Shown here piece after piece: positions 1 through 64,000 of a stretch of DNA of 64,000 nucleotides (position 1 is the first letter of the stretch; every line of letters begins with the position of its first letter). This stretch comes from Labedella gwakjiensis (lineage in GTDB: Bacteria; Actinomycetota; Actinomycetes; Actinomycetales; Microbacteriaceae). The stretch covers positions 3,162,001-3,226,000 of the forward strand of contig NZ_PYAU01000001.1 in NCBI RefSeq assembly GCF_003014675.1. Direction: 5' to 3'. A model generated the notes under the pieces. That model worked only from the letters and a program-made list of their open reading frames with translations. It ran no database searches and had not been told where the DNA came from. A program made the position numbers and the translations under genes.

Positions 1-1221
1 CGTCACGAGTCCCTCCTCGATGTCGAAGCTGTACTCCTGCGCGGTGGCCACCTCGAATCCGAGCTCCGTCAGCCGAGCTTCGGCCGCGGCGGGGTCCTGC
101 TTCGAGAGGCTCGGGACCTGGACGCGGGAGCCCGGTCCCGAACCGAAGTACCAACCCGTCCCGCCGGCGAGTGCGGCGAGCAGGAGCACGACGAGGAAGA
201 GCGCGAACCCTTTTCGCCGACGCCTGGCAGTGCGCGTGGTGAGTTTGGTCGCATCGTCGTCCGGGGCATCCGTCCGGGTCGCGGGTCCGGTGAGGACCGT
301 CGTGAGCTCGGAGCCGCCCGGGAGAGGGAGAGGCGGGAGGAATGTCGTGGACTGGCTGCTCACGGAGACGCTGAACCCCAGCTGCCGTTCGATCTCGTGC
401 AGCCGTTCGAGGAGCTCTCCGGCATTGGCCGGCCGCTGCTCGGGGTCGCGCTCCGTCGCCCAGAGGACGAGGTCGTCCAGCTCGTCGGGAACCTCGGCGT
501 TGCGCGCGCTCGGACGTGGCACCGAGTCGTTCGCGTGCTGGTAGGCGATCTGCATGGGCTGCTCGCCCTTGTACGGCTGCTCGCCCGTGAGCATCTCGTA
601 CATCATGATGCCGAGCGCGTAGATGTCGCTGCGTGTGTCGGCGATGCCGCGTGTGACGAGTTCGGGGGAGAGGTACGCGATCGTGCCGAGCAGGGCCTGC
701 CCTGTTGCGGTGTTGGCGCTCGCGGCACGTGCGAGCCCGAAATCGCTGATCTTGATGCGGCCGTCGTCGGCCAGGAGGACGTTCTCCGGTTTGACGTCCC
801 GATGCACGATGCCGGCGCGATGTGCCGCGGCGAGTCCGGTGAGCACGGCGTCCATGATGTCGACGACCTGCTGGGCCGAGAGGGTGCCGCGCTCGGAGAG
901 GAGCTCACGCAGGGTGATGCCCGGGAGGTACTCCATCACGAGGTAGGCCATGTCGCTGTCCTGGCCCTGGTCGAAGACGCTGACCACGTGGGGATTCGCG
1001 AGGCGGGCAGCCGAGCGGGCCTCCTGGACGAACCGGTTCTTGAACGTGGAGTCGTCGGACAGGTGCCCGTGCATGATCTTGATGGCGACGCGCCGCTCGA
1101 GACGCTGGTCCGTCGCGAGGTAGACCGTGGCCATGCCTCCCCTGGCGATGCGAGAACGCACGAGGTATCGGCCGTCGATGAGACGGCCGATCATCGGGTC
1201 GGTCTGCTGGCCAGTCGTCAC
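1..1221 (-). CDS. Ser/Thr protein kinase with PASTA domain (3' end outside window)
   Basis: Membrane Ser/Thr kinase that phosphorylates cell-wall and division proteins. The GTG start at 1221-1219 opens the frame VTTGQQTDPMIGRLIDGRY and the frame stays open to the window edge (407 codons). The kinase domain spans about residues 12-275: glycine-rich loop GGMATVY near 28, VAIK lysine near 48, HRDVKPEN near 140, DFGLA near 160 and a SPE motif near 185. A juxtamembrane linker rich in Thr follows, then a membrane segment near 335-357. A first PASTA repeat starts with VQVPSL and is cut off by the window edge. Family knowledge: PASTA kinases sense muropeptides or lipid II. The M. tuberculosis neighbour of Rv2175c is PknL, so this may be the positional counterpart, although the PASTA repeat makes it look more like a PknB-type sensor. 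The catalytic residues look intact. Confidence 0.93.
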   Translation of the reverse strand, partial: MTTGQQTDPMIGRLIDGRYLVRSRIARGGMATVYLATDQRLERRVAIKIMHGHLSDDSTFKNRFVQEARSAARLANPHVVSVFDQGQDSDMAYLVMEYLPGITLRELLSERGTLSAQQVVDIMDAVLTGLAAAHRAGIVHRDVKPENVLLADDGRIKISDFGLARAASANTATGQALLGTIAYLSPELVTRGIADTRSDIYALGIMMYEMLTGEQPYKGEQPMQIAYQHANDSVPRPSARNAEVPDELDDLVLWATERDPEQRPANAGELLERLHEIERQLGFSVSVSSQSTTFLPPLPLPGGSELTTVLTGPATRTDAPDDDATKLTTRTARRRRKGFALFLVVLLLAALAGGTGWYFGSGPGSRVQVPSLSKQDPAAAEARLTELGFEVATAQEYSFDIEEGLVT

Positions 1222-1402
1222 AACTGAATTCTAGGGAGCGTCACCGCGCGGGACGGGAATGAACACGGGGAAACGGCGCATCCGCCTCGATCGTCTTCTG
1301 ACCGTGATCCTCCGCGAGTCGCAACGGGGGACGACGGTGCGCAGGACCGCGGCAGGGACGCCAGAGCAACGGAGCTCTCGCGCCGAGAGGACGGACGGGC
1401 GA

Positions 1403-2383
1403 TCAGAGCTCGGCGAGCCAGGCTCGCGCCGATGCTTCCCACTTGCCGTAGGCATCGGGATACGCGGAGATCTGGACGGCCTGGGCCGCCTGCGTCACCG
1501 ACATCGACTCCCAGCCGTCGATGTCGAGCAGCCCGAGGGTCTTCCCCTGCACTCCCACGAAGAAGGCGGTGGCCGCGTACGTGGGGTCGGTGATCTGTTC
1601 CGCCGTACCCCATCCCTGGCTGGGGCGCTGCTGGAACAGACCCAACGAGTCGCGGTCACCGTGATCGATGTTGCGCAGGCTGGACTCCTGCATGGCGGCG
1701 GCGAGGGCGACGACGAGTGCGGCGTCGCTGACGCCGATTGAGCGCCCGACGGCGACGATGGTGGACGCGTTGCCGCGCATCTCGGCCGTCAGGGGCGTCG
1801 TTGCCGGTGCAGGTGCCGGTGCGGGCGCCGGTGCCGGACTGGACTCCGCCGCACCGGGGATGACGATCGTCTGACCCGGGTAGATGATGCTGCCGCGAGT
1901 GAGGCCGTTGGCCGACAGGATCGCATCGAGGCTCACACCGTGCTTCTTCGCGATCCCGATGAGGGTGTCGCCGCTCATGACGTCGTAGGCGCGATCGGCG
2001 GATGCGGGAGTCGAGGGCGCGGGAGCCGGAGCAGGCGAGGCGGCTGCCGGCGCGAGGACCAGCTTCTGCCCGGGGAAGATCACGGACGACCAGCCGAGGC
2101 CGTTCGCCGCGAGCACGGTCTTCACGTCCAGACCGAAGCGGGCCGCGATGCCCGACACCGTGTCACCCGACACGACCGTGTACGAGGTGGGCGGCGTCGC
2201 CGTCTTGACGACCGGCGCGACGACCGTGGTCTGCGGCGGGGTCGACCGAGACGGCAGGTTCCCGTGGGGAGAGGGGGAGGACGGCGCAGCGGCTGCGGCC
2301 GGCGAACCCGGGTGGAGAGACGCCGCGAGGGCGGCGACGAGGGCGAAGGGCAGTCCCTTGGCCGCGGTGCGGATGACGGTCAT
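1403..2383 (-). CDS. Secreted protein with two LysM domains and a lysozyme-like C-terminal domain
   Basis: Probable cell-wall-associated protein of 326 residues. The start is the ATG at 2383 (MTVIRTAAKG); an upstream in-frame start would add 14 residues ahead of the signal peptide. Residues 1-32 form a signal sequence with an Ala-rich end. LysM domains lie at about 67-111 and 132-176 (SYTVVSGDTVSGIA and AYDVMSGDTLIGIA), separated by Pro/Ala linkers. The C-terminal domain (about 200-326) has MQESSLRN and SLGLFQQRPSQGWG, which resemble the lysozyme-like domain of actinobacterial muralytic proteins, with Glu233 the likely key acid. LysM modules bind N-acetylglucosamine in peptidoglycan, so a role in wall remodelling is inferred. 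It lies next to the kinase gene on the same strand with a 181-base gap, and diverges from the Rv2175c-like gene. Confidence 0.85.
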   Translation of the reverse strand: MTVIRTAAKGLPFALVAALAASLHPGSPAAAAAPSSPSPHGNLPSRSTPPQTTVVAPVVKTATPPTSYTVVSGDTVSGIAARFGLDVKTVLAANGLGWSSVIFPGQKLVLAPAAASPAPAPAPSTPASADRAYDVMSGDTLIGIAKKHGVSLDAILSANGLTRGSIIYPGQTIVIPGAAESSPAPAPAPAPAPATTPLTAEMRGNASTIVAVGRSIGVSDAALVVALAAAMQESSLRNIDHGDRDSLGLFQQRPSQGWGTAEQITDPTYAATAFFVGVQGKTLGLLDIDGWESMSVTQAAQAVQISAYPDAYGKWEASARAWLAEL

Positions 2384-2569
2384 CGTGTCCCCCAAAAGTA
2401 GGTCAGATCGACGCCACGCTGTCACATATGGATGGACGAGTCAACCAGTGTGGCTGGTGTTACTGGTGTGACGAGAAGGCATCCGCTGACGGGGATGGCC
2501 GATCTCGTCGAGGGGCGGGCGTCCGCGCGACGGGTTGGATCCACCTGATCGCCGTGGCAGACTCTCGAT
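2384..2569. promoter_or_regulatory. Divergent intergenic region with 9-base tandem repeats
   Basis: This gap separates the LysM gene (minus) from the Rv2175c-like gene (plus). At 2443-2469 three 9-base units follow each other: AACCAGTGT, GGCTGGTGT and TACTGGTGT. On the minus strand a TTGACT hexamer, 2443-2438, directly follows the repeats and could be a -35 element for the LysM gene. No clear -10 was found. The repeats are seen in the sequence; their role as a binding site is inferred. Confidence 0.35.
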
Positions 2570-2911
2570 GTGAACGATGTGTATTCCGCTCGGGAATGGT
2601 TGACGGTCCCCGATGTCGCAGACCGCCTGGGCACGACCCCGAGCCGCGTCCGTCGTCTCGTCGAAGAGCGCACCCTGCTCGCTGTGCGGATCGACGGAGT
2701 GCTGAAGGTACCGGCCGTCTTCATCGACGGAGACGAGCCGTTCGGCCCTCTCCGTGGAACGGTCACGCTGCTGAGCGACAACGGCTTCTCCGACGACGAG
2801 GCCATGGCGTGGATGCTCGGAGTCGACGACCTCCTCGGGGCTGCGCCGATCGACGCGTTGCTCGCGGGGCGCAAGGCCGAGGTCCGTCGCGTGGCCCAGT
2901 CGCTCGCCTGA
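2570..2911 (+). CDS. Rv2175c-family DNA-binding protein
   Basis: Small winged-helix-type DNA-binding protein of 113 residues that starts at GTG 2570. The N-terminal half holds a helix-turn-helix (TVPDVADRLGTTPSRVRRL, residues 12-30) of the excisionase/MerR-like kind used by Rv2175c. The C-terminal half (PLRGTVTLLSDNGFSDDEAMAWML) is the conserved part of the Rv2175c family. Family knowledge: in M. tuberculosis Rv2175c is a substrate of the kinase PknL encoded beside it, and phosphorylation weakens DNA binding. Here a kinase gene lies 1.3 kb away and a polyprenyl synthase gene follows, matching the Rv2173-Rv2176 neighbourhood. What DNA it binds is unknown. Confidence 0.85.
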   Translation: MNDVYSAREWLTVPDVADRLGTTPSRVRRLVEERTLLAVRIDGVLKVPAVFIDGDEPFGPLRGTVTLLSDNGFSDDEAMAWMLGVDDLLGAAPIDALLAGRKAEVRRVAQSLA

Positions 2912-2914
2912 GCG

Positions 2915-2939
2915 GACCCGACCGACCCTTCGTCGGGCT
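2915..2939. terminator. Weak hairpin between convergent genes
   Basis: CCCGAC at 2917-2922 pairs with GTCGGG at 2932-2937 across a 9-base loop, just after the stop of the Rv2175c-like gene and before the end of the convergent polyprenyl synthase gene. There is no U-tract. It may end either transcript. Confidence 0.35.
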
Positions 2940-2957
2940 CTCGGCAGGAATCCCTCC

Positions 2958-4055
2958 TCAGGCCTGCCGAACGGTGACGGCTGTCGCGAGGGTCCGGAGT
3001 GATCTCCTGGCCTCGTCGTCGATGTCGAGGCTCTCGAGTACCGCGAGCGCCTCGGCCGTGTGCGACCGGATGAGGTCCTCGACCTGATCGAGGGCGCCGC
3101 AATCACGGATCGTCGCCTGCAGGGAGGCGACGCCGGCCTCGTCGAGATCGGGATCGCCGAGGAGCTCGTCGACGATCCGCACGTGCGCCGACGGCAGGGC
3201 GGCGCGCGTCAAGGAGATGAGCACGGTCCTCTTGCCTTCGCGGAGGTCGTCCCCCGACGGCTTGCCGGTGACGGACGCGTCTCCGAATACTCCCAGCACG
3301 TCGTCGCGCAGCTGGAATGCGACGCCGAGGGGGAGGCCGAAGGCGCGCACCGCGTCGAGATCGCGCGGCGCTGCGCCGGCGATGGCTGCGCCGAGGACGA
3401 GCGGGGACTCGATGCTGTACCCGGCCGACTTGAACCGGATGACCCTCCATGCGGCCTCGAGCTGTTCGGCCTCGCTGCGCGATGCCCAGGCCTGCTCCTC
3501 CAGGATGTCGAGGTATTGGCCGGCCGTCACCTCGCTGCGCATCCTGTTGAACTCGAGCCGGGCGGTGCGGGCGGCGGCGCGATCGGGCAGAGCGTCGAGT
3601 GCCTCGTCGAGGAGCTCGTCGCTCCACCCGAGCAGGAGGTCTCCGAGGAGGATCGCCGAGGACCGGCCGAAGGCATCGGCATCGCCGCGCCAGGACGACG
3701 ACCTGTGTGTCGAGGAGAATCGGACGTGAGCCGCCGGCGCACCCCTGCGGGTGTCGGAGTTGTCGATGATGTCGTCGTGAACCAGTGCGGCGGCGTGGAA
3801 GATCTCGAGCGACGATGCGGCCGCGACGATCGCCGCCACGGCGTCGGGGTCCGTGTTCGGGGAGCCGGAGAGAGCCCGCCAGCCCCACCAGCAGAACAGC
3901 GCCCTGAAGCGCTTGCCACCCCTGAGAAACTCCCGGGAAACAGCGGCGAAGTCGAGGGCATCGGAACCCAGCGGAGCGAGAATCGATGTGCGGGAATCGA
4001 CGAATGCATCGATCCGGTCTTGCACAAGTTCAGGAAGACGTCCACTCTCGATCAC
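2958..4055 (-). CDS. Polyprenyl diphosphate synthase (trans-isoprenyl synthase, IdsA type)
   Basis: All-helical cytosolic prenyltransferase that condenses isopentenyl diphosphate with allylic diphosphates to give C15-C20 or longer chains for carotenoids, quinones or other isoprenoids. It has 365 residues and starts at GTG 4055. The first aspartate-rich motif is DDIIDNSDTRRG (residues 94-105) with the downstream basic RRG. The second, QLRDDVLGVFGD, is present, as are GGKRFR for isopentenyl diphosphate binding and the conserved GKPSGDDLREGKRT loop. The position next to an Rv2175c-like gene parallels M. tuberculosis idsA2 (Rv2173). Product chain length cannot be read with confidence. It diverges from the DUF3040 gene. 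Confidence 0.92.
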   Translation of the reverse strand: MIESGRLPELVQDRIDAFVDSRTSILAPLGSDALDFAAVSREFLRGGKRFRALFCWWGWRALSGSPNTDPDAVAAIVAAASSLEIFHAAALVHDDIIDNSDTRRGAPAAHVRFSSTHRSSSWRGDADAFGRSSAILLGDLLLGWSDELLDEALDALPDRAAARTARLEFNRMRSEVTAGQYLDILEEQAWASRSEAEQLEAAWRVIRFKSAGYSIESPLVLGAAIAGAAPRDLDAVRAFGLPLGVAFQLRDDVLGVFGDASVTGKPSGDDLREGKRTVLISLTRAALPSAHVRIVDELLGDPDLDEAGVASLQATIRDCGALDQVEDLIRSHTAEALAVLESLDIDDEARRSLRTLATAVTVRQA

Positions 4056-4083
4056 GCACCTAGCCTAGCCATCGCTCGGCGGT

Positions 4084-4089
4084 TAGAAT
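4084..4089 (+). promoter_or_regulatory. Probable -10 element of the DUF3040 gene
   Basis: TAGAAT matches the actinobacterial TANNNT -10 element and lies 45 bases before the ATG of the DUF3040 gene. No convincing -35 hexamer is seen 16 to 18 bases upstream. Confidence 0.35.
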
Positions 4090-4133
4090 CTGAGGATCAC
4101 CTCGGCTTCGCCGTAGCTCAAAAGGGGAACACA

Positions 4134-4532
4134 ATGCCTTTGTCTGAACAGGAGCAACGACTCCTCGACGAGATGGAGCGAAACCTCTACCGCAACGACG
4201 CGGACTTCGTCTCGACCGTCGGTGGTCGACGAGGGAAGCCGAGCTACCGGGGGATCGCCATCGGAGCCCTCATCGCGCTCGTGGGGGTCGCCGGCCTCGT
4301 CCTCGGTGTCGTCCTCCGCATCCCCCTCGTCGGGATCATCGCCTTCGCCGTCATGCTCGCCGGAGTGATGGTGGCCATCTCGCCGTCGAAGGGCGGGTCG
4401 AAGAGTGCACCCCGCGATGCACGCGACATCTTCACGGCGCCGCGACGCCAGACGGGCGCGGCGACGTCCGGCGGTTTCATGGACAAACTGAACTCACGAT
4501 GGGAGCGCCGTCAGGACGACGGCAACGGCTAG
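4134..4532 (+). CDS. DUF3040 membrane protein
   Basis: Small integral membrane protein of 132 residues. The ATG at 4134 follows an AAGGGGA ribosome site by seven bases; the same frame is open far upstream but that part is antisense to the synthase gene. The N-terminal MPLSEQEQRLLDEMERNLY is the DUF3040 signature. Two adjacent membrane segments lie at about residues 43-62 and 65-84 (GIAIGALIALVGVAG and IPLVGIIAFAVMLAG). A basic, disordered tail of about 45 residues ends in KLNSRWERRQDD. Family knowledge: DUF3040 genes are regularly found beside mraZ in Actinobacteria and their function is not known. A link to the division cluster is inferred from position only. Confidence 0.88.
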   Translation: MPLSEQEQRLLDEMERNLYRNDADFVSTVGGRRGKPSYRGIAIGALIALVGVAGLVLGVVLRIPLVGIIAFAVMLAGVMVAISPSKGGSKSAPRDARDIFTAPRRQTGAATSGGFMDKLNSRWERRQDDGNG

Positions 4533-4579
4533 GGGTCTCTGGCGGCGCTAGCCGCCATTCCTCCACTGTCCTCCCTCAC

Positions 4580-4609
4580 GGGGTCGATCTTCGGATCGGC
4601 CCCTTTTTT
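4580..4609 (+). terminator. Rho-independent terminator after the DUF3040 gene
   Basis: GGGGTCGATC (4580-4589), a TTCG tetraloop and GATCGGCCCC (4594-4603) form a stem with a single T-G wobble, followed by six T residues. It separates the DUF3040 gene from the division cluster. It is one of few terminators in the window with a true U-tract. Confidence 0.9.
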
Positions 4610-4730
4610 CGTGCCTGGGCACGGACGGTTTCGGCCCAAGACGCTCCATTTCCCTCCACCACCGATTCGCCCGTGATTCCGGGGATCCTTGTCCCCAGAT
4701 CGGGGTCGTAGGCGGCCTTCTCGTAGATAT

Positions 4731-4769
4731 GTGGATGATTGTGGAGTAAAGTGGAGGCAATCGTAAGAT
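4731..4769 (+). promoter_or_regulatory. MraZ boxes and -10 element of the dcw operon
   Basis: Three direct repeats start with GTGGA at 4731, 4741 and 4751, in exact 10-base phase (GTGGATGATT, GTGGAGTAAA, GTGGAGGCAA). A -10-like TAAGAT lies at 4764-4769. Family knowledge: MraZ is a ring-shaped regulator that binds short direct repeats ahead of its own gene and represses the operon. The repeats cover the place where a -35 would lie, which fits repression by occlusion. The predicted leader is about 20 bases. Confidence 0.75.
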
Positions 4770-4794
4770 CGGCCGGATCTGACAGGGGGTGCGC

Positions 4795-5226
4795 ATGTTC
4801 CTCGGCACCTACGCCCCCAAGCTCGACGACAAAGGACGCATCATCCTTCCGGCCAAGTTCCGAGACGAACTCGCGGGGGGAGTGGTCATGACACGAGGGC
4901 AGGAGAACTGCATCTACGTGTTCAGCACTCGCGAGTTCGAGGCGCTGCACGAGAAGATCCGTCAGGCCCCCGTCACGAGCAAGCAGGCTCGCGACTACCT
5001 GCGCGTCTTCCTCTCCGGCGCCTCGGCCGAGACCCCGGACAAGCAGCACCGCGTGACCGTGCCCGCATCGCTGCGCACCTACGCGTCCCTCGACCGCGAC
5101 CTCGTCGTGATCGGTGCGGGCTCGCGCGCCGAGATCTGGGACGCCGCCGCGTGGGAGACCTACCTGGCCGAGCAGGAGGCAGCGTTCTCCGAGACCGCCG
5201 AGGAGGTGATCCCCGGCCTCTTCTAG
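4795..5226 (+). CDS. mraZ: Transcriptional regulator MraZ
   Basis: First gene of the division and cell-wall cluster; a DNA-binding regulator of its own operon. It has 143 residues from the ATG at 4795 ([21 protein letters not shown]), preceded by a GGGGG ribosome site. An in-frame GTG two codons upstream is possible, but the family begins at MFLG. Two AbrB-like SpoVT domains follow each other, each with a DxKGR or DKQHR loop (residues about 12-16 and 80-84: DDKGR and DKQHRVTVP). The length matches the family. The boxes at 4731-4755 are the expected target. The 100-base gap to rsmH holds nothing notable. Confidence 0.95.
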
Positions 5227-5326
5227 CACCTGCGGTCCGACTCCCAGCCGTCGGCCCTGACTCCACTTCCCCGGAGCCAGGTCATACGGATGGGGATCAG
5301 ATCCCAGGAGCTTCGGCCCCGGACCC

Positions 5327-6280
5327 ATGGAACCCCAGCCCCTCCACACACCCGTCCTCCTCGAGCGATGCCTCGAACTCCTCGCCCCGTCGATCGGTGT
5401 CGGCCGCAAGGTCGTCGTCGACGCGACGCTCGGCATGGGCGGTCACGCCGAAGCGATGCTCGAACGATTCCCCGAGGTCCATCTCGTCGGGCTCGACCGC
5501 GACACAGACGCGCTCGGCATCGCCGGCGAGAGGCTCGCACGCTTCGGCGACCGTATCGATCTCGTGCACACCGTCTACGACGGCATCGGAGACGCCCTCG
5601 AGTCGCTCGATATCGAGACCGTCGACGGCATCCTCTTCGATCTCGGTGTCTCGTCGGTCCAGCTCGACCGCTCCGAGCGGGGCTTCGCCTACTCGCGCAA
5701 TGCTCCGCTCGACATGAGGATGGACCAGACGTCCGGAGCGACGGCCGCCGAGGTCATCGCGACCTACGAGGAGCGCGACCTCCGCCGCATCTTCCATCAG
5801 TACGGCGAGGAGCGGCTCGCAGCCCGGTACGCGCAGCGGATCGTCGCGGCACGGGCGGAGGCTCCGATCGAGACATCCGAGCGGCTCGTCGCGATCCTGC
5901 AGGAGGCGACCCCCGCAGCGCTGTCGCGGGCCGGCCATCCCGCGAAGCGGGTCTTCCAGGCGCTGCGGATCGAGGTGAACCGCGAGCTCAGTGTTCTCGA
6001 GGACGCGATTCCCGAGGCCCTTGGACGCGTGTCCGTCGGGGGTCGGATCGTCGTGATGTCGTACCAGTCCCTCGAGGACCGCATCGTCAAGCGCGCCCTG
6101 CAGGCCGTCACCCGATCGACTGCTCCGGCCGGTCTGCCGGTGGAGCTCCCGGAACACCGTCCGGAGTTCCGGCTTCTGACCAGGGGAGCGGAGATCGCGA
6201 GCGACGACGAGCGCGCGGCGAATCCGCGAGCGACACCCGTGCGGCTCCGAGCGGCCGAACGAACCAGGGGGACCACATGA
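5327..6280 (+). CDS. rsmH: 16S rRNA (cytosine1402-N4)-methyltransferase RsmH
   Basis: Methylates N4 of C1402 in 16S rRNA at the decoding centre, using S-adenosylmethionine. It has 317 residues and starts at ATG 5327 ([19 protein letters not shown]). The SAM-binding motif [14 protein letters not shown] lies near residue 33, with GLDRDTDAL following. The family motif [14 protein letters not shown] and the C-terminal [10 protein letters not shown] are present. It is the second gene of the cluster as in most bacteria and its stop overlaps the start of ftsL (ATGA), which implies translational coupling. Confidence 0.97.
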
Positions 6281-6843
6281 GCACACCGGCCATCGCGAGA
6301 CGACCAGCGGTCGCCCCCGAGCGGAAGCAGCCGGCTCGCCGACCCCTGCGTGCCGTTCCGGCGCGTGAAGCCCGTAAGGCGCGGCCGAAGCTCTCCTACG
6401 CGCTCTGGACGGTCGGCGGCGTCGGCGTCATCTTCATCGCGCAGCTGTTGATGAGCGTCGCCCTCAGTCACGGAGCCTACGAGGTCTCGAGCCTCCGCTC
6501 GCAGATCACTCAGCTGGGCTACCAGAAGGAGTCGCTCTCCGAAGAGCTCGAGACGCTCTCGTCGCCGCAGTACGTCGCGTCGGCGGCCCAGGACATGGGG
6601 ATGGTCATCAACTCCACTCCGGCCTACCTCCGGCTCTCGGACGGCGCCGTCCTCGGCCAGCCAGGCGAGGCCGGGGCGGCGTCGTCGATCCCGCTCGGCC
6701 CCACGGAGTACGTCGGCAACTCGGCCGCCGATGCGCTGCCGGGAGCCGTCACGGCTCCGACGGACGAGGGCGCGCCTGCTGAGGATGCGTCGACCCCGCC
6801 CGTAACCTTCGAAGACGGACTGCCCTCGCCGAAGACCCACTGA
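6277..6843 (+). CDS. FtsL-like division protein
   Basis: Small bitopic membrane protein of 188 residues in the ftsL position. Its ATG overlaps the rsmH stop. A basic, disordered cytoplasmic tail (1-40) is followed by one membrane segment (about 41-63), a short coiled coil (67-97, [24 protein letters not shown]) and a Pro/Ala-rich periplasm-side tail. FtsL forms a complex with FtsB-type and FtsQ proteins and helps activate FtsW-FtsI. FtsL sequences diverge greatly, so the call rests on topology, coiled coil and position rather than on sequence identity. Confidence 0.78.
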
Positions 6844-6872
6844 CAGGCGAGCCGGACCGGGAAGGACCATCA

Positions 6873-8651
6873 ATGCCCCAGCACACCCGATCGAGCCGCC
6901 GTCGCATGGCCCTCGCCATCGTCTGCGTCCTCGCCGTCGTCGGGGCCTTCGTCGTGAGGCTCGTCGACATCCAGGTCGTCCAGGCCGACCAGCTGCGTCT
7001 GGTCGCCTCGTCGAAGACCGCGAGTCAGTCGACCGTCTACGGAACGCGCGGGGAGATCGTCGACACGAACGGAAACGTTCTCGCGGGCAGCGTCATGCGC
7101 TACGACATCACGATGGATCCGAGCAATGTCACCGATTTCACCCGGACCACGGAGGACGGTGAGAAGGTCGCGGTGACCGTTGAGCAGGCAGCCGGCGACA
7201 TCGGCGCGATCACGGGGCAGAAACCCGAGGAGATCCTCGGACTCGTCGAGGACGCCCTTGCAGCGAATCCGTCGTCGACGTTCGCCTTCGTGAAGCGTTC
7301 CGTCGACGTCGACGCCTATCAGGAGCTTCGCGCCCTGAACATCCCGTGGCTGTACTCCCAGAAGCACCCGGGCAGGATCTATCCGAACGGTGCCGTGGCC
7401 GGGAACGTCCTCGGCTTCGTCGGCTCGGACGGCACTCCGCTCCAGGGGCTCGAGAAGGCACAGAACGACTGCCTCGCGTCGATCAACGGCACCCAGACCT
7501 TCCAGCGGGGGAAGGACGGCGTGATCCTGCCAGGGTCGACCGAGACGGTCGTCGAGGCGAAGGACGGCGGGACCCTGAAGCTCACCATCGACCGGGACCT
7601 GCAGTGGTTCGCGCAGCAGAGGATCGCCGATCAGGTGGTCGCGACGGGAGGCGACTCCGGCACCGTGACGATCATGGAGGCGAAGACCGGGAAGATCCGG
7701 GCCATCGCCCAGTACCCCTCCGTCGACCCCGGCAACGTCGGGGGAACCGAGGAGTACTACCGGCAGGCGCTCTCCTTCACCGCGCCGTTCGAACCCGGCT
7801 CGACGTTCAAAGCTCTCACCGCGGCCATGCTCCTCGATTCGGGGAAGGCCACGCCGAGCACGAAGGTCGTCGCCGACGGGTGGTACTACCCGCAGAACGG
7901 CGCCCGCATCAAGGACTCCGTGCCGCACGGCCCGATGAAGCTCACGCTCACCGGGGTGCTCGCCGAATCCTCGAACACCGGCATCTCCCAGCTCGGCGAG
8001 GCGCTCACGCCCCAGGAGCGCTACGACTATCTCAAGAAATTCGGGATCGGGGACACGACCTCGATCGGATTCGACGCCGAATCGTCCGGCATCCTCTCGA
8101 ACCCGAGTACGTGGGACAACCAGACGTACTACGCCACGATGTTCGGCCAGGGCCTCTCGGCCACGCCCATCCAGATCGCGAGCGCGTACCAGGCACTCGC
8201 GAACGGCGGAGTGAAGGTCGACCCGACGCTCGTGGAGGGTTGCGAGAACGCCGACGGCACCGTCAGCGAGGTTCCGGAACAGCACGAGGAGCGCGTCGTC
8301 TCCGAGAGCGCCGCAGACCAGGTGGTCCAGATGCTCGAGAGCGTCGTCACCGATGGGCACTTCGGCGACACCCTTCAGATCCCGGGATACCGGGTCGCTG
8401 CGAAGTCCGGAACGGCCGAACAGGGCGACGGCTCCGGAGGGCTGAAGGACACGTACGTCGTCTCGATGACGGGTATGGCTCCGGCGGAGGACCCCGAGTA
8501 CATCGTCTCGGTCCACATCTCGAACCCGACTAAGATCAGATCTTCGGCAGCCGCGGCACCGACGTTCCAACAGATCATGACCCAGGTCCTGAAGACCTAC
8601 CGGGTCGAACCGTCGACCGAACCGTCGCCCGACCTGCCGACGACCTACTGA
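6873..8651 (+). CDS. ftsI: Septal peptidoglycan transpeptidase FtsI (penicillin-binding protein)
   Basis: Class B penicillin-binding protein that crosslinks septal peptidoglycan as partner of FtsW. It has 592 residues and starts at ATG 6873 after a GGGAAGGA ribosome site. One membrane anchor lies at about 12-30, followed by the pedestal (dimerisation) domain with RGEIVDTNGNVLA. The transpeptidase motifs are SxxK at Ser310-Lys313 (GSTFK), SSN near residue 367 and KSG at about 511-513. There are no C-terminal PASTA repeats. The next gene is murF and not murE, which is unusual. Confidence 0.96.
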   Translation: MPQHTRSSRRRMALAIVCVLAVVGAFVVRLVDIQVVQADQLRLVASSKTASQSTVYGTRGEIVDTNGNVLAGSVMRYDITMDPSNVTDFTRTTEDGEKVAVTVEQAAGDIGAITGQKPEEILGLVEDALAANPSSTFAFVKRSVDVDAYQELRALNIPWLYSQKHPGRIYPNGAVAGNVLGFVGSDGTPLQGLEKAQNDCLASINGTQTFQRGKDGVILPGSTETVVEAKDGGTLKLTIDRDLQWFAQQRIADQVVATGGDSGTVTIMEAKTGKIRAIAQYPSVDPGNVGGTEEYYRQALSFTAPFEPGSTFKALTAAMLLDSGKATPSTKVVADGWYYPQNGARIKDSVPHGPMKLTLTGVLAESSNTGISQLGEALTPQERYDYLKKFGIGDTTSIGFDAESSGILSNPSTWDNQTYYATMFGQGLSATPIQIASAYQALANGGVKVDPTLVEGCENADGTVSEVPEQHEERVVSESAADQVVQMLESVVTDGHFGDTLQIPGYRVAAKSGTAEQGDGSGGLKDTYVVSMTGMAPAEDPEYIVSVHISNPTKIRSSAAAAPTFQQIMTQVLKTYRVEPSTEPSPDLPTTY

Positions 8652-8697
8652 TGTTCCGCGCGAGGTCCGCCCGGAGCCGATCGAGGAGGACCGACCG

Positions 8698-10110
8698 GTG
8701 ATCACCATGACACTCGGCGACGTCGCCACCGTGCTGTCGGGGCGGCTCGTCCTGCGGAACGGCGACGCCATCGACGACACCGTCGATGGATTCGTCGAGA
8801 CCGATTCCCGCGAGATCGTCGCTGGAGGCGTCTTCGTGGCCAAGCCGGGCGAGACGACGGACGGCCACGCCTTCGTCGGCGTCGCCCTCGAGCGCGGTGC
8901 GCGGCTCGCGATCGTCGAGCACGGCGTCGGTGATGAGATCTCCCAGATCATCGTCCCCGACGCCGTCGCGGCGCTCGGAGCCCTCGCCTCCCACGTGGTC
9001 GCGCAGGTCCGCGCCCGTGGGGAGCTCCGCGTCATCGGCATCACGGGATCCAACGGCAAGACCACGACCAAGAACCTGCTCGCGGCGATCCTCTCGCCGA
9101 GAGGCGAGACCGTCGCGCCGAAGAACTCCTTCAACAACGCTGTGGGCGCCCCGACGACCATGCTGCGCGTCACCGAGGGCACCGAGTACCTCGTGTCCGA
9201 GATGGGGGCGTCGGGGCCGGGGCAGATCGCTCGACTGGTGCGCATGGCGACGCCGGACATCGGTGTCGTCCTGAAGGTGGGCCTCGCCCACGCCGGCGGG
9301 TTCGGCGGCCTCGAGGAGACGTTCGCGGAGAAGTCGGCCATGGTGACCACGCTCCCGGAGACGGCCGTCGCCGTGCTCAACCTGGACGACGACCGCGTCG
9401 CTGCGATGGCGGACCTCACGTCGGCCCGGGTCGTGACCTTCGGGCTCGCCGATGCGGCCGACGTCCGTGGCGTCGACATCGACTCCGACCGGTCGGGCAC
9501 GCGGTTCACGCTCATCCTCCCGTCGGGGGAGAGCCGCGACGTGCGCTTCAAGGTCCTCGGAGAGCACCACGTGTCGAACGCCCTCGCCGCTGCGGCCGTC
9601 GCGACGGAACTCGGCGTGCCGATCGACGACATCGTCACGGGCCTCGAGACGGTCACCCGCGCCGAACGCTGGCGCATGGAAGTGCTCGGTGGCCGGGACG
9701 ACGTCACGATCATCAACGACGCGTACAACGCGAGCCCCGATTCGATGGCCGCCGCGCTCAAGACCCTCGCGGTCGTGACCCCGCCGGAGGGGCGCCGTGT
9801 CGCCGTCCTCGGCACGATGGCAGAACTCGGCGAGTTCGCCGGCGACGAGCACGATCGCATCGGACTCCTCGCCGTCCGGCTCCGTGTGGATCGTCTCGTC
9901 GTGGTCGGAACGGATGCGCGACGGCTCCACATCTCCGCCATCAACGAGGGATCGTGGGACGGCGAGTCCGTCTTCGTGGAGACGGCCGACGAGGCCTACG
10001 CCTATCTCTCGGACGAGCTACGATCGGGCGACACCGTCCTCGTGAAGTCCTCCAACTCGGCGGGTCTCCGTCATCTCGGCGATCGACTGGGAGAATTGTT
10101 CTCGTGGTAG
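8698..10110 (+). CDS. murF: UDP-N-acetylmuramoyl-tripeptide--D-alanyl-D-alanine ligase MurF
   Basis: Cytosolic ATP-dependent Mur ligase that adds D-Ala-D-Ala to the UDP-MurNAc tripeptide. It has 470 residues and starts at GTG 8698; an in-frame ATG lies two codons on. The ATP-binding motif [15 protein letters not shown] lies near 114-128, with [14 protein letters not shown] and the MurF-typical [12 protein letters not shown] (residues about 340). The N-terminal part (about 1-90) is the MurF substrate domain with TDSRE. The length and motifs point to MurF rather than MurE. It overlaps mraY by seven bases. Confidence 0.95.
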
Positions 10111-11195
10111 CACTCCTCACCGCCGGCGCGCTCGCGCTCGCATTCTCGCTCTTCCTCACCCCGCTCTTCATCCGCCTCTTCAAACGGCTCGGGTGGGGGC
10201 AGTTCATCCGCGATGACGGCCCGCAGTCGCATCACGCGAAGAAGGGCACCGCCACGATGGGCGGGATCATCATCATCATCGGTGTGCTGTTCGGCTACTT
10301 CACCGCGATGCTGATCACCGGGGACCGCATCAGCACGGCCGCGTTGCTCGTGCTCTTCATGATGGTGGGCCTCGGTCTCGTCGGCTTCGTCGACGACTTC
10401 CTCAAGACGCGCAAGCAGCGGTCGCTGGGTCTGCGCGGCTGGGCGAAGGTCGTCGGCCAGCTCATCGTGGCCGTGTCTTTCGCCGTCCTCGCGATCAGCT
10501 TCCCGAACCCGGAGGGCGTGACGCCCGCTTCGACGGCGATCTCGTTCGTGCGCGACCTCCCCATCGACTTCCTCGTCTTCGGCACCGTCGTGGGTATCGC
10601 CCTGTACTTGCTGTGGACGGCGCTCATCGTCACGGCGGCCTCGAACGGCGTGAACGTGACGGACGGGCTCGACGGCCTCGCCACGGGGGCGTCGATCTTC
10701 GCCATCGGTTCGTACGTCATCATCGGCTTCTGGCAGTACAACCAGTCGTGCTTCGGAATCGTCGGAGACGACGTGGCGTACAAGTGCTACGACGTGGTGG
10801 ACCCCCTCGGTCTCGCGATCGTCGCCGCTGCCATCGTCGGCGCCCTCATCGGCTTCCTGTGGTGGAACACCACGCCGGCGCAGATCTTCCTCGGCGACAC
10901 CGGGTCGCTCGCCCTCGGCGGTGCTATCGCGGCCTTCGCGATCCTCACGCACACCGAGCTCCTCCTCGTCTTCATCGGTGGCCTCTTCGTGATGGAGACC
11001 GGCTCCGTGATCGTTCAGCGCGCCTACTTCAAGATCACGCACGGCAAGCGCATCTTCCTGATGTCCCCGATCCACCACCACTTCGAGCTCAAGGGATGGG
11101 CCGAGGTGACGGTGGTCGCACGGTTCTGGATCATCGGCGGTCTCCTCGTGGCTGCCGGCGTCGGGACCTTCTACCTCGAGTGGATCCTGCGGTGA
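10104..11195 (+). CDS. mraY: Phospho-N-acetylmuramoyl-pentapeptide transferase MraY
   Basis: Integral membrane enzyme that transfers phospho-MurNAc-pentapeptide to undecaprenyl phosphate to form lipid I. The GTG at 10104 ([17 protein letters not shown]) overlaps the murF stop and has GGGAGA about ten bases upstream, giving 363 residues. It has about ten membrane segments. Catalytic and binding motifs include [18 protein letters not shown] (near residue 185), [19 protein letters not shown] and the HHHFELKGW loop near 315. The stop overlaps the murD start (GTGA). Confidence 0.97.
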
Positions 11196-12748
11196 CCGCT
11201 GCCGTGTCGACCGGATCGGCCGAGCGGGACGCGAGGCTGACGACTCTCACGAGCTGGAACGCGGACTGGCGGGGTCTCCGCGTCGCGGTCCTGGGCCTCG
11301 GCGCAACGGGATTCTCCGTCGCCGACACGCTCGTGGAACTCGGCGCCGACGTGCTCGTCGTCGCTGAACAGGCGGATCCGCAGCGCGGCCGTCTGCTCGA
11401 CGTGATCGGTGCACGCCTCCTCCTCGGCGGTTCGCAGGGAGCTCCGGAGGAACTCGTCGAGTTCGACGCCGATCTCGTCGTCGTGTCGCCGGGATACCCG
11501 CCGCACCACCCGCTCGTGACCTGGGCGACAGACGAGGGCCTGCCGCTCTGGGGCGACATCGAGCTGGCCTGGCGGCTCCGTGACAAGACCGGAACGCCGG
11601 CCGAGTGGATCCTCGTGACGGGCACGAACGGCAAGACGACGACTGTCCAGCTCGCAGCGTCGATGCTCGTGACGGCCGGGCTGCGTGCAGCGCCGTGCGG
11701 AAACATCGGTGTGCCCGTCCTCGACGCCGTGCGCGACCCCGGCGGTTTCGACGTGTTCGTCGTGGAGCTCTCGAGCCACCAGCTGCATTACCTGGCACGC
11801 CAGACGTCACCCGAGCCCGTCACACCTCTCGCGAGCGTCTGTCTCAACCTCTCCGACGACCACCTCGAGTGGCACGGCTCGGCCGAGGCCTACCGCGACG
11901 CCAAGGCCGGCGTCTATGCGAACACCCGTGTGGCATGCGTCTACAACCGTGCCGACCCCGCCACGAGACGGATGGTGGAGGAGGCGGAGGTCGTCGAGGG
12001 TGCTCGGGCGATCGGCTTCGGACTCGACGTCCCCGGTCCGAGCGACCTCGGCATCGTCGACGGGATCCTGTGCGATCGGGCGTACCTCGAGGACCGCTTC
12101 ACGAGCGCGCTCGAGATCACGACGATCGACGCCCTCGCCGCGCGCGGTCTCGCGGCTCCGCACGTGGTCGCGAACGTCCTGGCTGCGAGCGCACTCGTCC
12201 GCGCCGCCGGAGTGACGCCGGAGCAGATCCGCGAGACCCTGGCCGCGTTCTCCCTCGACCATCACCGCATCGAGACCGTCGCCGTGATCGACGGCATCGC
12301 ATGGGTCGACGATTCGAAGGCGACGAACGCGCATGCAGCGGACGCCTCGTTGTCCGCGTTCCCCTCCGTCGTCTGGATCGTCGGAGGCCTCCTCAAGGGG
12401 ATAGACGTCGCGCCGATCGTCGAGAAGCACGCGGATCGCGTCCGTGCCGCCGTCGTGATCGGGCAGGACAGGACAGCCGTGGTCGGCGCGTTCGAACGAC
12501 ACGCGCCGGGCGTCCCCGTGATCGAGGTGTCCGCCGCCGACACTGGAGAGGTGATGCCGCGGGCCGTCGAGGCGGCGAGCGGCATCGCGGCCGTTGGAGA
12601 CACCGTTCTCCTCGCACCGGCGGCGGCCTCGATGGACCAATTCACCGACTACGCGGAGCGCGGACGACTCTTCGCCGCCGCCGTCGCAGATCTCGTGGGA
12701 GGAGACGCGGATGAGCGCCCCACCACGCACACCCCGGACGCGGACTGA
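11192..12748 (+). CDS. murD: UDP-N-acetylmuramoylalanine--D-glutamate ligase MurD
   Basis: Adds D-glutamate to UDP-MurNAc-L-Ala. The GTG at 11192 overlaps the mraY stop and gives 518 residues, slightly longer than average because of an N-terminal stretch of about 25 residues before the Rossmann-like domain ([24 protein letters not shown]). The ATP loop is [16 protein letters not shown] near residue 143, followed by [10 protein letters not shown], the HxxxH-like metal site and the C-terminal [16 protein letters not shown], which is characteristic of MurD. The last 38 bases overlap ftsW. Confidence 0.96.
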
Positions 12749-13961
12749 CACGGCACAGGCGCTCGGGGTGGAACGGTCGGATCACACACGTCCGGCCTCC
12801 GCGCGCATCTCCCTCGGCCGGTTGGCCCTCGCCGACTCGTCGAACTACCTGCTGCTGCTCGGCGTCACCCTCTTCCTCGTGGTGTTCGGTCTCGTCATGG
12901 TCCTGTCGTCGTCATCGATCGAGTCCTGGACGGACGACAAAGGCTTCTTCGGGGGTTTCTGGAAGCAGGCGACCTACGCCGTGATCGGCGTCCCGCTCAT
13001 GCTCGTGATGTCGCGGATGCCGCTCGAGTTCTGGAAGAAGATCGCCTGGCCGGCGATCTTCGTGGCGATCGCGCTGCAGGCCCTCGTGTTCTCGCCTCTG
13101 GGCATCGAGGACTACGGCAACCGGAACTGGATCAGGATCGGATCGATCTCCGGTCAGCCCTCCGAGTTCGTGAAGCTCGCCCTCGTGGTCTGGCTCGCGT
13201 TCGTCCTCTCGCGCAAGCGTGAGCTCCTCACCGACTGGAGGCACGCCCTCATCCCGGTCGTCCCGATCGGTGGACTCGCGATCGGGCTCGTCCTGCTGGG
13301 CCGCGATCTCGGAACCGTCCTCATCCTCGCCTCGATCGTGTTCGCGGCCCTCTACTTCGCCGGGGTCCGCTGGAGGATCCTCATCCCGGTCATGATCCTG
13401 GCCGGAATCGGAGCGGCCGTAGCGGTCGGCACGAGCGCCAACCGGATGAACCGACTCATGAGCTTCCTCGACGCCGAGTGCTCCGACTACGAGGGCGTCT
13501 GCTGGCAGCCGCTCCACGGCACGTGGGCGCTCGCGAACGGCGGCCTCTTCGGTGTAGGGCTCGGCAACTCCGTCGAGAAGTGGGACTGGCTCCCCGCGGC
13601 GTCGAACGACTACATCTTCGCGATCGTGGGGGAGGAGCTCGGGCTCGTGGGGGCCGTCGTGCTCCTGCTCATGTTCGTCCTCCTCGCTGTCGCCTTCCTC
13701 CGGGTCATCCGATCCTCCGACGATCCCTTCGTCCGGACGGCGACCGGCGCCGTCCTCATGTGGATCATCGGACAGGCGTTCGTCAACATCGGCGTCGTGC
13801 TCCGGGTGTTCCCGGTGCTCGGTGTACCGCTGCCCTTCATCTCCGCCGGTGGCACGGCGCTCATCACATCTCTCATGGCCGTGGGCATCGTCCTGTCGTT
13901 CGCGCGCCACGAGGGTCGGCGGGCGACGCTCGCCATGCAAGGAAGAGGATCATTCCGATGA
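12711..13961 (+). CDS. ftsW: Septal peptidoglycan glycosyltransferase FtsW
   Basis: SEDS-family polytopic protein that polymerises septal glycan from lipid II together with FtsI. The ATG at 12711 has a strong GGGAGGAGA ribosome site inside the end of murD, giving 416 residues. A basic cytoplasmic tail (1-45) precedes about ten membrane segments. SEDS motifs include GNRNWIRIG, QPSEFVKLALVVWLA, GRDLGTVLIL and the C-terminal GVPLPFISAGGTALI. Its stop overlaps the murG start (ATGA). Confidence 0.96.
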   Translation: MSAPPRTPRTRTDTAQALGVERSDHTRPASARISLGRLALADSSNYLLLLGVTLFLVVFGLVMVLSSSSIESWTDDKGFFGGFWKQATYAVIGVPLMLVMSRMPLEFWKKIAWPAIFVAIALQALVFSPLGIEDYGNRNWIRIGSISGQPSEFVKLALVVWLAFVLSRKRELLTDWRHALIPVVPIGGLAIGLVLLGRDLGTVLILASIVFAALYFAGVRWRILIPVMILAGIGAAVAVGTSANRMNRLMSFLDAECSDYEGVCWQPLHGTWALANGGLFGVGLGNSVEKWDWLPAASNDYIFAIVGEELGLVGAVVLLLMFVLLAVAFLRVIRSSDDPFVRTATGAVLMWIIGQAFVNIGVVLRVFPVLGVPLPFISAGGTALITSLMAVGIVLSFARHEGRRATLAMQGRGSFR

Positions 13962-15049
13962 CCACCTATCTGTTCGCCGGCGGCGGCACCGCCGGCCACG
14001 TCAATCCGCTTCTCGCGGTCGCTGACGCACTCACCGCGCGAGACCCCGATGCGACCGTGATCGTCCTCGGCACCGCCGAGGGGCTCGAGGCCCGGCTCGT
14101 TCCGGCTCGTGGCTATGAGCTCGAGACGATCCCGAAGCTCCCGTTCCCCCGGCGGCTCAACGGGTCGAGCCTGTCCTTCGGAGGGCGTTTCCGTCGGGCC
14201 GTCGCCTCGACCACCGAGATCATGACCCGTCGCGGCGTGGATGTCGTCGTCGGGTTCGGCGGCTACGCATCGGCACCCGCGTACGTGGCGGCTCGTCGCG
14301 CCCGCGTGCCGCTCATCATCCACGAGGCGAACGCTCGCCCCGGTCTCGCGAACCGCCTCGGCGTGCTCTACACGCGATTCGTCGGCGTGGCATTCCACGG
14401 CACCCGCCTGCGCCACTCGCGATTCGTCGGAATGCCGCTCCGACGCGAGATCGAGAACATCGATCGCGACGGCGCTCGGCGCGAGGGGATCGACTTCTTC
14501 GGTCTCGAGCCGCAGCGCAAGACTCTCCTCGTCACGGGAGGGTCGCTCGGTGCCCGTCGGTTGAACACCACGATCGCGGAATCCGCACCCTCGGTGATCG
14601 AGGCCGGATGGCAGATCGTCCACATCGTGGGACGGTCGAGCGAGTTCACGGATCCCGGTATCGATCACTACCACGTGGTCGACTACTGCGATCGGATGGA
14701 CCTCGCCCTCGCCGTCGCCGACTTCGCCGTGTCCAGGGCGGGTGCCGCCACCGTCAGCGAGCTGAGCGCTCTCGGCATCCCGGCCGTCTACATCCCGTAC
14801 CCCGTGGGGAACGGTGAGCAGCGCTACAACGCGAGCGACTCCGTCCACGCCGGCGGAGCGGTGCTCGTGGCCGACGCCGACTTCCAGCCGGCGTGGGTAA
14901 ACTCTGTGCTGCTTCCCCTGCTCGCCGACGATGTGCGCGTGCACGACATGGCCGTGCAGTCGCGCCACGCCGGCACCCTCGATGGGAACGCCCGCATGCT
15001 GGACCTCATCGACGAGGCGTCCCGTGCCGTCCGCGGACGACGTCGCTGA
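13958..15049 (+). CDS. murG: Undecaprenyldiphospho-muramoylpentapeptide N-acetylglucosaminyltransferase MurG
   Basis: Peripheral membrane GT28 enzyme that adds GlcNAc to lipid I to make lipid II. It has 363 residues from the ATG at 13958. The N-terminal glycine-rich loop is FAGGGTAGHVNPLLAVADAL (residues 5-24). The membrane-binding patch FPRRLNG, the acceptor-site HEANARPGLANR and the donor-site GGSLGARRLN and SRAGAATVSEL motifs are all present. It is followed by a 39-base gap and then murC. Confidence 0.97.
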   Translation: MTTYLFAGGGTAGHVNPLLAVADALTARDPDATVIVLGTAEGLEARLVPARGYELETIPKLPFPRRLNGSSLSFGGRFRRAVASTTEIMTRRGVDVVVGFGGYASAPAYVAARRARVPLIIHEANARPGLANRLGVLYTRFVGVAFHGTRLRHSRFVGMPLRREIENIDRDGARREGIDFFGLEPQRKTLLVTGGSLGARRLNTTIAESAPSVIEAGWQIVHIVGRSSEFTDPGIDHYHVVDYCDRMDLALAVADFAVSRAGAATVSELSALGIPAVYIPYPVGNGEQRYNASDSVHAGGAVLVADADFQPAWVNSVLLPLLADDVRVHDMAVQSRHAGTLDGNARMLDLIDEASRAVRGRRR

Positions 15050-15088
15050 GCTCGTCCAAGCTCGTCTCGAATCAGAAAGAAGATTGTC

Positions 15089-16498
15089 GTGATCAAGCCT
15101 GACCTCTCACTCGAGATCCCCGTGGACCTCGGCGCCGTGCACTTCGTCGGGGTGGGCGGATCCGGGATGAGCGGTATCGCGAAGCTCTTCATCGAGTCAG
15201 GGGCGACCGTGTCGGGGTCCGACTCGCGAGAGTCCGCCGCGACCGAGGCGATCAGGGCGATGGGAGCCGTCGTCACGATCGGACACGACGCGGCCAACGT
15301 CGGCGACGCCGACACTCTCGTGGTCACGGGCGCTCTCTGGGCGGACAACCCCGAGTATCTCCTCGCACGGGAGCGCGGCATCCCCGTGCTGCACCGCTCG
15401 CAAGCCCTCGCCTGGCTCACCCGCTCGCGCCGACTCGTGTCGGTGGCGGGCGCTCACGGCAAGACGACATCGACGGGCATGATCGTCACGGCGCTCCTCG
15501 CCCTCGAGGCCGATCCGAGCTTCGTCAACGGCGGCGTGATCGAGACGCTCGGGACGAGCTCGGGGTGGGGCTCCGGAGAACTCTTCGTGGTCGAGGCCGA
15601 CGAGTCCGACGGCTCGTTCCAGCTCTACGACACCGCGGTCGCGCTCATCACCAACGTCGACCCCGATCACCTCGACCACTACGGCTCCCTCGAAGCGTTC
15701 CAGCAGGCATTCGTCGACTTCGCCGACGCTGCCGGAGAGCTCGTCGTGATCTCCTCCGACGATCCAGGGGCCGTCGCCGTGACCGGTCGGCTCACGCACG
15801 ACCGCGTCGTGACGTTCGGCGAGGACCCGCACGCCGACGTGCGCGTCCATGACATCGTCACCGACGGACCGGTCCGTTTCACGATCAGCACCGGCGGCTC
15901 GAGCTACACGGGCATCCTCGCCGTTCCCGGTCGCCACAACGCGATCAACGCGGCCGGAGCGTTCGCGGTGCTGACCGGTCTCGGCTTCGATCCGCAGAAG
16001 GTCCTCGACGCGATCGCCGGTTTCGGCGGAACGAAGCGTCGGTTCGAGCTCCACGGCACGGTGGACGGCGTGAGCGTCTTCGACGACTACGCCCACCACC
16101 CCACGGAAGTGGACGCCGCGCTCTCGGCCGCCCGTACGGTCGTCGGGAACGGGCGGATCATCGCGGTGCACCAGCCCCACCTGTACAGCCGCACCCGGCT
16201 GTTCGCGACGGAGTTCGCGCACGTGCTCGAATCGCGAGCGGACCACACGATCGTCCTCGATGTCTACGGTGCCCGCGAAGACCCGGAGCCCGGTGTCACG
16301 GGCGCCCTCGTCTCCGAACGATTCGCCGACGCCGACCATGTCGACTTCATCGCCGACTGGCAGGCCGCCGCAGACCGCGTGGCCGAGATCGCCCGTCCGG
16401 GCGACTACGTCGTCACGCTCGGCTGCGGCGACGTCTACCGCATCGTCCCGCAGCTGCTCGGTTCCCTCGAGAAGGTCCACCCGGAGAACTCGCGGTGA
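15089..16498 (+). CDS. murC: UDP-N-acetylmuramate--L-alanine ligase MurC
   Basis: First Mur ligase; couples UDP-MurNAc to the residue at position 1 of the stem peptide. It has 469 residues from the GTG at 15089, preceded by AGAAAGAAG. Features are the Rossmann loop [16 protein letters not shown] (residues 17-32), the ATP loop [13 protein letters not shown] near 120, the DADESDGSF-type acidic motif (EADESDGSF) and [12 protein letters not shown] near 333. In some Microbacteriaceae position 1 is glycine or serine rather than alanine; the substrate cannot be decided from sequence. The stop overlaps ftsQ by four bases. Confidence 0.96.
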
Positions 16499-17493
16499 AG
16501 CGGCCCTCCGGCATCCCCCGCCCGGCGGCGTCGAATCGTCCGTCGGCATCGGAGGAGCCGGAGACGACGCCCGACGCGGCCGGCACTCGCACCCGAGGTC
16601 TCTTCGGTCGCTTCGGGCGTGACCGCGAAGACGACCTGGACCAGCTCACCGCTCCCATTCCCCTCCCGGTGGATGGAGTGCCGGCGCGCGAGGAGCCACT
16701 CGACGGTCAGGCTGCGTCTCCCGGCGACCCTGCGACGAGCGTCTGGCGGGCGGCGCGCGCGCGACGCCGGCGTGAACGCGAGGAGGTCCGGCGTTTTACC
16801 GCTTCGTCGAGACGACGCCGCATCGTGTGGCTCTCGGCCGTCGGAGGGGTGCTCGTCCTCGCGGCGGCATGCGTCGGAGTGTCGTACACGCCGATCATGG
16901 CGGTGCGTGAGGTCCAGGTGGAGGGTGCACGGTTGGTCAGCTCCGATCTGATCGTTCGGGACCTGGACAGCCAGATCGGGACGCCGCTGCCCCTCGTCGA
17001 CCAGAGCGCGATCAAGGCCGCTCTCGTGCAGTACCCGCTCGTTCAGAGCTACTCGGTCGAGTCCCGGCCGCCGAGCACCCTCGTCATCCGGATCGTCGAG
17101 AGGCGCCCGGTGGGGGTGATCGCGGCGGGCGACGCCTTCGACCTCGTGGACGTCGCGGGAGTCGTGCTGTCCACGAGCCCGGAGCGACCCGATGGGTATC
17201 CGCTGATGGTCTTCGACGGCGACTCGTCGTCTGAGGGCTTCTCCGCCGCCGCCTCGGTGCTCAGATCCCTCCCGGACGACGTGCTCTCGACGGTCGACGA
17301 GGTCACGGCGACGACCGTCGACGACGTGACCCTCACTCTCGCGGACAGCGGAGCCGTCGTGGCCTGGGGGAGCGCCGAGGATTCCGCGGTGAAGGCCGCG
17401 GCGCTCGAGAAGCTGATGGCGGCGTATCCGCCGGAGTCGGTGAGCCGCTACGACGTCTCGAGCCCGGAATCGGTCGTCATCGACCCTCGCTGA
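16495..17493 (+). CDS. ftsQ: Cell division protein FtsQ (POTRA domain)
   Basis: Bitopic division protein that joins the FtsL-FtsB complex to the divisome. It has 332 residues and starts at GTG 16495. The first 110 residues are a long, charged, probably disordered cytoplasmic domain that ends in an Arg-rich stretch. The membrane segment is at about 111-131 ([19 protein letters not shown]). The POTRA domain follows (about 135-205, [17 protein letters not shown] and [14 protein letters not shown]), then the FtsQ beta domain. Confidence 0.93.
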
Positions 17494-17611
17494 CCATCGG
17501 GTCGCCGTTCCCGGATCAATCCGCGCATCCATCTCGCGACACGCTGTCGAGTGGGCGTGTTGGGGTGGGTCCCGGCCGTAACGTCTGAATCAGGAAATGC
17601 ATACTGAGCAT

Positions 17612-17642
17612 AACTTTAAACCTAAACCTGAGGTTGAAAGTT
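17612..17642 (+). promoter_or_regulatory. Inverted repeat in the ftsZ leader
   Basis: AACTTTAAACCT (17612-17623) and AGGTTGAAAGTT (17631-17642) are complementary at 11 of 12 positions across a 7-base spacer. It lies 17 bases ahead of the ftsZ GTG in an AT-rich stretch that stands out from the flanking GC-rich sequence. A weak promoter-like pair, TGAATC (17586-17591) and CATAAC (17609-17614) spaced by 17, overlaps its left edge. It may be an mRNA hairpin that controls ftsZ translation, or an operator. Confidence 0.6.
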
Positions 17643-17658
17643 CTCACCGGAGGCTGAC

Positions 17659-18843
17659 GTGACGACAAACCAGAACTACCTTGCAGTGATCAAGGTCGTC
17701 GGTATCGGCGGCGGCGGCGTCAACGCCGTCAACCGCATGATCGAGATCGGACTCCGCGGAGTCGAATTCATCGCGATCAATACCGACGCCCAGGCGCTCC
17801 TGATGAGCGATGCCGACGTGAAGCTCGACGTCGGTCGTGACCTCACGAGAGGCCTCGGGGCCGGCGCGGACCCCGAGGTCGGACGTCGTGCCGCCGAAGA
17901 CCACGCGGAGGAGATCGAGGAAGCCCTCGCGGGCGCCGACATGGTGTTCGTCACGGCGGGAGAGGGCGGTGGCACCGGGACCGGTGGCGCGCCTGTCGTC
18001 GCCAGGATCGCGAAGTCGATCGGCGCGCTCACGATCGGTGTCGTCACGAAGCCCTTCGGCTTCGAGGGCAAGCGCCGCCAGGGACAGGCCGAGGCGGGCG
18101 TCGCCCGTCTCAAGGAAGAGGTCGACACCCTCATCGTGGTGCCGAACGACCGGCTCCTCGAGATCAGCGACCGCGGCATCAGCATGCTCGAGGCGTTCGC
18201 CACGGCTGACCAGGTGCTCCTCGCGGGTGTTCAGGGCATCACGGACCTCATCACGACTCCAGGCCTCATCAACCTCGACTTCGCGGACGTGAAGTCCGTG
18301 ATGCAGGGTGCCGGATCGGCCCTCATGGGAATCGGATCGTCGCGGGGCGCCGACCGCGCCATCAAGGCGGCCGAACTCGCCGTGGCCTCTCCACTCCTCG
18401 AGGCGAGCATCGAGGGTGCCCACGGTGTGCTCCTGTCCATCCAGGGCGGGTCGAACCTCGGCATCTTCGAGATCAACGACGCAGCGCGCCTCGTCCAGGA
18501 GGCCGTGCACCCGGAGGCCAACATCATCTTCGGCGCTGTCATCGACGACACACTCGGCGACGAGGTGCGCGTCACCGTGATCGCCGCAGGGTTCGACGGC
18601 GGCGAGCCTCCCACCCGGGTACTCGAGGGATCCACTGCCGGGATCGTGACGACCGGTGGAGTCATGACGGCCGCAGAGCCCGACGTCCCGCCGGCGCCGC
18701 CCGTGCCCGTCGCGCAGACGCCCGAGAAGCCGCGCGAGCCCGAGTGGACAAGTTCAGACGCGCGTGTGCACGCCACGGCACCGTCGCACGATGCGGGCTT
18801 CTCCGACGAGGACGAGCTCGACATCCCCGACTTCCTCAAGTAG
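17659..18843 (+). CDS. ftsZ: Cell division GTPase FtsZ
   Basis: Tubulin-like GTPase that forms the cytokinetic ring. It has 394 residues from GTG 17659, with CCGGAGG upstream. The GTP-binding loops include [15 protein letters not shown] (residues 16-30) and the tubulin signature [12 protein letters not shown] (about 101-112). NDRLLEISD and the T7-loop [11 protein letters not shown] (about 207-217) are present. A Pro-rich linker leads to the C-terminal peptide [10 protein letters not shown], the docking site for SepF in Actinobacteria. The gene is preceded by a 165-base gap, the largest in the cluster, holding its own leader signals. Confidence 0.98.
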
Positions 18844-18846
18844 GCG

Positions 18847-19521
18847 ATGTCCGAGCTCGATGCACGCGTCGCGGCCGTCCGGGAGAACATCTCCCGGGCG
18901 GCCGCTCGCGCTGGACGGAGCCCTGACGAGATCACGATGATCGCCGTCACGAAGTTCCATCCGGCGAGCCTCGTGGCCGCGCTGTACGACGCGGGTGTCA
19001 GGGACGTCGGAGAGAACCGGCATCAGGAGGCGGAGGCCAAGGCGGCCGAGCTGGATGCTCTCGACGGCCTCACCTGGCACTTCGTCGGTCAGCTGCAGTC
19101 GAAGAAGGCCAAACGCGTCGCCCGATACGCGCGCGTCGTCCACTCGGTGGATCGCGACTCCGTCGTGGATGCACTCGCGGGCGCAGAGCACGCCGTCGGA
19201 TGCTTCGTCCAGGTCGCCCTGAGCGTCGACGACCACCGTGGCGGCGCTCCTCTCGCGGATGTGGAGCGCCTCGCGGAGCGCATCGTCGCGACGGACGGAC
19301 TGTCGCTCCTCGGCGTGATGGCCGTCGCACCGCTCGGCGCCGAACCGCGCGAGGCGTTCGCGCGGCTCCGGTCGGTCTCCGACGACATCCGACGCATCGA
19401 GCCTTCGGCCACATCGATATCGGCAGGCATGAGCGGCGACTTCGAGGACGCCATCCTCGAGGGCGCGACACACCTGCGAATCGGTACCGCAATCACGGGC
19501 AAACGCCCGGCCACGCCCTAA
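18847..19521 (+). CDS. PLP homeostasis protein of the YggS/PROSC family
   Basis: Pyridoxal-phosphate-binding protein without known catalysis that buffers PLP and affects amino-acid and keto-acid balance. It has 224 residues and starts at ATG 18847, three bases after ftsZ. A PLP lysine is in MIAVTKFHP (Lys36). VGENRHQEA, WHFVGQLQSKKAK, HSVDRDS and the C-terminal SAGMSGDFEDAILEGATHLRIG are the family signatures. It lies between ftsZ and sepF, as in most Gram-positive genomes. Confidence 0.95.
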   Translation: MSELDARVAAVRENISRAAARAGRSPDEITMIAVTKFHPASLVAALYDAGVRDVGENRHQEAEAKAAELDALDGLTWHFVGQLQSKKAKRVARYARVVHSVDRDSVVDALAGAEHAVGCFVQVALSVDDHRGGAPLADVERLAERIVATDGLSLLGVMAVAPLGAEPREAFARLRSVSDDIRRIEPSATSISAGMSGDFEDAILEGATHLRIGTAITGKRPATP

Positions 19522-19557
19522 CCTCGAAGAGGAAGCAACCGCACGACGGAGGTACTG

Positions 19558-20040
19558 ATGTCCAACCCGCTGAAGAAGACGATGGTCTACCTCGGACTCG
19601 CCGATGAGGAGCTCGACTACGACGAGCCCGCCAACGAGCAGAAGCCGGTGAACGACGCTCCTCGCCAGCAGCAGCACCAGGCGTCCGAGGTGAAGGCTCC
19701 GGTTACGCCGCTGCGGAAGGCTCCGGCCCCGGTGCGGCAGCCCGCTCCCGCCGAGCTCAACGAGATCCTCACGGTGCACCCCAAGCAGTACAAGGACGCC
19801 CAGGTCATCGCTGAGAGCTTCCGAGACGGCGTCCCCGTCATCATCAACCTGTCCCAGATGAGCGATGCCGATGCACGTCGCCTGATCGACTTCGCGAGCG
19901 GTCTGTCGCAGGGGCTCTACGGCAAGATCGAGCGTGTGACCAACAAGGTCTTCCTGCTCTCGCCGTCCCACGTCTCCATCTCCGGAGAGCAGGACGCGCA
20001 GGCCGTGGAGACCGAAGCCACCTTCTTCGCCCAGCGCTGA
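19558..20040 (+). CDS. sepF: Cell division protein SepF
   Basis: Membrane-binding FtsZ anchor that tethers the ring in organisms lacking FtsA. It has 160 residues and starts at ATG 19558 after CGGAGG. The N-terminal [14 protein letters not shown] is the amphipathic membrane-binding helix. A Pro/Ala/Gln-rich linker (25-70) leads to the globular SepF (DUF552) domain at about 75-155 with [20 protein letters not shown]. No FtsA gene is present in the window, which fits reliance on SepF. Confidence 0.95.
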
Positions 20041-20046
20041 GTCGGG

Positions 20047-20346
20047 GTGGGCTCGATCATCCCCGTCATCGGGAACATCCTCTACGCGGCCCTGCTGATC
20101 TATCTGCTTGCGATGTGGGCGAGGTTCATCCTCGACCTGGTCAGGACGTTCAACCGCGCCTGGCGCCCCTCCGGCGTCGGTCTCGTCGCTGCCGAGGCCG
20201 TGTACTACCTCACGGACCCTCCCATCCGTTTCTTCCGCCGTGTGGTTCCACCGGTTCGCGTGGGTCGAGCAGCGCTCGACTTCGGCTGGACCCTCACGAT
20301 GCTGTGTGTTCTCGTGGCCATGATTCTGGTCGGTTTCATCCGCTGA
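20047..20346 (+). CDS. YggT family membrane protein
   Basis: Small membrane protein of 99 residues from GTG 20047, six bases after sepF. Two hydrophobic segments (about 5-27 and 75-97) flank the family motif YYLTDPPIRFFRRVVPPVR. YggT proteins are encoded between sepF and divIVA in many Gram-positive bacteria and are thought to work in envelope or division processes; their precise activity is not known. Confidence 0.9.
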   Translation: MGSIIPVIGNILYAALLIYLLAMWARFILDLVRTFNRAWRPSGVGLVAAEAVYYLTDPPIRFFRRVVPPVRVGRAALDFGWTLTMLCVLVAMILVGFIR

Positions 20347-20471
20347 TCGGCTCATCCGGCTGTATTCTTGACCAGGTCGCGCCACCGCGACTCCAATGCG
20401 GCTCCGCCGACCCTCAGGGTTTGCTACCGTTGCAAGGTCATTCCGATCGAAACAAGTGAAGGTGGTACGCC

Positions 20472-21083
20472 ATGGCGCTTACGCCCGAAGACGTCGTCAA
20501 CAAGCAGTTCCAGCAGACCAAGTTCCGCGAGGGCTACGACCAGGACGAGGTCGACGACTTCCTCGATGAGGTCGTCGTCGAACTGCGCCGCCTCATCAAG
20601 GAGAACGAGGAGCTGCAGGAGCGTCTGTCCTCCGGCGGGTCCGCTCCGGCTCCGGCCGCTGAGGAGACCTCCGCACCCGAGCCCGTTGCCGCTCCGGTTC
20701 CCGAGCCCGTTGCGGCCGCTCCTGTCCAGGCCGCTCCGGTCGCGGACGAGTCGGAGAGCTCGAACAGCCTCCTCGTACTGGCGCGTCGTCTGCACGACGA
20801 GCACGTCCGCGAGGGCGCAGAGAAGCGCGACCAGCTGATCGCCGAGGGCAATGCGACCGCCGCGCGCGTCGTGGCCGAGGCCGAGGCGAAGCAGCGCGAG
20901 GAGCTCGCGAAGCTCGACGAGCGGCGCTCGGTCCTCGAGAAGGAGATCGACGAGCTGCGCGTGTTCGAGCGCGAGTACCGTCAGCAGCTCCGCAGCTACA
21001 TCGAGAGCCACCTGCGCGACCTCGACAGTGGCACGGCTGCGTCCACCGGCGGCATCGCCGCCGCCGTGGGCGACAATCACTGA
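20472..21083 (+). CDS. wag31: DivIVA/Wag31 polar growth protein
   Basis: Coiled-coil scaffold that senses negative membrane curvature and directs polar wall growth in Actinobacteria. It has 203 residues from ATG 20472, preceded by AAGGTGG. The DivIVA N-terminal domain (LTPEDVVNKQFQQTKFREGY and DQDEVDDFLDEVVVEL, about 2-55) is followed by an Ala/Pro-rich linker (56-95) and a long C-terminal coiled coil (about 98-185). The 125-base gap upstream includes TTGACC (20369-20374), a possible -35, but I could not fix a -10. Wag31 is a known substrate of PASTA kinases; the Thr used elsewhere is not clearly placed here. Confidence 0.95.
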   Translation: MALTPEDVVNKQFQQTKFREGYDQDEVDDFLDEVVVELRRLIKENEELQERLSSGGSAPAPAAEETSAPEPVAAPVPEPVAAAPVQAAPVADESESSNSLLVLARRLHDEHVREGAEKRDQLIAEGNATAARVVAEAEAKQREELAKLDERRSVLEKEIDELRVFEREYRQQLRSYIESHLRDLDSGTAASTGGIAAAVGDNH

Positions 21084-21093
21084 CGCACAGAGC

Positions 21094-21726
21094 TTGACCA
21101 CTCGATCGACCGACACAGCCACGGCCAGGACGATTCTCGTCCTGATCGCCGTGGCTGTGTCGGCGTTGGCGCTCGACCAGCTCGCCAAGTTCCTCATCGT
21201 CTCGTCGATGGTCGAGGGTGAGCGCGTCCCGGTCCTCGGCGAGTTCCTCGTCTTCTACTTCGTCCGCAACCCCGGTGCCGCCTTCTCGTTCGCCGAGGGA
21301 GCAACGTGGATCTTCTCGATCCTCGCCGCGGCGGTCAGCATCACGATCATCGTCCTTGCCCGCAAGATCAGGTCGCGGCTGTGGGCGCTCGTCTTCGGGC
21401 TCCTCCTCGGAGGCGTCCTCGGCAATCTGGCCGACCGTCTCTTCCGCGAACCCTCCTTCGGTCTCGGACACGTCGTCGACTTCATCTCCACCCCGTGGAT
21501 GCTGCCGGCCGTCTACAACATCGCCGACATCTGCATCGTCGTGAGCATGGGCATCTTCATCCTGCTCACGATCCTGGGCGTCGGAATCGACGGCACGCGC
21601 GCACGCACAAGGGATGACACGGGCGAGGAAGAGACGGGCGGGGGAGACTCCGTCGCCTCCGAAGCGACGACCGAGCCGGGAACGGCCGATGGCGACCCGC
21701 GCACCGAGCGCAACGTGGCGGACTGA
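21094..21726 (+). CDS. lspA: Lipoprotein signal peptidase LspA
   Basis: Membrane aspartyl protease that removes signal peptides from prolipoproteins. The best start is TTG 21094 ([15 protein letters not shown]), giving 210 residues. Four membrane segments are visible. Catalytic aspartates lie in [12 protein letters not shown] and in [15 protein letters not shown] and [14 protein letters not shown] are family motifs. A hydrophilic acidic tail of about 40 residues is longer than usual. The first 70 bases of the coding sequence contain a large hairpin (21113-21160). Confidence 0.93.
21113..21160 (+). promoter_or_regulatory. Large hairpin at the start of lspA, possible wag31 terminator or attenuator
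   Basis: ACACAGCCACGGC (21113-21125) pairs perfectly with GCCGTGGCTGTGT (21148-21160), and CAGGACGA (21126-21133) with TCGTCCTG (21137-21144), across a TTC loop and a three-base bulge. The structure covers lspA codons 7 to 23 and starts 30 bases after the wag31 stop. There is no U-tract. It could end or slow wag31 transcription, or control lspA translation. Confidence 0.6.
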
Positions 21727-21727
21727 C

Positions 21728-22651
21728 GTGAGCGAATCACGATCCCTCTTCGTCCCCGACGGTCTCGAAGGAACCAGGGTCGACGCGGCGCTCGCGAAGA
21801 TGCTCGGATTCTCACGCAGTTTCGCTGCGGAGATCATCGAGGCCGGGGGAGTGACCGTCGATGGGCGCCTCTCCGGGAAGTCGGACCGGTTGAGTGCCGG
21901 TGCGTGGCTCGAGGTGGAGTGGCAGCCGCGCGCGGAGGCCGTCATCGTTCCCATCGCGGTCGACGACCTCGGGATCGTCCACGACGACGACGACATCGTC
22001 GTGGTGGACAAGCCGGCGGGCGTCGCGGCGCATCCGTCGGTGGGATGGAACGGTCCCACGGTGCTCGGTGCACTCGCTGCGGCCGGCTTCCGCATCTCGA
22101 CCTCGGGTGCCGCCGAGCGCGCCGGTGTCGTGCACCGGCTCGACGTGGGGACCAGCGGACTCATGGTCGTCGCGAAGTCGGAGCGCGCCTACACCGAACT
22201 CAAGCGTGCGTTCCACGACCGTGAGGTCGACAAGGTCTATCACGCCCTCGTGCAGGGGCATCCCGATCCGTTCGCCGGAACCATCGACGCGCCCATCGGC
22301 CGCCACCCCAAGTCCGACTGGAAGTTCGCCGTGACGGCCGGCGGGAAGCCGTCGGTGACCCACTACGAGACCCTCGAGGCGTGGCGCGCCGCGACCCTTC
22401 TCGAGATCCACCTCGAGACCGGTCGCACGCACCAGATCCGTGTGCATATGGCGGCTCAGCGGCACCCGTGCGTCGGGGATCCGCTGTACGGGGCAGACCC
22501 GACCATCTCGGAGCGCCTCGGCCTCACCCGTCAGTGGCTGCACGCCGTCAGGCTCGGCTTCGTGCACCCCGGCACCCGCGAGCCGGTCGAGTTCGCGTCG
22601 TCGTACCCGGTTGACCTGCAGCACGCCCTCGATGTCGTCGGTTCCGATTAG
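21728..22651 (+). CDS. RluA/RluD-family rRNA pseudouridine synthase
   Basis: Converts uridine to pseudouridine in 23S rRNA, probably of the RluD type. It has 307 residues and starts at GTG 21728, which overlaps the end of the lspA operon region by spacing of one base. An N-terminal S4 RNA-binding domain spans about 15-75 ([23 protein letters not shown]). The catalytic motif [16 protein letters not shown] places the active aspartate at Asp139. [13 protein letters not shown] near 238 and VGDPLYG are also typical. lspA-rluD is a common gene pair in Actinobacteria. Confidence 0.93.
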
Positions 22652-22699
22652 CCTGAAGACACACCAGTTCCTCCTCCAGCGACGGGTTCGACAGACCAC

Positions 22700-25600
22700 A
22701 TGACTCGGACATCTGACTCCTTCGTCCATCTCCACGTGCACAGTGAGTACTCGATGCTCGATGGGGCTGCACGCGTGAAACCACTCATCGAGGCGGCCGT
22801 CGGCGAGGGCATGCCGGCCGTGGCGATCACCGACCACGGCAACGTCTTCGGGGCGTTCGACTTCTGGAAGACGGCGACGGACGCCGGCATCAAGCCCATC
22901 ATCGGCACGGAGGCCTACCTCACGCCGGGAACGCACCGGTCGGACCGTACGCGCGTGCGCTGGGGCGACGGCGGCGGCGACGACGTCTCCGGTGCCGGCT
23001 CCTACACGCACATGACCCTCCTGGCGCAGTCGACGGAGGGGATGCACAACCTCTTCAGACTGTCCTCGAAGGCGTCGATCGAAGGCTACTACTTCAAGCC
23101 CCGCATGGATCGCGAGCTGCTGTCGACCTACTCCTCCGGGCTCATCGCCACCACCGGGTGCCCGAGTGGGGAGGTCCAGACGCGACTGCGTCTCGGGCAG
23201 TACGACGCCGCGGTGCAGGCGGCAGCCGACTTCCGCGACATCTTCGGTGCGGAGAACTTCTTCTGCGAGATCATGGACCACGGCCTCGGCATCGAGCGCC
23301 GCATCATGACGGATCTGCTCCGGCTCGCCAAAGACCTCTCCCTCCCGCTCGTGGCCACGAACGACCTCCACTACACGCACGCTCACGACGCCACGTCGCA
23401 CGCCGCACTCCTCTGCGTCCAGTCGGGTTCGACGCTCGACGACCCCAACCGCTTCAAGTTCGACGCGGACGAGTTCTACCTCAAGTCGGCGGCCGAGATG
23501 CGGCAGATCTTCCGCGACCACCCCGAGGCGTGCGACAACACGCTCGCGATCGCCGAACGCTGCGACGTGAAGTTCAACACGAGCGCCAACTACATGCCGC
23601 GCTTCCCCGTGCCCGAGGGCGAGACCGAGGAGTCCTGGTTCGTGAAGGAGGTCGACCGCGGCCTCGACGTGCGGTACCCGAACGGTGTGCCGAGCGAGGT
23701 CCGCGCGCAGGCCGACTACGAGGTCGGCGTCATCACGCAGATGGGATTCCCCGGCTACTTCCTCGTCGTCGCGGACTTCATCAACTGGTCGAAGAACAAC
23801 GGCATCCGGGTGGGGCCCGGCCGCGGCTCCGGTGCAGGTTCCATGGCCGCCTACGCCATGAGGATCACCGACCTCGACCCGCTCCGTCACGGTCTGATCT
23901 TCGAGCGCTTCCTCAACCCCGACCGCGTCTCGATGCCCGACTTCGACGTCGACTTCGACGAGCGTCGTCGTGGCGAGGTCATCAAGTACGTCACCGAGAA
24001 GTACGGCGACGCGCGCGTGGCCCAGATCGTCACCTACGGAACGATCAAGGCGAAGCAGGCCCTCAAGGACTCGTCACGCGTGCTGGGGTTCCCGTTCGGC
24101 ATGGGTGAGAAGCTCACGAAGGCGATGCCGCCGGCGGTCATGGGCAAGGACATCCCGCTCACGGGCATCTTCGACAAGGACCACCCGCGCTACAAGGAGG
24201 CCGCGGACATCCGCGCTGTCGTCGAGACCGACGCCGAGGCGAAGACCGTCTTCGACACCGCCCTCGGTCTCGAGAACCTGAAACGCCAGTGGGGTGTCCA
24301 CGCCGCCGGCGTCATCATGTCGTCGGATCCGCTCATCGACATCATCCCGATCATGAAGCGGGAGCAGGACGGCCAGATCGTCACGCAGTTCGACTACCCG
24401 GCATGCGAGTCGCTCGGCCTCATCAAGATGGACTTCCTGGGGCTTCGCAACCTCACGATCATCGACGACGCCCTCGACAACATCGAGAGCAACCGCGGGT
24501 TCCGGCCCGTCCTCGAGGACCTGGAGCTCGACGATCCCGAGGCCTACGCGCTCCTGGCACGCGGCGACACCCTGGGCGTGTTCCAGCTCGACGGTGGCCC
24601 GATGCGGTCCCTGCTGCGGCTCATGAAGCCCGACAACTTCGAGGACATCTCCGCGGTCATCGCGCTGTACCGCCCCGGCCCCATGGGCGCCAACTCGCAC
24701 ATCAACTACGCCCTGCGGAAGAACGGCCAGCAGCCGATCACCCCCATCCATCCGCAGCTCGCCGAGCCGCTCGAGGAGATCCTGTCGACCTCCTACGGCC
24801 TCATCATCTACCAGGAGCAGGTGATGGCGATCGCTCAGAAGGTCGCCGGCTTCTCGCTCGGTCAGGCTGATATCCTCCGTCGCGCCATGGGCAAGAAGAA
24901 GAAGTCCGAGCTGGACAAGCAGTTCGAGGGCTTCTCGGGCGGAATGCACGCAAACGGATACGGCGACGAGGCCGTGAAGATGCTGTGGGACATCCTGCTG
25001 CCGTTCTCCGACTACGCCTTCAACAAAGCGCACTCGGCCGCCTACGGCGTCCTGAGCTATTGGACGGCCTATCTCAAGGCCCACTACCGGGCCGAGTACA
25101 TGGCCGCCCTCCTCACGTCGGTGGGTGACTCGAAGGACAAGATGGCGATGTACCTCAACGAGTGTCGCCGGATGGGCATCAAGGTGCTCGCGCCGGACGT
25201 CAACGAGTCGATCGGGTTCTTCGCCGCCGTCGGAGAGGACATCCGGTTCGGTCTCGGTGCCGTCCGCAACGTGGGAACCAACGTCGTCGACGGCATCCGC
25301 CGTGCGCGTGACGAGAAGGGGCGATTCGAGTCGTTCCACGACTTCCTGCGCAAGGTGCCCCTCCCGGTGGCGAACAAGCGCACGATCGAATCGCTCGTCA
25401 AGGCCGGCGCGTTCGACACTCTCGGCGCGACGCGCCGGGCCCTCGTCGAGGTCCACGAGTCCGCCGTCGAGTCGGCGGTCAAGATCAAGCGAGACGAGGA
25501 GAACGGCAACATCGGCTTCGACTTCGATTCGCTCTTCGAGGAGGCCGGTGTCGCGCCGGAGTCCCATGTGCCGGAGAGGCCGGAGTGGTCGAAGCGGGAC

Positions 25601-26221
25601 AAGCTCGCGTTCGAGAGGGAGATGCTCGGGCTCTACGTGTCGGATCACCCTCTCGCGGGTCTCGAAGCGCAACTCGCGAAGCACTACTCCACGACCATCA
25701 CCGATCTGACGTCCTCAGAGAGCACCGAGGACGGGGACCAGGTGACGATCGCGGGTCTCGTGACGAGCGTGCAGCACCGGGTGGCGAAGGCCTCGGGCAA
25801 TCAGTACGGGATCATCACCGTCGAGGACTTCACCGGCGACATCTCGGTCATGTTCATGGGTAAGGCGTACCAGGAGTTCGCGCCGGCCCTCGTCGGAGAC
25901 TCGATCGTGGTGGTCCGCGGCCGGGTGAGCATGCGCGACGACGGAATGAACCTCCACGCGTACAGCCTCATGTCGCCCGATCTGGGGCAGGCCGACGCGT
26001 CCGGCCCTCTCAGCCTCAGCGTGCCGGACTTCCGGGCCACGACGGAGACGATCACCGAGCTCGGCACGATCTTGGCCAGGCACCGCGGTGACACGGAGGT
26101 GAGGCTGAAACTCATCAAGGGCGATGCCGCTCGTCTCTTCGAGGTTCCGTACCCCGTGTCCGTGACGGCGGACCTCTACGGGGAGCTGAAATCGCTCCTC
26201 GGGCCCAACTGCCTGAACTGA
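22700..26221 (+). CDS. dnaE: DNA polymerase III alpha subunit DnaE
   Basis: Replicative DNA polymerase catalytic subunit, 1173 residues, starting at ATG 22700. The N-terminal PHP domain begins FVHLHVHSEYSMLDGAARVKPL, and its metal-binding residues look kept. The palm-domain catalytic acids lie in PDFDVDFDERRRGEV (about 413-427). GRGSGAGSMAAYAM, the finger domain, the helix-hairpin-helix region (VPLPVANKRTIESLVKAGAFD, near 890) and a C-terminal OB fold (QVTIAGLVTSVQHRV, near 1015) follow in order. The length fits the DnaE1 family. It is convergent with the ABC transporter operon. Confidence 0.98.
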   Translation: MTRTSDSFVHLHVHSEYSMLDGAARVKPLIEAAVGEGMPAVAITDHGNVFGAFDFWKTATDAGIKPIIGTEAYLTPGTHRSDRTRVRWGDGGGDDVSGAGSYTHMTLLAQSTEGMHNLFRLSSKASIEGYYFKPRMDRELLSTYSSGLIATTGCPSGEVQTRLRLGQYDAAVQAAADFRDIFGAENFFCEIMDHGLGIERRIMTDLLRLAKDLSLPLVATNDLHYTHAHDATSHAALLCVQSGSTLDDPNRFKFDADEFYLKSAAEMRQIFRDHPEACDNTLAIAERCDVKFNTSANYMPRFPVPEGETEESWFVKEVDRGLDVRYPNGVPSEVRAQADYEVGVITQMGFPGYFLVVADFINWSKNNGIRVGPGRGSGAGSMAAYAMRITDLDPLRHGLIFERFLNPDRVSMPDFDVDFDERRRGEVIKYVTEKYGDARVAQIVTYGTIKAKQALKDSSRVLGFPFGMGEKLTKAMPPAVMGKDIPLTGIFDKDHPRYKEAADIRAVVETDAEAKTVFDTALGLENLKRQWGVHAAGVIMSSDPLIDIIPIMKREQDGQIVTQFDYPACESLGLIKMDFLGLRNLTIIDDALDNIESNRGFRPVLEDLELDDPEAYALLARGDTLGVFQLDGGPMRSLLRLMKPDNFEDISAVIALYRPGPMGANSHINYALRKNGQQPITPIHPQLAEPLEEILSTSYGLIIYQEQVMAIAQKVAGFSLGQADILRRAMGKKKKSELDKQFEGFSGGMHANGYGDEAVKMLWDILLPFSDYAFNKAHSAAYGVLSYWTAYLKAHYRAEYMAALLTSVGDSKDKMAMYLNECRRMGIKVLAPDVNESIGFFAAVGEDIRFGLGAVRNVGTNVVDGIRRARDEKGRFESFHDFLRKVPLPVANKRTIESLVKAGAFDTLGATRRALVEVHESAVESAVKIKRDEENGNIGFDFDSLFEEAGVAPESHVPERPEWSKRDKLAFEREMLGLYVSDHPLAGLEAQLAKHYSTTITDLTSSESTEDGDQVTIAGLVTSVQHRVAKASGNQYGIITVEDFTGDISVMFMGKAYQEFAPALVGDSIVVVRGRVSMRDDGMNLHAYSLMSPDLGQADASGPLSLSVPDFRATTETITELGTILARHRGDTEVRLKLIKGDAARLFEVPYPVSVTADLYGELKSLLGPNCLN

Positions 26222-26251
26222 GCGGGGGCTCGCACCACGACCGGCGCCGGA

Positions 26252-26269
26252 GGCCGTTCTAGAACGGCC
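26252..26269. other. 18-base perfect palindrome between convergent dnaE and ABC operon
   Basis: GGCCGTTCT is followed directly by its reverse complement AGAACGGCC. The palindrome covers the stop codon of the ABC ATPase gene. With the centre as a loop it could act as a short bidirectional terminator; no U-tract follows on either side. Confidence 0.45.
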
Positions 26270-27059
26270 GCATGAGGCGTTCGAGGAAGCGGCGCGTCCG
26301 TTCCTCCGTCGGAGCGGTGAAGATCTCGGAGGGCGCGCCGCGCTCGAGGACGACCCCGCCGTCGAGGAAGAGCACCTCGTCCGCGACGTCGCGGGCGAAG
26401 GCCAACTCGTGGGTGACGACGACCATCGTCCAGCCCTCGTCGGCGAGTCCCTTCATGACGGAGAGGACCTCCCCGACGAGCTCGGGGTCGAGAGCCGAGG
26501 TGGGCTCGTCGAAGAGCAGGAGCTGCGGACGCAGAGCGAGCGCTCGCACGATCCCGACCCTCTGCTGCTGACCACCCGACAGCTCAGCGGGGAAGGCTCC
26601 GCTCTTCTCGGCGAGGCCGACGCGTGACAAGAGGGCATGGGCCTCGTCGAGCACCTCGGCACGAGGGCGCTTCTGGACGCGCAGCGGCCCCTCCGTGACG
26701 TTCTCGAGAACGGTCAGATGCGGGAACAGGTTGTGCTGCTGGAAGACCATCGCGGAGAGGTCACGCAGCCGGTTGCGTGAGGCGTTCGTGACGGGGCGGG
26801 AGAAGTCGATCTCGAGACCTGCGCCAGCCGCGCTTATCGTTCCGCCGTCCGGGGTCTCGAGACCGTTGAGCGAGCGGAGGACGGTCGTCTTCCCGGATCC
26901 CGAGGGCCCGATGAGGCAGACCACACGCCCCGGCAGGAGATCGAGGTCGACGGACCTCAGGACGGTGTTCTCGGCGAACGACTTCGACAGCCCTCTGGCC
27001 TCGAGGACGGGCACGATCGGCGACGAGGTGGACGGAGGGTCGGTGGGATCAGGCGACAT
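26259..27059 (-). CDS. Amino-acid ABC transporter ATP-binding protein
   Basis: ATPase of a polar amino-acid uptake system (PAAT family). The ATG at 27059 (MSPDPTDPPSTSSPIV) gives 266 residues; it lies inside the end of the permease gene. Walker A is GPSGSGKTT (51-59), the signature is LSGGQQQR, Walker B is LLLFDEPTSALD and the switch histidine is in VVVTHELAFA. PAAT-type ATPases normally begin close to the first strand, so the 17-residue Pro/Ser-rich lead is a little long. It forms an operon with the permease and the binding protein. Confidence 0.93.
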   Translation of the reverse strand: MSPDPTDPPSTSSPIVPVLEARGLSKSFAENTVLRSVDLDLLPGRVVCLIGPSGSGKTTVLRSLNGLETPDGGTISAAGAGLEIDFSRPVTNASRNRLRDLSAMVFQQHNLFPHLTVLENVTEGPLRVQKRPRAEVLDEAHALLSRVGLAEKSGAFPAELSGGQQQRVGIVRALALRPQLLLFDEPTSALDPELVGEVLSVMKGLADEGWTMVVVTHELAFARDVADEVLFLDGGVVLERGAPSEIFTAPTEERTRRFLERLMRPF

Positions 27060-27705
27060 GACGTTCGAGCCTCCGTTCGAGCCGGTCCTGTCCAGCGGAG
27101 AGGACGAGGCAGATGAGCCAGTAGAACACGGCGGCCTCGATGTACAGGAGGAGGAATTCGTTGGAGAAGGCCGCGATCTGCTGCGCCACACGGAACATCT
27201 CGGTGACGAGGATGAGCGAGCAGAGAGCCGTGTCCTTCACGAGACTGATGAACGTGTTCGACAGCGGTGGCACCGAGACGCGGGCGGCCTGCGGCAGGAT
27301 GATGCGGCGCAGCGCGAGCCAGCGTGGCATGCCGATCGTGTACGCCGCCTCCCATTGGCCGCGAGGGATGGAGAGGATCGCGGCACGGATGACCTCTGCG
27401 GCGTACCCGCCCACATTGAGAGAGAGCGTGATGATCGCGCTCGGCCACGGATCGATCACGATGCCGATCGACGGGAGCCCGAAGAAGATGACGTAGAGCT
27501 GGACGATGAGGGGGGTACCGCGGATCACCGAGATGTAGAACCGAGCCACTCCCGACAGCCACCAACGGCCGGACAGCCGAGCGAGTGCGGCGAGCAGGGC
27601 GATGACGATACCGATCGCGAACGAGGCCAGCGCGAGTGGGATCGTCCCGGTGACCGCGCCGACCGCGAGTGGTCCGGCCGATGACAGGATGAGGTCCCAG
27701 TCCAT
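27049..27705 (-). CDS. Amino-acid ABC transporter permease
   Basis: Inner-membrane permease of the His/Glu/Gln type, 218 residues, starting at ATG 27705. It has about five membrane segments. The ATPase-contact loop (EAA motif region) is YTIGMPRWLALRRIILPQA, and FISVIRGTPLIVQL (YISVIRGTPLIVQLY) is the family signature. It probably works as a homodimer since no second permease gene is present. It overlaps the ATPase gene by 11 bases. Confidence 0.93.
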   Translation of the reverse strand: MDWDLILSSAGPLAVGAVTGTIPLALASFAIGIVIALLAALARLSGRWWLSGVARFYISVIRGTPLIVQLYVIFFGLPSIGIVIDPWPSAIITLSLNVGGYAAEVIRAAILSIPRGQWEAAYTIGMPRWLALRRIILPQAARVSVPPLSNTFISLVKDTALCSLILVTEMFRVAQQIAAFSNEFLLLYIEAAVFYWLICLVLSAGQDRLERRLERHVA

Positions 27706-27735
27706 GTGCCCGTCTCCGGCCTACCGTGCGACGTC

Positions 27736-28578
27736 CTACTGGCTGACGTCCTGCCCGAAGTACTTCTCCGAGATCTCGGCCAGCGTACCGTTCGATCGCA
27801 ATTCCTCGAGAGCATCGTCGACCGCGTCGACGAGGTCGTCGCTGCCCTTACGGAACGCGAACGCGTTCTCGGATGCGTCGTCGGTCTCGTCGACGAGCTT
27901 GAGCCCGGTGTCGCCGCCTTCGGTCTGTTCGTAGTCGAGGAACGTCAGCTCGTCGTTGACGGTCGCGTCGACGCGACCCTGACGTAGGAGCTCGACGGCC
28001 TGCGCCCAGCCTTCGACGGCCTCGACATTCGCGCCGTAGCCCGTCGCGACCTCGTACCAGTTGCTCGTGAGCGACTGCGCCGATGACTTCCCCGACAGGT
28101 CTTCCAGGGAGGTGATATCGGTGTTGTCCTCCGCGACGACGAGGACGCCGGGGGAGATCGTGTACGGCGTGCTGAAGTCGTAGTCGGCGAGGCGCTCCTC
28201 GTTGATCGACACCTGGTTCGCGATCACGTCGAAGCGGCCAGCGTCGAGGCCTCCGAAGATGCCGTCCCACTGGGTCTCCTGGAACTCGACGTCGACACCG
28301 AGCTCGTCCGCGACGGCGGTGATGATCTCGATGTCGTAGCCCGTGAGGTCGCCGGAGCCGTCCTCGTGGAAAGAGAACGGCCGGTACGTACCCTCTGTGC
28401 CGACGACGAGGACGCCGGCGTCCTGAACCTCGGCGAGGGTCCGCCCGTCGGCCTCGGCGGACGCCGACGAACCCGGGTTCGCTCCGGATGACGAGCACGC
28501 GGACACGCTGAGCGCACCGATGACCGCGATCGCGGCGATGACGGTGCGGGCGGCGGGGGAGGAGGTGAGGGACGACAT
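27736..28578 (-). CDS. Amino-acid ABC transporter substrate-binding lipoprotein
   Basis: Extracytoplasmic lipoprotein that captures the substrate, 280 residues. The ATG at 28578 gives a signal peptide with the lipobox LSVSAC and acyl-anchor Cys28; a longer in-frame start would disturb it. The SBP family 3 fold is shown by GTYRPFSFHEDGSGDLTGYD and VEFQETQWDGIFGGLDAGRFDVIANQVSI. The fold is that of polar amino-acid or cystine binding proteins; the exact substrate cannot be told. Confidence 0.92.
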   Translation of the reverse strand: MSSLTSSPAARTVIAAIAVIGALSVSACSSSGANPGSSASAEADGRTLAEVQDAGVLVVGTEGTYRPFSFHEDGSGDLTGYDIEIITAVADELGVDVEFQETQWDGIFGGLDAGRFDVIANQVSINEERLADYDFSTPYTISPGVLVVAEDNTDITSLEDLSGKSSAQSLTSNWYEVATGYGANVEAVEGWAQAVELLRQGRVDATVNDELTFLDYEQTEGGDTGLKLVDETDDASENAFAFRKGSDDLVDAVDDALEELRSNGTLAEISEKYFGQDVSQ

Positions 28579-28632
28579 GGGTTCCTTGCTGGGTGACGGT
28601 CGGAGGGTTTCGCAGATGGAAACTGTAGGACA

Positions 28633-28647
28633 CGACCGGAGCGGTCG
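28633..28647. promoter_or_regulatory. Short inverted repeat upstream of the ABC operon
   Basis: CGACCG (28633-28638) and CGGTCG (28642-28647) are separated by three bases in the region between the divergent binding-protein and DUF3145 genes. A TACAGT sequence (28627-28622, minus) could be a -10 for the ABC operon and lies just downstream of it on that strand. The repeat would then cover the -35 region. Confidence 0.3.
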
Positions 28648-28755
28648 CGACATCGTATGACGGTCGATGACCGGTGGATCGCCGACCCGGGTGATCGAGC
28701 GGCGCTCTCATGTGAACATCGAATGACACCGCTGGTATTCCCCAGCAACCTGCGG

Positions 28756-28761
28756 CATAAT
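28756..28761 (+). promoter_or_regulatory. Possible -10 element of the DUF3145 gene
   Basis: CATAAT lies about 100 bases ahead of the DUF3145 start in a 285-base divergent gap. No good -35 hexamer is visible at the usual spacing. Confidence 0.3.
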
Positions 28762-28863
28762 CAACGATGTCGGTGGTCTCGTGTAGGCCACGGCATCAAG
28801 AGAACAGCACCGCTCATCCGTCTTGGTCGTAGGGGAAGACGTACCAGGATGATGGAGGATGAA

Positions 28864-29367
28864 ATGGTGGCACCAGCTGCACGAGGGATGATCTTCATCC
28901 ACTCGTCACCGCGCGCGCTCTGCCCACATGTCGAGTGGGCAGCCGGTCGCGCTCTCGGTCGTGCGGTGAACTTCTCGTGGACCGATCAGCCGGTCCTCGC
29001 AGGCTCTCAGAGGGCCGAGTTCTACTGGGATGGCCAGCAGGGTATGGGCGCTGCCATCGCGTCCTCTCTGCGTGGCTGGGAGCACTTGCGCTTCGAGGTC
29101 ACGGAGGATCCGGGCCCCGGCGCGGACGGCGGTCGTTGGCTCCACACGCCCGATCTCGGAATCTTCTACGCGCAGACCGACAGCGCCGGCAACGTCGTCA
29201 TCGCCGAGGACCGCATCCGTTACGCGATGGAGGTCGCCGGTGCGGACTCCGTCGAACTGCAGCGCGAACTCCGTGTCGCGCTCGGCCAGGCGTGGGACGA
29301 CGAGCTCGAGGCCTTCCGGCATGCGAGCGATGACTCGTCCGTCATCTGGCTCCACAAGGTCGGCTGA
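28864..29367 (+). CDS. DUF3145 family protein
   Basis: Actinobacterial conserved protein of unknown function, 167 residues. The ATG at 28864 was chosen because GGAGGA precedes it by four bases and the family begins near ARGMIFIHSSPRALCPHVEWA; ATG codons at 28849 and 28852 are alternatives. Conserved stretches include NFSWTDQPV, RAEFYWDGQQGMGAAIASSL and WRHLRFEVTEDPS-like WEHLRFEVTEDPG. No signal peptide or membrane segment is seen. DUF3145 genes are widespread in Actinobacteria and lie next to the fatty-acid synthesis genes here. Confidence 0.88.
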   Translation: MVAPAARGMIFIHSSPRALCPHVEWAAGRALGRAVNFSWTDQPVLAGSQRAEFYWDGQQGMGAAIASSLRGWEHLRFEVTEDPGPGADGGRWLHTPDLGIFYAQTDSAGNVVIAEDRIRYAMEVAGADSVELQRELRVALGQAWDDELEAFRHASDDSSVIWLHKVG

Positions 29368-29466
29368 CGACCTCAGAGACCCGGTCGTCGCCCTGGCGCG
29401 GACCGTGTCGTCGGAGGGCTTCCCGGCGACATGAGTGGCGAAACGGTGTGCGACCGAGAAACGAGA

Positions 29467-29500
29467 GAACCCCCGGTGGAAGGCTTCCCACCGGGGGTTC
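29467..29500 (-). terminator. Terminator of the fab operon
   Basis: GAACCCCCGGTGG (29467-29479) pairs perfectly with CCACCGGGGGTTC (29488-29500) across eight bases. It lies 13 bases after the fabF stop on the minus strand and is followed there by a loosely T-rich stretch. It would also stop read-through from the convergent DUF3145 gene. Confidence 0.85.
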
Positions 29501-29512
29501 TCCGCGTCCGGG

Positions 29513-30757
29513 TCAGCCGGCGAAGGTGCGGAACGCGGCAACGGCGTTGTGGCCGCCGAAGCCGAACGAGTTGCTGATCGCGATGTGCTCACCGTCACCC
29601 AGTGCGCGGGGTTCCGTGACGACATCGAGCGGAATCTCCGGATCGGGCTCGTTCAGGTTGATCGTCGGCGGGATGAGCGCCTCGTGCAGCGTCTTCACGA
29701 CGAAGAGCGCCTCGATCGCGCCGGCACCGCCGAGGAGGTGACCGGTCGACGCCTTGGTGGCCGTCACCGGGATCTCGCCGAGACGATCCCCGAAGACGCG
29801 CTTGAGCGCGTTGTACTCCGCGATGTCGCCGACCGGAGTGGAGGTGGCGTGTGCGTTGATGTGGGCCACCTGGTCCAGGCCGTACCCGCTGTTCTCGACA
29901 GCTGCTCGCATGGCGCGCGCCGCCGCCGAGCCCTCGGGGTCTGGGGCGGTGATGTGGTACGCGTCGCTCGTCACGGCTCCACCGAGCAGCTCGGCGTAGA
30001 TGCGGGCACCACGGGCCTGGGCGTGCTCGAGAGTCTCGACGACGAGTGCCGCAGCGCCTTCTCCGAGGACGAACCCGTCACGCGTGACGTCGTACGGCCG
30101 GGAGGCCGTCGACGGGTCGTCGTTGCGCTTCGAGAGAGCCTGCATCGCGGCGAACGAGGCGATCGGCAGCGGGTGGATCGCTGCCTCGGAGCCGCCCGCG
30201 ACGACGACGTCGGCAAGACCGGCCTGAAGGTGGTCGTATGCGTTCGCGATCGACTCCGTGCTCGATGCACACGCCGAGACGACCGTCCGCTCACCGCCGC
30301 GTGCACCCAGATCCATGCCGATGGCCGCTGCCGGGCCGTTGGGCATGAGCATGGGGACGGTCATCGGGAGGACGCGCCGCGGGCCGCGCTCGCGGAGGGT
30401 GTCCCACGCGTCGAGAAGCGTCCAGACGCCGCCGATGCCGGTGGCCCAATCGACGAGGAGTCTCTCGGGGTCCACTCCGACGTCTCCGGCGTCTGCCCAC
30501 GCCTCACGGGCGGCGATGAGGGCGAACTGGCTGGAGGGGTCGAGCCGCTTCGTCTCCTGGCGCTGCAGGATGTCTGCCGCGGGCACGGCGGCCTGCGCGG
30601 CGAAGGTGATGGGGAGGGAGAGCTCCTCGACCCATGGCTGTTCGAGGCTCCGAGCGCCTGATGCTCCTGCGAGGAGGTTGGTCCACGACTCCGTGGCCGT
30701 GCCTCCGAGGGGCGACGTGGCGCCGATGCCGGTGATGACGATTCTCTTGGTGGTCAT
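29513..30757 (-). CDS. fabF: Beta-ketoacyl-ACP synthase II FabF
   Basis: Condensing enzyme that elongates acyl-ACP with malonyl-ACP in type II fatty-acid synthesis. It has 414 residues and starts at ATG 30757. The catalytic Cys163 is in VSACASSTESI, the first histidine in HINAHATSTPVGD and the second in TKASTGHLLGGAGAIEAL. The glycine-rich C-terminal NSFGFGGHNA is present. It is the last gene of fabD-fabH-acpP-fabF and is separated from acpP by a hairpin-rich gap of 159 bases. Confidence 0.97.
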   Translation of the reverse strand: MTTKRIVITGIGATSPLGGTATESWTNLLAGASGARSLEQPWVEELSLPITFAAQAAVPAADILQRQETKRLDPSSQFALIAAREAWADAGDVGVDPERLLVDWATGIGGVWTLLDAWDTLRERGPRRVLPMTVPMLMPNGPAAAIGMDLGARGGERTVVSACASSTESIANAYDHLQAGLADVVVAGGSEAAIHPLPIASFAAMQALSKRNDDPSTASRPYDVTRDGFVLGEGAAALVVETLEHAQARGARIYAELLGGAVTSDAYHITAPDPEGSAAARAMRAAVENSGYGLDQVAHINAHATSTPVGDIAEYNALKRVFGDRLGEIPVTATKASTGHLLGGAGAIEALFVVKTLHEALIPPTINLNEPDPEIPLDVVTEPRALGDGEHIAISNSFGFGGHNAVAAFRTFAG

Positions 30758-30833
30758 GTCGAGAACTCTTTCTGGATCACTGCCCGAGCGCCGGGTGGCG
30801 GCGGGATGCGCTCCGCCACGTCGAGGGATGGAC

Positions 30834-30866
30834 GGGGCGTCGATCGGTCGGACCGATCGACGCCCC
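30834..30866 (-). promoter_or_regulatory. Perfect 16-base inverted repeat in the acpP-fabF gap
   Basis: GGGGCGTCGATCGGTC (30834-30849) and GACCGATCGACGCCCC (30851-30866) are fully complementary around a single base. It lies in the transcript between acpP and fabF, with no following U-tract. It may act as a partial terminator or as a 3' stabiliser that keeps acpP mRNA more abundant than fabF mRNA. Confidence 0.7.
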
Positions 30867-30876
30867 GGTCTCCCTG

Positions 30877-30890
30877 CGCTGACGTCAGCG
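30877..30890. other. 14-base perfect palindrome
   Basis: CGCTGACGTCAGCG is its own reverse complement, next to the large inverted repeat in the acpP-fabF gap. It could be a protein-binding site or the tip of a compound RNA structure. A smaller hairpin, GGGAC/GTCCC at 30900-30914, lies between it and the acpP stop. Confidence 0.5.
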
Positions 30891-30916
30891 GGGTGATGCG
30901 GGACGGAAGGTCCCGA

Positions 30917-31165
30917 TCAGCCCTGCGCCTTGACGATGAAGTCGACGGCGTCTCCGACCGTCTTGAGGTTCTTGACTTCCTCGTCCGGGATCTTCACGTC
31001 GAACTTCTCCTCGGCGTTGACGACGATCGTCATCATCGAGATGGAGTCGATGTCCAGGTCGTCGGTGAACGACTTGTCCAGCTCGACGGTGTCGGTGGCG
31101 ATACCGGTCTCGTCGTTGACGAGCTCGGCCAGGCCGGCGAGGACTTCTTCGGTGGACAGTGCCAT
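30917..31165 (-). CDS. acpP: Acyl carrier protein
   Basis: Carries growing acyl chains on a 4'-phosphopantetheine arm. It has 82 residues and starts at ATG 31165 with GGAGAAA upstream. The four-helix fold is highly acidic. The prosthetic group attaches to Ser41 in DLDIDSISMM, a slight variant of the usual DSLD (here DSIS), as found in actinobacterial carrier proteins. It lies between fabH and fabF in the usual order. Confidence 0.96.
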   Translation of the reverse strand: MALSTEEVLAGLAELVNDETGIATDTVELDKSFTDDLDIDSISMMTIVVNAEEKFDVKIPDEEVKNLKTVGDAVDFIVKAQG

Positions 31166-31218
31166 GGTGGGTTTCTCCTTGAGTGTCGTATGACCGCGAA
31201 ACAGTCTATGGGGGAGGT

Positions 31219-31243
31219 GGCCCGACCGTCATTCGACCGGGCC
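31219..31243 (-). other. Short intercistronic hairpin between fabH and acpP
   Basis: GGCCCG (31219-31224) pairs with CGGGCC (31238-31243) across 13 bases, directly after the fabH stop and ahead of acpP. Together with the acpP-fabF hairpins it brackets acpP on both sides. Confidence 0.4.
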
Positions 31244-31249
31244 GGGGAT

Positions 31250-32254
31250 CTAGGGGAGGACGACGACCTGTGCGCCGAAGACGAGGCCGGCTCCGAAGCC
31301 GATCTGGAGGGCGAGTCCGCCGCTCAGCTCGGGGTTCTCCTCGAGCAGTCGGTGCGTCGCGAGCGGGATGGACGCAGCGGAGGTGTTGCCGGTCGTCGCG
31401 ATGTCGCGAGCGATCGCGACATGCTCGGGGAGCTTCAGCTGCTTCGCGAACTCATCGATGATGCGCATGTTCGCCTGGTGGGGGATGAACGCGGCGAGGT
31501 CGTCCGCCGTGATGCCGGCCTCGTCGATGGCCTGCTGAGCGACCTTCGCCATCTCCCAGACGGCCCATCGGAAGACGGTCTGGCCCTCCTGCCGGAGGGT
31601 CGGCCAGACGGCCTTCCCATCGCGGAAGTCGACGAGGGTGCCGTTCATGCTCACGGCGTCGGCCTTCGAGCCGTCGGATCCCCAGACCGTTCCCGAGATG
31701 CCGGGGTAGTCGCTCGGGCCGATGACTGCGGCGCCAGCGCCGTCGCCGAGGAGGAACGAGATGCTCCGGTCCGTCGGGTCGACGATGTCGGAGAGCTTCT
31801 CGGCGCCGATCACGAGCGCGTTGCGTGCGCTGCCCGCGCGGATGAGGGCGTCGGCCTGAGCGACCGCGTAGGCGTAGCCGGCACACGCGGCGTTGAGGTC
31901 GTACGCCGCCGCAGGGTTCGCTCCGACGCGATCGGCGACGACGGCCGAGATCGATGGCGACTGCATGATGTTGCTGATCGTGGCCACGAGGACGACGTCG
32001 ATCTCTGCCGGGTCGACTCCCGAGCGCTCGATGGCTTCCTTCGCCGCGGTCGTGGCGAGGTCGACGGCAGAGACTCCCTCGGAGGCTCGGGTCCGTGTGA
32101 TGATCCCCGTGCGCTGCCTGATCCACTCGTCCGAGGAGTTGATGGGCTCGATGAGGTCGTCGTTCGGCACGATCCGGTCACCGCGGGCGGCACCGAGGGC
32201 GAGGATACGGGTGTAGCGGGGCCCCGTCGACTGACGGAGTTCTGGGCGTGTCAT
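31250..32254 (-). CDS. fabH: Beta-ketoacyl-ACP synthase III FabH
   Basis: Starts fatty-acid synthesis by condensing an acyl-CoA primer with malonyl-ACP. It has 334 residues and starts at ATG 32254. The catalytic triad is Cys124 in NAACAGYAYAV, His in FIPHQANMRI and Asn in ATTGNTSAASIPL. In Actinobacteria FabH often prefers branched primers, which would fit the iso and anteiso fatty acids of Microbacteriaceae; that preference is inferred. Confidence 0.96.
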   Translation of the reverse strand: MTRPELRQSTGPRYTRILALGAARGDRIVPNDDLIEPINSSDEWIRQRTGIITRTRASEGVSAVDLATTAAKEAIERSGVDPAEIDVVLVATISNIMQSPSISAVVADRVGANPAAAYDLNAACAGYAYAVAQADALIRAGSARNALVIGAEKLSDIVDPTDRSISFLLGDGAGAAVIGPSDYPGISGTVWGSDGSKADAVSMNGTLVDFRDGKAVWPTLRQEGQTVFRWAVWEMAKVAQQAIDEAGITADDLAAFIPHQANMRIIDEFAKQLKLPEHVAIARDIATTGNTSAASIPLATHRLLEENPELSGGLALQIGFGAGLVFGAQVVVLP

Positions 32255-32268
32255 GGTGTTCCTTCTGC

Positions 32269-33183
32269 TCAGGCGGCGACGAGATCCGCGGCGGCCTGGA
32301 GGTCGTCGGGCGTCTTGATGGCGACGGTCGGGAGGCCCTTGAGGCCGCGTCGGGCGAGTCCGGTGAGGGCTCCGGCCGGGGCGACCTCGATGAGCCCCGT
32401 GGCTCCGGCGTCGGCGAATGCGTTCATGCAGGCGTCCCAGCGGACGGGGGAGGCGACCTGGGTCACGAGGAGGTCGAGGAATCGCGTGCCGTGCTCGACG
32501 CGGGAACCGTCGTTGTTCGTCCAGAGGGGAAGGGTGGGGTCGTGCGCCTCCGCACCGGCGACGGCGGAGGCGAGTTCCGCACGTGCGTCCTCCATGAAGC
32601 GGGTGTGGAATGCTCCGGCGACCTGCAAGGCGATGACCCGCGTGCCCGTGGGGGGTGCCGACGCGAAGGTCGCGAGGTCGTCCCTCCGTCCGGCGACCAC
32701 GATCTGGCCTCCACCGTTGTAGTTGGCGGCGGAGAGACCGGCGGATTCGGCCGCGGCGACGACCTCCGCCGGATCCCCGCCGAGAACGGCGCTCATGCCC
32801 GTCGACTCGACGGAGGCCGCGTGCGCCATGGCGAGGGCGCGCACCCGCACGAGACGCAGAGCGGTCTCGTCGTCGACGACACCCGAGACGGCTGCCGCGG
32901 TGAATTCGCCGACGGAGTGGCCGGCGACGCCGCCGATTCCGGCCATGACACCCCGAGCCGACAGCGCGTGTGCCGCCACGAGTCCGGCCGCCACGATGAG
33001 GGGCTGGGCGATCGCCGTGTCACGGATCGTGTCGGCGTCGGAGACGGTGCCATGCTGGACGATGTCGATCCCCGCGGCATCGGAGAAGCCCGCGAGGAGT
33101 TCTGGCACACCGTCGAGGTCGAGCCAGGGGCTGAGGAATCCGGGAGTCTGTGAGCCCTGACCAGGGCACGCGAGGATGATCAC
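32269..33183 (-). CDS. fabD: Malonyl-CoA:ACP transacylase FabD
   Basis: Moves malonyl groups from CoA to ACP. The GTG at 33183 (VIILACPGQGSQTPGFL) gives 304 residues; a longer frame upstream would add 27 residues not found in the family. The nucleophile is Ser90 in GHSVGEF, with the second active-site histidine in the PLWTNNDGS region (GAEAHDPTLPLWTN) following. It is the first gene of the fab operon. Confidence 0.95.
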   Translation of the reverse strand: MIILACPGQGSQTPGFLSPWLDLDGVPELLAGFSDAAGIDIVQHGTVSDADTIRDTAIAQPLIVAAGLVAAHALSARGVMAGIGGVAGHSVGEFTAAAVSGVVDDETALRLVRVRALAMAHAASVESTGMSAVLGGDPAEVVAAAESAGLSAANYNGGGQIVVAGRRDDLATFASAPPTGTRVIALQVAGAFHTRFMEDARAELASAVAGAEAHDPTLPLWTNNDGSRVEHGTRFLDLLVTQVASPVRWDACMNAFADAGATGLIEVAPAGALTGLARRGLKGLPTVAIKTPDDLQAAADLVAA

Positions 33184-33185
33184 CT

Positions 33186-33245
33186 GAACAGTCTGCCAAG
33201 GGTTCGGGACGCCGGGCTGTCGACATGCCACGAACATTCGGAACA
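33186..33245 (-). promoter_or_regulatory. fabD upstream region with repeated TGTTC units
   Basis: The 94-base gap between fasR and fabD holds three copies of TGTTC on the minus strand (33190-33186, 33236-33232 and 33245-33241). The last two are spaced by nine bases as TGTTCCGAATGTTCG. This is a candidate site for FasR control of the fab genes. No clear -10/-35 pair was found. Confidence 0.3.
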
Positions 33246-33277
33246 AGCGTTGGTGATGGCGCACAAACCGCCGCCGG

Positions 33278-34477
33278 TCACCGGGCTCTCCGGGGTGGAC
33301 GCGTCTCCTGCTCAGAGATGGAACCGAGAATGAGCGCAGACTGCAGGATGAGCGACTCGCGCGCGCCGGTAGCGTCCCAGCCGATCACGTCGGATACGCG
33401 TTTGAGCCGATAGCGGACGGTGTTCGGATGCACGAAGAGCTCTCGAGCCGTCGCCTCGAGCGACCGGCCGCTGTCGAGATAGCTCCACAGCGTGGTGGCG
33501 AGTTCGGGGGAGTGGGCCATGAGGGGACGGTAGATGCGTTCGACGAGCGTCGTCCGGGCCAGAGGATCCCCCGCGAGCGCCCGCTCCGGGAGGAGGTCGT
33601 CCGCCGACACGGGACGCGGTGCGTGGCGCCACGACCGCGCGACGGCGAAACCGGCGAGTGCCGCCCGCGCGCTACGGGACGCGTCGACGAGGCTGGCGAC
33701 CTCGTGTCCGAGTACGAGGTGCCCCGGCCCGAAGCCGGGCTCGAGGCCCGACGCGATCTCGAGGAACGACAGCGGTTGTGGATTCGAGCCCTCGTCGCCC
33801 TCTTCCGATCGGGGTTCGGCTCGCCCGATGACGAGGACGAGGCGCTTGCCCTGGACGCCGATGAGGACGTCGGCGAGCATGTGGCGCGCCGTCCGTCTGA
33901 GCTGATCGACATCGAGGGACGGCGGCGTCGTTCCCACGAGCACGGCGACCTCACCATGGCCGTGCCACCCGAGGGCTGCGATCCTGCTCGGGAGTTCGTC
34001 GTCGGTCTCGCCGGTGAGGATCGAGTCGACGACGAGCGCCTCGAGCCGCGCGTCCCACAGCCCGCGCGCTTCCGCAGCACGCGCATAGACGTCGGCGGCC
34101 GCGAAGGCGATCTCGCGAGAGTAGAGCAGGATCGCCTCTCGCAGGTCTTCGCCACGACCGGCGACCCGCTCTTCGACGACCTCGACGGTCACACGGATCA
34201 GCTGCAGTGTCTGCTGGAGGCTCACGGAGCGAAGCAACTCGCGCGGCGCTGCTCCGAAGACGTCCGCAGCGATCCACGGTGTGGCCCGCGGGTCGTCGTA
34301 CCACGCGATGAAGGAGCTGATGCCCGCCTGGGCGACGAGGCCAACGGCCGATCGTCGCCCAGGCGGCATGTCCGCGTACCAGGGCAGGGTGTCCTCGAGG
34401 CGACCGAGTGTCACCGTCGCGAGTTCACCCGAGATCCTGCGCAGCCACGCGAGGGTCTCCGGTTTGGTCCTGGCCAC
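33278..34477 (-). CDS. fasR: PucR-family transcriptional regulator, probable FasR
   Basis: Regulator of 399 residues located between fabD and aceE. The GTG at 34477 (VARTKPETLAWLRRISGEL) is preferred; it lies 18 bases after the aceE stop. The C-terminal PucR-type helix-turn-helix is SLEATARELFVHPNTVRYRLKRV (about 345-367), and a GGDEF-like middle domain (EVAVLVGTTPP to SLVDASRSARAAL) is as in the CdaR/PucR class. Family knowledge: in Streptomyces coelicolor the PucR-type activator FasR is encoded beside fabD and turns on the fabD-fabH-acpP-fabF operon. The gene position here is the same, so the name is given by synteny. Confidence 0.82.
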   Translation of the reverse strand: MARTKPETLAWLRRISGELATVTLGRLEDTLPWYADMPPGRRSAVGLVAQAGISSFIAWYDDPRATPWIAADVFGAAPRELLRSVSLQQTLQLIRVTVEVVEERVAGRGEDLREAILLYSREIAFAAADVYARAAEARGLWDARLEALVVDSILTGETDDELPSRIAALGWHGHGEVAVLVGTTPPSLDVDQLRRTARHMLADVLIGVQGKRLVLVIGRAEPRSEEGDEGSNPQPLSFLEIASGLEPGFGPGHLVLGHEVASLVDASRSARAALAGFAVARSWRHAPRPVSADDLLPERALAGDPLARTTLVERIYRPLMAHSPELATTLWSYLDSGRSLEATARELFVHPNTVRYRLKRVSDVIGWDATGARESLILQSALILGSISEQETRPPRRAR

Positions 34478-34494
34478 GGATGGGGTGTTCTTCG

Positions 34495-37221
34495 TCAGGA
34501 CTCGCCGCCGGCGTTGCCGGTGGTGCCAGCCGTGACGTCGTGGAGGTTGTAGCGGTCGATCGCCTGCGACGGCAGGGAAGCGTCCACGACACCCTGGGCC
34601 ACGAGACGCTCGAGCACCTTCACGACGACGGACGGGCCGTCGATCTTGAAGAAGCGACGAGCGGCCGCGCGGGTGTCGGAGAAGCCGAAGCCGTCGGCAC
34701 CCAGGGTCGCGAAGTCGTTCGGAACGAACTGACGCACCTGGTCGGCGACCGCGTGCATGTAGTCCGTGACGGCGACGACGGGGCCTTCCGCGCCCTCGAG
34801 CTTGGTCTGCAGGTACGGAACCCGCTTCTCGTCGTCCGGGTAGAGGAAGTTGTGCTCGTCGGCCGCGAGGCCGTCTCGGCGCAGCTCCGACCACGAGGTG
34901 ACCGACCAGACGTCGGCCGACACGCCCCAGTCCTCCGCGAGGAGGTGCTGGGCCTCGATGGCCCACGGCACGGAGACGCCCGACGCGAAGATCTGCGCCT
35001 TCGGACCGTCCTGCTCCGACGTCTTCACCTTGTGGATTCCGCGGACGATGCCGTCGACGTCCACGTTCTCCGGCTCGGCCGGCTGCACGATCGGCTCGTT
35101 GTACACCGTGAGGTAGTACATGACGTTCGGATCGGAGTGGTCCCCGCCGTACATGCGCTCGAGGCCGGCGCGCACGATGTGCCCGATCTCGTAGCCGTAG
35201 GCCGGGTCGTAGCTCACGACGGCCGGGTTCGTCGACGCGAGGAGTGGCGAGTGCCCGTCGGCGTGCTGGAGGCCTTCGCCCGTGAGAGTCGTGCGCCCGG
35301 CGGTCGCACCGATGACGAAACCGCGCGCCATCTGGTCGCCGGCCGCCCACAGGGCGTCGCCTGTGCGCTGGAAGCCGAACATCGAGTAGAAGACGTACAC
35401 CGGGATGAGGGCCTCACCCTGCGTGGAGTACGTCGTTCCGATGTTCGTGAACGCCGCGAGTGCGCCGGCCTCGTTGATTCCGACGTGCACGATCTGCCCC
35501 TGAGGGCTCTCCTTGTACGCCAGGAGGAGCTCGCGGTCGACCGAGGTGTAGTGCTGGCCGTTCGGGTTGTAGATCTTCGCGGACGGGAAGAACGCGTCCA
35601 TTCCGAACGTGCGCGCCTCGTCGGGGATGATCGGGACGATGCGGTGACCGAAGTCCTTCGATCGCAGCAGGTCCTTGAGCAGCCGGACGAACGCCATGGT
35701 GGTGGCGATCTCCTGCGTGCCAGAGCCCTTCTTGCTGATGGCGTACGCGGAGTCGTCCGGCAGGTTGAGCTGCGTGTACTTGCTGCGGCGCTCCGGCAGG
35801 TAGCCGCCGAGCGCGCGGCGGCGCTCGTGCAGGTACTGGATCGCCTCGTCGTCCTCTCCCGGGTGGAAGTACGGCGGCAGGTACGGGTTCTCCTCGAGCT
35901 TCTCGTCCGTGATGGGAATGTGCATCGCGTCGCGGAAGGTCTTGAGGTTGTCGAGCGTCATCTTCTTCATCTGGTGGGTCGCGTTGCGTCCCTCGAAGCT
36001 CGGGCCGAGGCCGTAGCCCTTGACCGTCTTCGCCAGGATGACCGTGGGCTGGCCCTTGTGCTCGGCCGCAGCCTTGAAGGCCGCGTACACCTTGCGGTAG
36101 TCGTGTCCGCCGCGCTTGAGGTTCCAGATCTGGTCGTCCGAGTAGTCCTCGACGAGCTTGAGAGCGCGCTCGTCCTTCCCGAAGAAGTGCTCGCGGATGA
36201 ACGCGCCGCTCTCGGCCTTGTAAGTCTGGTAGTCGCCGTCGGGCGTCTGGTTCATGATGTTGAGGAGCGCGCCCTCGGTGTCGCGGGAGAGCAGGTCGTC
36301 CCACTCGCGGCCCCACACGACCTTGATGACGTTCCAGCCGGCCCCGCGGAAGAAGCTCTCGAGCTCCTGGATGATCTTGCCGTTTCCGCGGACCGGGCCG
36401 TCGAGACGCTGCAGGTTGCAGTTGATGACGAAGTTGAGGTTGTCGAGGCCTTCGTTCGCCGCCACCTGGAGCTGACCACGGCTCTCGACCTCGTCCATCT
36501 CGCCGTCACCGAGGAACGCCCAGACCTGCTGGTCCGACGCGTCCTTGATGCCGCGGTTGGTGAGGTACTTGTTGGCGTGCGCCTGGTAGATGGCGTTGAT
36601 CGGCCCGAGGCCCATCGACACGGTGGGGAACTGCCAGAACGACGGCATGAGTCGCGGGTGCGGGTAGGACGAGAGTCCTCCGGCCTGGTGCGACTTCTCC
36701 TGTCGGAAGCCGTCGAGCTGGTCCGTCGAGAGACGGCCCTCGAGGTAGGCGCGAGCATAGGTACCGGGGGAGGCGTGGCCCTGGATGAAGATCTGGTCTC
36801 CACCGCCTGCGTGGTCCTGGCCGCGGAAGAAGTGGTTGAAGCCCACCTCGTAGAGCGCCGCGGAGGACGCGTACGTGGAGATGTGTCCGCCGACACCGAT
36901 CCCTGGCCGCTGCGCACGGTGCACCGTGATCGCCGCGTTCCAACGGATCCAGGCGCGGTACTTGCGCTCGAGCTCCTCGTTGCCGGGGAACTCCGCCTCG
37001 TTCTCGGGGGCGATGGTGTTGATGTAGTCGGTGGTGGGCACCATCGGAACACCGAGGTGGAGCTCCTTCGACTGCTTCAGCAGGCTCAGCATGATCTCGC
37101 GAGCGCGTCCGCTGCCGCGGGCCTCGACGAGCGCTGCGAGCGACTCCTGCCATTCGGCCGTCTCTTCCGGATCGGAATCGCTGTGGCCTACCGAGTACGG
37201 GTCCTGATCGTGAACAGTCAC
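34495..37221 (-). CDS. aceE: Pyruvate dehydrogenase E1 component AceE (homodimeric type)
   Basis: Thiamine-diphosphate enzyme that decarboxylates pyruvate and acetylates the lipoyl arm of E2, giving acetyl-CoA. It has 908 residues and starts at GTG 37221 with AAAGG upstream. [24 protein letters not shown] and the thiamine motif [33 protein letters not shown] (motif start near residue 228) are typical. No aceF gene lies beside it. In Actinobacteria the E2 can be shared with 2-oxoglutarate dehydrogenase, and an E2 gene is present at 61406-62896. Confidence 0.97.
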
Positions 37222-37372
37222 CGTCGACCTTTCTGTGTGTGGCAGATCGTGCCGGGTTGAGCGGGGGATCCCGCCGTACGGCGCCGCCCTTATCGTGGGG
37301 GCGCGCCCATCCCATCCAGCCTACCCATCAGCGCATGCTCGCGCGTCACGTACCATGCCGCGCCAACGGGGT

Positions 37373-37378
37373 TAGGAT
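37373..37378 (+). promoter_or_regulatory. Probable -10 element of the peroxiredoxin gene
   Basis: TAGGAT lies 63 bases before the peroxiredoxin ATG in the 219-base divergent gap with aceE. The same hexamer is found ahead of the tRNA and RNase P RNA genes in this window. The gap also holds the palindrome GCCGTACGGC (37273-37282). Confidence 0.45.
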
Positions 37379-37440
37379 TGCTCACCGGGTCCACGGGCGT
37401 CCGCTCGCCGACCGGCGGGCGCTACCGGAAGAAGAGGTTC

Positions 37441-37914
37441 ATGGCACTCGAGAACGACACGAGGGCACCTGACTTCGAGCTCCTCGACCAGTACGGCGAA
37501 TCCGTCCGTCTCTCGTCGTTCCGCGGGAAGAAGCCCGTCGCCGTGGTCTTCGTTCCTCTCGCATTCTCGGGAATCTGCACGAACGAGATGTGCGCCCTGA
37601 GCGAGAACCTCGCGATGTTCGCGGATGCCGGCGTCGAACTCCTGGCGATCTCCGTCGACTCGACCTTCTCACTCCGCGCGTGGGGGGAGAAGGAGAAGTT
37701 CCCGTTCCGCCTCCTCGCCGACTTCTGGCCGCACGGTCAGGTCGCCAAGGAGTACGGCGTGTTCCTCCCGGAGCGCGGTCAGGCGAATCGGGCGACGTTC
37801 CTCATCGACGTCGACGGCATCATCCGCGCGAGCTTCATCACCGCGCCGGGCGAGGCGCGCGACATCGCTGCATACCGCACGGCCCTCGACGAGATGCGCC
37901 GCATCCCCGTCTGA
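37441..37914 (+). CDS. Peroxiredoxin of the AhpE/BCP type
   Basis: Thiol peroxidase that reduces hydroperoxides, 157 residues, starting at ATG 37441 after AGAAGAGG. The thioredoxin fold has the peroxidatic Cys46 in FVPLAFSGICTNEMC, with a second cysteine (Cys51) five residues on, as in the CX4C atypical 2-Cys enzymes. RGKKPVAVVFVPLAFSG and SVDSTFSLRAWGEKEKFPFRLLADFWPHG match the AhpE group of Actinobacteria. It could therefore work by the one-Cys or the two-Cys mechanism. It diverges from aceE. Confidence 0.92.
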   Translation: MALENDTRAPDFELLDQYGESVRLSSFRGKKPVAVVFVPLAFSGICTNEMCALSENLAMFADAGVELLAISVDSTFSLRAWGEKEKFPFRLLADFWPHGQVAKEYGVFLPERGQANRATFLIDVDGIIRASFITAPGEARDIAAYRTALDEMRRIPV

Positions 37915-37983
37915 TCGGGTGTCCCGTTCGGTCTGGCTCTACGTGGCGTGTCGACGGGATTCAGGGGCGGTCGTCCGTCGCGA

Positions 37984-37989
37984 TAGGAT
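37984..37989 (+). promoter_or_regulatory. Probable -10 element of tRNA-Val
   Basis: TAGGAT lies 23 bases ahead of the mature tRNA 5' end. No strong -35 is visible at the usual distance. Confidence 0.45.
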
Positions 37990-38012
37990 CGACGCGCGCC
38001 TCCGGGCGTGAG

Positions 38013-38085
38013 GGGCCTTTAGCTCAGTTGGTAGAGCGCCACGTTTACACCGTGGATGTCATCGGTTCGAGCCCGGTAGGGCCCA
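38013..38085 (+). tRNA. tRNA-Val (anticodon TAC)
   Basis: A 73-base cloverleaf. The acceptor stem pairs GGGCCTT (38013-38019) with AGGGCCC (38078-38084), and the discriminator is A. The D arm is GCTCAGTTGGTAGAGC. The anticodon stem is CCACG/CGTGG with loop TTTACAC, so the anticodon is TAC, reading GTA and GTG valine codons. The T arm has TTCGAGC. The 3' CCA is not encoded. Confidence 0.96.
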
Positions 38086-38112
38086 CTCATCATCCTGTCG
38101 ATGCTCGAGTGC

Positions 38113-38131
38113 ACCGTCCCCTGTCGACGGT
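38113..38131. terminator. Hairpin between tRNA-Val and the convergent EamA gene
   Basis: ACCGTC (38113-38118) pairs with GACGGT (38126-38131) across seven bases, in the 83-base gap between convergent genes. No U-tract is present. Confidence 0.4.
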
Positions 38132-38168
38132 CCCCGATGAGCAGAATCACGGCGCCATGCCCGGTTCA

Positions 38169-39122
38169 TCAGGGCGACGGAGCGGTCACGCGGTCCTCTC
38201 GTGCAGCCGGGACCGGCAGGTCGAGCGGTGCGCCGAGCCCGTCGGCGGCTCCCGGCCCCCGACGCCTTCCGTCGAGCACGATGACCGCGGCGGCGAGCCC
38301 GACGAGCATCACGGCGCCGCCGACGAGGTCCGTCACGCTCGGCTGTTCGTGCTGCACGATCCAGGCCGCCGCGATGCCGATGACGGGCACGAGGAGGGTG
38401 AACGGGGCCACACGGCCGGCGGGGTAGCGGGCCATGAGGGAGTTCCAGATGCCGTAGCCCACGAGGGACGCGGCGACCGCGGTGTAGACGGTGCTGAGGA
38501 TGGCCGTGAGCGACAGGTGCGAGAGGGCATCGCCGACCGCGACGGGTCCGTCGACGAGGAGTGAGAGGCCGAAGCTCGGGAGGGGGACGACGAGAGCGGA
38601 CCACACCACCAGGGACAGTCCGGACGAGACCTTGGCGTGTCGGGTGATGACGTTTCCGGTCGCCCAGGACAGGGCGGCGGCGAGGATGAGCAGGAGGGCG
38701 AGGAGCGGCACGACCGTCGCCTGCCCGGAGATCACGACCCCCAGTCCGACCATCCCGACGACGACGCCGACGATCTGCATCCGACGCGGCTTCTCCCGCA
38801 GTGTCGCGCTCGCGAGGACGAGGGTGAAGACCACCTGCACCTGCAGGAGCAGCGACGCGAGACCAGGCGGCATCCCGGCCGCCAGGGAGAGGTAGAGGAG
38901 GGAGAACTGGCCGAGGCTCAGGAACAGCCCGACGAGCACGACGGTGGTCCATGGCGCCTTCGGCCGCGGGACGAGGAAGATCGCCGGGATCGCCACGACG
39001 ACGAAGCGGAGCGCGAGGAAGAGCAGAGGGGGAACGCCGTCGAGACCCTCGTCGATGACCACGAAGTTGAATCCCCAGAGCACGACGACGAGAAGAGCGA
39101 GCGCGGTGTGGCGTGGGGTCAT
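38169..39122 (-). CDS. EamA-family (DMT) transporter
   Basis: Polytopic membrane protein of 317 residues with about ten membrane segments arranged as two EamA repeats, starting at ATG 39122. The first helix is TALALLVVVLWGFNFVVI, and GLFLSLGQFSLLYLSLAAGMPPGLASLLLQVQVVFTLVLA marks the first repeat. The family exports amino acids or metabolites such as O-acetylserine or cysteine. It diverges by 72 bases from the LysR gene, the usual arrangement for a LysR regulator and its target. Confidence 0.9.
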   Translation of the reverse strand: MTPRHTALALLVVVLWGFNFVVIDEGLDGVPPLLFLALRFVVVAIPAIFLVPRPKAPWTTVVLVGLFLSLGQFSLLYLSLAAGMPPGLASLLLQVQVVFTLVLASATLREKPRRMQIVGVVVGMVGLGVVISGQATVVPLLALLLILAAALSWATGNVITRHAKVSSGLSLVVWSALVVPLPSFGLSLLVDGPVAVGDALSHLSLTAILSTVYTAVAASLVGYGIWNSLMARYPAGRVAPFTLLVPVIGIAAAWIVQHEQPSVTDLVGGAVMLVGLAAAVIVLDGRRRGPGAADGLGAPLDLPVPAAREDRVTAPSP

Positions 39123-39194
39123 GATGCCAGCCTCTCAGCGCGAATCGTGCAAATCCAGCGATGCTTAGAACCCAAAAACCGGTAGCGTTCGTAC

Positions 39195-40100
39195 ATGATC
39201 GATCTCACGTCCTTGCGCTCCCTGATCGCCGTTCGCGACCTCGGAACGGTCGCGTCGGCGGCCGCGAGCCTCGACTTCACGCCGTCGGCGGTGTCCCAGC
39301 AGATCAAACGACTGGAACGCCAGACCGGCTCGGCGCTGCTCGAGAGGGTAGGGCGCCGCGTCCTCCTCACCGAACACGGTCGCCTGGTCGCGGACCGCGG
39401 CGTCGCGCTCCTCGGCGATCTGGAAGCTCTCGAGAGCATCGCGCACGCGCCAGACGCGCCCCTCACCGGGACGTTCCGCATCGCCTCGTTCTCCACGGCG
39501 AACCGAGGCCTCGTCGCGCCGCTCATCGCCCGACTGCGACGCATGGCTCCGGCTCTGCGCGTCACGACCACGGAGATGGATCCGTGGGACGTGCTCGAGG
39601 TGCTCGAGCGGGGTCGCGCGGACATGGGGCTCGTGCACAACTGGAACACGGTGACCCTCGATGTGCCGCCATCGCTCGCGACCGAGCGTCTGTTCGACGA
39701 CCGCGTCGACGTCCTCGTGCCCGCGGATCACCGCTTCGCCGACCGCGCCGCCGTGACGCCCGCCGAACTCGGAGAGGAGACGTGGGTGAGCACGCTCGCC
39801 GGCACCATCTGTCACCAGGGGCTCTGCCAGCTGCTCGCCGGGGCCGGTCATCACGCGGACATCGCCTACTACGACGCCGACTACACGTCCCACATCGCGA
39901 TGGTCGACGCGGGGATCTCCGTGGCGCTTCTCCCGCGTCTCGGGCGGCCGTCCCTTCCCGACGGCGTCGTCCCCGTTCCCGTCCAGGACACGACGCCCTT
40001 CCGTGAGGTCTCCGCAGTGTGGCGTCGCTCGACAGCGGAGAACCCGGCACTCGCCTCCGTCCGCCGTGAGCTCGCGGTGCTCATCACGGAGCGGGAGTGA
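39195..40100 (+). CDS. LysR-family transcriptional regulator
   Basis: DNA-binding regulator of 301 residues, starting at ATG 39195. The N-terminal helix-turn-helix is LRSLIAVRDLGTVASAAASLDFTPSAVSQQIKRLE (about 6-40). The C-terminal effector domain begins near 90 (GTFRIASFSTANRGL). It probably controls the divergent EamA exporter, since the short shared gap is AT-rich for this genome. The inducer is unknown. Confidence 0.92.
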   Translation: MIDLTSLRSLIAVRDLGTVASAAASLDFTPSAVSQQIKRLERQTGSALLERVGRRVLLTEHGRLVADRGVALLGDLEALESIAHAPDAPLTGTFRIASFSTANRGLVAPLIARLRRMAPALRVTTTEMDPWDVLEVLERGRADMGLVHNWNTVTLDVPPSLATERLFDDRVDVLVPADHRFADRAAVTPAELGEETWVSTLAGTICHQGLCQLLAGAGHHADIAYYDADYTSHIAMVDAGISVALLPRLGRPSLPDGVVPVPVQDTTPFREVSAVWRRSTAENPALASVRRELAVLITERE

Positions 40101-40122
40101 CGCTCCCGGAACGGGCCGTCAC
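40097..40122. terminator. Bidirectional hairpin between LysR and GIY-YIG genes
   Basis: GTGACG (40097-40102) pairs with CGTCAC (40117-40122), and CCCG (40105-40108) with CGGG (40112-40115), around a GAA loop. It overlaps the LysR stop and precedes the end of the convergent gene. There is no U-tract. Confidence 0.55.
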
Positions 40123-40706
40123 CCGCGGAGTGCGAGGGCCTCGCTGACCCAGCGCGTGTAGCGCGCCCACGGGTCGTCGACACCGGCGGCGATGCCGGCG
40201 ATGTGCCGGTCGAGCGGAGGGGCTGGGGAGAACCACTCCGATCGACCCTGTCGGAGAGCGGCGAACTGCTCGTGCCGTCTCCGCTCCACGAGACGGTCGC
40301 CGCGCTCGAAGGCGAGGACGTCGTCGTGCCAGAGTCGCTGAAGGCGCTGTCGCGGATTCGCCGTGGTCCCGATCTTGATGCGGCCGTCGAAGCGGATGTA
40401 GTAGACGACGTCGATCCGTGGCGGCGGCAGTTCGCCGTCGAGGACCTCGCCGACGCGCCACTCGCAGACGGCGCAGACCCACCCTGACGGGTACCGCGCA
40501 CCGAGACGTGACCCGCAGACCCGGCAGGGTGCGGGAAGCAGATCCGTCCGGCCCGTCTCGGTCTCGATCCATTCGGAGACGGCGTCGACGTGTCCCGCAC
40601 AGAGGGGGACGGGCGCTCCGATGGACGGCAGGCCGCAGCTGACTCCCGAGCCGGAGGGTGCGACGCACGTCGCGAGGGGTTCGAACACATGTTCGATCAT
40701 GACCAT
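40119..40706 (-). CDS. Zinc-ribbon protein with GIY-YIG (T5orf172-like) nuclease domain
   Basis: Protein of 195 residues, not a known housekeeping gene. The start is taken at ATG 40706; ATG 40700 and 40724 are alternatives. The N-terminal half has scattered Cys/His (LATC, VSCGL, PLCAGH) and a four-cysteine ribbon: CRVC at 61-64 and CAVC at 78-81. The C-terminal half is a GIY-YIG fold of the T5orf172 class: VYYIRFDGRIKIGTTANPRQRLQRL (101-125), a probable metal-binding Glu141 and His145 in VERRRHEQFAALRQGRSEWF. The fold suggests DNA cutting or a degraded nuclease role. The cellular task is unknown; phage-like or selfish origins are possible but no such neighbours are present. Confidence 0.75.
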   Translation of the reverse strand: MVMIEHVFEPLATCVAPSGSGVSCGLPSIGAPVPLCAGHVDAVSEWIETETGRTDLLPAPCRVCGSRLGARYPSGWVCAVCEWRVGEVLDGELPPPRIDVVYYIRFDGRIKIGTTANPRQRLQRLWHDDVLAFERGDRLVERRRHEQFAALRQGRSEWFSPAPPLDRHIAGIAAGVDDPWARYTRWVSEALALRG

Positions 40707-40760
40707 CGGACGCTGTCCGCGCAAGCGCCTGGGCGGCGCGTCAGGCTCGAAGCGGTGGGC

Positions 40761-42083
40761 TCAGGGAGTCGGGGCGTCTGCGTCGTAGTGGCGGAAGCTC
40801 GGGGCAAGCCGAAGGCACAATGCGATGAGCGCGATGATGAGGAACCCACCGAGGAGAGGTGGGACCCAGACGGCGACGATGAGGGCCAGCACACCGACGT
40901 AGAAGTCGCCGACCCGCGGCCCGCCCGTCACGACGACCGTGAAGATCCCCTGGAGACGACCCCGCATGTTGTCGGGCACGGCTGTCTGGAGGATCGTGTT
41001 GCGGAAGATCGAACTCACGTTGTCTGCTGCACCCGTCCCCGCCATCATGAGGGCTGCGATCCCGAGTGCGACGAGATCGGCGCCGGCGATGTCCGGGTCG
41101 GACCGGGACGATCCGGTGAGCACGAGGACGGCGAGGACCGCTCCGAAGCCGGCCACGAACGCGCCGTACACGCCGATGGCCCAACCGATCGCGACGCCGT
41201 GCTTCCGGACGAGACCGATCCGACCCGAGAACAGGCTGCATACCAGGGTGCCGACGGCGCTCGCCGCCGTCAGGACGCCAACGGTCACGGCGCCCCCGCC
41301 GATCACGAGAGCACCGACGGCGGGGAAGAGCGCGTGCGGGCGACCGAACGTCATCGCGATGATGTCGACGATGAACGACATGCGGACGTTCGGGGCGCCC
41401 TTCAAGAACCGCAGACCGGTCTTCACCGACTCGAGGCCCGGTCTGCTCGTCTCGCCCTCTGGGCGGATGGCCGGGAGGGTCACGATGCCGAGGAAAGCGG
41501 CAGTGAAGAGGATGACGTCGATCGCATACGTCCACCCGAAGCCCACCGCGGCGACGAGCACACCGGCGAGCGCCGGACCCACCGTCACCATCACGCCCAT
41601 GCTCACGCCGCCGAGGGCCGATGCGGCCGGGAGGAGTTCACGCGGCACGAGCCTCGGCACGATCGCCTGTCGCGCGGTTCCCGTGATGGTCGCTGCCACC
41701 GAGGTCACCGTCGTGAGCAGATAGAACGGCCACACCTGCTCGAATCCGCTCCACGCGACGAGGACGAGGCCGATCGTCGAGAGCCATGCGACGGTCGACG
41801 AGGCGAGTGCCAGCCGCCGGCGATCGAACGCATCGGCCAGCATGCCGCCGTAGAGCCCCGCGGCGATCATCGGCACGAGCGCGAGCGTTCCCACCATCGC
41901 GACGGCGAACGTCGATCCGGTGAGTTCGTAGATGTGGAGACCCACCGCGACGATCGTCATCTGGCCGCCGATACCGGCGATCGCGCTTCCCGCCCACAGC
42001 CGCGCGAACGCGGGGCTCTCACGGAGCGGGGAGATGTCGATCAGATGTCCGCGCCTCGGGGACGGAGGAGGAGCTGATGGCAC
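40761..42083 (-). CDS. MFS transporter (EntS-like)
   Basis: Major facilitator of 440 residues with 12 membrane segments, starting at ATG 42083. The N-terminal SPAFARLWAGSAIAGIGGQMTIVAVGLHIYELTGSTFAV and the loop GGMLADAFDRRRLALAS (motif A) are like the EntS/bacillibactin-exporter group (DHA3). Substrate is unknown; siderophore or drug export are typical of the group. It lies between the GIY-YIG gene and folA on the same strand. Confidence 0.9.
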   Translation of the reverse strand: MPSAPPPSPRRGHLIDISPLRESPAFARLWAGSAIAGIGGQMTIVAVGLHIYELTGSTFAVAMVGTLALVPMIAAGLYGGMLADAFDRRRLALASSTVAWLSTIGLVLVAWSGFEQVWPFYLLTTVTSVAATITGTARQAIVPRLVPRELLPAASALGGVSMGVMVTVGPALAGVLVAAVGFGWTYAIDVILFTAAFLGIVTLPAIRPEGETSRPGLESVKTGLRFLKGAPNVRMSFIVDIIAMTFGRPHALFPAVGALVIGGGAVTVGVLTAASAVGTLVCSLFSGRIGLVRKHGVAIGWAIGVYGAFVAGFGAVLAVLVLTGSSRSDPDIAGADLVALGIAALMMAGTGAADNVSSIFRNTILQTAVPDNMRGRLQGIFTVVVTGGPRVGDFYVGVLALIVAVWVPPLLGGFLIIALIALCLRLAPSFRHYDADAPTP

Positions 42084-42130
42084 CAGAGGAGTCTATGCCG
42101 CTCTCGGGCGCTCGCCGCCGGTGGTGGAGA

Positions 42131-42628
42131 TCAGTGAGGTTCGTGCTCGAGACGGCGGAACCGGAACGGTACTCCCGTCCGTGAGACCGTCCAGCCATCG
42201 GTCGGGGTGCGCGACGCCTCGACCCAGGTCCCGTCGATCGCCGGCGCGAGCGTGTCGCCCGGGACCACGAGGTCCAGTTCCGTGAGCTCGATCACATCTG
42301 CTCGCCCGATCGCCTCGGCGTAGAGGGAACCCCCTCCGATCACCCACACGTCCTCATCGCCGGCGAGAGTCAACGCCTCGTCCAGGGAGCGCGCCCGCTC
42401 CGCGCCGTCCGATTCCCACGCGTCGTCCCGCGTGAGGACGATGTTGCGGCGCCCGGGCAGCGGGCGGAACCGTTCGGGGAACGACTCCCACGTGCGCCTG
42501 CCCATGATCACCGTGGAGCCCAGCGTCACGGCTTTGAAGTGAGCGAGATCCTCGGGGACGTGCCACGGCATTCCGCCGTCGCGGCCGATGACGCCGCCGT
42601 GGGCCTGTGCCCACACGAGACCGAGCAC
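42131..42628 (-). CDS. folA: Dihydrofolate reductase
   Basis: Reduces dihydrofolate to tetrahydrofolate with NADPH. It has 165 residues from the start at 42628 (MLGLVWAQAHGGVIGRDGGMPWHVPEDL), with the Met20-like loop and the substrate-binding Glu/Asp in WHVPEDLAHFK. VIMGRRTWESFP and VWVIGGGSLYAEAI are family signatures. It is five bases after thyA, which produces the dihydrofolate this enzyme recycles. Confidence 0.96.
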   Translation of the reverse strand: MLGLVWAQAHGGVIGRDGGMPWHVPEDLAHFKAVTLGSTVIMGRRTWESFPERFRPLPGRRNIVLTRDDAWESDGAERARSLDEALTLAGDEDVWVIGGGSLYAEAIGRADVIELTELDLVVPGDTLAPAIDGTWVEASRTPTDGWTVSRTGVPFRFRRLEHEPH

Positions 42629-42633
42629 GCCGA

Positions 42634-43446
42634 TCAGACGGCGACGGCCGCACGGATGGCGGGGTGGTGCTCGTACCCCTCCACGACGAGGTCCTCGAAC
42701 GTGTAGTCCGAGATGTCCGCGTGCTCACCCGTGATGCGCAGGGTGGGGAGCGGGAAGGGGTCGCGCGAGAGCTGCTCCATCACCTGGTCGACGTGGTTGT
42801 CGTAGATGTGGCAATCGCCGCCGGTCCAGATGAATTCGCCGACCTCGAGACCCGTCTGCGCCGCCACGAGGTGGGTGAGCAACGCGTAGCTCGCGATGTT
42901 GAAGGGCACGCCGAGGAACATGTCTGCGCTGCGCTGGTACAGCTGGCACGACAGTCTGCCGTCGGCCACGTAGAACTGGAAGAGGGCATGACACGGAGCG
43001 AGCGCCATGTTCGGGACGTCTGCGACGTTCCATGCCGACACGATGAGGCGGCGCGAATCGGGGTCCCGGCGGATCGTGTCGATGATCTGAGCGAGCTGGT
43101 CGATGTGTCCGCCGTCGGGTGTCGGCCACGATCGCCACTGGACGCCGTAGACCGGCCCGAGCTCGCCGGCGTCGTCGGCCCACTCGTCCCAGATCGTCAC
43201 GCCGTGGTCGGTGAGCCAGGTGATGTTCCCATCGCCGCGCAGGAACCAGAGGAGTTCGTACGCGATCGAGCGGAAGTGCACGCGCTTCGTCGTGATGAGG
43301 GGGAAGCCCTCAGCGAGGTCGAACCGGATCTGCCGACCGAAGACGCTCCGCGTCCCCGTGCCCGTGCGATCGGACTTCGGCGTGCCGTTCTCGAGCACGT
43401 CCCTCAACAGGTCTTCGTACGGGGTGGCGATCGGCGTCTCGTTCAT
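42634..43446 (-). CDS. thyA: Thymidylate synthase ThyA
   Basis: Methylates dUMP to dTMP using methylenetetrahydrofolate. The ATG at 43446 ([18 protein letters not shown]) gives 270 residues. The catalytic cysteine is in [12 protein letters not shown], the dUMP-binding region is [22 protein letters not shown], and [14 protein letters not shown] is also present. It forms an operon with folA. ThyA rather than the flavin-dependent ThyX is used here. Confidence 0.97.
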
Positions 43447-43526
43447 CCCCTCGATGGTACCGCCGGGGGCCGTCGTCGGTGCGGACGACACCGCCGCGGT
43501 TTCGCGGATCACGTAGGGTGTTGCTC

Positions 43527-44345
43527 GTGTCGTACGCGGTGAGAGAGGTCCTGCAGGCGGTCGAGCGGCTCTGGCCGGCGGCCGGCGCGTCGTCGTGGGA
43601 CGAGACCGGACTCGTCTGCGGCCACCCGGACGACGAAATCTCCCGCGTCGCCTTCGTGGTGGACGTCGTCGGTGACACCGTCGACGAGGCCGTCGAGGAG
43701 AGCACCGACCTCATCGTGGCGCATCATCCGCTGCTCCTGCGCGGCGTCACGAGCCTCGCCGGCGACACGGTGAAAGGCTCTCTCGTCACGCGTCTCGTCC
43801 GCGCCCGATGCGCCCTTCTCTCGGCCCATACCAACGCGGACGTCGTGGCCGAGGGGACCTCCGGAGTGCTCGCGTCCCTGCTTCGCCTCACAGACGTCCG
43901 CCCCCTTGAGCCCGACGCGACGGGAGAGGCGGGAATCGGGCGGATCGGACGACTGCCTTCCCCGACGACCCTCGGCGCGCTCGCCGCGTCGCTGTCGCAG
44001 ATCCTCCCCGCCACTGCTGGCGGCATCCGCGCGGCCGGGCACTACGACGCCCCCGTATCCACCGTGGCGCTCTGCGCCGGCGCGGGCGATTCGCTCCTCG
44101 ATCACCCCTCGGTCCTCGCCGCCGATGTCTACATCACGAGCGACCTGCGCCACCACCCGGCGTCCGATGCACGCGACCGTGCACTGCTCGGAGCGGGTCC
44201 GGCGCTTCTCGATACGTCGCACTGGGCGAGCGAGTGGCTCTGGCTCGAGGCCGGCGCTCGGCAGCTACGTGCTGAACTCCCCGAACTCGACGTGCGCGTG
44301 AGCGATCTGCGGACCGATCCGTGGGACTTCGTCGTCACGCAGTAG
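43527..44345 (+). CDS. Nif3-like dinuclear metal centre protein
   Basis: Conserved protein of the NIF3/YqfO family, sometimes annotated as GTP cyclohydrolase I type 2, 272 residues. The GTG at 43527 ([19 protein letters not shown]) fits the family start; TTG 43521 is an alternative. Metal ligands are expected in [11 protein letters not shown] and SAHTNADVV, and [29 protein letters not shown] near the C-terminus. The biochemical role is unsettled. It precedes the zinc-ribbon coiled-coil gene by 34 bases, as in most Actinobacteria. Confidence 0.93.
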
Positions 44346-44379
44346 CGCTCGCGCACCCCTATCCCGAAGTGAGAATCAC

Positions 44380-45114
44380 ATGAAAGCCAACCCAGCCGCC
44401 CAGCGTTCGCTGCTCGACCTGCAGACCGTCGACACCAACGTGACGCGCGTAGCCCACCGGAAGGGGCACCTCCCCGAGATCGCCGCGATCGCGGCGCTCG
44501 TGGCCGACAGGGACGCGCTGCGGGGACGTCTCGCGACCGAACTCGGCGCCGTCGAGGACGCACGCACGGATCTTGCCCGGATCGAGTCCGACGTGGCCGT
44601 CGTCGACTCCCGGATCGCCCGGGACACGGAGCGGTTGAACGGCTCGTCGTCCGCCAAGGACGCCTCGGCTCTCGAGTCGGAGCTCCTGTCGCTCGCGCGG
44701 CGCAAGGAGAACCTCGAGGACGCCGAGCTCGAGGTCATGGAGCGACTCGAGGCCGCCGAGGCGGTCTACGGCGAGACCGCCGCGTCGGACCGTTCGCTGT
44801 CCGAGCGCATCGCGGAGCTCGAAGCGACGCGCGACGCGAGCCGTGCCGATCTAGACCAGGAGCTCGCGGCGCTCGAGGCATCGCGCTCCAGCCTCGTCTC
44901 GACGATCGACGATGCCCTGGTCACGGCGTACGAACGCTCCCGTGCACGGAGCGGTTTCGGGGCGGCGCTGCTCCGGGCGGGAACGTGTGGAGCCTGCACG
45001 ATGACCCTCACGGGCAACGACCTCGCGACGGTGCGTTCCGCTCCGGCTGACGACGTGCTCTCGTGCCCGGAATGCGGCGCGATCCTCGTCCGTACGGAGG
45101 AGTCTGGGCTCTGA
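44380..45114 (+). CDS. Coiled-coil protein with C4 zinc ribbon (CdsZ/DUF164 family)
   Basis: Protein of 244 residues from ATG 44380. Most of it (about 15-180) is a long helical hairpin of coiled coils (VADRDALRGRLATELGAVED and following). The C-terminal zinc ribbon has CGAC near 206 and CPEC near 231, spaced by the conserved loop. Family knowledge: these proteins are found beside nif3 and the RNase H/RNase P genes and may bind nucleic acids; their role is not established. Confidence 0.92.
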   Translation: MKANPAAQRSLLDLQTVDTNVTRVAHRKGHLPEIAAIAALVADRDALRGRLATELGAVEDARTDLARIESDVAVVDSRIARDTERLNGSSSAKDASALESELLSLARRKENLEDAELEVMERLEAAEAVYGETAASDRSLSERIAELEATRDASRADLDQELAALEASRSSLVSTIDDALVTAYERSRARSGFGAALLRAGTCGACTMTLTGNDLATVRSAPADDVLSCPECGAILVRTEESGL

Positions 45115-45142
45115 CCGCATGAGCCATCGACGGGGGCCGCGC

Positions 45143-45148
45143 TAGGAT
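45143..45148 (+). promoter_or_regulatory. -10 element of rnpB
   Basis: TAGGAT ends seven bases before the predicted 5' end of RNase P RNA at 45156, the right distance for transcription start. No good -35 is present at 17 or 18 bases upstream. Confidence 0.6.
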
Positions 45149-45155
45149 CGACCTC

Positions 45156-45539
45156 GTGAACGGGTCGGCAAGACGGCTGCGTCGTTCGCGCGGGTCTCCC
45201 GCGCGGACGCCGAGGAACGTCCGGGCTCCGCAGAGCAGGGCGGTGGGTAACACCCACCCGGGGCAACCCGCGAGACAGTGCAACAGAGAACAGACCGCCT
45301 CAGGTGCTCGTCACCTGCGGTAAGGGTGAAACGGTGGTGTAAGAGACCACCAGCGGCCGGGGTGACCCGGTCGGCTCGGTAAACCTCGCCCGGAGCAAGG
45401 TCAGACAGGGGACCATGGGGCTGCTCGTCCCGTCCCCGGGTAGGCCGCTAGAGGGGTGCGGCAACGTACTCCCGAGAGAGATGGTCGTCGGCGACATCCG
45501 TGTCGTCACAGAACCCGGCGTATCAGCCGGCCCGTTCAC
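45156..45539 (+). ncRNA. rnpB: RNase P RNA (class A)
   Basis: Catalytic RNA that trims tRNA 5' ends. The ends pair with each other: GTGAACGGGTCGGC near 45156 against GCCGGCCCGTTCAC ending at 45539. The universally conserved core is present: GAGGAACGTCCGGGCTCC (45211-45228), ACAGAGAACAGACCGCC near 45284 and GGTAAGGGTGAAACGGTGG (45318-45336) with GTGTAAGAGACCACCAGCG following. The length of about 384 is normal for Actinobacteria. No protein frame in this stretch is credible. Confidence 0.96.
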
Positions 45540-45553
45540 CTCGAGCATCACGC

Positions 45554-45586
45554 GCGAGCCGCAGGTCGTCGAGACCGGCGGCTCGC
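45554..45586. terminator. Bidirectional terminator hairpin after rnpB and ppgK
   Basis: GCGAGCCGC (45554-45562) pairs with GCGGCTCGC (45578-45586), and inside it GGTC with GACC around five bases. It lies 14 bases beyond the mature 3' end of RNase P RNA and after the stop of the convergent ppgK gene. Confidence 0.75.
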
Positions 45587-45599
45587 TCGCCTCCGTCGG

Positions 45600-46397
45600 T
45601 CAGGCGCCGTGCGTGGACTTGTCCGGGACGGCGTGTCCTCGATCCGCCATCGCTGCCGCCCCGAGTATCCCTGCCTTGTTGCGGTGCTTCGCCGGGATGA
45701 TCGGTGTGTCGATCTCGATGAGCGGCAGGAATTCCTCGTGGTGCTTCGAGACGCCGCCGCCGACGATGAAGAGATCCGGTGCGATGAGGCGCTCCAGTCG
45801 CTTGTAGAACGTCGTGAGGAGCGCGGCCCACTCCTCCCAGGAGAGGTCGTCGCGCTCCTTCGCGCCATAGGACGCGACCGTCTCGATGTCGCGTCCGTCG
45901 ATCTCGAGGTGACCGAGCTCGGCGTTGGGCACGAGGACGCCGTCGTACAGGAGCGCCGTACCGATCCCGGTGCCGAGCGTCGTGACGAGCGTGAGCCCGT
46001 CGACGTCCGCTGCAGCACCGAAGCGCGCCTCGGCGAAACCGGCGGCGTCGGCGTCGTTCACGAACGTGATGTCGCGCCCCAGCGCCTTCTCGAACTTCTT
46101 CTCCGCCTTGAGGCCGATCCACTCGTCGGAGACGTTGGCTGCGCTGAGTGTGCGCCCGCGCTTCACGATCGCCGGGAACGCGACACCGAGGGCGATCGAC
46201 TCGTCGTCGGATGAGGGAAGCTGGCTCACGATGTCCGCGACCACCGCCACGATGTCGTCAGGCTTGCCGCCCGCCGGGGTGGCGATCTTGATCCGGTCGC
46301 TCTGGAACACGCCTTCCTCGAGGTCGACCGTCGCCCCCTTGATGCCGGTGCCGCCGATGTCGATACCGATGGCGGTTGCGTGAGTGTGCTTCGTCAT
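45600..46397 (-). CDS. ppgK: Polyphosphate glucokinase
   Basis: Phosphorylates glucose using polyphosphate or ATP. The ATG at 46397 gives 265 residues of the ROK fold. The phosphate loop is AIGIDIGGTGIKGATVDLEEG (about 8-28), with the catalytic aspartate in FVNDADAAGFAEARFGAA and the second phosphate motif LVTTLGTGIGTALLYDG. HLEIDGRDIE replaces the usual ROK zinc-binding Cys cluster, as is normal for actinobacterial PpgK. It is convergent with rnpB. Confidence 0.94.
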   Translation of the reverse strand: MTKHTHATAIGIDIGGTGIKGATVDLEEGVFQSDRIKIATPAGGKPDDIVAVVADIVSQLPSSDDESIALGVAFPAIVKRGRTLSAANVSDEWIGLKAEKKFEKALGRDITFVNDADAAGFAEARFGAAADVDGLTLVTTLGTGIGTALLYDGVLVPNAELGHLEIDGRDIETVASYGAKERDDLSWEEWAALLTTFYKRLERLIAPDLFIVGGGVSKHHEEFLPLIEIDTPIIPAKHRNKAGILGAAAMADRGHAVPDKSTHGA

Positions 46398-46484
46398 GCC
46401 TCTCAGCGTACCGAGCGCTCGGGCCATCGGCGTCGTCGGGATGCCGGGCATAGGATCGAGCCACGGATGCGGGAGGATAGGGCC

Positions 46485-46673
46485 ATGGCATCGGAGGCTG
46501 AGAAGAAGTACTGGTACAACCTGAGCACGGGAGCCGTCGAGCACGGGTTCCAGTCGCCGTCGGTCGATCGCGCCGGGCCGTACGACACCGAGGCCGAGGC
46601 CGCTGCGGCACCCGAGCGGATCCGAGCCAACAGCAAGCGCTGGGCCGACGAGGAGCGTGCTGAGGACGCGTGA
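46485..46673 (+). CDS. Small conserved actinobacterial protein (SPOR-like annotation)
   Basis: Protein of 62 residues from ATG 46485, with GGGAGGA upstream. The sequence MASEAEKKYWYNLSTGAVEHG is a recurrent actinobacterial small-protein signature often annotated as SPOR-domain-like. YDTEAEAAAAPERIRANSKRW forms a probable helix. No signal peptide or membrane segment is seen. Its role is unknown. It lies in the 355-base gap between divergent ppgK and glnA2. Confidence 0.8.
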   Translation: MASEAEKKYWYNLSTGAVEHGFQSPSVDRAGPYDTEAEAAAAPERIRANSKRWADEERAEDA

Positions 46674-46703
46674 CGCGCCCCGCACCGCTCAGCCTGAGAG
46701 GCG

Positions 46704-46723
46704 CTCCAGACGATAGCCTGGAG
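46704..46723 (+). promoter_or_regulatory. Short inverted repeat ahead of glnA2
   Basis: CTCCAG (46704-46709) and CTGGAG (46718-46723) flank eight bases that include TAGCCT-like -10 sequence, 30 bases ahead of the glnA2 start. No GlnR-type box is seen here. Confidence 0.3.
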
Positions 46724-46752
46724 TTCGCTCGGACCGACTGAAAGAGGAGTGG

Positions 46753-48108
46753 ATGGACAAGCAGCGGGACTTCGTGCTTCGAACGATCGAGGAACGCGGC
46801 GTCAAGTTCGTCAGGCTGTGGTTCACGGATGTCGTGGGCACGCTCAAGTCCGTCGCCATCGCTCCGGCCGAGGTCGAGGGCGCTTTCGCGGAGGGCCTCG
46901 GTTTCGACGGCTCCGCGATCGAGGGTCTGACGCGGTCCTTCGAGTCCGATCTCCTCGCGCTGCCGGACCCGTCGACGTTCCAGATCCTGCCATGGAGGGG
47001 CGAGATCGACCCCACGGCTCGCATGTTCTGCGACATCACCACGCCGGATGGTCAGCCCGCCGTCGCGGACCCCCGCAACGTTCTGAAGCGCACTCTCGCG
47101 AAGGCCGCGGAAGCGGGGTTCACGTTCTACACGCACCCCGAGATCGAGTTCTACCTGCTGAAGTCGGCCCAGTACGGGGCAGAGGGGCCAGTGCCCGTCG
47201 ATCACGCCGGCTACTTCGACAACGTGCCGGGCGGCACCGCTCACGACTTCCGCCGCCGCTCCGTGCGCATGCTCGAGGATCTCGGCATCTCGGTCGAGTT
47301 CAGCCACCACGAGGCGGGTCCCGGTCAGAACGAGATCGACCTGCGCTACGCGGACGCGTTGACGACGGCCGACAACATCATGACCTTCCGCACGGTCATC
47401 AAGGAGGTCGCGATCGAGCAGGGCGTGCACGCCACGTTCATGCCGAAGCCGCTCGCGCTCCACCCGGGCAGCGGGATGCACACCCACATGTCGCTCTTCG
47501 AGGGCGATTCGAACGCCTTCTACGAAGCGGGTGCCCAGTACCAGCTCTCGAAGGTCGGCCGCCAGTTCATCGCCGGCCTGCTCACGCACGCCCCCGAGAT
47601 CACCGCCGTGACGAACCAGTTCGTGAACTCCTACAAGCGGCTCTGGGGAGGCGTCGGCACCGGAATGGTGTCGGAGGCTCCGAGCTTCGTCTCGTGGGGG
47701 CACAACAACCGCTCCGCCCTCGTGCGCGTGCCCCTCTACAAGCCCAACAAGGGCCAGTCCGCGCGCGTCGAGTACCGCGCCATCGACTCGGCCGCGAACC
47801 CGTACCTGGCGTTCTCGCTCATGCTGGCTGCGGGCCTCAAGGGCATCGAGAAGGGCTACGAGCTCCCGCCCGAGGCGGAGGACAACGTCTGGAGCCTCAC
47901 GGACACGGAGCGTCGCGCCCTCGGCTACGACAGCCTGCCGGCGAGCCTCGACCGAGCGACGAGCCTCATGGAGCGCTCCGAGCTGGTCGCCGAGACTCTC
48001 GGCGAGCAGGTGTTCAACTACGTCCTCCTGAACAAGCGTCAGGAGTGGCAGCAGTACCGGGCCCAGGTCACGCCGTTCGAGCTCGAGACGAACCTGCAGA
48101 TCCTCTGA
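46753..48108 (+). CDS. glnA2: Glutamine synthetase, GlnA2 type
   Basis: Type I glutamine synthetase of 451 residues, starting at ATG 46753 after AGAGGAG. It has LGFDGSAIEGLTRSFESDL, the glutamate site (NEIDLRYADALTTADNIMTFR) and the ATP-site HTHMSLFEGDSNAFY. It lacks the Asn-Leu-Tyr adenylylation motif that GlnA1 carries, so it is not expected to be a GlnE target. In M. tuberculosis GlnA2 (Rv2222c) also sits beside glnE (Rv2221c). Its physiological substrate may be glutamate or another amine. Confidence 0.93.
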   Translation: MDKQRDFVLRTIEERGVKFVRLWFTDVVGTLKSVAIAPAEVEGAFAEGLGFDGSAIEGLTRSFESDLLALPDPSTFQILPWRGEIDPTARMFCDITTPDGQPAVADPRNVLKRTLAKAAEAGFTFYTHPEIEFYLLKSAQYGAEGPVPVDHAGYFDNVPGGTAHDFRRRSVRMLEDLGISVEFSHHEAGPGQNEIDLRYADALTTADNIMTFRTVIKEVAIEQGVHATFMPKPLALHPGSGMHTHMSLFEGDSNAFYEAGAQYQLSKVGRQFIAGLLTHAPEITAVTNQFVNSYKRLWGGVGTGMVSEAPSFVSWGHNNRSALVRVPLYKPNKGQSARVEYRAIDSAANPYLAFSLMLAAGLKGIEKGYELPPEAEDNVWSLTDTERRALGYDSLPASLDRATSLMERSELVAETLGEQVFNYVLLNKRQEWQQYRAQVTPFELETNLQIL

Positions 48109-48112
48109 CCCC

Positions 48113-51109
48113 GTGAGACGCGAGCTGGCCACCCTGAGCGGGCTCGCTCGGGTGGGATTCACCGCCTTGTCGGACGCCCGGGCGGCGCTCGACGAGCTCG
48201 ACTCTCTGTCGATCGTGGGAGATGTCGAGATCGTCGGCGACTTCGCCGAGGTCGCCGACCCCGATGCGGCCCTCGGCGGTCTCCTCGCGCTGGCGCGGAG
48301 TCATCCGGACGAGGTCCGCCGTGTGTGTCGCGGGGTCGAGGGGCGTCGGACGCTGCTTCAGGTGCTCGGGGCGTCTCGAGGGCTCGCCGACTTCCTCCAC
48401 CGCCATCCCGAGTGCCTCGACGCCATCGAGCAGCCGGTGCGCCGACTCCCGGAAGCCATCGAGTTGCGGACGTCGCTCCTCGAGAGCGTCGGCGCGGTCG
48501 ACGGTGTGTCCCGGGACGGAACCGAGGACGAGTGGGGCGCACTCCGCACGCGATACCGTCGCCTCCTGACCATGATCGCGGCCTTCGATCTCACGTCGAG
48601 ATCACCGGTCTCGGTGGTCGCGCGCGTCTCGGAGTGTCTCGCGGACCTCGCGGGCGCGGCACTCGACGCCTCCCTCGCGGTTGCGCGACGTATGGTCTCG
48701 AGCGAGACGCCGCGCCCCGGAGTCTTCCCTGCAGGAGAGGTGCGCTCGACCCGACTCGCCATCATCGGAATGGGGAAGGCCGGCGCGTCCGAGCTCAACT
48801 ACGTGAGCGACGTCGACGTGATCTTCGTCGGGGAACCGGATGGTGACCGGATCTCGTCAGCGCGGGCGATCGATATCTCGACCCGGCTCGCCGTCCTCAC
48901 GATGCGGGGGATCGCCGAGCCGGCGATCGAACCTCCCCTCTGGGAGGTCGACGCCAACCTCCGCCCGGAGGGCAAGGCCGGGGCCCTCGTACGCACTCTC
49001 GATTCGCACCTCGCGTACTACGACCGTTGGGCGAAGAGCTGGGAGTTCCAGGCCCTGCTGAAGGCACGGTCCCTCGCCGGCGACCGCGATCTCGGTGACG
49101 CCTATGTCGCCGCCGTGAGCCCGCGCGTGTGGAACAGCTCGTCTCGTGACGGCTTCGTCGAGTCGGTCCAGAAGATGCGTGAGCGGGTCACCGCCCACAT
49201 CCCGTCGGAGGACGTGCACCACCAGCTCAAACTCGGGCCCGGAGGGCTCCGCGACATCGAGTTCACGGTGCAGCTGCTCCAGCTCGTCCACGGGTCGAAC
49301 GACGAGGGCGTCCGCCAGCGTGGCACGTTGGCTGCTCTCGAGGCGCTCGCCTCCCACGGCTACATCGGGCGGACCGAAGCAGCCGACTTCGCCGAGGACT
49401 ACCGGGTCCTGCGCGTGCTCGAGCATCGTCTGCAACTCACGCGGCTGCGCCGCACCCATCTCATGCCTCGCGACGACGACGCCCTCCGGGCGCTCGCTCG
49501 CGGCTCGCGGTTGGCGTCGACGGCTGGCGAGCTCATCGTCCTGTGGGAGCGCACGAAGCACAGTGTGCGGTCTCTCCATGAGCGGCTGTTCTATCGTCCG
49601 CTCCTCACAGCCGTCGCTGCCCTTCCTGACGACGAGTTCGTCCTCACTCCCGCACAGGCCGGAGCGCGGCTCGCCGCCATCGGTTTCCACGATCCCGCCG
49701 GTGCCTTTGCACACATCGCCGCCCTCACATCCGGCGTCTCACGGAAGGCGACCATCCAACGACTCCTCCTCCCGGTTCTGCTGCGGTGGTTCGCCGAGGG
49801 GGCAGACCCCGACTACGGTCTCCTCACGTTCCGCCGCGTGAGCGAATCCCTCGGCGATTCACACTGGTTCCTGCGGATGCTGCGGGACTCCTCCGGTGCC
49901 GCCGAGAGGTTGACGCGGGTACTCTCGGGCTCGCGCTACATCGGCGAGCTGATGGACCGCTTCCCCGAAGCCGCCGCGTGGCTCGGCGACGACGGAGAGC
50001 TCCGCGCGAAGCCGCGCGCGGTGCTCGACGAGGAGATGCACGCGATCCTCTCGCGGCACGAGGACCTCACGAAGGCGGCAGCGTCGATCCGTCGGGTCCG
50101 GAGACGAGAGATCCTGCGTCTGGCGATGTCGTCGGTGCTCGGCATCAACAGTCTGCGCGACATCTCGGACGCACTCACCGATGTGACGACGGCGACGCTG
50201 AGCGGCATGCTGGGCGCACTCCGCGACGCCGCTGTCGACGACCCGCCCTTCGAGTTCGCGATCATCGGTATGGGGCGGTACGGGGGCCGCGAGCTCGGAT
50301 TCGGCTCGGACACGGACGTCATCTACGTGTTCCGACCGACGGGGGAGCGCGCCGACGAGGTGCCGCGCGCGGCCACGCGGCTCGTGCATGAGCTCGCCCG
50401 CCTGACCGACGACAGCCGGCTTCCCCTCGACCTCGACATCGGGCTGCGGCCCGAGGGGAAGAACGGGCCCGTCACACGGTCGCTCGACAGCTACAGGGCC
50501 TACTACGAGCGCTGGTCGCTCACATGGGAGGCCCAAGCGCTCCTCCGTGCGCGCCCGGTGGTCGGAGACGCGGCGCTCCTGGACGACTTCGGCGCCCTCG
50601 CCGACTCCGTGCGCTATCGCAAGGACGTGAGCGACGCCGACGTGCGCGAGGTGAAGCGCATCAAGGCCCGGGTGGAGAGTGAACGGCTTCCGCAGGGAGC
50701 CGACCCCGCCCGCCATGTCAAGCTCGGTCGCGGCTCGCTCAGCGACGTCGAGTGGCTCGTCCAGTTGATCCAGCTGGAACACGCCGCCGAGATCCCGGCG
50801 TTGCGGACCACGTCGACGAGGGAGGCCCTCGCCGTCGCCCGCGACGAGGGGCTCGTCGAGCCGGAGGACGCCGAGCTCCTCGATGCGGCCTGGGTGTTCT
50901 CCTCCCGGGTGCGGTCGGCCATGACGCTGTGGCTCAACCGCACGACCGACGTGCTTCCGTCCGACAGACGCGGCCTGGACGGGATCGCGCGCATCCTCGA
51001 GTACCCGCCCGGCTCTGCGAGCGATCTCGAGGAGGACTACCTCGCCGTCACGAGACGGTCCCGCGCTGTCTTCGAGCGCCTCTTCTACGGGATACCCGAC
51101 ACGGACTGA
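48113..51109 (+). CDS. glnE: Glutamine-synthetase adenylyltransferase/deadenylylase GlnE
   Basis: Bifunctional enzyme that adenylylates and deadenylylates glutamine synthetase in response to nitrogen status. It has 998 residues and starts at GTG 48113, four bases after glnA2. It carries two nucleotidyltransferase domains: MGKAGASELNYVSDVDVIFV near 225 (deadenylylase half) and MGRYGGRELGFGSDTDVIYVF near 725 (adenylylase half), each followed by a helical regulatory region. Its expected substrate is GlnA1 (Tyr402) encoded at 57007-58431. Confidence 0.96.
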   Translation: MRRELATLSGLARVGFTALSDARAALDELDSLSIVGDVEIVGDFAEVADPDAALGGLLALARSHPDEVRRVCRGVEGRRTLLQVLGASRGLADFLHRHPECLDAIEQPVRRLPEAIELRTSLLESVGAVDGVSRDGTEDEWGALRTRYRRLLTMIAAFDLTSRSPVSVVARVSECLADLAGAALDASLAVARRMVSSETPRPGVFPAGEVRSTRLAIIGMGKAGASELNYVSDVDVIFVGEPDGDRISSARAIDISTRLAVLTMRGIAEPAIEPPLWEVDANLRPEGKAGALVRTLDSHLAYYDRWAKSWEFQALLKARSLAGDRDLGDAYVAAVSPRVWNSSSRDGFVESVQKMRERVTAHIPSEDVHHQLKLGPGGLRDIEFTVQLLQLVHGSNDEGVRQRGTLAALEALASHGYIGRTEAADFAEDYRVLRVLEHRLQLTRLRRTHLMPRDDDALRALARGSRLASTAGELIVLWERTKHSVRSLHERLFYRPLLTAVAALPDDEFVLTPAQAGARLAAIGFHDPAGAFAHIAALTSGVSRKATIQRLLLPVLLRWFAEGADPDYGLLTFRRVSESLGDSHWFLRMLRDSSGAAERLTRVLSGSRYIGELMDRFPEAAAWLGDDGELRAKPRAVLDEEMHAILSRHEDLTKAAASIRRVRRREILRLAMSSVLGINSLRDISDALTDVTTATLSGMLGALRDAAVDDPPFEFAIIGMGRYGGRELGFGSDTDVIYVFRPTGERADEVPRAATRLVHELARLTDDSRLPLDLDIGLRPEGKNGPVTRSLDSYRAYYERWSLTWEAQALLRARPVVGDAALLDDFGALADSVRYRKDVSDADVREVKRIKARVESERLPQGADPARHVKLGRGSLSDVEWLVQLIQLEHAAEIPALRTTSTREALAVARDEGLVEPEDAELLDAAWVFSSRVRSAMTLWLNRTTDVLPSDRRGLDGIARILEYPPGSASDLEEDYLAVTRRSRAVFERLFYGIPDTD

Positions 51110-51126
51110 CGGTCAGGACGTCCGTG

Positions 51127-51149
51127 CCGGGTCGATTCGGATCACCCGG
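51127..51149. terminator. Hairpin between glnE and the peroxidase remnant
   Basis: CCGGGT (51127-51132) pairs with ACCCGG (51144-51149), and GAT (51134-51136) with ATC (51141-51143), around TCGG with one bulged base. It lies 17 bases beyond the glnE stop and covers the stop of the convergent peroxidase remnant. Confidence 0.5.
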
Positions 51150-51759
51150 GGAGGTTCGTCTCCTCGAGGCCGTGGCCGGACATCGCGATGAGATCGGGCA
51201 CCGTGAAGTCGTGCTCGACGACCGATGGAAGAAACGGTCTCCATGTCGGCTGATTGCGGAGGTACGACGACGCGTCCTGTTGGAGGAGGCCGATGAACAC
51301 CTCCGCGACGATGCGTCCGCCCACGGGGCCGAGGTGGCGGCCTCCGTCGCCGAGCACACTGGCCTCCTTGAGGATGTAGTACCACAGGGGAGCCGCGCCA
51401 CCGTCCGGCAGACCCAGGTCGTCATCGCTCAGGACGGGTGCTCCCATGTGTGCCGCGACCACTTGGCCTGCGGGCAGAAGGAGTCGCGCGCCCCTGGTCA
51501 GATTGCGGTCGATCAGGGACGGCCGATTGCCGGCGATCTCGGGAGGAAGCGCAGCGAGGACGGCAGATCGTCCTCGTCGTCGTGATGCCCGATGAGCATG
51601 AGCCGACGCTGCGCCGGCGATCAGTTGTTCAGTCGTCCGGGGGGCGCGGATCTGCGGTGTTCCGACGGCCCCCTCTTCTTTCGTCTTCATCGAGGATCTC
51701 CAGGATTGCGCGCCGATCACCCTGCGGGGTCGGCGGAAGAACCCCTCCGAGAGGGGCAC
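51142..51759 (-). pseudogene. C-terminal remnant of a heme (animal-type) peroxidase
   Basis: Open frame of 205 codons from GTG 51759. Residues from about 75 onward carry the C-terminal signature of bacterial heme-peroxidase-family proteins: SLIDRNLTRGARLLLPAGQVVAAHMG, then PLWYYILKEASV and LGPVGGRIVAEVFIGLLQQDASSYL. The family is normally several hundred residues longer, and the N-terminal peroxidase core with the heme ligands is absent. The first 70 residues are basic and unrelated. I therefore call it a truncated remnant, although a start site with an AAGGGG ribosome site makes expression of the fragment possible. Confidence 0.6.
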
Positions 51760-51771
51760 GATGAGCCCCTT
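51753..51771 (-). promoter_or_regulatory. Ribosome-site-masking hairpin at the peroxidase-remnant start
   Basis: On the minus strand AGGGGC (51771-51766) contains the ribosome site and pairs with GCCCCT (51758-51753), with the GTG start in the seven-base loop. If transcribed it would hide the start from ribosomes. Confidence 0.35.
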
Positions 51772-52420
51772 CTGACAGGGGCGGCGAGGGGCCTCGAAGA
51801 CCAGCGGAGCGGAGAGAGGGAGGCGGCTCGACGGTGGGATCGCTGAGATGATAGCAATGCCCTCACTTTCCCGTCAACAGTCGATCTCGGCGTCCGTCAG
51901 CTCCCCGAGAGTGGCTCCTCGGACGGTCGGGTATCGCGCCCAGGACTCTCCGTCCGCGACACGCGGGTTTCCGGCAGGTTGCGCGTTCATTCCGCCCGCG
52001 TGAATTTCGTTGGTCGTCGGGGCCTCTCGTGGAGTATCGACGGGGAGCCCTCTGGGATGGTGTTTGCGTGACGCATTGATCATTTCCCTGGTCAGAGCGA
52101 TAATTCCTCATCTTTTCCGGCGACGGACCTCCGTTTGTCGATTCCAGGGTCGATCAGGCTTTTCGATCGATTCCGGCTATCCGAGTCGATGGAATCGCCG
52201 TCTTCCCCGACCGGGGAGCCCGTCACGATCGCGCCGTCGCCGGGATCCGACCGTCCGACGGCTGGTCGTGAATCGATCGATATCGTCCCGGCGCGTGTCC
52301 CCCATTCGGCCGGGTTGTGACCTCCGAAAGCGGGGTGTTAGACATCAGCCACCCGAGTCGCACACTTCCTCACCGTCGCGGAACCCACCCCATTCCCCTC
52401 GTCGAGATGTGGAGTCGTTC
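51760..52420. other. 660-base intergenic region without a firm gene
   Basis: Between the peroxidase remnant and the polysaccharide operon. It includes a 38- to 69-codon minus-strand frame ending ARYPTVRGATLGELTDAEIDC (stop near 51874), whose coding status is uncertain, and a plus-strand promoter-like site at 52065-52104. Base composition is lower in GC than in the flanks. A 61-codon plus-strand frame (52135-52320) shows no similarity that I recognise. Confidence 0.6.
52065..52104 (+). promoter_or_regulatory. Promoter of the polysaccharide operon with an overlapping palindrome
   Basis: TTGATC (52076-52081) and GATAAT (52099-52104) are spaced by exactly 17 bases, the best sigma-70-like promoter in the window. 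Just upstream, TGCGT and ACGCA flank one base (52065-52075), giving an 11-base palindrome that touches the -35. The predicted leader to the GT2 start is about 310 bases. Confidence 0.6.
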
Positions 52421-53956
52421 GTGTTCATCGTCATCCTGCAATTGAGGCACATGCTCGGAGGTCACCCCGAGCTCTACATGTTCGTCGTGTACTCAGCCTT
52501 CATCTGGGCCCTCTGGCTCGTGAAGGTAGTGCTCTCGTCCCGGTATCGCCCGTACACCGGGTCGTTCACCGGCACGACGAGCGTGGTGGTCCCCGTGGTG
52601 GATGAGCCGCTCGACCTCTTCCGCGAGGTGCTCGACCGCATGGTCGAGCAGCGCCCTGGTGAGATCATCGTCGTGATCAACGGGGCGCCCAACGTCGGCC
52701 TCGTCGAGGTCTGCGAGGAGTTCGCGCCCCTCGTCCGGTGGGTGCACACCCCCATCCCCGGGAAGCGGAACGCGGTCCGTGTCGGCACGGAACTGTCGTC
52801 CGGAGAGATCGTCGTCCTCGTCGATTCCGACACCATCTGGACCGACGGTACGCTCGCCGAACTCGTCAAGCCGTTCGCCGAATCGCGAGTGGGCGGCGTC
52901 ACGACGCGGCAGCGCATCCTCGAACCGACGCGCAGCTGGATCACACGCTGGGCCGACTGGCTCGAGAACTCACGGGCCCTCTACGCCATGCCGGCGCAGA
53001 GCGTGCTCGGCCAGGTCGGATGCCTTCCGGGACGCACGATCGCCTTCCGTCGATCGATCCTCGTCCGTGTCATGGACCGTTTCATGACGGAGAGATTCAT
53101 GGGGGTGTTCCTCGAGGTGTCGGATGACAGGACGCTGACCAACCTCACGCTCAAGGAGGGGTACAGCACGGTGTACCAGTACACGAGCCTCGTCTACACG
53201 GACGCGCCGCTTCAGGTGAAGAAGCTCTTCAAGCAACAGCTGCGCTGGGCCAGGGGGAGCCAGTACAACACGTTGAGGATGTTCCCGTGGATGGCCGTGC
53301 ACGCGCCGGTGCTCTGCTTCTTCTTCGTGATGGACATCGTGCTGCCGTTCCTCCTGGCCGGCGTGATCCTGGGGTGGGCGTACCGGGCGCTCACGGGCCA
53401 GGGTCAGGACCTCTACGAGGGATTCCTCGCCGAATTCGGCTTCGGTACCGGGCTGCTCTATGTTCTCGGGCTCATGGTCGCCTCGACCGTCGTGAGCATG
53501 GCCATCCGGCAGATGCGCCACCTGTCGGAGAAGCCGACGGACTTCTTCCGCCTCCCTGTCTTCATCATCGTGTCGACCTTCTTCCTCATGCCGATCCGCA
53601 TCATCGGCTTCTTCCGAATGGCGCACGCGAGCGGCTGGGGGACACGCAGCGGAGCCTACGGCGGGGCGGTCGACGACCCCGACCCCGTGGAGCTCGCGAG
53701 TTCGCCGGCAGCTGTGATCGACGATGCGTCGCGCGCGGACGCCCGGATGGTGTCGGAGGCCCCGGGAACCGGAGGCGAATCGACCGAGGCGCGATCCACG
53801 ACCGCCATCGCGATTCTCGAGCGTCCCGCGACGAACGCCGTCGCACGGCGTCGGCGGCCCGTGCGCGCGAACCGAAAGCGTCCCAACCTCTATGCCGGAA
53901 TCCCGTACCTCATCGGCGCCGTCGTCTTCTCGATCCAGGTCGTGTTCATTGTCTAG
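52421..53956 (+). CDS. Processive family 2 glycosyltransferase (polysaccharide synthase)
   Basis: Membrane synthase of 511 residues. GTG 52421 is preferred because GGAG (52411-52414) precedes it; GTG 52409 is an alternative. The first membrane segment is at about 21-38. The GT2 core has VVVPVVDEP, DSD at 135-137, SDDR at 234-237 and the processive signature QQLRW at 272-276. Four or more membrane segments follow (about 296-320, 343-360 and 380-397). A Ser/Thr/Ala-rich linker (420-485) leads to a last membrane segment. The motifs are those of hyaluronan, cellulose and NodC-type synthases, which polymerise and export in one step. The product is unknown; with the ugd gene downstream a glucuronic-acid polymer is a plausible inference. 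Confidence 0.9.
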   Translation: MFIVILQLRHMLGGHPELYMFVVYSAFIWALWLVKVVLSSRYRPYTGSFTGTTSVVVPVVDEPLDLFREVLDRMVEQRPGEIIVVINGAPNVGLVEVCEEFAPLVRWVHTPIPGKRNAVRVGTELSSGEIVVLVDSDTIWTDGTLAELVKPFAESRVGGVTTRQRILEPTRSWITRWADWLENSRALYAMPAQSVLGQVGCLPGRTIAFRRSILVRVMDRFMTERFMGVFLEVSDDRTLTNLTLKEGYSTVYQYTSLVYTDAPLQVKKLFKQQLRWARGSQYNTLRMFPWMAVHAPVLCFFFVMDIVLPFLLAGVILGWAYRALTGQGQDLYEGFLAEFGFGTGLLYVLGLMVASTVVSMAIRQMRHLSEKPTDFFRLPVFIIVSTFFLMPIRIIGFFRMAHASGWGTRSGAYGGAVDDPDPVELASSPAAVIDDASRADARMVSEAPGTGGESTEARSTTAIAILERPATNAVARRRRPVRANRKRPNLYAGIPYLIGAVVFSIQVVFIV

Positions 53957-55445
53957 CGCGACGGCACCCCACTGGTGGGCTCCGACGCGATCCGCGGCCC
54001 GCCGGACCACGGTGGCATCGATCGCGTTCGTCACCGCTCTCTCGATCATGACCTACGTCGTGTGGATGTCGCCTGGTGGGAAGAGCACGGTGCAAGCGAT
54101 CCAGGAGGCGCTGTCGCCGACACACCTGCAGATGGAGAACGCCCAGCTCACTGCGACGGTCTCCGGGCTCGAGAAGAAGGTCGCCGACCTCGAGTCCACC
54201 GTCGCGTCGCAAGCGGACCGGGTGGATGCCCTCCTCGCCGAACAGCTCGAGCAGCAGGCGTCATACACCGCTCAGCTCGCCGAGGCGCAGCAGCAGCTCG
54301 TCGACGTGCAGACCCAGCTCGATCAAGCCAACGTTGCTCTCGACGCCGCGCGTTCATCGGGCTCCTCCGGGGGATCGGGTCAGGGCTCGGGCGGCTCCGT
54401 CACGCCGGCCCCGACAGAGCCGGGTGACGGGAACGGCTCAGAAGAGCCGACCCTCACTGCACCGTCGCTCTCGTCCATCCTCGACCCCGACTACCGATAC
54501 GTCGGGATGTACACGGAGCAGGCGCCGTTCAACTGGGCGACGTTCGACAGCACGGCAACGAAGATCGGCGCGTCGCCGAACCTCGTCGGATACTTCGGCG
54601 GCTGGGACGAGGACTTCCGGGCGAATGCTGTGACGAGGGCCTGGGAGCAGGAGCGTGTACCGATGCTCACATGGGAGTCGCGCCCCATCGACTCGAAGAA
54701 CGACGTCATCGACGAACCGGAGTACTCCCTTCCCGTCATCATCGAGGGCGGCTTCGACGACTACCTGCGGCAGTACGCCCGCGACATCGTGGCGACTGGT
54801 CTTCCGCTCGTGATCCGCCTCGACCACGAGATGAACGGGGTCTGGTACCCGTGGAACGAGGTGACGTCGAAAGGGGCGTCCATCAACGGCAACAGCCGTG
54901 GCGACTACGTGAAGATGTGGCGGCACGTCCACGACATCTTCGAGGAGGAGGGGGCGAACGAGTACGTCGGCTGGCTCTGGGCGCCCAACATCGTGAACAA
55001 CCTCCCGTCACTCCAGAAGGATCCGGCGTTCCTCGAGAGTCTTTACCCGGGCGACGAGTACGTCGACTGGGTCGGCCTGTCCGGCTACCTGCGGCCGGCG
55101 TACAAGCCGGGTCAGGAGTTCACGTTCGAGTACACCTTCGGCGAGAGCCTCGATCAGGTGAGGGCTCTCAGCGACAAACCGATCCTGCTCGCCGAGGTCG
55201 GCGCCTCAGAGACGGGTGGCCACAAACCCACGTGGGTGAAGAGCTTCTTCGAAGCGTTCACCGACGAGGCCAACTCGGACGTGATCGGGTTCGCCTGGTT
55301 CAACCTCGCGGTCACGACCTACGTGGAAGGGGAGAGGACCACGAACGACTGGCGAATCGACTCGAGGGCCGACTCGCTCCTCGCCTTCACCACGGGACTG
55401 TCCGATCCACTCGCGGACTTCCGACTCGTACCCACGGGGGAGTGA
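53949..55445 (+). CDS. Membrane-anchored GH26-type glycoside hydrolase with coiled coil
   Basis: Protein of 498 residues from TTG 53949, which overlaps the end of the synthase gene by eight bases. An N-terminal membrane anchor (about 22-40) is followed by a coiled coil (60-135), a Gly/Ser/Pro linker (136-175) and a family 26 (beta-mannanase-like) catalytic domain (about 180-490). The acid/base is Glu294 in LDHEMNG, the nucleophile Glu416 in LLAEVGASE, and GWLWAPN lies between them. GH26 enzymes cut beta-1,4-mannan and beta-1,3-xylan or related glycans. Translational coupling to the synthase suggests it trims or releases the polymer made there; that role is inferred. Confidence 0.88.
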   Translation: MSSATAPHWWAPTRSAARRTTVASIAFVTALSIMTYVVWMSPGGKSTVQAIQEALSPTHLQMENAQLTATVSGLEKKVADLESTVASQADRVDALLAEQLEQQASYTAQLAEAQQQLVDVQTQLDQANVALDAARSSGSSGGSGQGSGGSVTPAPTEPGDGNGSEEPTLTAPSLSSILDPDYRYVGMYTEQAPFNWATFDSTATKIGASPNLVGYFGGWDEDFRANAVTRAWEQERVPMLTWESRPIDSKNDVIDEPEYSLPVIIEGGFDDYLRQYARDIVATGLPLVIRLDHEMNGVWYPWNEVTSKGASINGNSRGDYVKMWRHVHDIFEEEGANEYVGWLWAPNIVNNLPSLQKDPAFLESLYPGDEYVDWVGLSGYLRPAYKPGQEFTFEYTFGESLDQVRALSDKPILLAEVGASETGGHKPTWVKSFFEAFTDEANSDVIGFAWFNLAVTTYVEGERTTNDWRIDSRADSLLAFTTGLSDPLADFRLVPTGE

Positions 55446-55521
55446 CGATGAACACGCCTCACTCGATCCCTGTCGCCACCCCACTCCGTGCCGGAGGACC
55501 CACATCACACTGGAGGACAAC

Positions 55522-56940
55522 GTGAAGAACAGCACCATTCCATCCCCGGAGATCGCGCCGCCGGATGCCGACAGCGCGACGCGGCCGCGCGTCAGCGTGA
55601 TCGGGACCGGTTATCTCGGCGCCACTCACGCGGCCGCCATGGCCGAGATGGGGTTCGAGGTCGTCGGCGTCGACCAGGATCCTCGCAAGGTCGAAGCGCT
55701 GAGCGCCGGGCGCGTCCCCTTCTTCGAGCCGGGGCTGCCCGAACTCATCGAGAAGCACGTGGCGAGCGGCCGCCTCCGGTTCACGACCGATATCGCCGAG
55801 GCGACGGCTGCGTCCGACGTGCACTTCATCTGCGTGGGAACGCCGCAGCAGGCGACGAGCTTCGCCGCGAATCTGAGCTATGTGGAGGACGCGACGGCGG
55901 CGGTGGCGAGGAATCTTACGCATCGCGGACTCATCGTGGGCAAATCGACGGTCCCGGTCGGGACCGCGGCCCGTCTGCGACTCCTCGTCGCTCGCCACGT
56001 CTCGTCGAGCATCGATGTCGAACTGATCTGGAACCCGGAGTTCCTCCGCGAGGGCAAGGCGGTCGACGATACCCTCTCGCCGGATCGGATCGTCCTGGGA
56101 GGGGCGAGTCGGGAGGCCGAGGAGACGATGCGGACGCTCTACGCTGGCCCGATCGGGGCCGGTGTGCCCGTCATCTCCTGCGATCTCCCCACCGCCGAAC
56201 TCGTGAAGGTGAGCGCCAACGCTTTCCTCGCGACGAAGATCTCCTTCATCAACGCGATCGCCGAGGTGTGCGAGGCGGCGGGGGCGGACGTCTCCGTTCT
56301 CGCCGACGCGCTCGGGCACGACGTCCGGATCGGACGCCAGTTCCTCAACGCCGGCCTCGGGTTCGGGGGCGGGTGCCTGCCGAAGGACATCCGCGCGCTC
56401 ATGCATCGCTCGAAGGAACTCGGAGCGCACCGGGCCGCCGGGCTCATGCAGCAGGTCGACGAGATCAACATGGCCCAGCGGCAGTCCGTCATCGACAAGA
56501 CCGTCGCGGCGGCCGGCGGATCCGTCCTCAACCGACGCATCGGCGTCCTCGGGGTGGCGTTCAAGCCCTTCACGGACGACGTGAGGGACTCCCCGGCGCT
56601 CAACGTCGCCGCGGCCCTGCACCTCCGCGGGGCACAGGTCACCGTGCACGACCCGGAGGCGAATGGCACGGCTCGGTCGAACTTCCCGACCCTGAGCTAC
56701 GCGACAACGGCCCGGGATGCGGCCATCGGCGCTTCGGCACTGCTCGTCCTCACCGAATGGCCGGACTTCGGAGCGGTCTCACCGGATGAACTCGGCGAAC
56801 TCGTCGAGAACCGTGTCGTGATCGACGCACGCAATTGCCTCGACGCGGCGCGGTGGAGCGCGGCCGGCTGGCGCGTCATCGCCCTCGGACGGGAGACGAC
56901 GGTGCCTGCTGAGGCTCACGCGCAATCGGTCCTCGTCTAG
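55522..56940 (+). CDS. UDP-glucose 6-dehydrogenase
   Basis: Oxidises UDP-glucose to UDP-glucuronic acid with two NAD+. It has 472 residues and starts at GTG 55522 with GGAGGA upstream. The NAD fold begins VSVIGTGYLGATHAAAMAEMGFEVVGVD (24-51). The catalytic Cys285 is in GFGGGCLPKDIRAL, with WNPEFLREGKAVDD (170-183) and the C-terminal domain GVLGVAFKPFTDDVRDSP. A GDP-mannose dehydrogenase is less likely. It supplies uronic-acid donors and is the third gene of the operon, 76 bases after the GH26 gene. Confidence 0.93.
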   Translation: MKNSTIPSPEIAPPDADSATRPRVSVIGTGYLGATHAAAMAEMGFEVVGVDQDPRKVEALSAGRVPFFEPGLPELIEKHVASGRLRFTTDIAEATAASDVHFICVGTPQQATSFAANLSYVEDATAAVARNLTHRGLIVGKSTVPVGTAARLRLLVARHVSSSIDVELIWNPEFLREGKAVDDTLSPDRIVLGGASREAEETMRTLYAGPIGAGVPVISCDLPTAELVKVSANAFLATKISFINAIAEVCEAAGADVSVLADALGHDVRIGRQFLNAGLGFGGGCLPKDIRALMHRSKELGAHRAAGLMQQVDEINMAQRQSVIDKTVAAAGGSVLNRRIGVLGVAFKPFTDDVRDSPALNVAAALHLRGAQVTVHDPEANGTARSNFPTLSYATTARDAAIGASALLVLTEWPDFGAVSPDELGELVENRVVIDARNCLDAARWSAAGWRVIALGRETTVPAEAHAQSVLV

Positions 56941-56947
56941 TGCACAG

Positions 56948-56987
56948 CCGAAGGGCCCGCCACCGGAATCGGTGACGGGCCCTTCGG
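56948..56987. terminator. Bidirectional terminator between ugd and glnA1
   Basis: CCGAAGGGCCCGCCACCG (56948-56965) pairs at 17 of 18 positions with CGGTGACGGGCCCTTCGG (56970-56987) around GAAT. It lies between two convergent genes and closes the polysaccharide islet. Confidence 0.88.
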
Positions 56988-57006
56988 CCTGATGGTTCTG
57001 AGCGGA

Positions 57007-58431
57007 TCAGACCCCGTAGTAGAGCTCGAACTCGAAGGGGTGGGGACGCTGCGCGAGGGGCTTGATCTCCTTCTCGCGCTTGTAGTCGATCCACGTCTCG
57101 ATGAGCTCGGGGGAGAAGACCCCACCCGCGAGGAGGAACTCGTGGTCCGCCTCGAGGGCGTCGAGCGCCTCGCCGAGCGACGCCGGCACCTGCGGGATGA
57201 GCTTGGCCTCCTCGGGCGGCAGCTCGTAGAGGTCCTTGTCCACGGGCTCGTGCGGCTCGATGCGGTTCTTGATGCCGTCGAGGCCGGCCATGAGCTGCGC
57301 GGCGAAGGCGAGGTACGGGTTGCCCGACGCGTCCGGCGCACGGAACTCGATGCGCTTGGCCTTCGGGTTCGTTCCCGTGATGGGGATGCGGATCGAGGCC
57401 GAACGGTTGCCCGCCGAGTAGACGAGGTTCACGGGAGCCTCGAAGCCGGGGACGAGGCGGTGGTACGAGTTCACCGTCGGGTTCGTGAAGGCCAGGACGG
57501 CGGGGGCGTGCTTGAGCAGGCCGCCGATGTACCAGCGGGCGACGTCGGAGAGACCGCCGTAGCCGTTCTCGTCGTAGAACAGCGGCGTGCCGTCGTTCCA
57601 CAGCGACTGGTGGGTGTGCATGCCCGAGCCGTTGTCGCCGAAGAGCGGCTTCGGCATGAACGTGGCCGTCTTGCCCCACTGCTCGGCCGTGTTCTTCACG
57701 ATGTACTTGAACTTGAGGATGTCGTCAGCCGCGTGCACCATCGTGTCGAAGCGGTAGTTGATCTCGGCCTGTCCGCCGGTACCGACCTCGTGGTGGGCGC
57801 GCTCGAGGATGAGGCCAGCGTCGATCAGCTTGAGGCTGATGTCGTCGCGCAGGTCGGCCTGCTTGTCGACGGGGCTGACGGGGAAGTATCCGCCCTTGTA
57901 CGGGGTCTTGTTGGCGAGGTTTCCGCCTTCCTCCTCGCGGCCCGTGTTCCACGCTCCCTCTTCGGAGTCGACCGAGTAGAACGCCTGGTTCTGCGTCACC
58001 GAGTAGCGCACGTCGTCGAAGATGTAGAACTCGGCCTCGGGGGCAAAGAACGCCGTGTCGGCGATGCCGGTGGAGGCGAGGTACTTCTCAGCCTTCTTGG
58101 CGACCTGGCGCGGGTCCTTCGTGTAGATCTCGCCGTTGCGCGGGTTGTAGATGTCGAAGACGAGGATGAGGGTGCGCTCGACCCGGAAGGGGTCGATGTA
58201 TGCCGTGGTCACATCCGGGATGAGCTGCATGTCGGACTCGTGGATGTTGGCGAATCCACGGATCGAGGAGCCGTCGAACAGCTGGCCGACGGTGAAGAAC
58301 TCCTCGTCGACCGTGGAGGCCGGGATGTTGAAGTGCTGCTGAACACCGGGGAGATCGGTGAAGCGGATGTCGAGGAACTTGACATCCGTTTCCTTGATGA
58401 ACTTGAGAACTTCGGAAGAATCACTGAACAT
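57007..58431 (-). CDS. glnA: Glutamine synthetase type I (GlnA1)
   Basis: Main ammonia-assimilating glutamine synthetase, 474 residues. The ATG at 58431 ([29 protein letters not shown]) is the family start. The motif FDGSSIRGF, the ATP-site [29 protein letters not shown] and the adenylylation site [10 protein letters not shown] with Tyr402 are all present, so it should be controlled by GlnE. It is controlled at the DNA level by a GlnR box 77 bases upstream. Confidence 0.97.
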
Positions 58432-58491
58432 GTGACGATCTCTCCATCGTTGATTGCGTCGAGTACGACTGCACGGGCGCAGCCTCGCCCC

Positions 58492-58497
58492 AGCGTA
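58492..58497 (-). promoter_or_regulatory. Probable -10 element of glnA1
   Basis: TACGCT on the minus strand (58497-58492) lies ten bases downstream of the GlnR box and about 60 bases ahead of the glnA1 start. No consensus -35 is needed if GlnR activates. Confidence 0.5.
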
Positions 58498-58507
58498 GGG
58501 AGTGGGG

Positions 58508-58545
58508 GTTTCCCGACCGTGACACCTATGTTTCCGGGATGTTAC
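58508..58545 (-). promoter_or_regulatory. GlnR binding box upstream of glnA1
   Basis: Read on the minus strand from 58545, the order is GTAAC, six bases, GAAAC, six bases, GTCAC, six bases, GAAAC. This is a complete match to the actinobacterial GlnR consensus of two gTnAC-n6-GaAAC half sites. It covers the -35 region of glnA1 and also lies 24 bases ahead of the divergent RDD gene. Family knowledge: GlnR activates glnA when nitrogen is short. Confidence 0.85.
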
Positions 58546-58568
58546 GGACTCGTCGATAGTATCGAATC

Positions 58569-59003
58569 GTGCCCCGTGAACCCCGAGAACCCGCTGATGC
58601 AGCACCGTCCGAGTGGCCGGGGAAAAGATTGGGATTACCGGCGACGGGCCGCCTCAGCGTCGCCCGACTGGGCCGCCGCATCGCAGCGCTCCTCGTCGAT
58701 CAGGCCCCTGCGTACCTCTTGGCGTTCGCGTTCTTCCGCTCTTCCGACGGGATCATCGACGGCCTCGCGCTCACCCTGATCTTCGCGGCGATGCAGATCG
58801 TGTTCATCCCGACGATCGGGGGCAGCCTCGGGCACCGACTCCTGGGCATGCGCGTCGTGGCTGTCGACGGCGGATGGATCGGCCTCTGGCGGCCGATCGT
58901 CCGCACGGTTCTGCTGCTCCTCGTGATACCCGCGGTCATCTGGGACGCGGATCAGCGCGGGCTTCACGACAAGATCGCCGGAACCGTCCTCGTTCGGTAC
59001 TGA
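58569..59003 (+). CDS. RDD-family membrane protein
   Basis: Small membrane protein of 144 residues from GTG 58569. [21 protein letters not shown] opens the RDD domain (the Arg-Asp pair is in RIAALLVD), and [29 protein letters not shown] plus [17 protein letters not shown] are conserved family blocks. Three membrane segments are seen. Function is unknown. It is divergent from glnA1 and shares its GlnR-box region, as does Rv2219A in the M. tuberculosis neighbourhood. Confidence 0.9.
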
Positions 59004-59009
59004 CCGAGG

Positions 59010-59717
59010 TCAGCGTGCGCGCTGCGGGCGCACCTTGAACGGATCGACGCCCTTGGGGATGGGGAGCGAGGTGCCGAGCGAACTGAGGCGATTGGTCACC
59101 GCGAGCACCTCGGGCTTCGTCAGCTGCGGCTTGACGCGGCGCAGTTCACGAGGAACGCGGTGGAGCGGCACGGACGAGTCGTCCGGGCCGACGTAGAGCA
59201 TCGTGACAGGCACGTTCGGCAGCACTCGCGCCACCTTGCGCTTCTCGTCCTCCACCATCCGGCGAGTCCGCGAGAGCGGTCCCTCGCCGACGAGCGCGAT
59301 GCCACCGCGACCGATGGCGCGGTAGACGGCGTCCTGGGTCTTGCCGTTGACGGCTACGGGCATCTCGCTGCCGGCCCATCCGCGGGGGAGTGAGCCTTTG
59401 AAGACCGCTCCGACGGCGCCGGGCTGCCCGGCGATCTGACCGTACGCGGCGCGCTCTGCGCGCCGACCGAGGATGATCATCGTCACGAGGACACCGGCGA
59501 GCAGGCCGGCGACGCTCCAGAGGACGATGCCGACGATGCTGTCCCGCGAGAACAGGACGGCGGCGAGGACGAACACCGCGACGCTTCCCACGAACCCGAG
59601 GATCATCCACCAGACGACCGACGGGTCGTACCGGCGCGTCATGTGGAACACCTGCACCATCTGCTTGATGCGACCGGGTTCCTTCGGCGCCTTCGCTGCG
59701 CGTTCCTTGCGTGCCAT
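59010..59717 (-). CDS. DUF4191 membrane protein (Rv2219 family)
   Basis: Protein of 235 residues. The ATG at 59717 (MARKERAAKAPKEPGRIKQMVQVF) begins the family; an upstream frame is not supported. Two adjacent membrane segments lie at about 35-55 and 60-80 (WWMILGFVGSVAVFVLAAVLF and GIVLWSVAGLLAGVLVTMIIL). The C-terminal half is soluble and basic and ends KPEVLAVTNRLSSLG. The neighbourhood RDD-DUF4191-glnA1-glnE-glnA2 matches Rv2219-Rv2222. Function unknown. Confidence 0.88.
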   Translation of the reverse strand: MARKERAAKAPKEPGRIKQMVQVFHMTRRYDPSVVWWMILGFVGSVAVFVLAAVLFSRDSIVGIVLWSVAGLLAGVLVTMIILGRRAERAAYGQIAGQPGAVGAVFKGSLPRGWAGSEMPVAVNGKTQDAVYRAIGRGGIALVGEGPLSRTRRMVEDEKRKVARVLPNVPVTMLYVGPDDSSVPLHRVPRELRRVKPQLTKPEVLAVTNRLSSLGTSLPIPKGVDPFKVRPQRAR

Positions 59718-59877
59718 GGCAACAAGAATACCCTCCCGATCGCGCGATTCCGCCCCGGGATGCGAGGCCGGTCTTGCGACGTTCCGTCTCGCGCTTCGAG
59801 GAGCTGTGGACAGCCGGAAGCCCACCGATGCTTCGTCCGCGGACCGCCGCCGCTGGCGAGTGGCCCATCCTCTCGGG

Positions 59878-61404
59878 ATGACGAGAGATGCAGCCCTTTC
59901 ACCGACGGATGATGCCGACCTGATGCCGCAGAGGACAGCGGCGTCGCCGGCCTCCGACCCGCTCCTCGCGGGCTATCGACTGCTGCGCCGGGTGCCCGAT
60001 CGGCATGGAGGGCGGGTCTACCATGCGGCAGCTGACGGCGCATCGGGGCTGCGGACGAGTGCCACGATCGTCGTGTTCGACGGCGATCGTGGTAGCGAGC
60101 TCGCGATGCGCCTCGTCGAGCGGCTGGAGCTCCTCGGAGGTGATTCGATACCGAGGGTCCTCGACGTCTGCGTCGATCGTGACGGACACCCGGCCGTCGT
60201 CCTCGACTTCTGCGGGGACCTCCTGTCGTCGATCCTGGCATCCGGGGCACGCTTGTCCGGAGGCGAGGTCGTCACCCTTCTGGCACCGGTGTTCGCTGCC
60301 GTCCTGGCTGTCCATGACCGGGGCTTCGTCCACGGCGGCATCTCGTCGTCGTGCATCGCGATCGGCCGCAACGGTCGGCCCGTGCTTCTGGGCTGTGATC
60401 GCGCGGAGGACCTGCGAGGACCTGGCGACCGACGGGAACGCGAGCGTCGGACCGCCGATGACGCACGGGCGTTCGCCGACCTCGTGGAAGACCTCGGAGC
60501 CGCGGTCGCTGACGTATCGGAGAGTCGTCGCGTCCGGGCCGCCGCAGCCAAGATCCGGGACGGCGCGTCGAGTCCCTTTTCGACGTCGTTCCGATCGGAG
60601 GCGGAGGTCCGCCTCTTCGAGATCGCCGAGCCCGCGCCGCTCATGTTCGTTCGGGAGGCCGAGGGTGCGGACGGTGCGGCGACCGAACAGGTGACGCGAT
60701 CACTCGTGCCGGCGGAGAGACGACGACAGCGGCGTCGCGGAGGCGCTTCTGTGCGGTTCGGCCGCCGACCGAGCGTCGACGGAGTGCGACAGGTCCTCGC
60801 TCACGCCTCGTCACGCATGTCGTCGCTGGTCGGACCTCTGTCAGCCTCCGTCCGTTCCGGGGGCCGACGGAGACGGGTGTTGCTCTCGGCGATCGCAGGA
60901 ATCTGCGCAGCGGCCGTCGTCGTCCTTCTGATCCCGGCGGGAGAGCCCGTAGCCGGTCAGCTCGAACCGGGCGATGTCAGAACGAGTCCTCCCTCTCTCG
61001 CGGGAGCGACCCGGGGATCGTCTCCCGGCGAGGATCCCGATGCATCGCCGCCGGAGGCCACCGCTGACGCGGACGCGGACGGTGGGCATTCGGACGACGC
61101 TATCGCGGGTACGCGAGCGGTTCTCGACGTCGTCGCCCGATGCGCCCGGGACCAGACGGACGTCTGCTGGTCCGCGGCGGTCGAGCCGGGTTCCAGGCTC
61201 TCGGCCGCCGTCTCCCACGGGGGAGCCGCCGAACTTCCGAGCGCGCTCCTCCTGCCTGTGGAGGCCGTGGAGATCGTGCAGGAAGACGACTTCGGGGACG
61301 CTCGTCTGATCGTCATCACGCCAACAGGGGAGACGAAACCGGCCTCCGTCCTGATGATCAGGACGGAGGCCGGTTGGCGACTTCGAGAGGTGTTCGAGAC
61401 CTAG
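59878..61404 (+). CDS. Membrane pseudokinase
   Basis: Protein of 508 residues; the start at ATG 59878 is a best guess with a weak ribosome site. Residues about 30-210 resemble a Ser/Thr kinase fold: LAGYRLLRRVPDRHGGRVYHA for the glycine-rich loop and AVLAVHDRGFVHGGISSSCIAIGRNGRPVLLGCD for the catalytic loop. The ATP lysine is not evident (VVFDGD), the HRD aspartate is replaced (HGGISSS, 152-158) and DFG is GCD. It should therefore be inactive. A membrane segment lies at 334-354 and a Ser/Asp/Ala-rich extracytoplasmic region follows, then a conserved tail with AVEIVQEDDFGDARLIVIT. Role unknown; a scaffold or regulator of the real kinase is inferred. Confidence 0.75.
   Translation: MTRDAALSPTDDADLMPQRTAASPASDPLLAGYRLLRRVPDRHGGRVYHAAADGASGLRTSATIVVFDGDRGSELAMRLVERLELLGGDSIPRVLDVCVDRDGHPAVVLDFCGDLLSSILASGARLSGGEVVTLLAPVFAAVLAVHDRGFVHGGISSSCIAIGRNGRPVLLGCDRAEDLRGPGDRRERERRTADDARAFADLVEDLGAAVADVSESRRVRAAAAKIRDGASSPFSTSFRSEAEVRLFEIAEPAPLMFVREAEGADGAATEQVTRSLVPAERRRQRRRGGASVRFGRRPSVDGVRQVLAHASSRMSSLVGPLSASVRSGGRRRRVLLSAIAGICAAAVVVLLIPAGEPVAGQLEPGDVRTSPPSLAGATRGSSPGEDPDASPPEATADADADGGHSDDAIAGTRAVLDVVARCARDQTDVCWSAAVEPGSRLSAAVSHGGAAELPSALLLPVEAVEIVQEDDFGDARLIVITPTGETKPASVLMIRTEAGWRLREVFET
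61337..61375 (-). terminator. Terminator of sucB inside the pseudokinase coding region
   Basis: AACCGGCCTCCGTCCTGAT (61337-61355) and its perfect reverse complement (61357-61375) flank a single G. On the minus strand it starts 31 bases after the sucB stop and is followed by TTTCGTCTCCCC. The same DNA encodes the last residues of the pseudokinase (KPASVLMIRTEAGW). Confidence 0.8.
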
Positions 61405-61405
61405 C

Positions 61406-62896
61406 TCAGATTCCGAGCGAGCCCTCGAACGCCCCGGCCTCGAGCCGGTTCTTGACGGCGACGAGGAAGCGGGCCGCGTCTGCGCCATCGACGATGCGGT
61501 GGTCGTAGGACAGCGCCAGGTACACCGTCGAACGGATCGCGATCGAGTCGCTGCCGTCCGCCGAGATGACCACGGGCTTCTTCGCGACGATGCCGGTGCC
61601 GAGGATGGCGCTCTGCGGCTGGAACACGAGGGGCGTGTCGAACAGGGCGCCCCGTGAGCCCGTGTTCGTCAGCGTAAACGTTCCACCGGCGAGCTCATCG
61701 GGCTTCAGCTTGTTGTCGCGCGTACGTCCGGCCAGGTCGGCGATCTGGGCTGCGAAGCCCGCGATGTCGAGGTCGGCGGCGTTCTTCACGACCGGGGTGA
61801 GGAGACCGCGCTCCGTGTCGACCGCGATGCTGATGTTCTCGTGGTCCGGGTAGACGATCTGGTCGCCGTCCACCGTCGCGTTGATCACGGGGTAGGTGCG
61901 GAGAGCCTCGGCGGCCGCGAGAGCGAAGAACGGCAGGAACGAGAGCTTGACGCCCGTCTTCTCGAGGAAGCGGTCCTTCACCTTCTGGCGGAACGCAGCC
62001 ACCTTCGTGACGTCGACCTCCACGACCGTGGTGAGCTGGGCGGTTGCCTGCATCGAGGCCACGGCGCGCTCGGCGACGACCTTGCGCAGTCGCGACATCG
62101 GCTGGGTGGTGCCTCGCAGCGGCGAAATCTCCACCGTGGGAGCAGCCGCGGACTCGGCAGGAGCCGACGTGGTCGAGGACTCGGCGGCGGCGAGGACGTC
62201 CTCCTTGCGGATGCGCCCTCCCACACCCGTTCCGGTGACGGACGCGAGGTCGACACCCTTGTCGTTCGCCAGACGGCGGACGAGGGGTGTGACGTAGCCG
62301 GAGCCGGACGAGGCGGAGTCCGACTCGGCCGAGCCGGCTGCGGCCGGGGCTGCAGCAGGCGCCGGAGCGGCGGGTGCGGCAGCCGGAGCGGCAGCGGGGG
62401 CCGCCGCGGGCACAGGCGCCGGAGAGTCCGTCTCGTCGATGCCCTCGGAGACCGATTCCTGGGCGATCTCCTCGGCCTCACTCGCGGGGGCCTCGTCGGA
62501 GGCCGCCGGGGTCTCGGTGTCCTGCTCGCGCGACGTCTGGTCTGGCGTCTCGTCTTCGGGTGCCGGCGTCTCGGCAGGAGCGCTCTCCTCTGCGGGAGCC
62601 TCCTCCGCGGGAGCCGCCTCGGACGGGGCGTCGTCGGCGGAGTCGCCCGCCGATGCGGAACCGTCCCCGATCACGACGAGGTCGGTACCGACCTCGACCG
62701 TCTCGTCCTCCTCCACGAGGATCTTCTCGATGACTCCTGCGACCGGCGACGGGATCTCGGTGTCGACCTTGTCCGTCGATACTTCGAGGAGCGGCTCGTC
62801 CACCTCCACCCTGTCGCCGACGTTCTTGAGCCAGCGGGTGACCGTGCCCTCGGTGACGCTCTCGCCGAGCGCCGGGAGGCTGACGGATTCGCTCAT
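61406..62896 (-). CDS. sucB: 2-oxo acid dehydrogenase E2 (dihydrolipoamide succinyl/acetyltransferase)
   Basis: E2 core of a 2-oxo acid dehydrogenase complex, 496 residues, starting at ATG 62896 with GGAGACAAG upstream. One lipoyl domain (1-77) has the lipoylated Lys43 in STDKVDTEIPS. A long Ala/Pro/Glu linker (78-195) is followed by the E1/E3-binding domain (YVTPLVRRLANDKGVDLASVTGTGVGGRI, about 200-235) and the catalytic domain (265-496) with LALSYDHRIVDGADAARFL. As no aceF lies by aceE, it may serve pyruvate dehydrogenase as well as 2-oxoglutarate dehydrogenase. It is in an operon with lpdA. Confidence 0.93.
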   Translation of the reverse strand: MSESVSLPALGESVTEGTVTRWLKNVGDRVEVDEPLLEVSTDKVDTEIPSPVAGVIEKILVEEDETVEVGTDLVVIGDGSASAGDSADDAPSEAAPAEEAPAEESAPAETPAPEDETPDQTSREQDTETPAASDEAPASEAEEIAQESVSEGIDETDSPAPVPAAAPAAAPAAAPAAPAPAAAPAAAGSAESDSASSGSGYVTPLVRRLANDKGVDLASVTGTGVGGRIRKEDVLAAAESSTTSAPAESAAAPTVEISPLRGTTQPMSRLRKVVAERAVASMQATAQLTTVVEVDVTKVAAFRQKVKDRFLEKTGVKLSFLPFFALAAAEALRTYPVINATVDGDQIVYPDHENISIAVDTERGLLTPVVKNAADLDIAGFAAQIADLAGRTRDNKLKPDELAGGTFTLTNTGSRGALFDTPLVFQPQSAILGTGIVAKKPVVISADGSDSIAIRSTVYLALSYDHRIVDGADAARFLVAVKNRLEAGAFEGSLGI

Positions 62897-62939
62897 GACC
62901 TTGTCTCCTTCAAAACCGTACTTCGTGTGACAACTCTAT

Positions 62940-62957
62940 CGACCGGATCACCGGTCG
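62940..62957 (-). other. Hairpin between lpdA and sucB
   Basis: CGACCGG (62940-62946) pairs with CCGGTCG (62951-62957) around ATCA, just after the lpdA stop. It may stabilise or partially end the lpdA transcript ahead of sucB. Confidence 0.5.
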
Positions 62958-62964
62958 TCGTGAT

Positions 62965-64000
62965 TCAGAGGGCGTGCAACGGCTTTCCGGCGAGAGCCAA
63001 GAAGGCCTCTCCGAGTGCCTCGCTCTGAGTGGGGTGTGCGTGGATCAGCGGCGCGATGTCCTCCGGGTAGGCCTCCCAGTTCACGGCGAGCTGGCCCTCG
63101 GAGATGAGTTCTCCGACGCGCGCGCCGATCATGTGGACGCCGACGACGGGACCGTCGTTCACGCGGACGACCTTGATGAGGCCGCTCGTGTCGATGATCT
63201 CGCTCTTGCCGTTCCCGGCGAGGTTGTAGTCGTACGCCGTGATCTTGTCATCCCCGTACTGCTCCTTGGCCTTCGCCTCGGACAATCCGACCGACGCGAC
63301 CTCCGGGTCGCTGTACGTGACCTTCGGGATGTTGATGTCGGGGATGATGACGGGCTTCAGGCCGGCGAGCTCCTCGGCGACGAAGATGCCCTGCTGGAAG
63401 CCGCGGTGCGCGAGCTGAAGGCCGGGGACGATGTCACCGACGGCGTAGACAACAGGGACGGATGTCTGGAGGCGGTCGTCGGTGGTGACGAACCCGCGGT
63501 CCATCGCGATGCCGACCTCCTCGAAGCCGAGACCCGAGGTGGCGGGGCCGCGCCCGACCGCGACGAGGAGGATGTCCGCATCGATCGTGGTCCCGTTCTC
63601 GAGCGAGACGTGCACGCCCGAGTCGTCCTGTGTCACGCCGGCGAAGCGCACACCGAGAGAGAAGTCGATCCCCCGACGACGGAAGGCGCGCTCCATGAGC
63701 TTGCTGATCGCCTCGTCCTCTGCGGGTACGAGGTGGGGGAGGCCCTCGATGATCGTCACCTCGGAGCCGAAGCTCTTCCAGACGCTCGCGAACTCGACAC
63801 CGATAACGCCGCCGCCGAGGATGGCCACACGGTCCGGCACGAAGTCGAGCTGCAGCGCATGCTCGCTCGTCATGACGCGGCCACCGATGTCGAGACCGGG
63901 GAGCGAACGGCTGTACGACCCGGTCGCGAGGATGATGTTCTTCCCCGTGATCGTCTGGTCGCCGACCTGCACGGTGGTGGGCGACGTGAGCCGTCCCTCG
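62965..64000 (-). CDS. lpdA: Dihydrolipoyl dehydrogenase (5' end outside window)
   Basis: Flavoprotein E3 that reoxidises the lipoyl arms of 2-oxo acid dehydrogenases. The frame enters at 64000 (EGRLTSPTTVQVGDQTITGKNIILATGS) and runs to 62965, giving 345 residues of the C-terminal part. The NAD-binding loop is VAILGGGVIGVEFASVWKSFGSEVTI, the FAD motif is VYAVGDIVPGLQLAHRGFQQG and the dimer-interface active site is IHAHPTQSEALGEAFL. The redox-disulfide region lies outside the window. Confidence 0.95.
   Translation of the reverse strand, partial: EGRLTSPTTVQVGDQTITGKNIILATGSYSRSLPGLDIGGRVMTSEHALQLDFVPDRVAILGGGVIGVEFASVWKSFGSEVTIIEGLPHLVPAEDEAISKLMERAFRRRGIDFSLGVRFAGVTQDDSGVHVSLENGTTIDADILLVAVGRGPATSGLGFEEVGIAMDRGFVTTDDRLQTSVPVVYAVGDIVPGLQLAHRGFQQGIFVAEELAGLKPVIIPDINIPKVTYSDPEVASVGLSEAKAKEQYGDDKITAYDYNLAGNGKSEIIDTSGLIKVVRVNDGPVVGVHMIGARVGELISEGQLAVNWEAYPEDIAPLIHAHPTQSEALGEAFLALAGKPLHAL

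Follow-up and report, generated by a model that had tools for sequence, protein, structure and literature searches.

What is a set of genes for a glycosyltransferase, a glycoside hydrolase and a sugar-nucleotide dehydrogenase doing between glnE and glnA1 of Labedella gwakjiensis, whose 3.84 Mb genome is a single contig? The window, that is, the whole stretch of 64,000 nucleotides that was analysed, contains the following features in this region, confirming the order from glnE to glnA1 given in the initial annotation.

46753-48108, plus strand: glnA2
48113-51109, plus strand: glnE, the upstream flank of the operon
51142-51759, minus strand: remnant related to An_peroxidase-family genes, outside the operon
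51860-52420, plus strand: AT-richer intergenic leader upstream of GT2
52421-53956, plus strand: GT2 synthase gene, 511 aa, GTG start
53949-55445, plus strand: GH26 gene, 498 aa, TTG start inside the GT2 gene
55522-56940, plus strand: UDP-glucose 6-dehydrogenase (UGD) gene, 472 aa, GTG start
57007-58605, minus strand: glnA1, the convergent downstream flank

The GT2 and GH26 genes overlap by exactly 8 nt (53949-53956), as had been claimed, and 76 nt separate GH26 from UGD. We take the three genes most likely to be a self-contained, probably translationally coupled, synthase-dependent polysaccharide operon.

The GT2 protein matches PF13641 and PF00535 in domain searches. Its motifs are DSD (residues 135-137), DD (235-236, within SDDR) and the previously claimed QQLRW signature, which is indeed present (272-276); DSD, SDDR and QQLRW are invariant in 35 aligned GT2 sequences. 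By hydropathy, one N-terminal TM-like segment precedes the GT2 domain, C-terminal TM-like segments follow it, and the tail consists of a low-complexity linker and a last TM-like segment at the C-terminal end, a layout that suggests a membrane-embedded, processive GT2 with a cytosolic catalytic domain. No NCBIfam equivalog reaches its cut-off: NodC is the best for the window protein at 106 bits versus 550 (its best E-value among the 35 members is 2.4e-34), and PgaC-IcaA scores 56.7 bits versus 422.3. A profile of the 35 sequences, compared with solved chains, matched hyaluronan synthases (HAS) as the only processive synthases (3.2e-18), in keeping, as far as solved chains are concerned, with the hyaluronan likeness suggested earlier. 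A Foldseek search with the AlphaFold model of GT2 was also headed by HAS, at TM-scores of 0.34-0.38, but was set aside because the model is too poor (mean pLDDT 59.1).

The GH26 protein scores 43.4 bits against PF02156 (3.7e-11, cut-off 20.2). A single hydrophobic, TM-like segment at residues 22-40 (hydropathy) is followed by a long helix at 57-137 of the structure model, which we read as a coiled coil, then by a linker and a TIM barrel at about 171-495; the membrane anchor and coiled coil of the initial annotation are thus recovered. Its description as a beta-mannanase-type hydrolase is probably incorrect, since the nearest relative in both fold and sequence is the mixed-linkage beta-1,3-1,4-glucanase CtLic26A (a GH26 lichenase, PDB 2bv9/2cip), and the enzyme looks like a cutter of mixed-linkage glucan rather than of mannan. 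Catalytic residues E294 and E416 are kept in 78 of 78 GH26 sequences, which are not independent, two of the loci (L122 and L123) being one genome and many being Curtobacterium. Unlike CtLic26A, the protein has the anchor and long helix, and the position of CtLic26A Trp187 is taken by Arg382, invariant in the GH26 of UGD-linked loci. This Arg separates the UGD-linked GH26s from the five other GH26 sequences, all that were compared, a set that leaves out two weaker GH26 matches (L044, where the alignment ends before the site, and L049, a frame without a match). Judging from strand 374-381 and Tyr380, Arg382 should lie on the active-site side of the barrel, and we propose that it binds a uronic carboxylate.

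The third gene, called a UDP-glucose dehydrogenase from the outset, probably encodes one: its product matches the nucleotide-sugar dehydrogenase family TIGR03026 above the cut-off, the best equivalog being TuaD at 384.5 bits versus 700. The L. gwakjiensis genome has a second UGD-family gene (a 434-aa frame), and so UDP-uronic acid may have a source other than the operon UGD. UGD genes also occur in two genomes that lack the triplet (G001, G002). Two more distant GT2-GH26 pairs (in G039 and G006) have no UGD within approximately 8 kb, but UGD is found elsewhere in both genomes. Taken together, these occurrences make the operon UGD look like a dedicated extra copy. The G039 pair is adjoined by an acyltransferase-3/SGNH fusion (L058:11614-13806). 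UGD is followed by galU, in the same orientation, in all seven Leifsonia loci (L068, L070, L073, L078, L081, L082, L092), and the Leifsonia operon may therefore be four genes long; the L068 galU exceeds the TIGR01099 cut-off and shares 90-98% identity with the other six. At two Cellulomonas loci, a phosphoglucomutase gene is found nearby, on the opposite strand.

Searching GTDB genomes with the GT2 alignment turned up 312 relatives, the best 80 of which (L067-L146) were analysed. GT2, GH26 and UGD occur in this order on one strand in 76 of the 80 loci, while the other four (L121, L138, L144, L146) reach the contig end first, and UGD follows the GT2-GH26 pair in 76 of 76 loci long enough to show a third gene (the records of L094 and L135 have broken reading frames in UGD and GT2, respectively). 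Both GT2 and GH26 are present at 78 loci. In 68 of them the two genes overlap by 8 nt (GH26 start codon TTG in 62, ATG in 5, GTG in 1), and in seven by 14 or 17 nt; no GH26 start was found near the GT2 end in the remaining three (L103, L135, L141). As for the flanks, glnE is upstream in 64 of the 80 and glnA1 convergent downstream in 60, whereas 16 have neither, among them the seven Leifsonia loci and others from Amnibacterium, Pseudactinotalea and Cellulomonas. Separately, 199 Microbacteriaceae genomes were sampled; GT2 was matched at E <= 1e-90 in 33 of them, which represent 19 of 85 genera. Both flanks are listed on one contig in 32 of these 33 (L. gwakjiensis included), and GT2 lies between glnE and glnA1 in 30 of the 32, the exceptions being G080 and G006. 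The two samples overlap by at least three genomes (G003, G007, G034). The three-gene, synthase-type polymer pathway proposed initially is thus supported: its genes keep company more often than chance would give, and they are usually found at the glnE-glnA1 junction.

These observations suggest that the triplet, carried by soil and plant bacteria, probably makes a glucuronic-acid-containing sugar chain and then trims it at the cell surface. More specifically, from the computed gene families, overlap, conservation, anchor, fold, catalytic residues and Arg382 pattern we infer, with a probability of roughly 55%, a self-contained synthase-dependent exopolysaccharide module in which UGD supplies, GT2 polymerises and exports, and GH26 cuts and releases. 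Under this reading, UGD would convert UDP-glucose to UDP-glucuronic acid, and GT2 would join the latter and a second UDP-sugar (UDP-Glc or UDP-GlcNAc) into a chain of alternating beta-1,3 and beta-1,4 linkages. The chain would be pushed through a TM channel of GT2 itself, as with hyaluronan synthase or the pneumococcal type 3 synthase. Outside the cell, GH26, mounted on its TM anchor and coiled-coil stalk, would cut the emerging chain, which would both set its length and release it. Cleavage of this kind is suggested by the closest solved GH26 relative, which cuts mixed beta-1,3-1,4 chains, with Arg382 presumably holding the uronic carboxylate. A bolder version, which we advance only tentatively, is that of a portable three-gene pathway in which the synthase and its coupled, stalk-mounted GH26 act as one machine making and sizing a cellobiuronan-like glycan; GH26 would then represent a new specificity, an endo-hydrolase of a glucuronic-acid polymer with an invariant carboxylate-binding Arg in place of the CtLic26A Trp.

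The alternative that survives best, although we consider it unlikely, is that the operon makes plain hyaluronan or something closely related to it (GlcNAc/GlcA), with GH26 acting on this polymer as an endo-hexosaminidase. Chemically this is a sub-case of the exopolysaccharide module, but with a known polymer. The hasA-hasB pair combines a synthase and UGD in one operon, hasC being the galU counterpart. The present locus is alike in having a GT2 synthase and UGD in one operon, in having HAS as the nearest solved synthases and, in Leifsonia, in having galU beside UGD, as hasC would be; it is unlike in that GH26 stands in between and GT2 carries, beyond a long linker, one more TM-like segment at its C-terminal end. 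Further points disfavour hyaluronan. No UDP-GlcNAc-supply gene was detected among the 10 flanking proteins scanned at loci away from the gln genes, GT2 reads PGRTIAFR where the aligned Xenopus HAS1 has SGPLGMYR, and a lichenase-type GH26 would need to accept an N-acetyl group. We know of no GH26 hyaluronidase.

Slightly less probable is a neutral beta-glucan or mannan as the polymer, UGD serving some other wall polymer and the three genes being merely co-expressed. Solved GH26 relatives do act on neutral glycans, and the G039 and G006 pairs show that GT2 and GH26 can occur without a neighbouring UGD. This explanation is at odds, however, with the presence of UGD in every locus long enough to show it, with its company with the GT2-GH26 pair on a plasmid (see below), and with Arg382, by which the UGD-linked GH26s differ from the five others compared. 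Retaining GH families can transglycosylate, and the GH26 barrel, anchored as it is and presumably beside the synthase, might instead fasten the chain to the envelope, as a transglycosylase or as a binding scaffold, but we regard this as very improbable, and retention of both catalytic glutamates in all 78 sequences argues against a pure scaffold. Just as improbable is a plant-polysaccharide-degrading GH26 that neighbours the synthase by chance: a lichenase is the closest enzyme with a solved structure, some hosts (Curtobacterium, for example) include strains isolated from plants, and Curtobacterium GH26 is filed under other plant polysaccharides in the accessible part of PMC8565777, but the conserved 8-nt overlap with GT2, the TM-like anchor and long helix, and the occurrence of GH26 in all 76 loci long enough for three genes speak against it.

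We return to the exopolysaccharide module and file the operon as a variant of synthase-dependent polysaccharide systems. According to the accessible portion of PMC3182177, the pneumococcal type 3 capsule locus comprises ugd, wchE/cps3S, galU and pgm, of which ugd and the synthase suffice for the Glc/GlcA polymer, homologues of galU and pgm being present elsewhere in the genome. The two loci are alike in coupling a single processive beta-glycosyltransferase to a dedicated UGD, genes that accompany each other here in 76 of 80 loci, and in having galU (in Leifsonia) and pgm (at the two Cellulomonas loci, on the other strand) as possible neighbours. They differ in that the synthase comes first and UGD last here, with a membrane-anchored GH26 between them whose gene overlaps that of the synthase; the same portion of PMC3182177 names no hydrolase for the type 3 locus. 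Synthase-dependent systems with a built-in hydrolase include cellulose (BcsZ), Pel (PelA) and PNAG (PgaB), as described in the part of PMC7112194 available to us. These share with the present locus a synthase and an extracytoplasmic glycoside hydrolase in one operon, and differ from it in the hydrolase and in operon composition. To the extent available, the survey's main text contains no mention of Microbacteri-, hyaluron-, Curtobacterium or Leifsonia. A GH26 is also encoded in an actinomycete exopolysaccharide cluster, wps-1 of Actinoplanes missouriensis, where it is WpsE; unlike the present triplet, that cluster has 11 genes (WpsA-WpsK), including sulfotransferases, and its authors, in the accessible text, say that they were aware of no previously characterised Wzx/Wzy cluster that included a GH26 (PMC13390465). 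Among the literature matches listed, seen in part and mostly from outside subscription journals, we found no earlier description of a GT2-GH26-UGD operon. If the module reading is correct, a common group of soil and leaf bacteria has a minimal, so far unrecognised route to an acidic surface polysaccharide, which would offer a compact system for studying chain-length control in Gram-positive synthase-dependent pathways, and R382 becomes a testable residue for glucuronic-acid recognition. The GH26 listed as plant-degrading in Curtobacterium, in the available part of PMC8565777, may then belong to synthesis.

The initial annotation described the triplet as an islet that splits glnE from glnA1, an unusual insertion opening an otherwise closed block. 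Of the 166 GT2-negative Microbacteriaceae genomes, 105 have both flanks on one contig among the matches listed, and glnE and glnA1 are convergent in all 105. The gap between them has a median of 189 nt but is below 300 nt in only 55 of the 105, other DNA often being there, so the block cannot be called closed; with 37 gaps above 1 kb despite that median, the junction is better seen as a variable slot. In two congeners an acyltransferase-3 gene (PF01757; L147:5736-6896 and L148:3642-4775) occupies the junction instead of the triplet; this slot could be one where surface-glycan genes tend to accumulate.

Neither does the arrangement appear unusual, being widely shared, or recent. Pairwise distances among the window and 29 of the 80 loci with all genes complete correlate with those of glnE at r = 0.96 for GT2, 0.92 for GH26 and 0.94 for UGD, above all 200 permutations, the corresponding value for glnA1 being 0.74. 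Correlations involving glnA2 (0.01-0.09; 0.06 with glnE) are distorted by one wrong sequence, that of L100 (39% mean identity to the rest), a locus that shows no glnA2; those of GT2, GH26 and UGD with glnE are independent of glnA2. Distances that track glnE point to an old arrangement within the Microbacteriaceae, although they could also be compatible with co-transfer of the whole locus, glnE being linked. In a phylum-wide sample of 396 genomes (with five other Microbacteriaceae among the matches listed), only L. gwakjiensis itself matched at E <= 1e-70, and the family therefore looks narrow. The only plasmid record at E <= 1e-30, out of 72,556, is pTCL of Curtobacterium sp. TC1 (NZ_CP081962.1; 164 kb, typed as non-mobilizable), on which the triplet has overlaps of 8 nt and 4 nt and the annotated neighbours are unrelated. 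Given this copy and the glnE-tracking distances, the unit seems to be portable as well as long established in the family.

Upstream of GT2, the claimed AT-richer leader is real, with a G+C of 0.60 at 52000-52499 versus about 0.68, although a stretch within glnA1 is equally low (0.598 at 58000-58499). Against Rfam, no family reached its gathering score, the one sub-threshold match having 19 bits versus 50. Three elements were noted within the leader.

52315-52343, plus strand: candidate promoter, TTGTGA - 17 nt - TTAGAC, found by eye
52351-52356, plus strand: ACCCGA element upstream of GT2
52366-52383, plus strand: 18-bp dyad TTCCNCNNYGNNGNGGAA, 37 nt before the GT2 start

By eye, a -35/-10-like pair recurs upstream of GT2 in relatives, and the candidate promoter aligns with it; a strict sigma-70 consensus scan did not pick the candidate. 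In the 82 regions upstream of GT2 from the window, pTCL and the 80 loci, ACCCGA occurs in 61 (versus 6 of 80 control regions) and the dyad, at one mismatch or fewer, in 54, including that of pTCL (versus 0 of 80), the dyad controls being regions inside GT2. The dyad is exact in 34 regions, in 32 of which it sits 29-32 nt before the GT2 start. The 28 regions where it is missing at this threshold include those of Labedella phragmitis (L067), the Leifsonia loci and the Cellulomonas group, the first two of which have a degenerate form. Such a distribution suggests that the dyad may be an operator or leader element. A wider regulon was considered and rejected, as four of the five other matches in the L. 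gwakjiensis genome lie, by position, in likely coding frames, and so does the locus centre of the fifth (L162, with the pattern on the other strand).

The peroxidase remnant claimed between glnE and the leader also finds support. Over its residues 68-199, it is 48% identical to part of a 568-aa PF03098 protein from another genome, which supports a relationship to animal-type haem peroxidase genes at the level of sequence; the remnant itself has no match in Pfam, NCBIfam or PDB. Of 149 other Microbacteriaceae genomes sampled, 5 have relatives of it, most of them in frames of 548-642 aa; the congeners G001 and G003 gave no match. The glnE-GT2 gap is 1317 nt in L. gwakjiensis versus 329-613 nt in the other 29 genomes with GT2 at the junction, and the remnant lies within the extra stretch.
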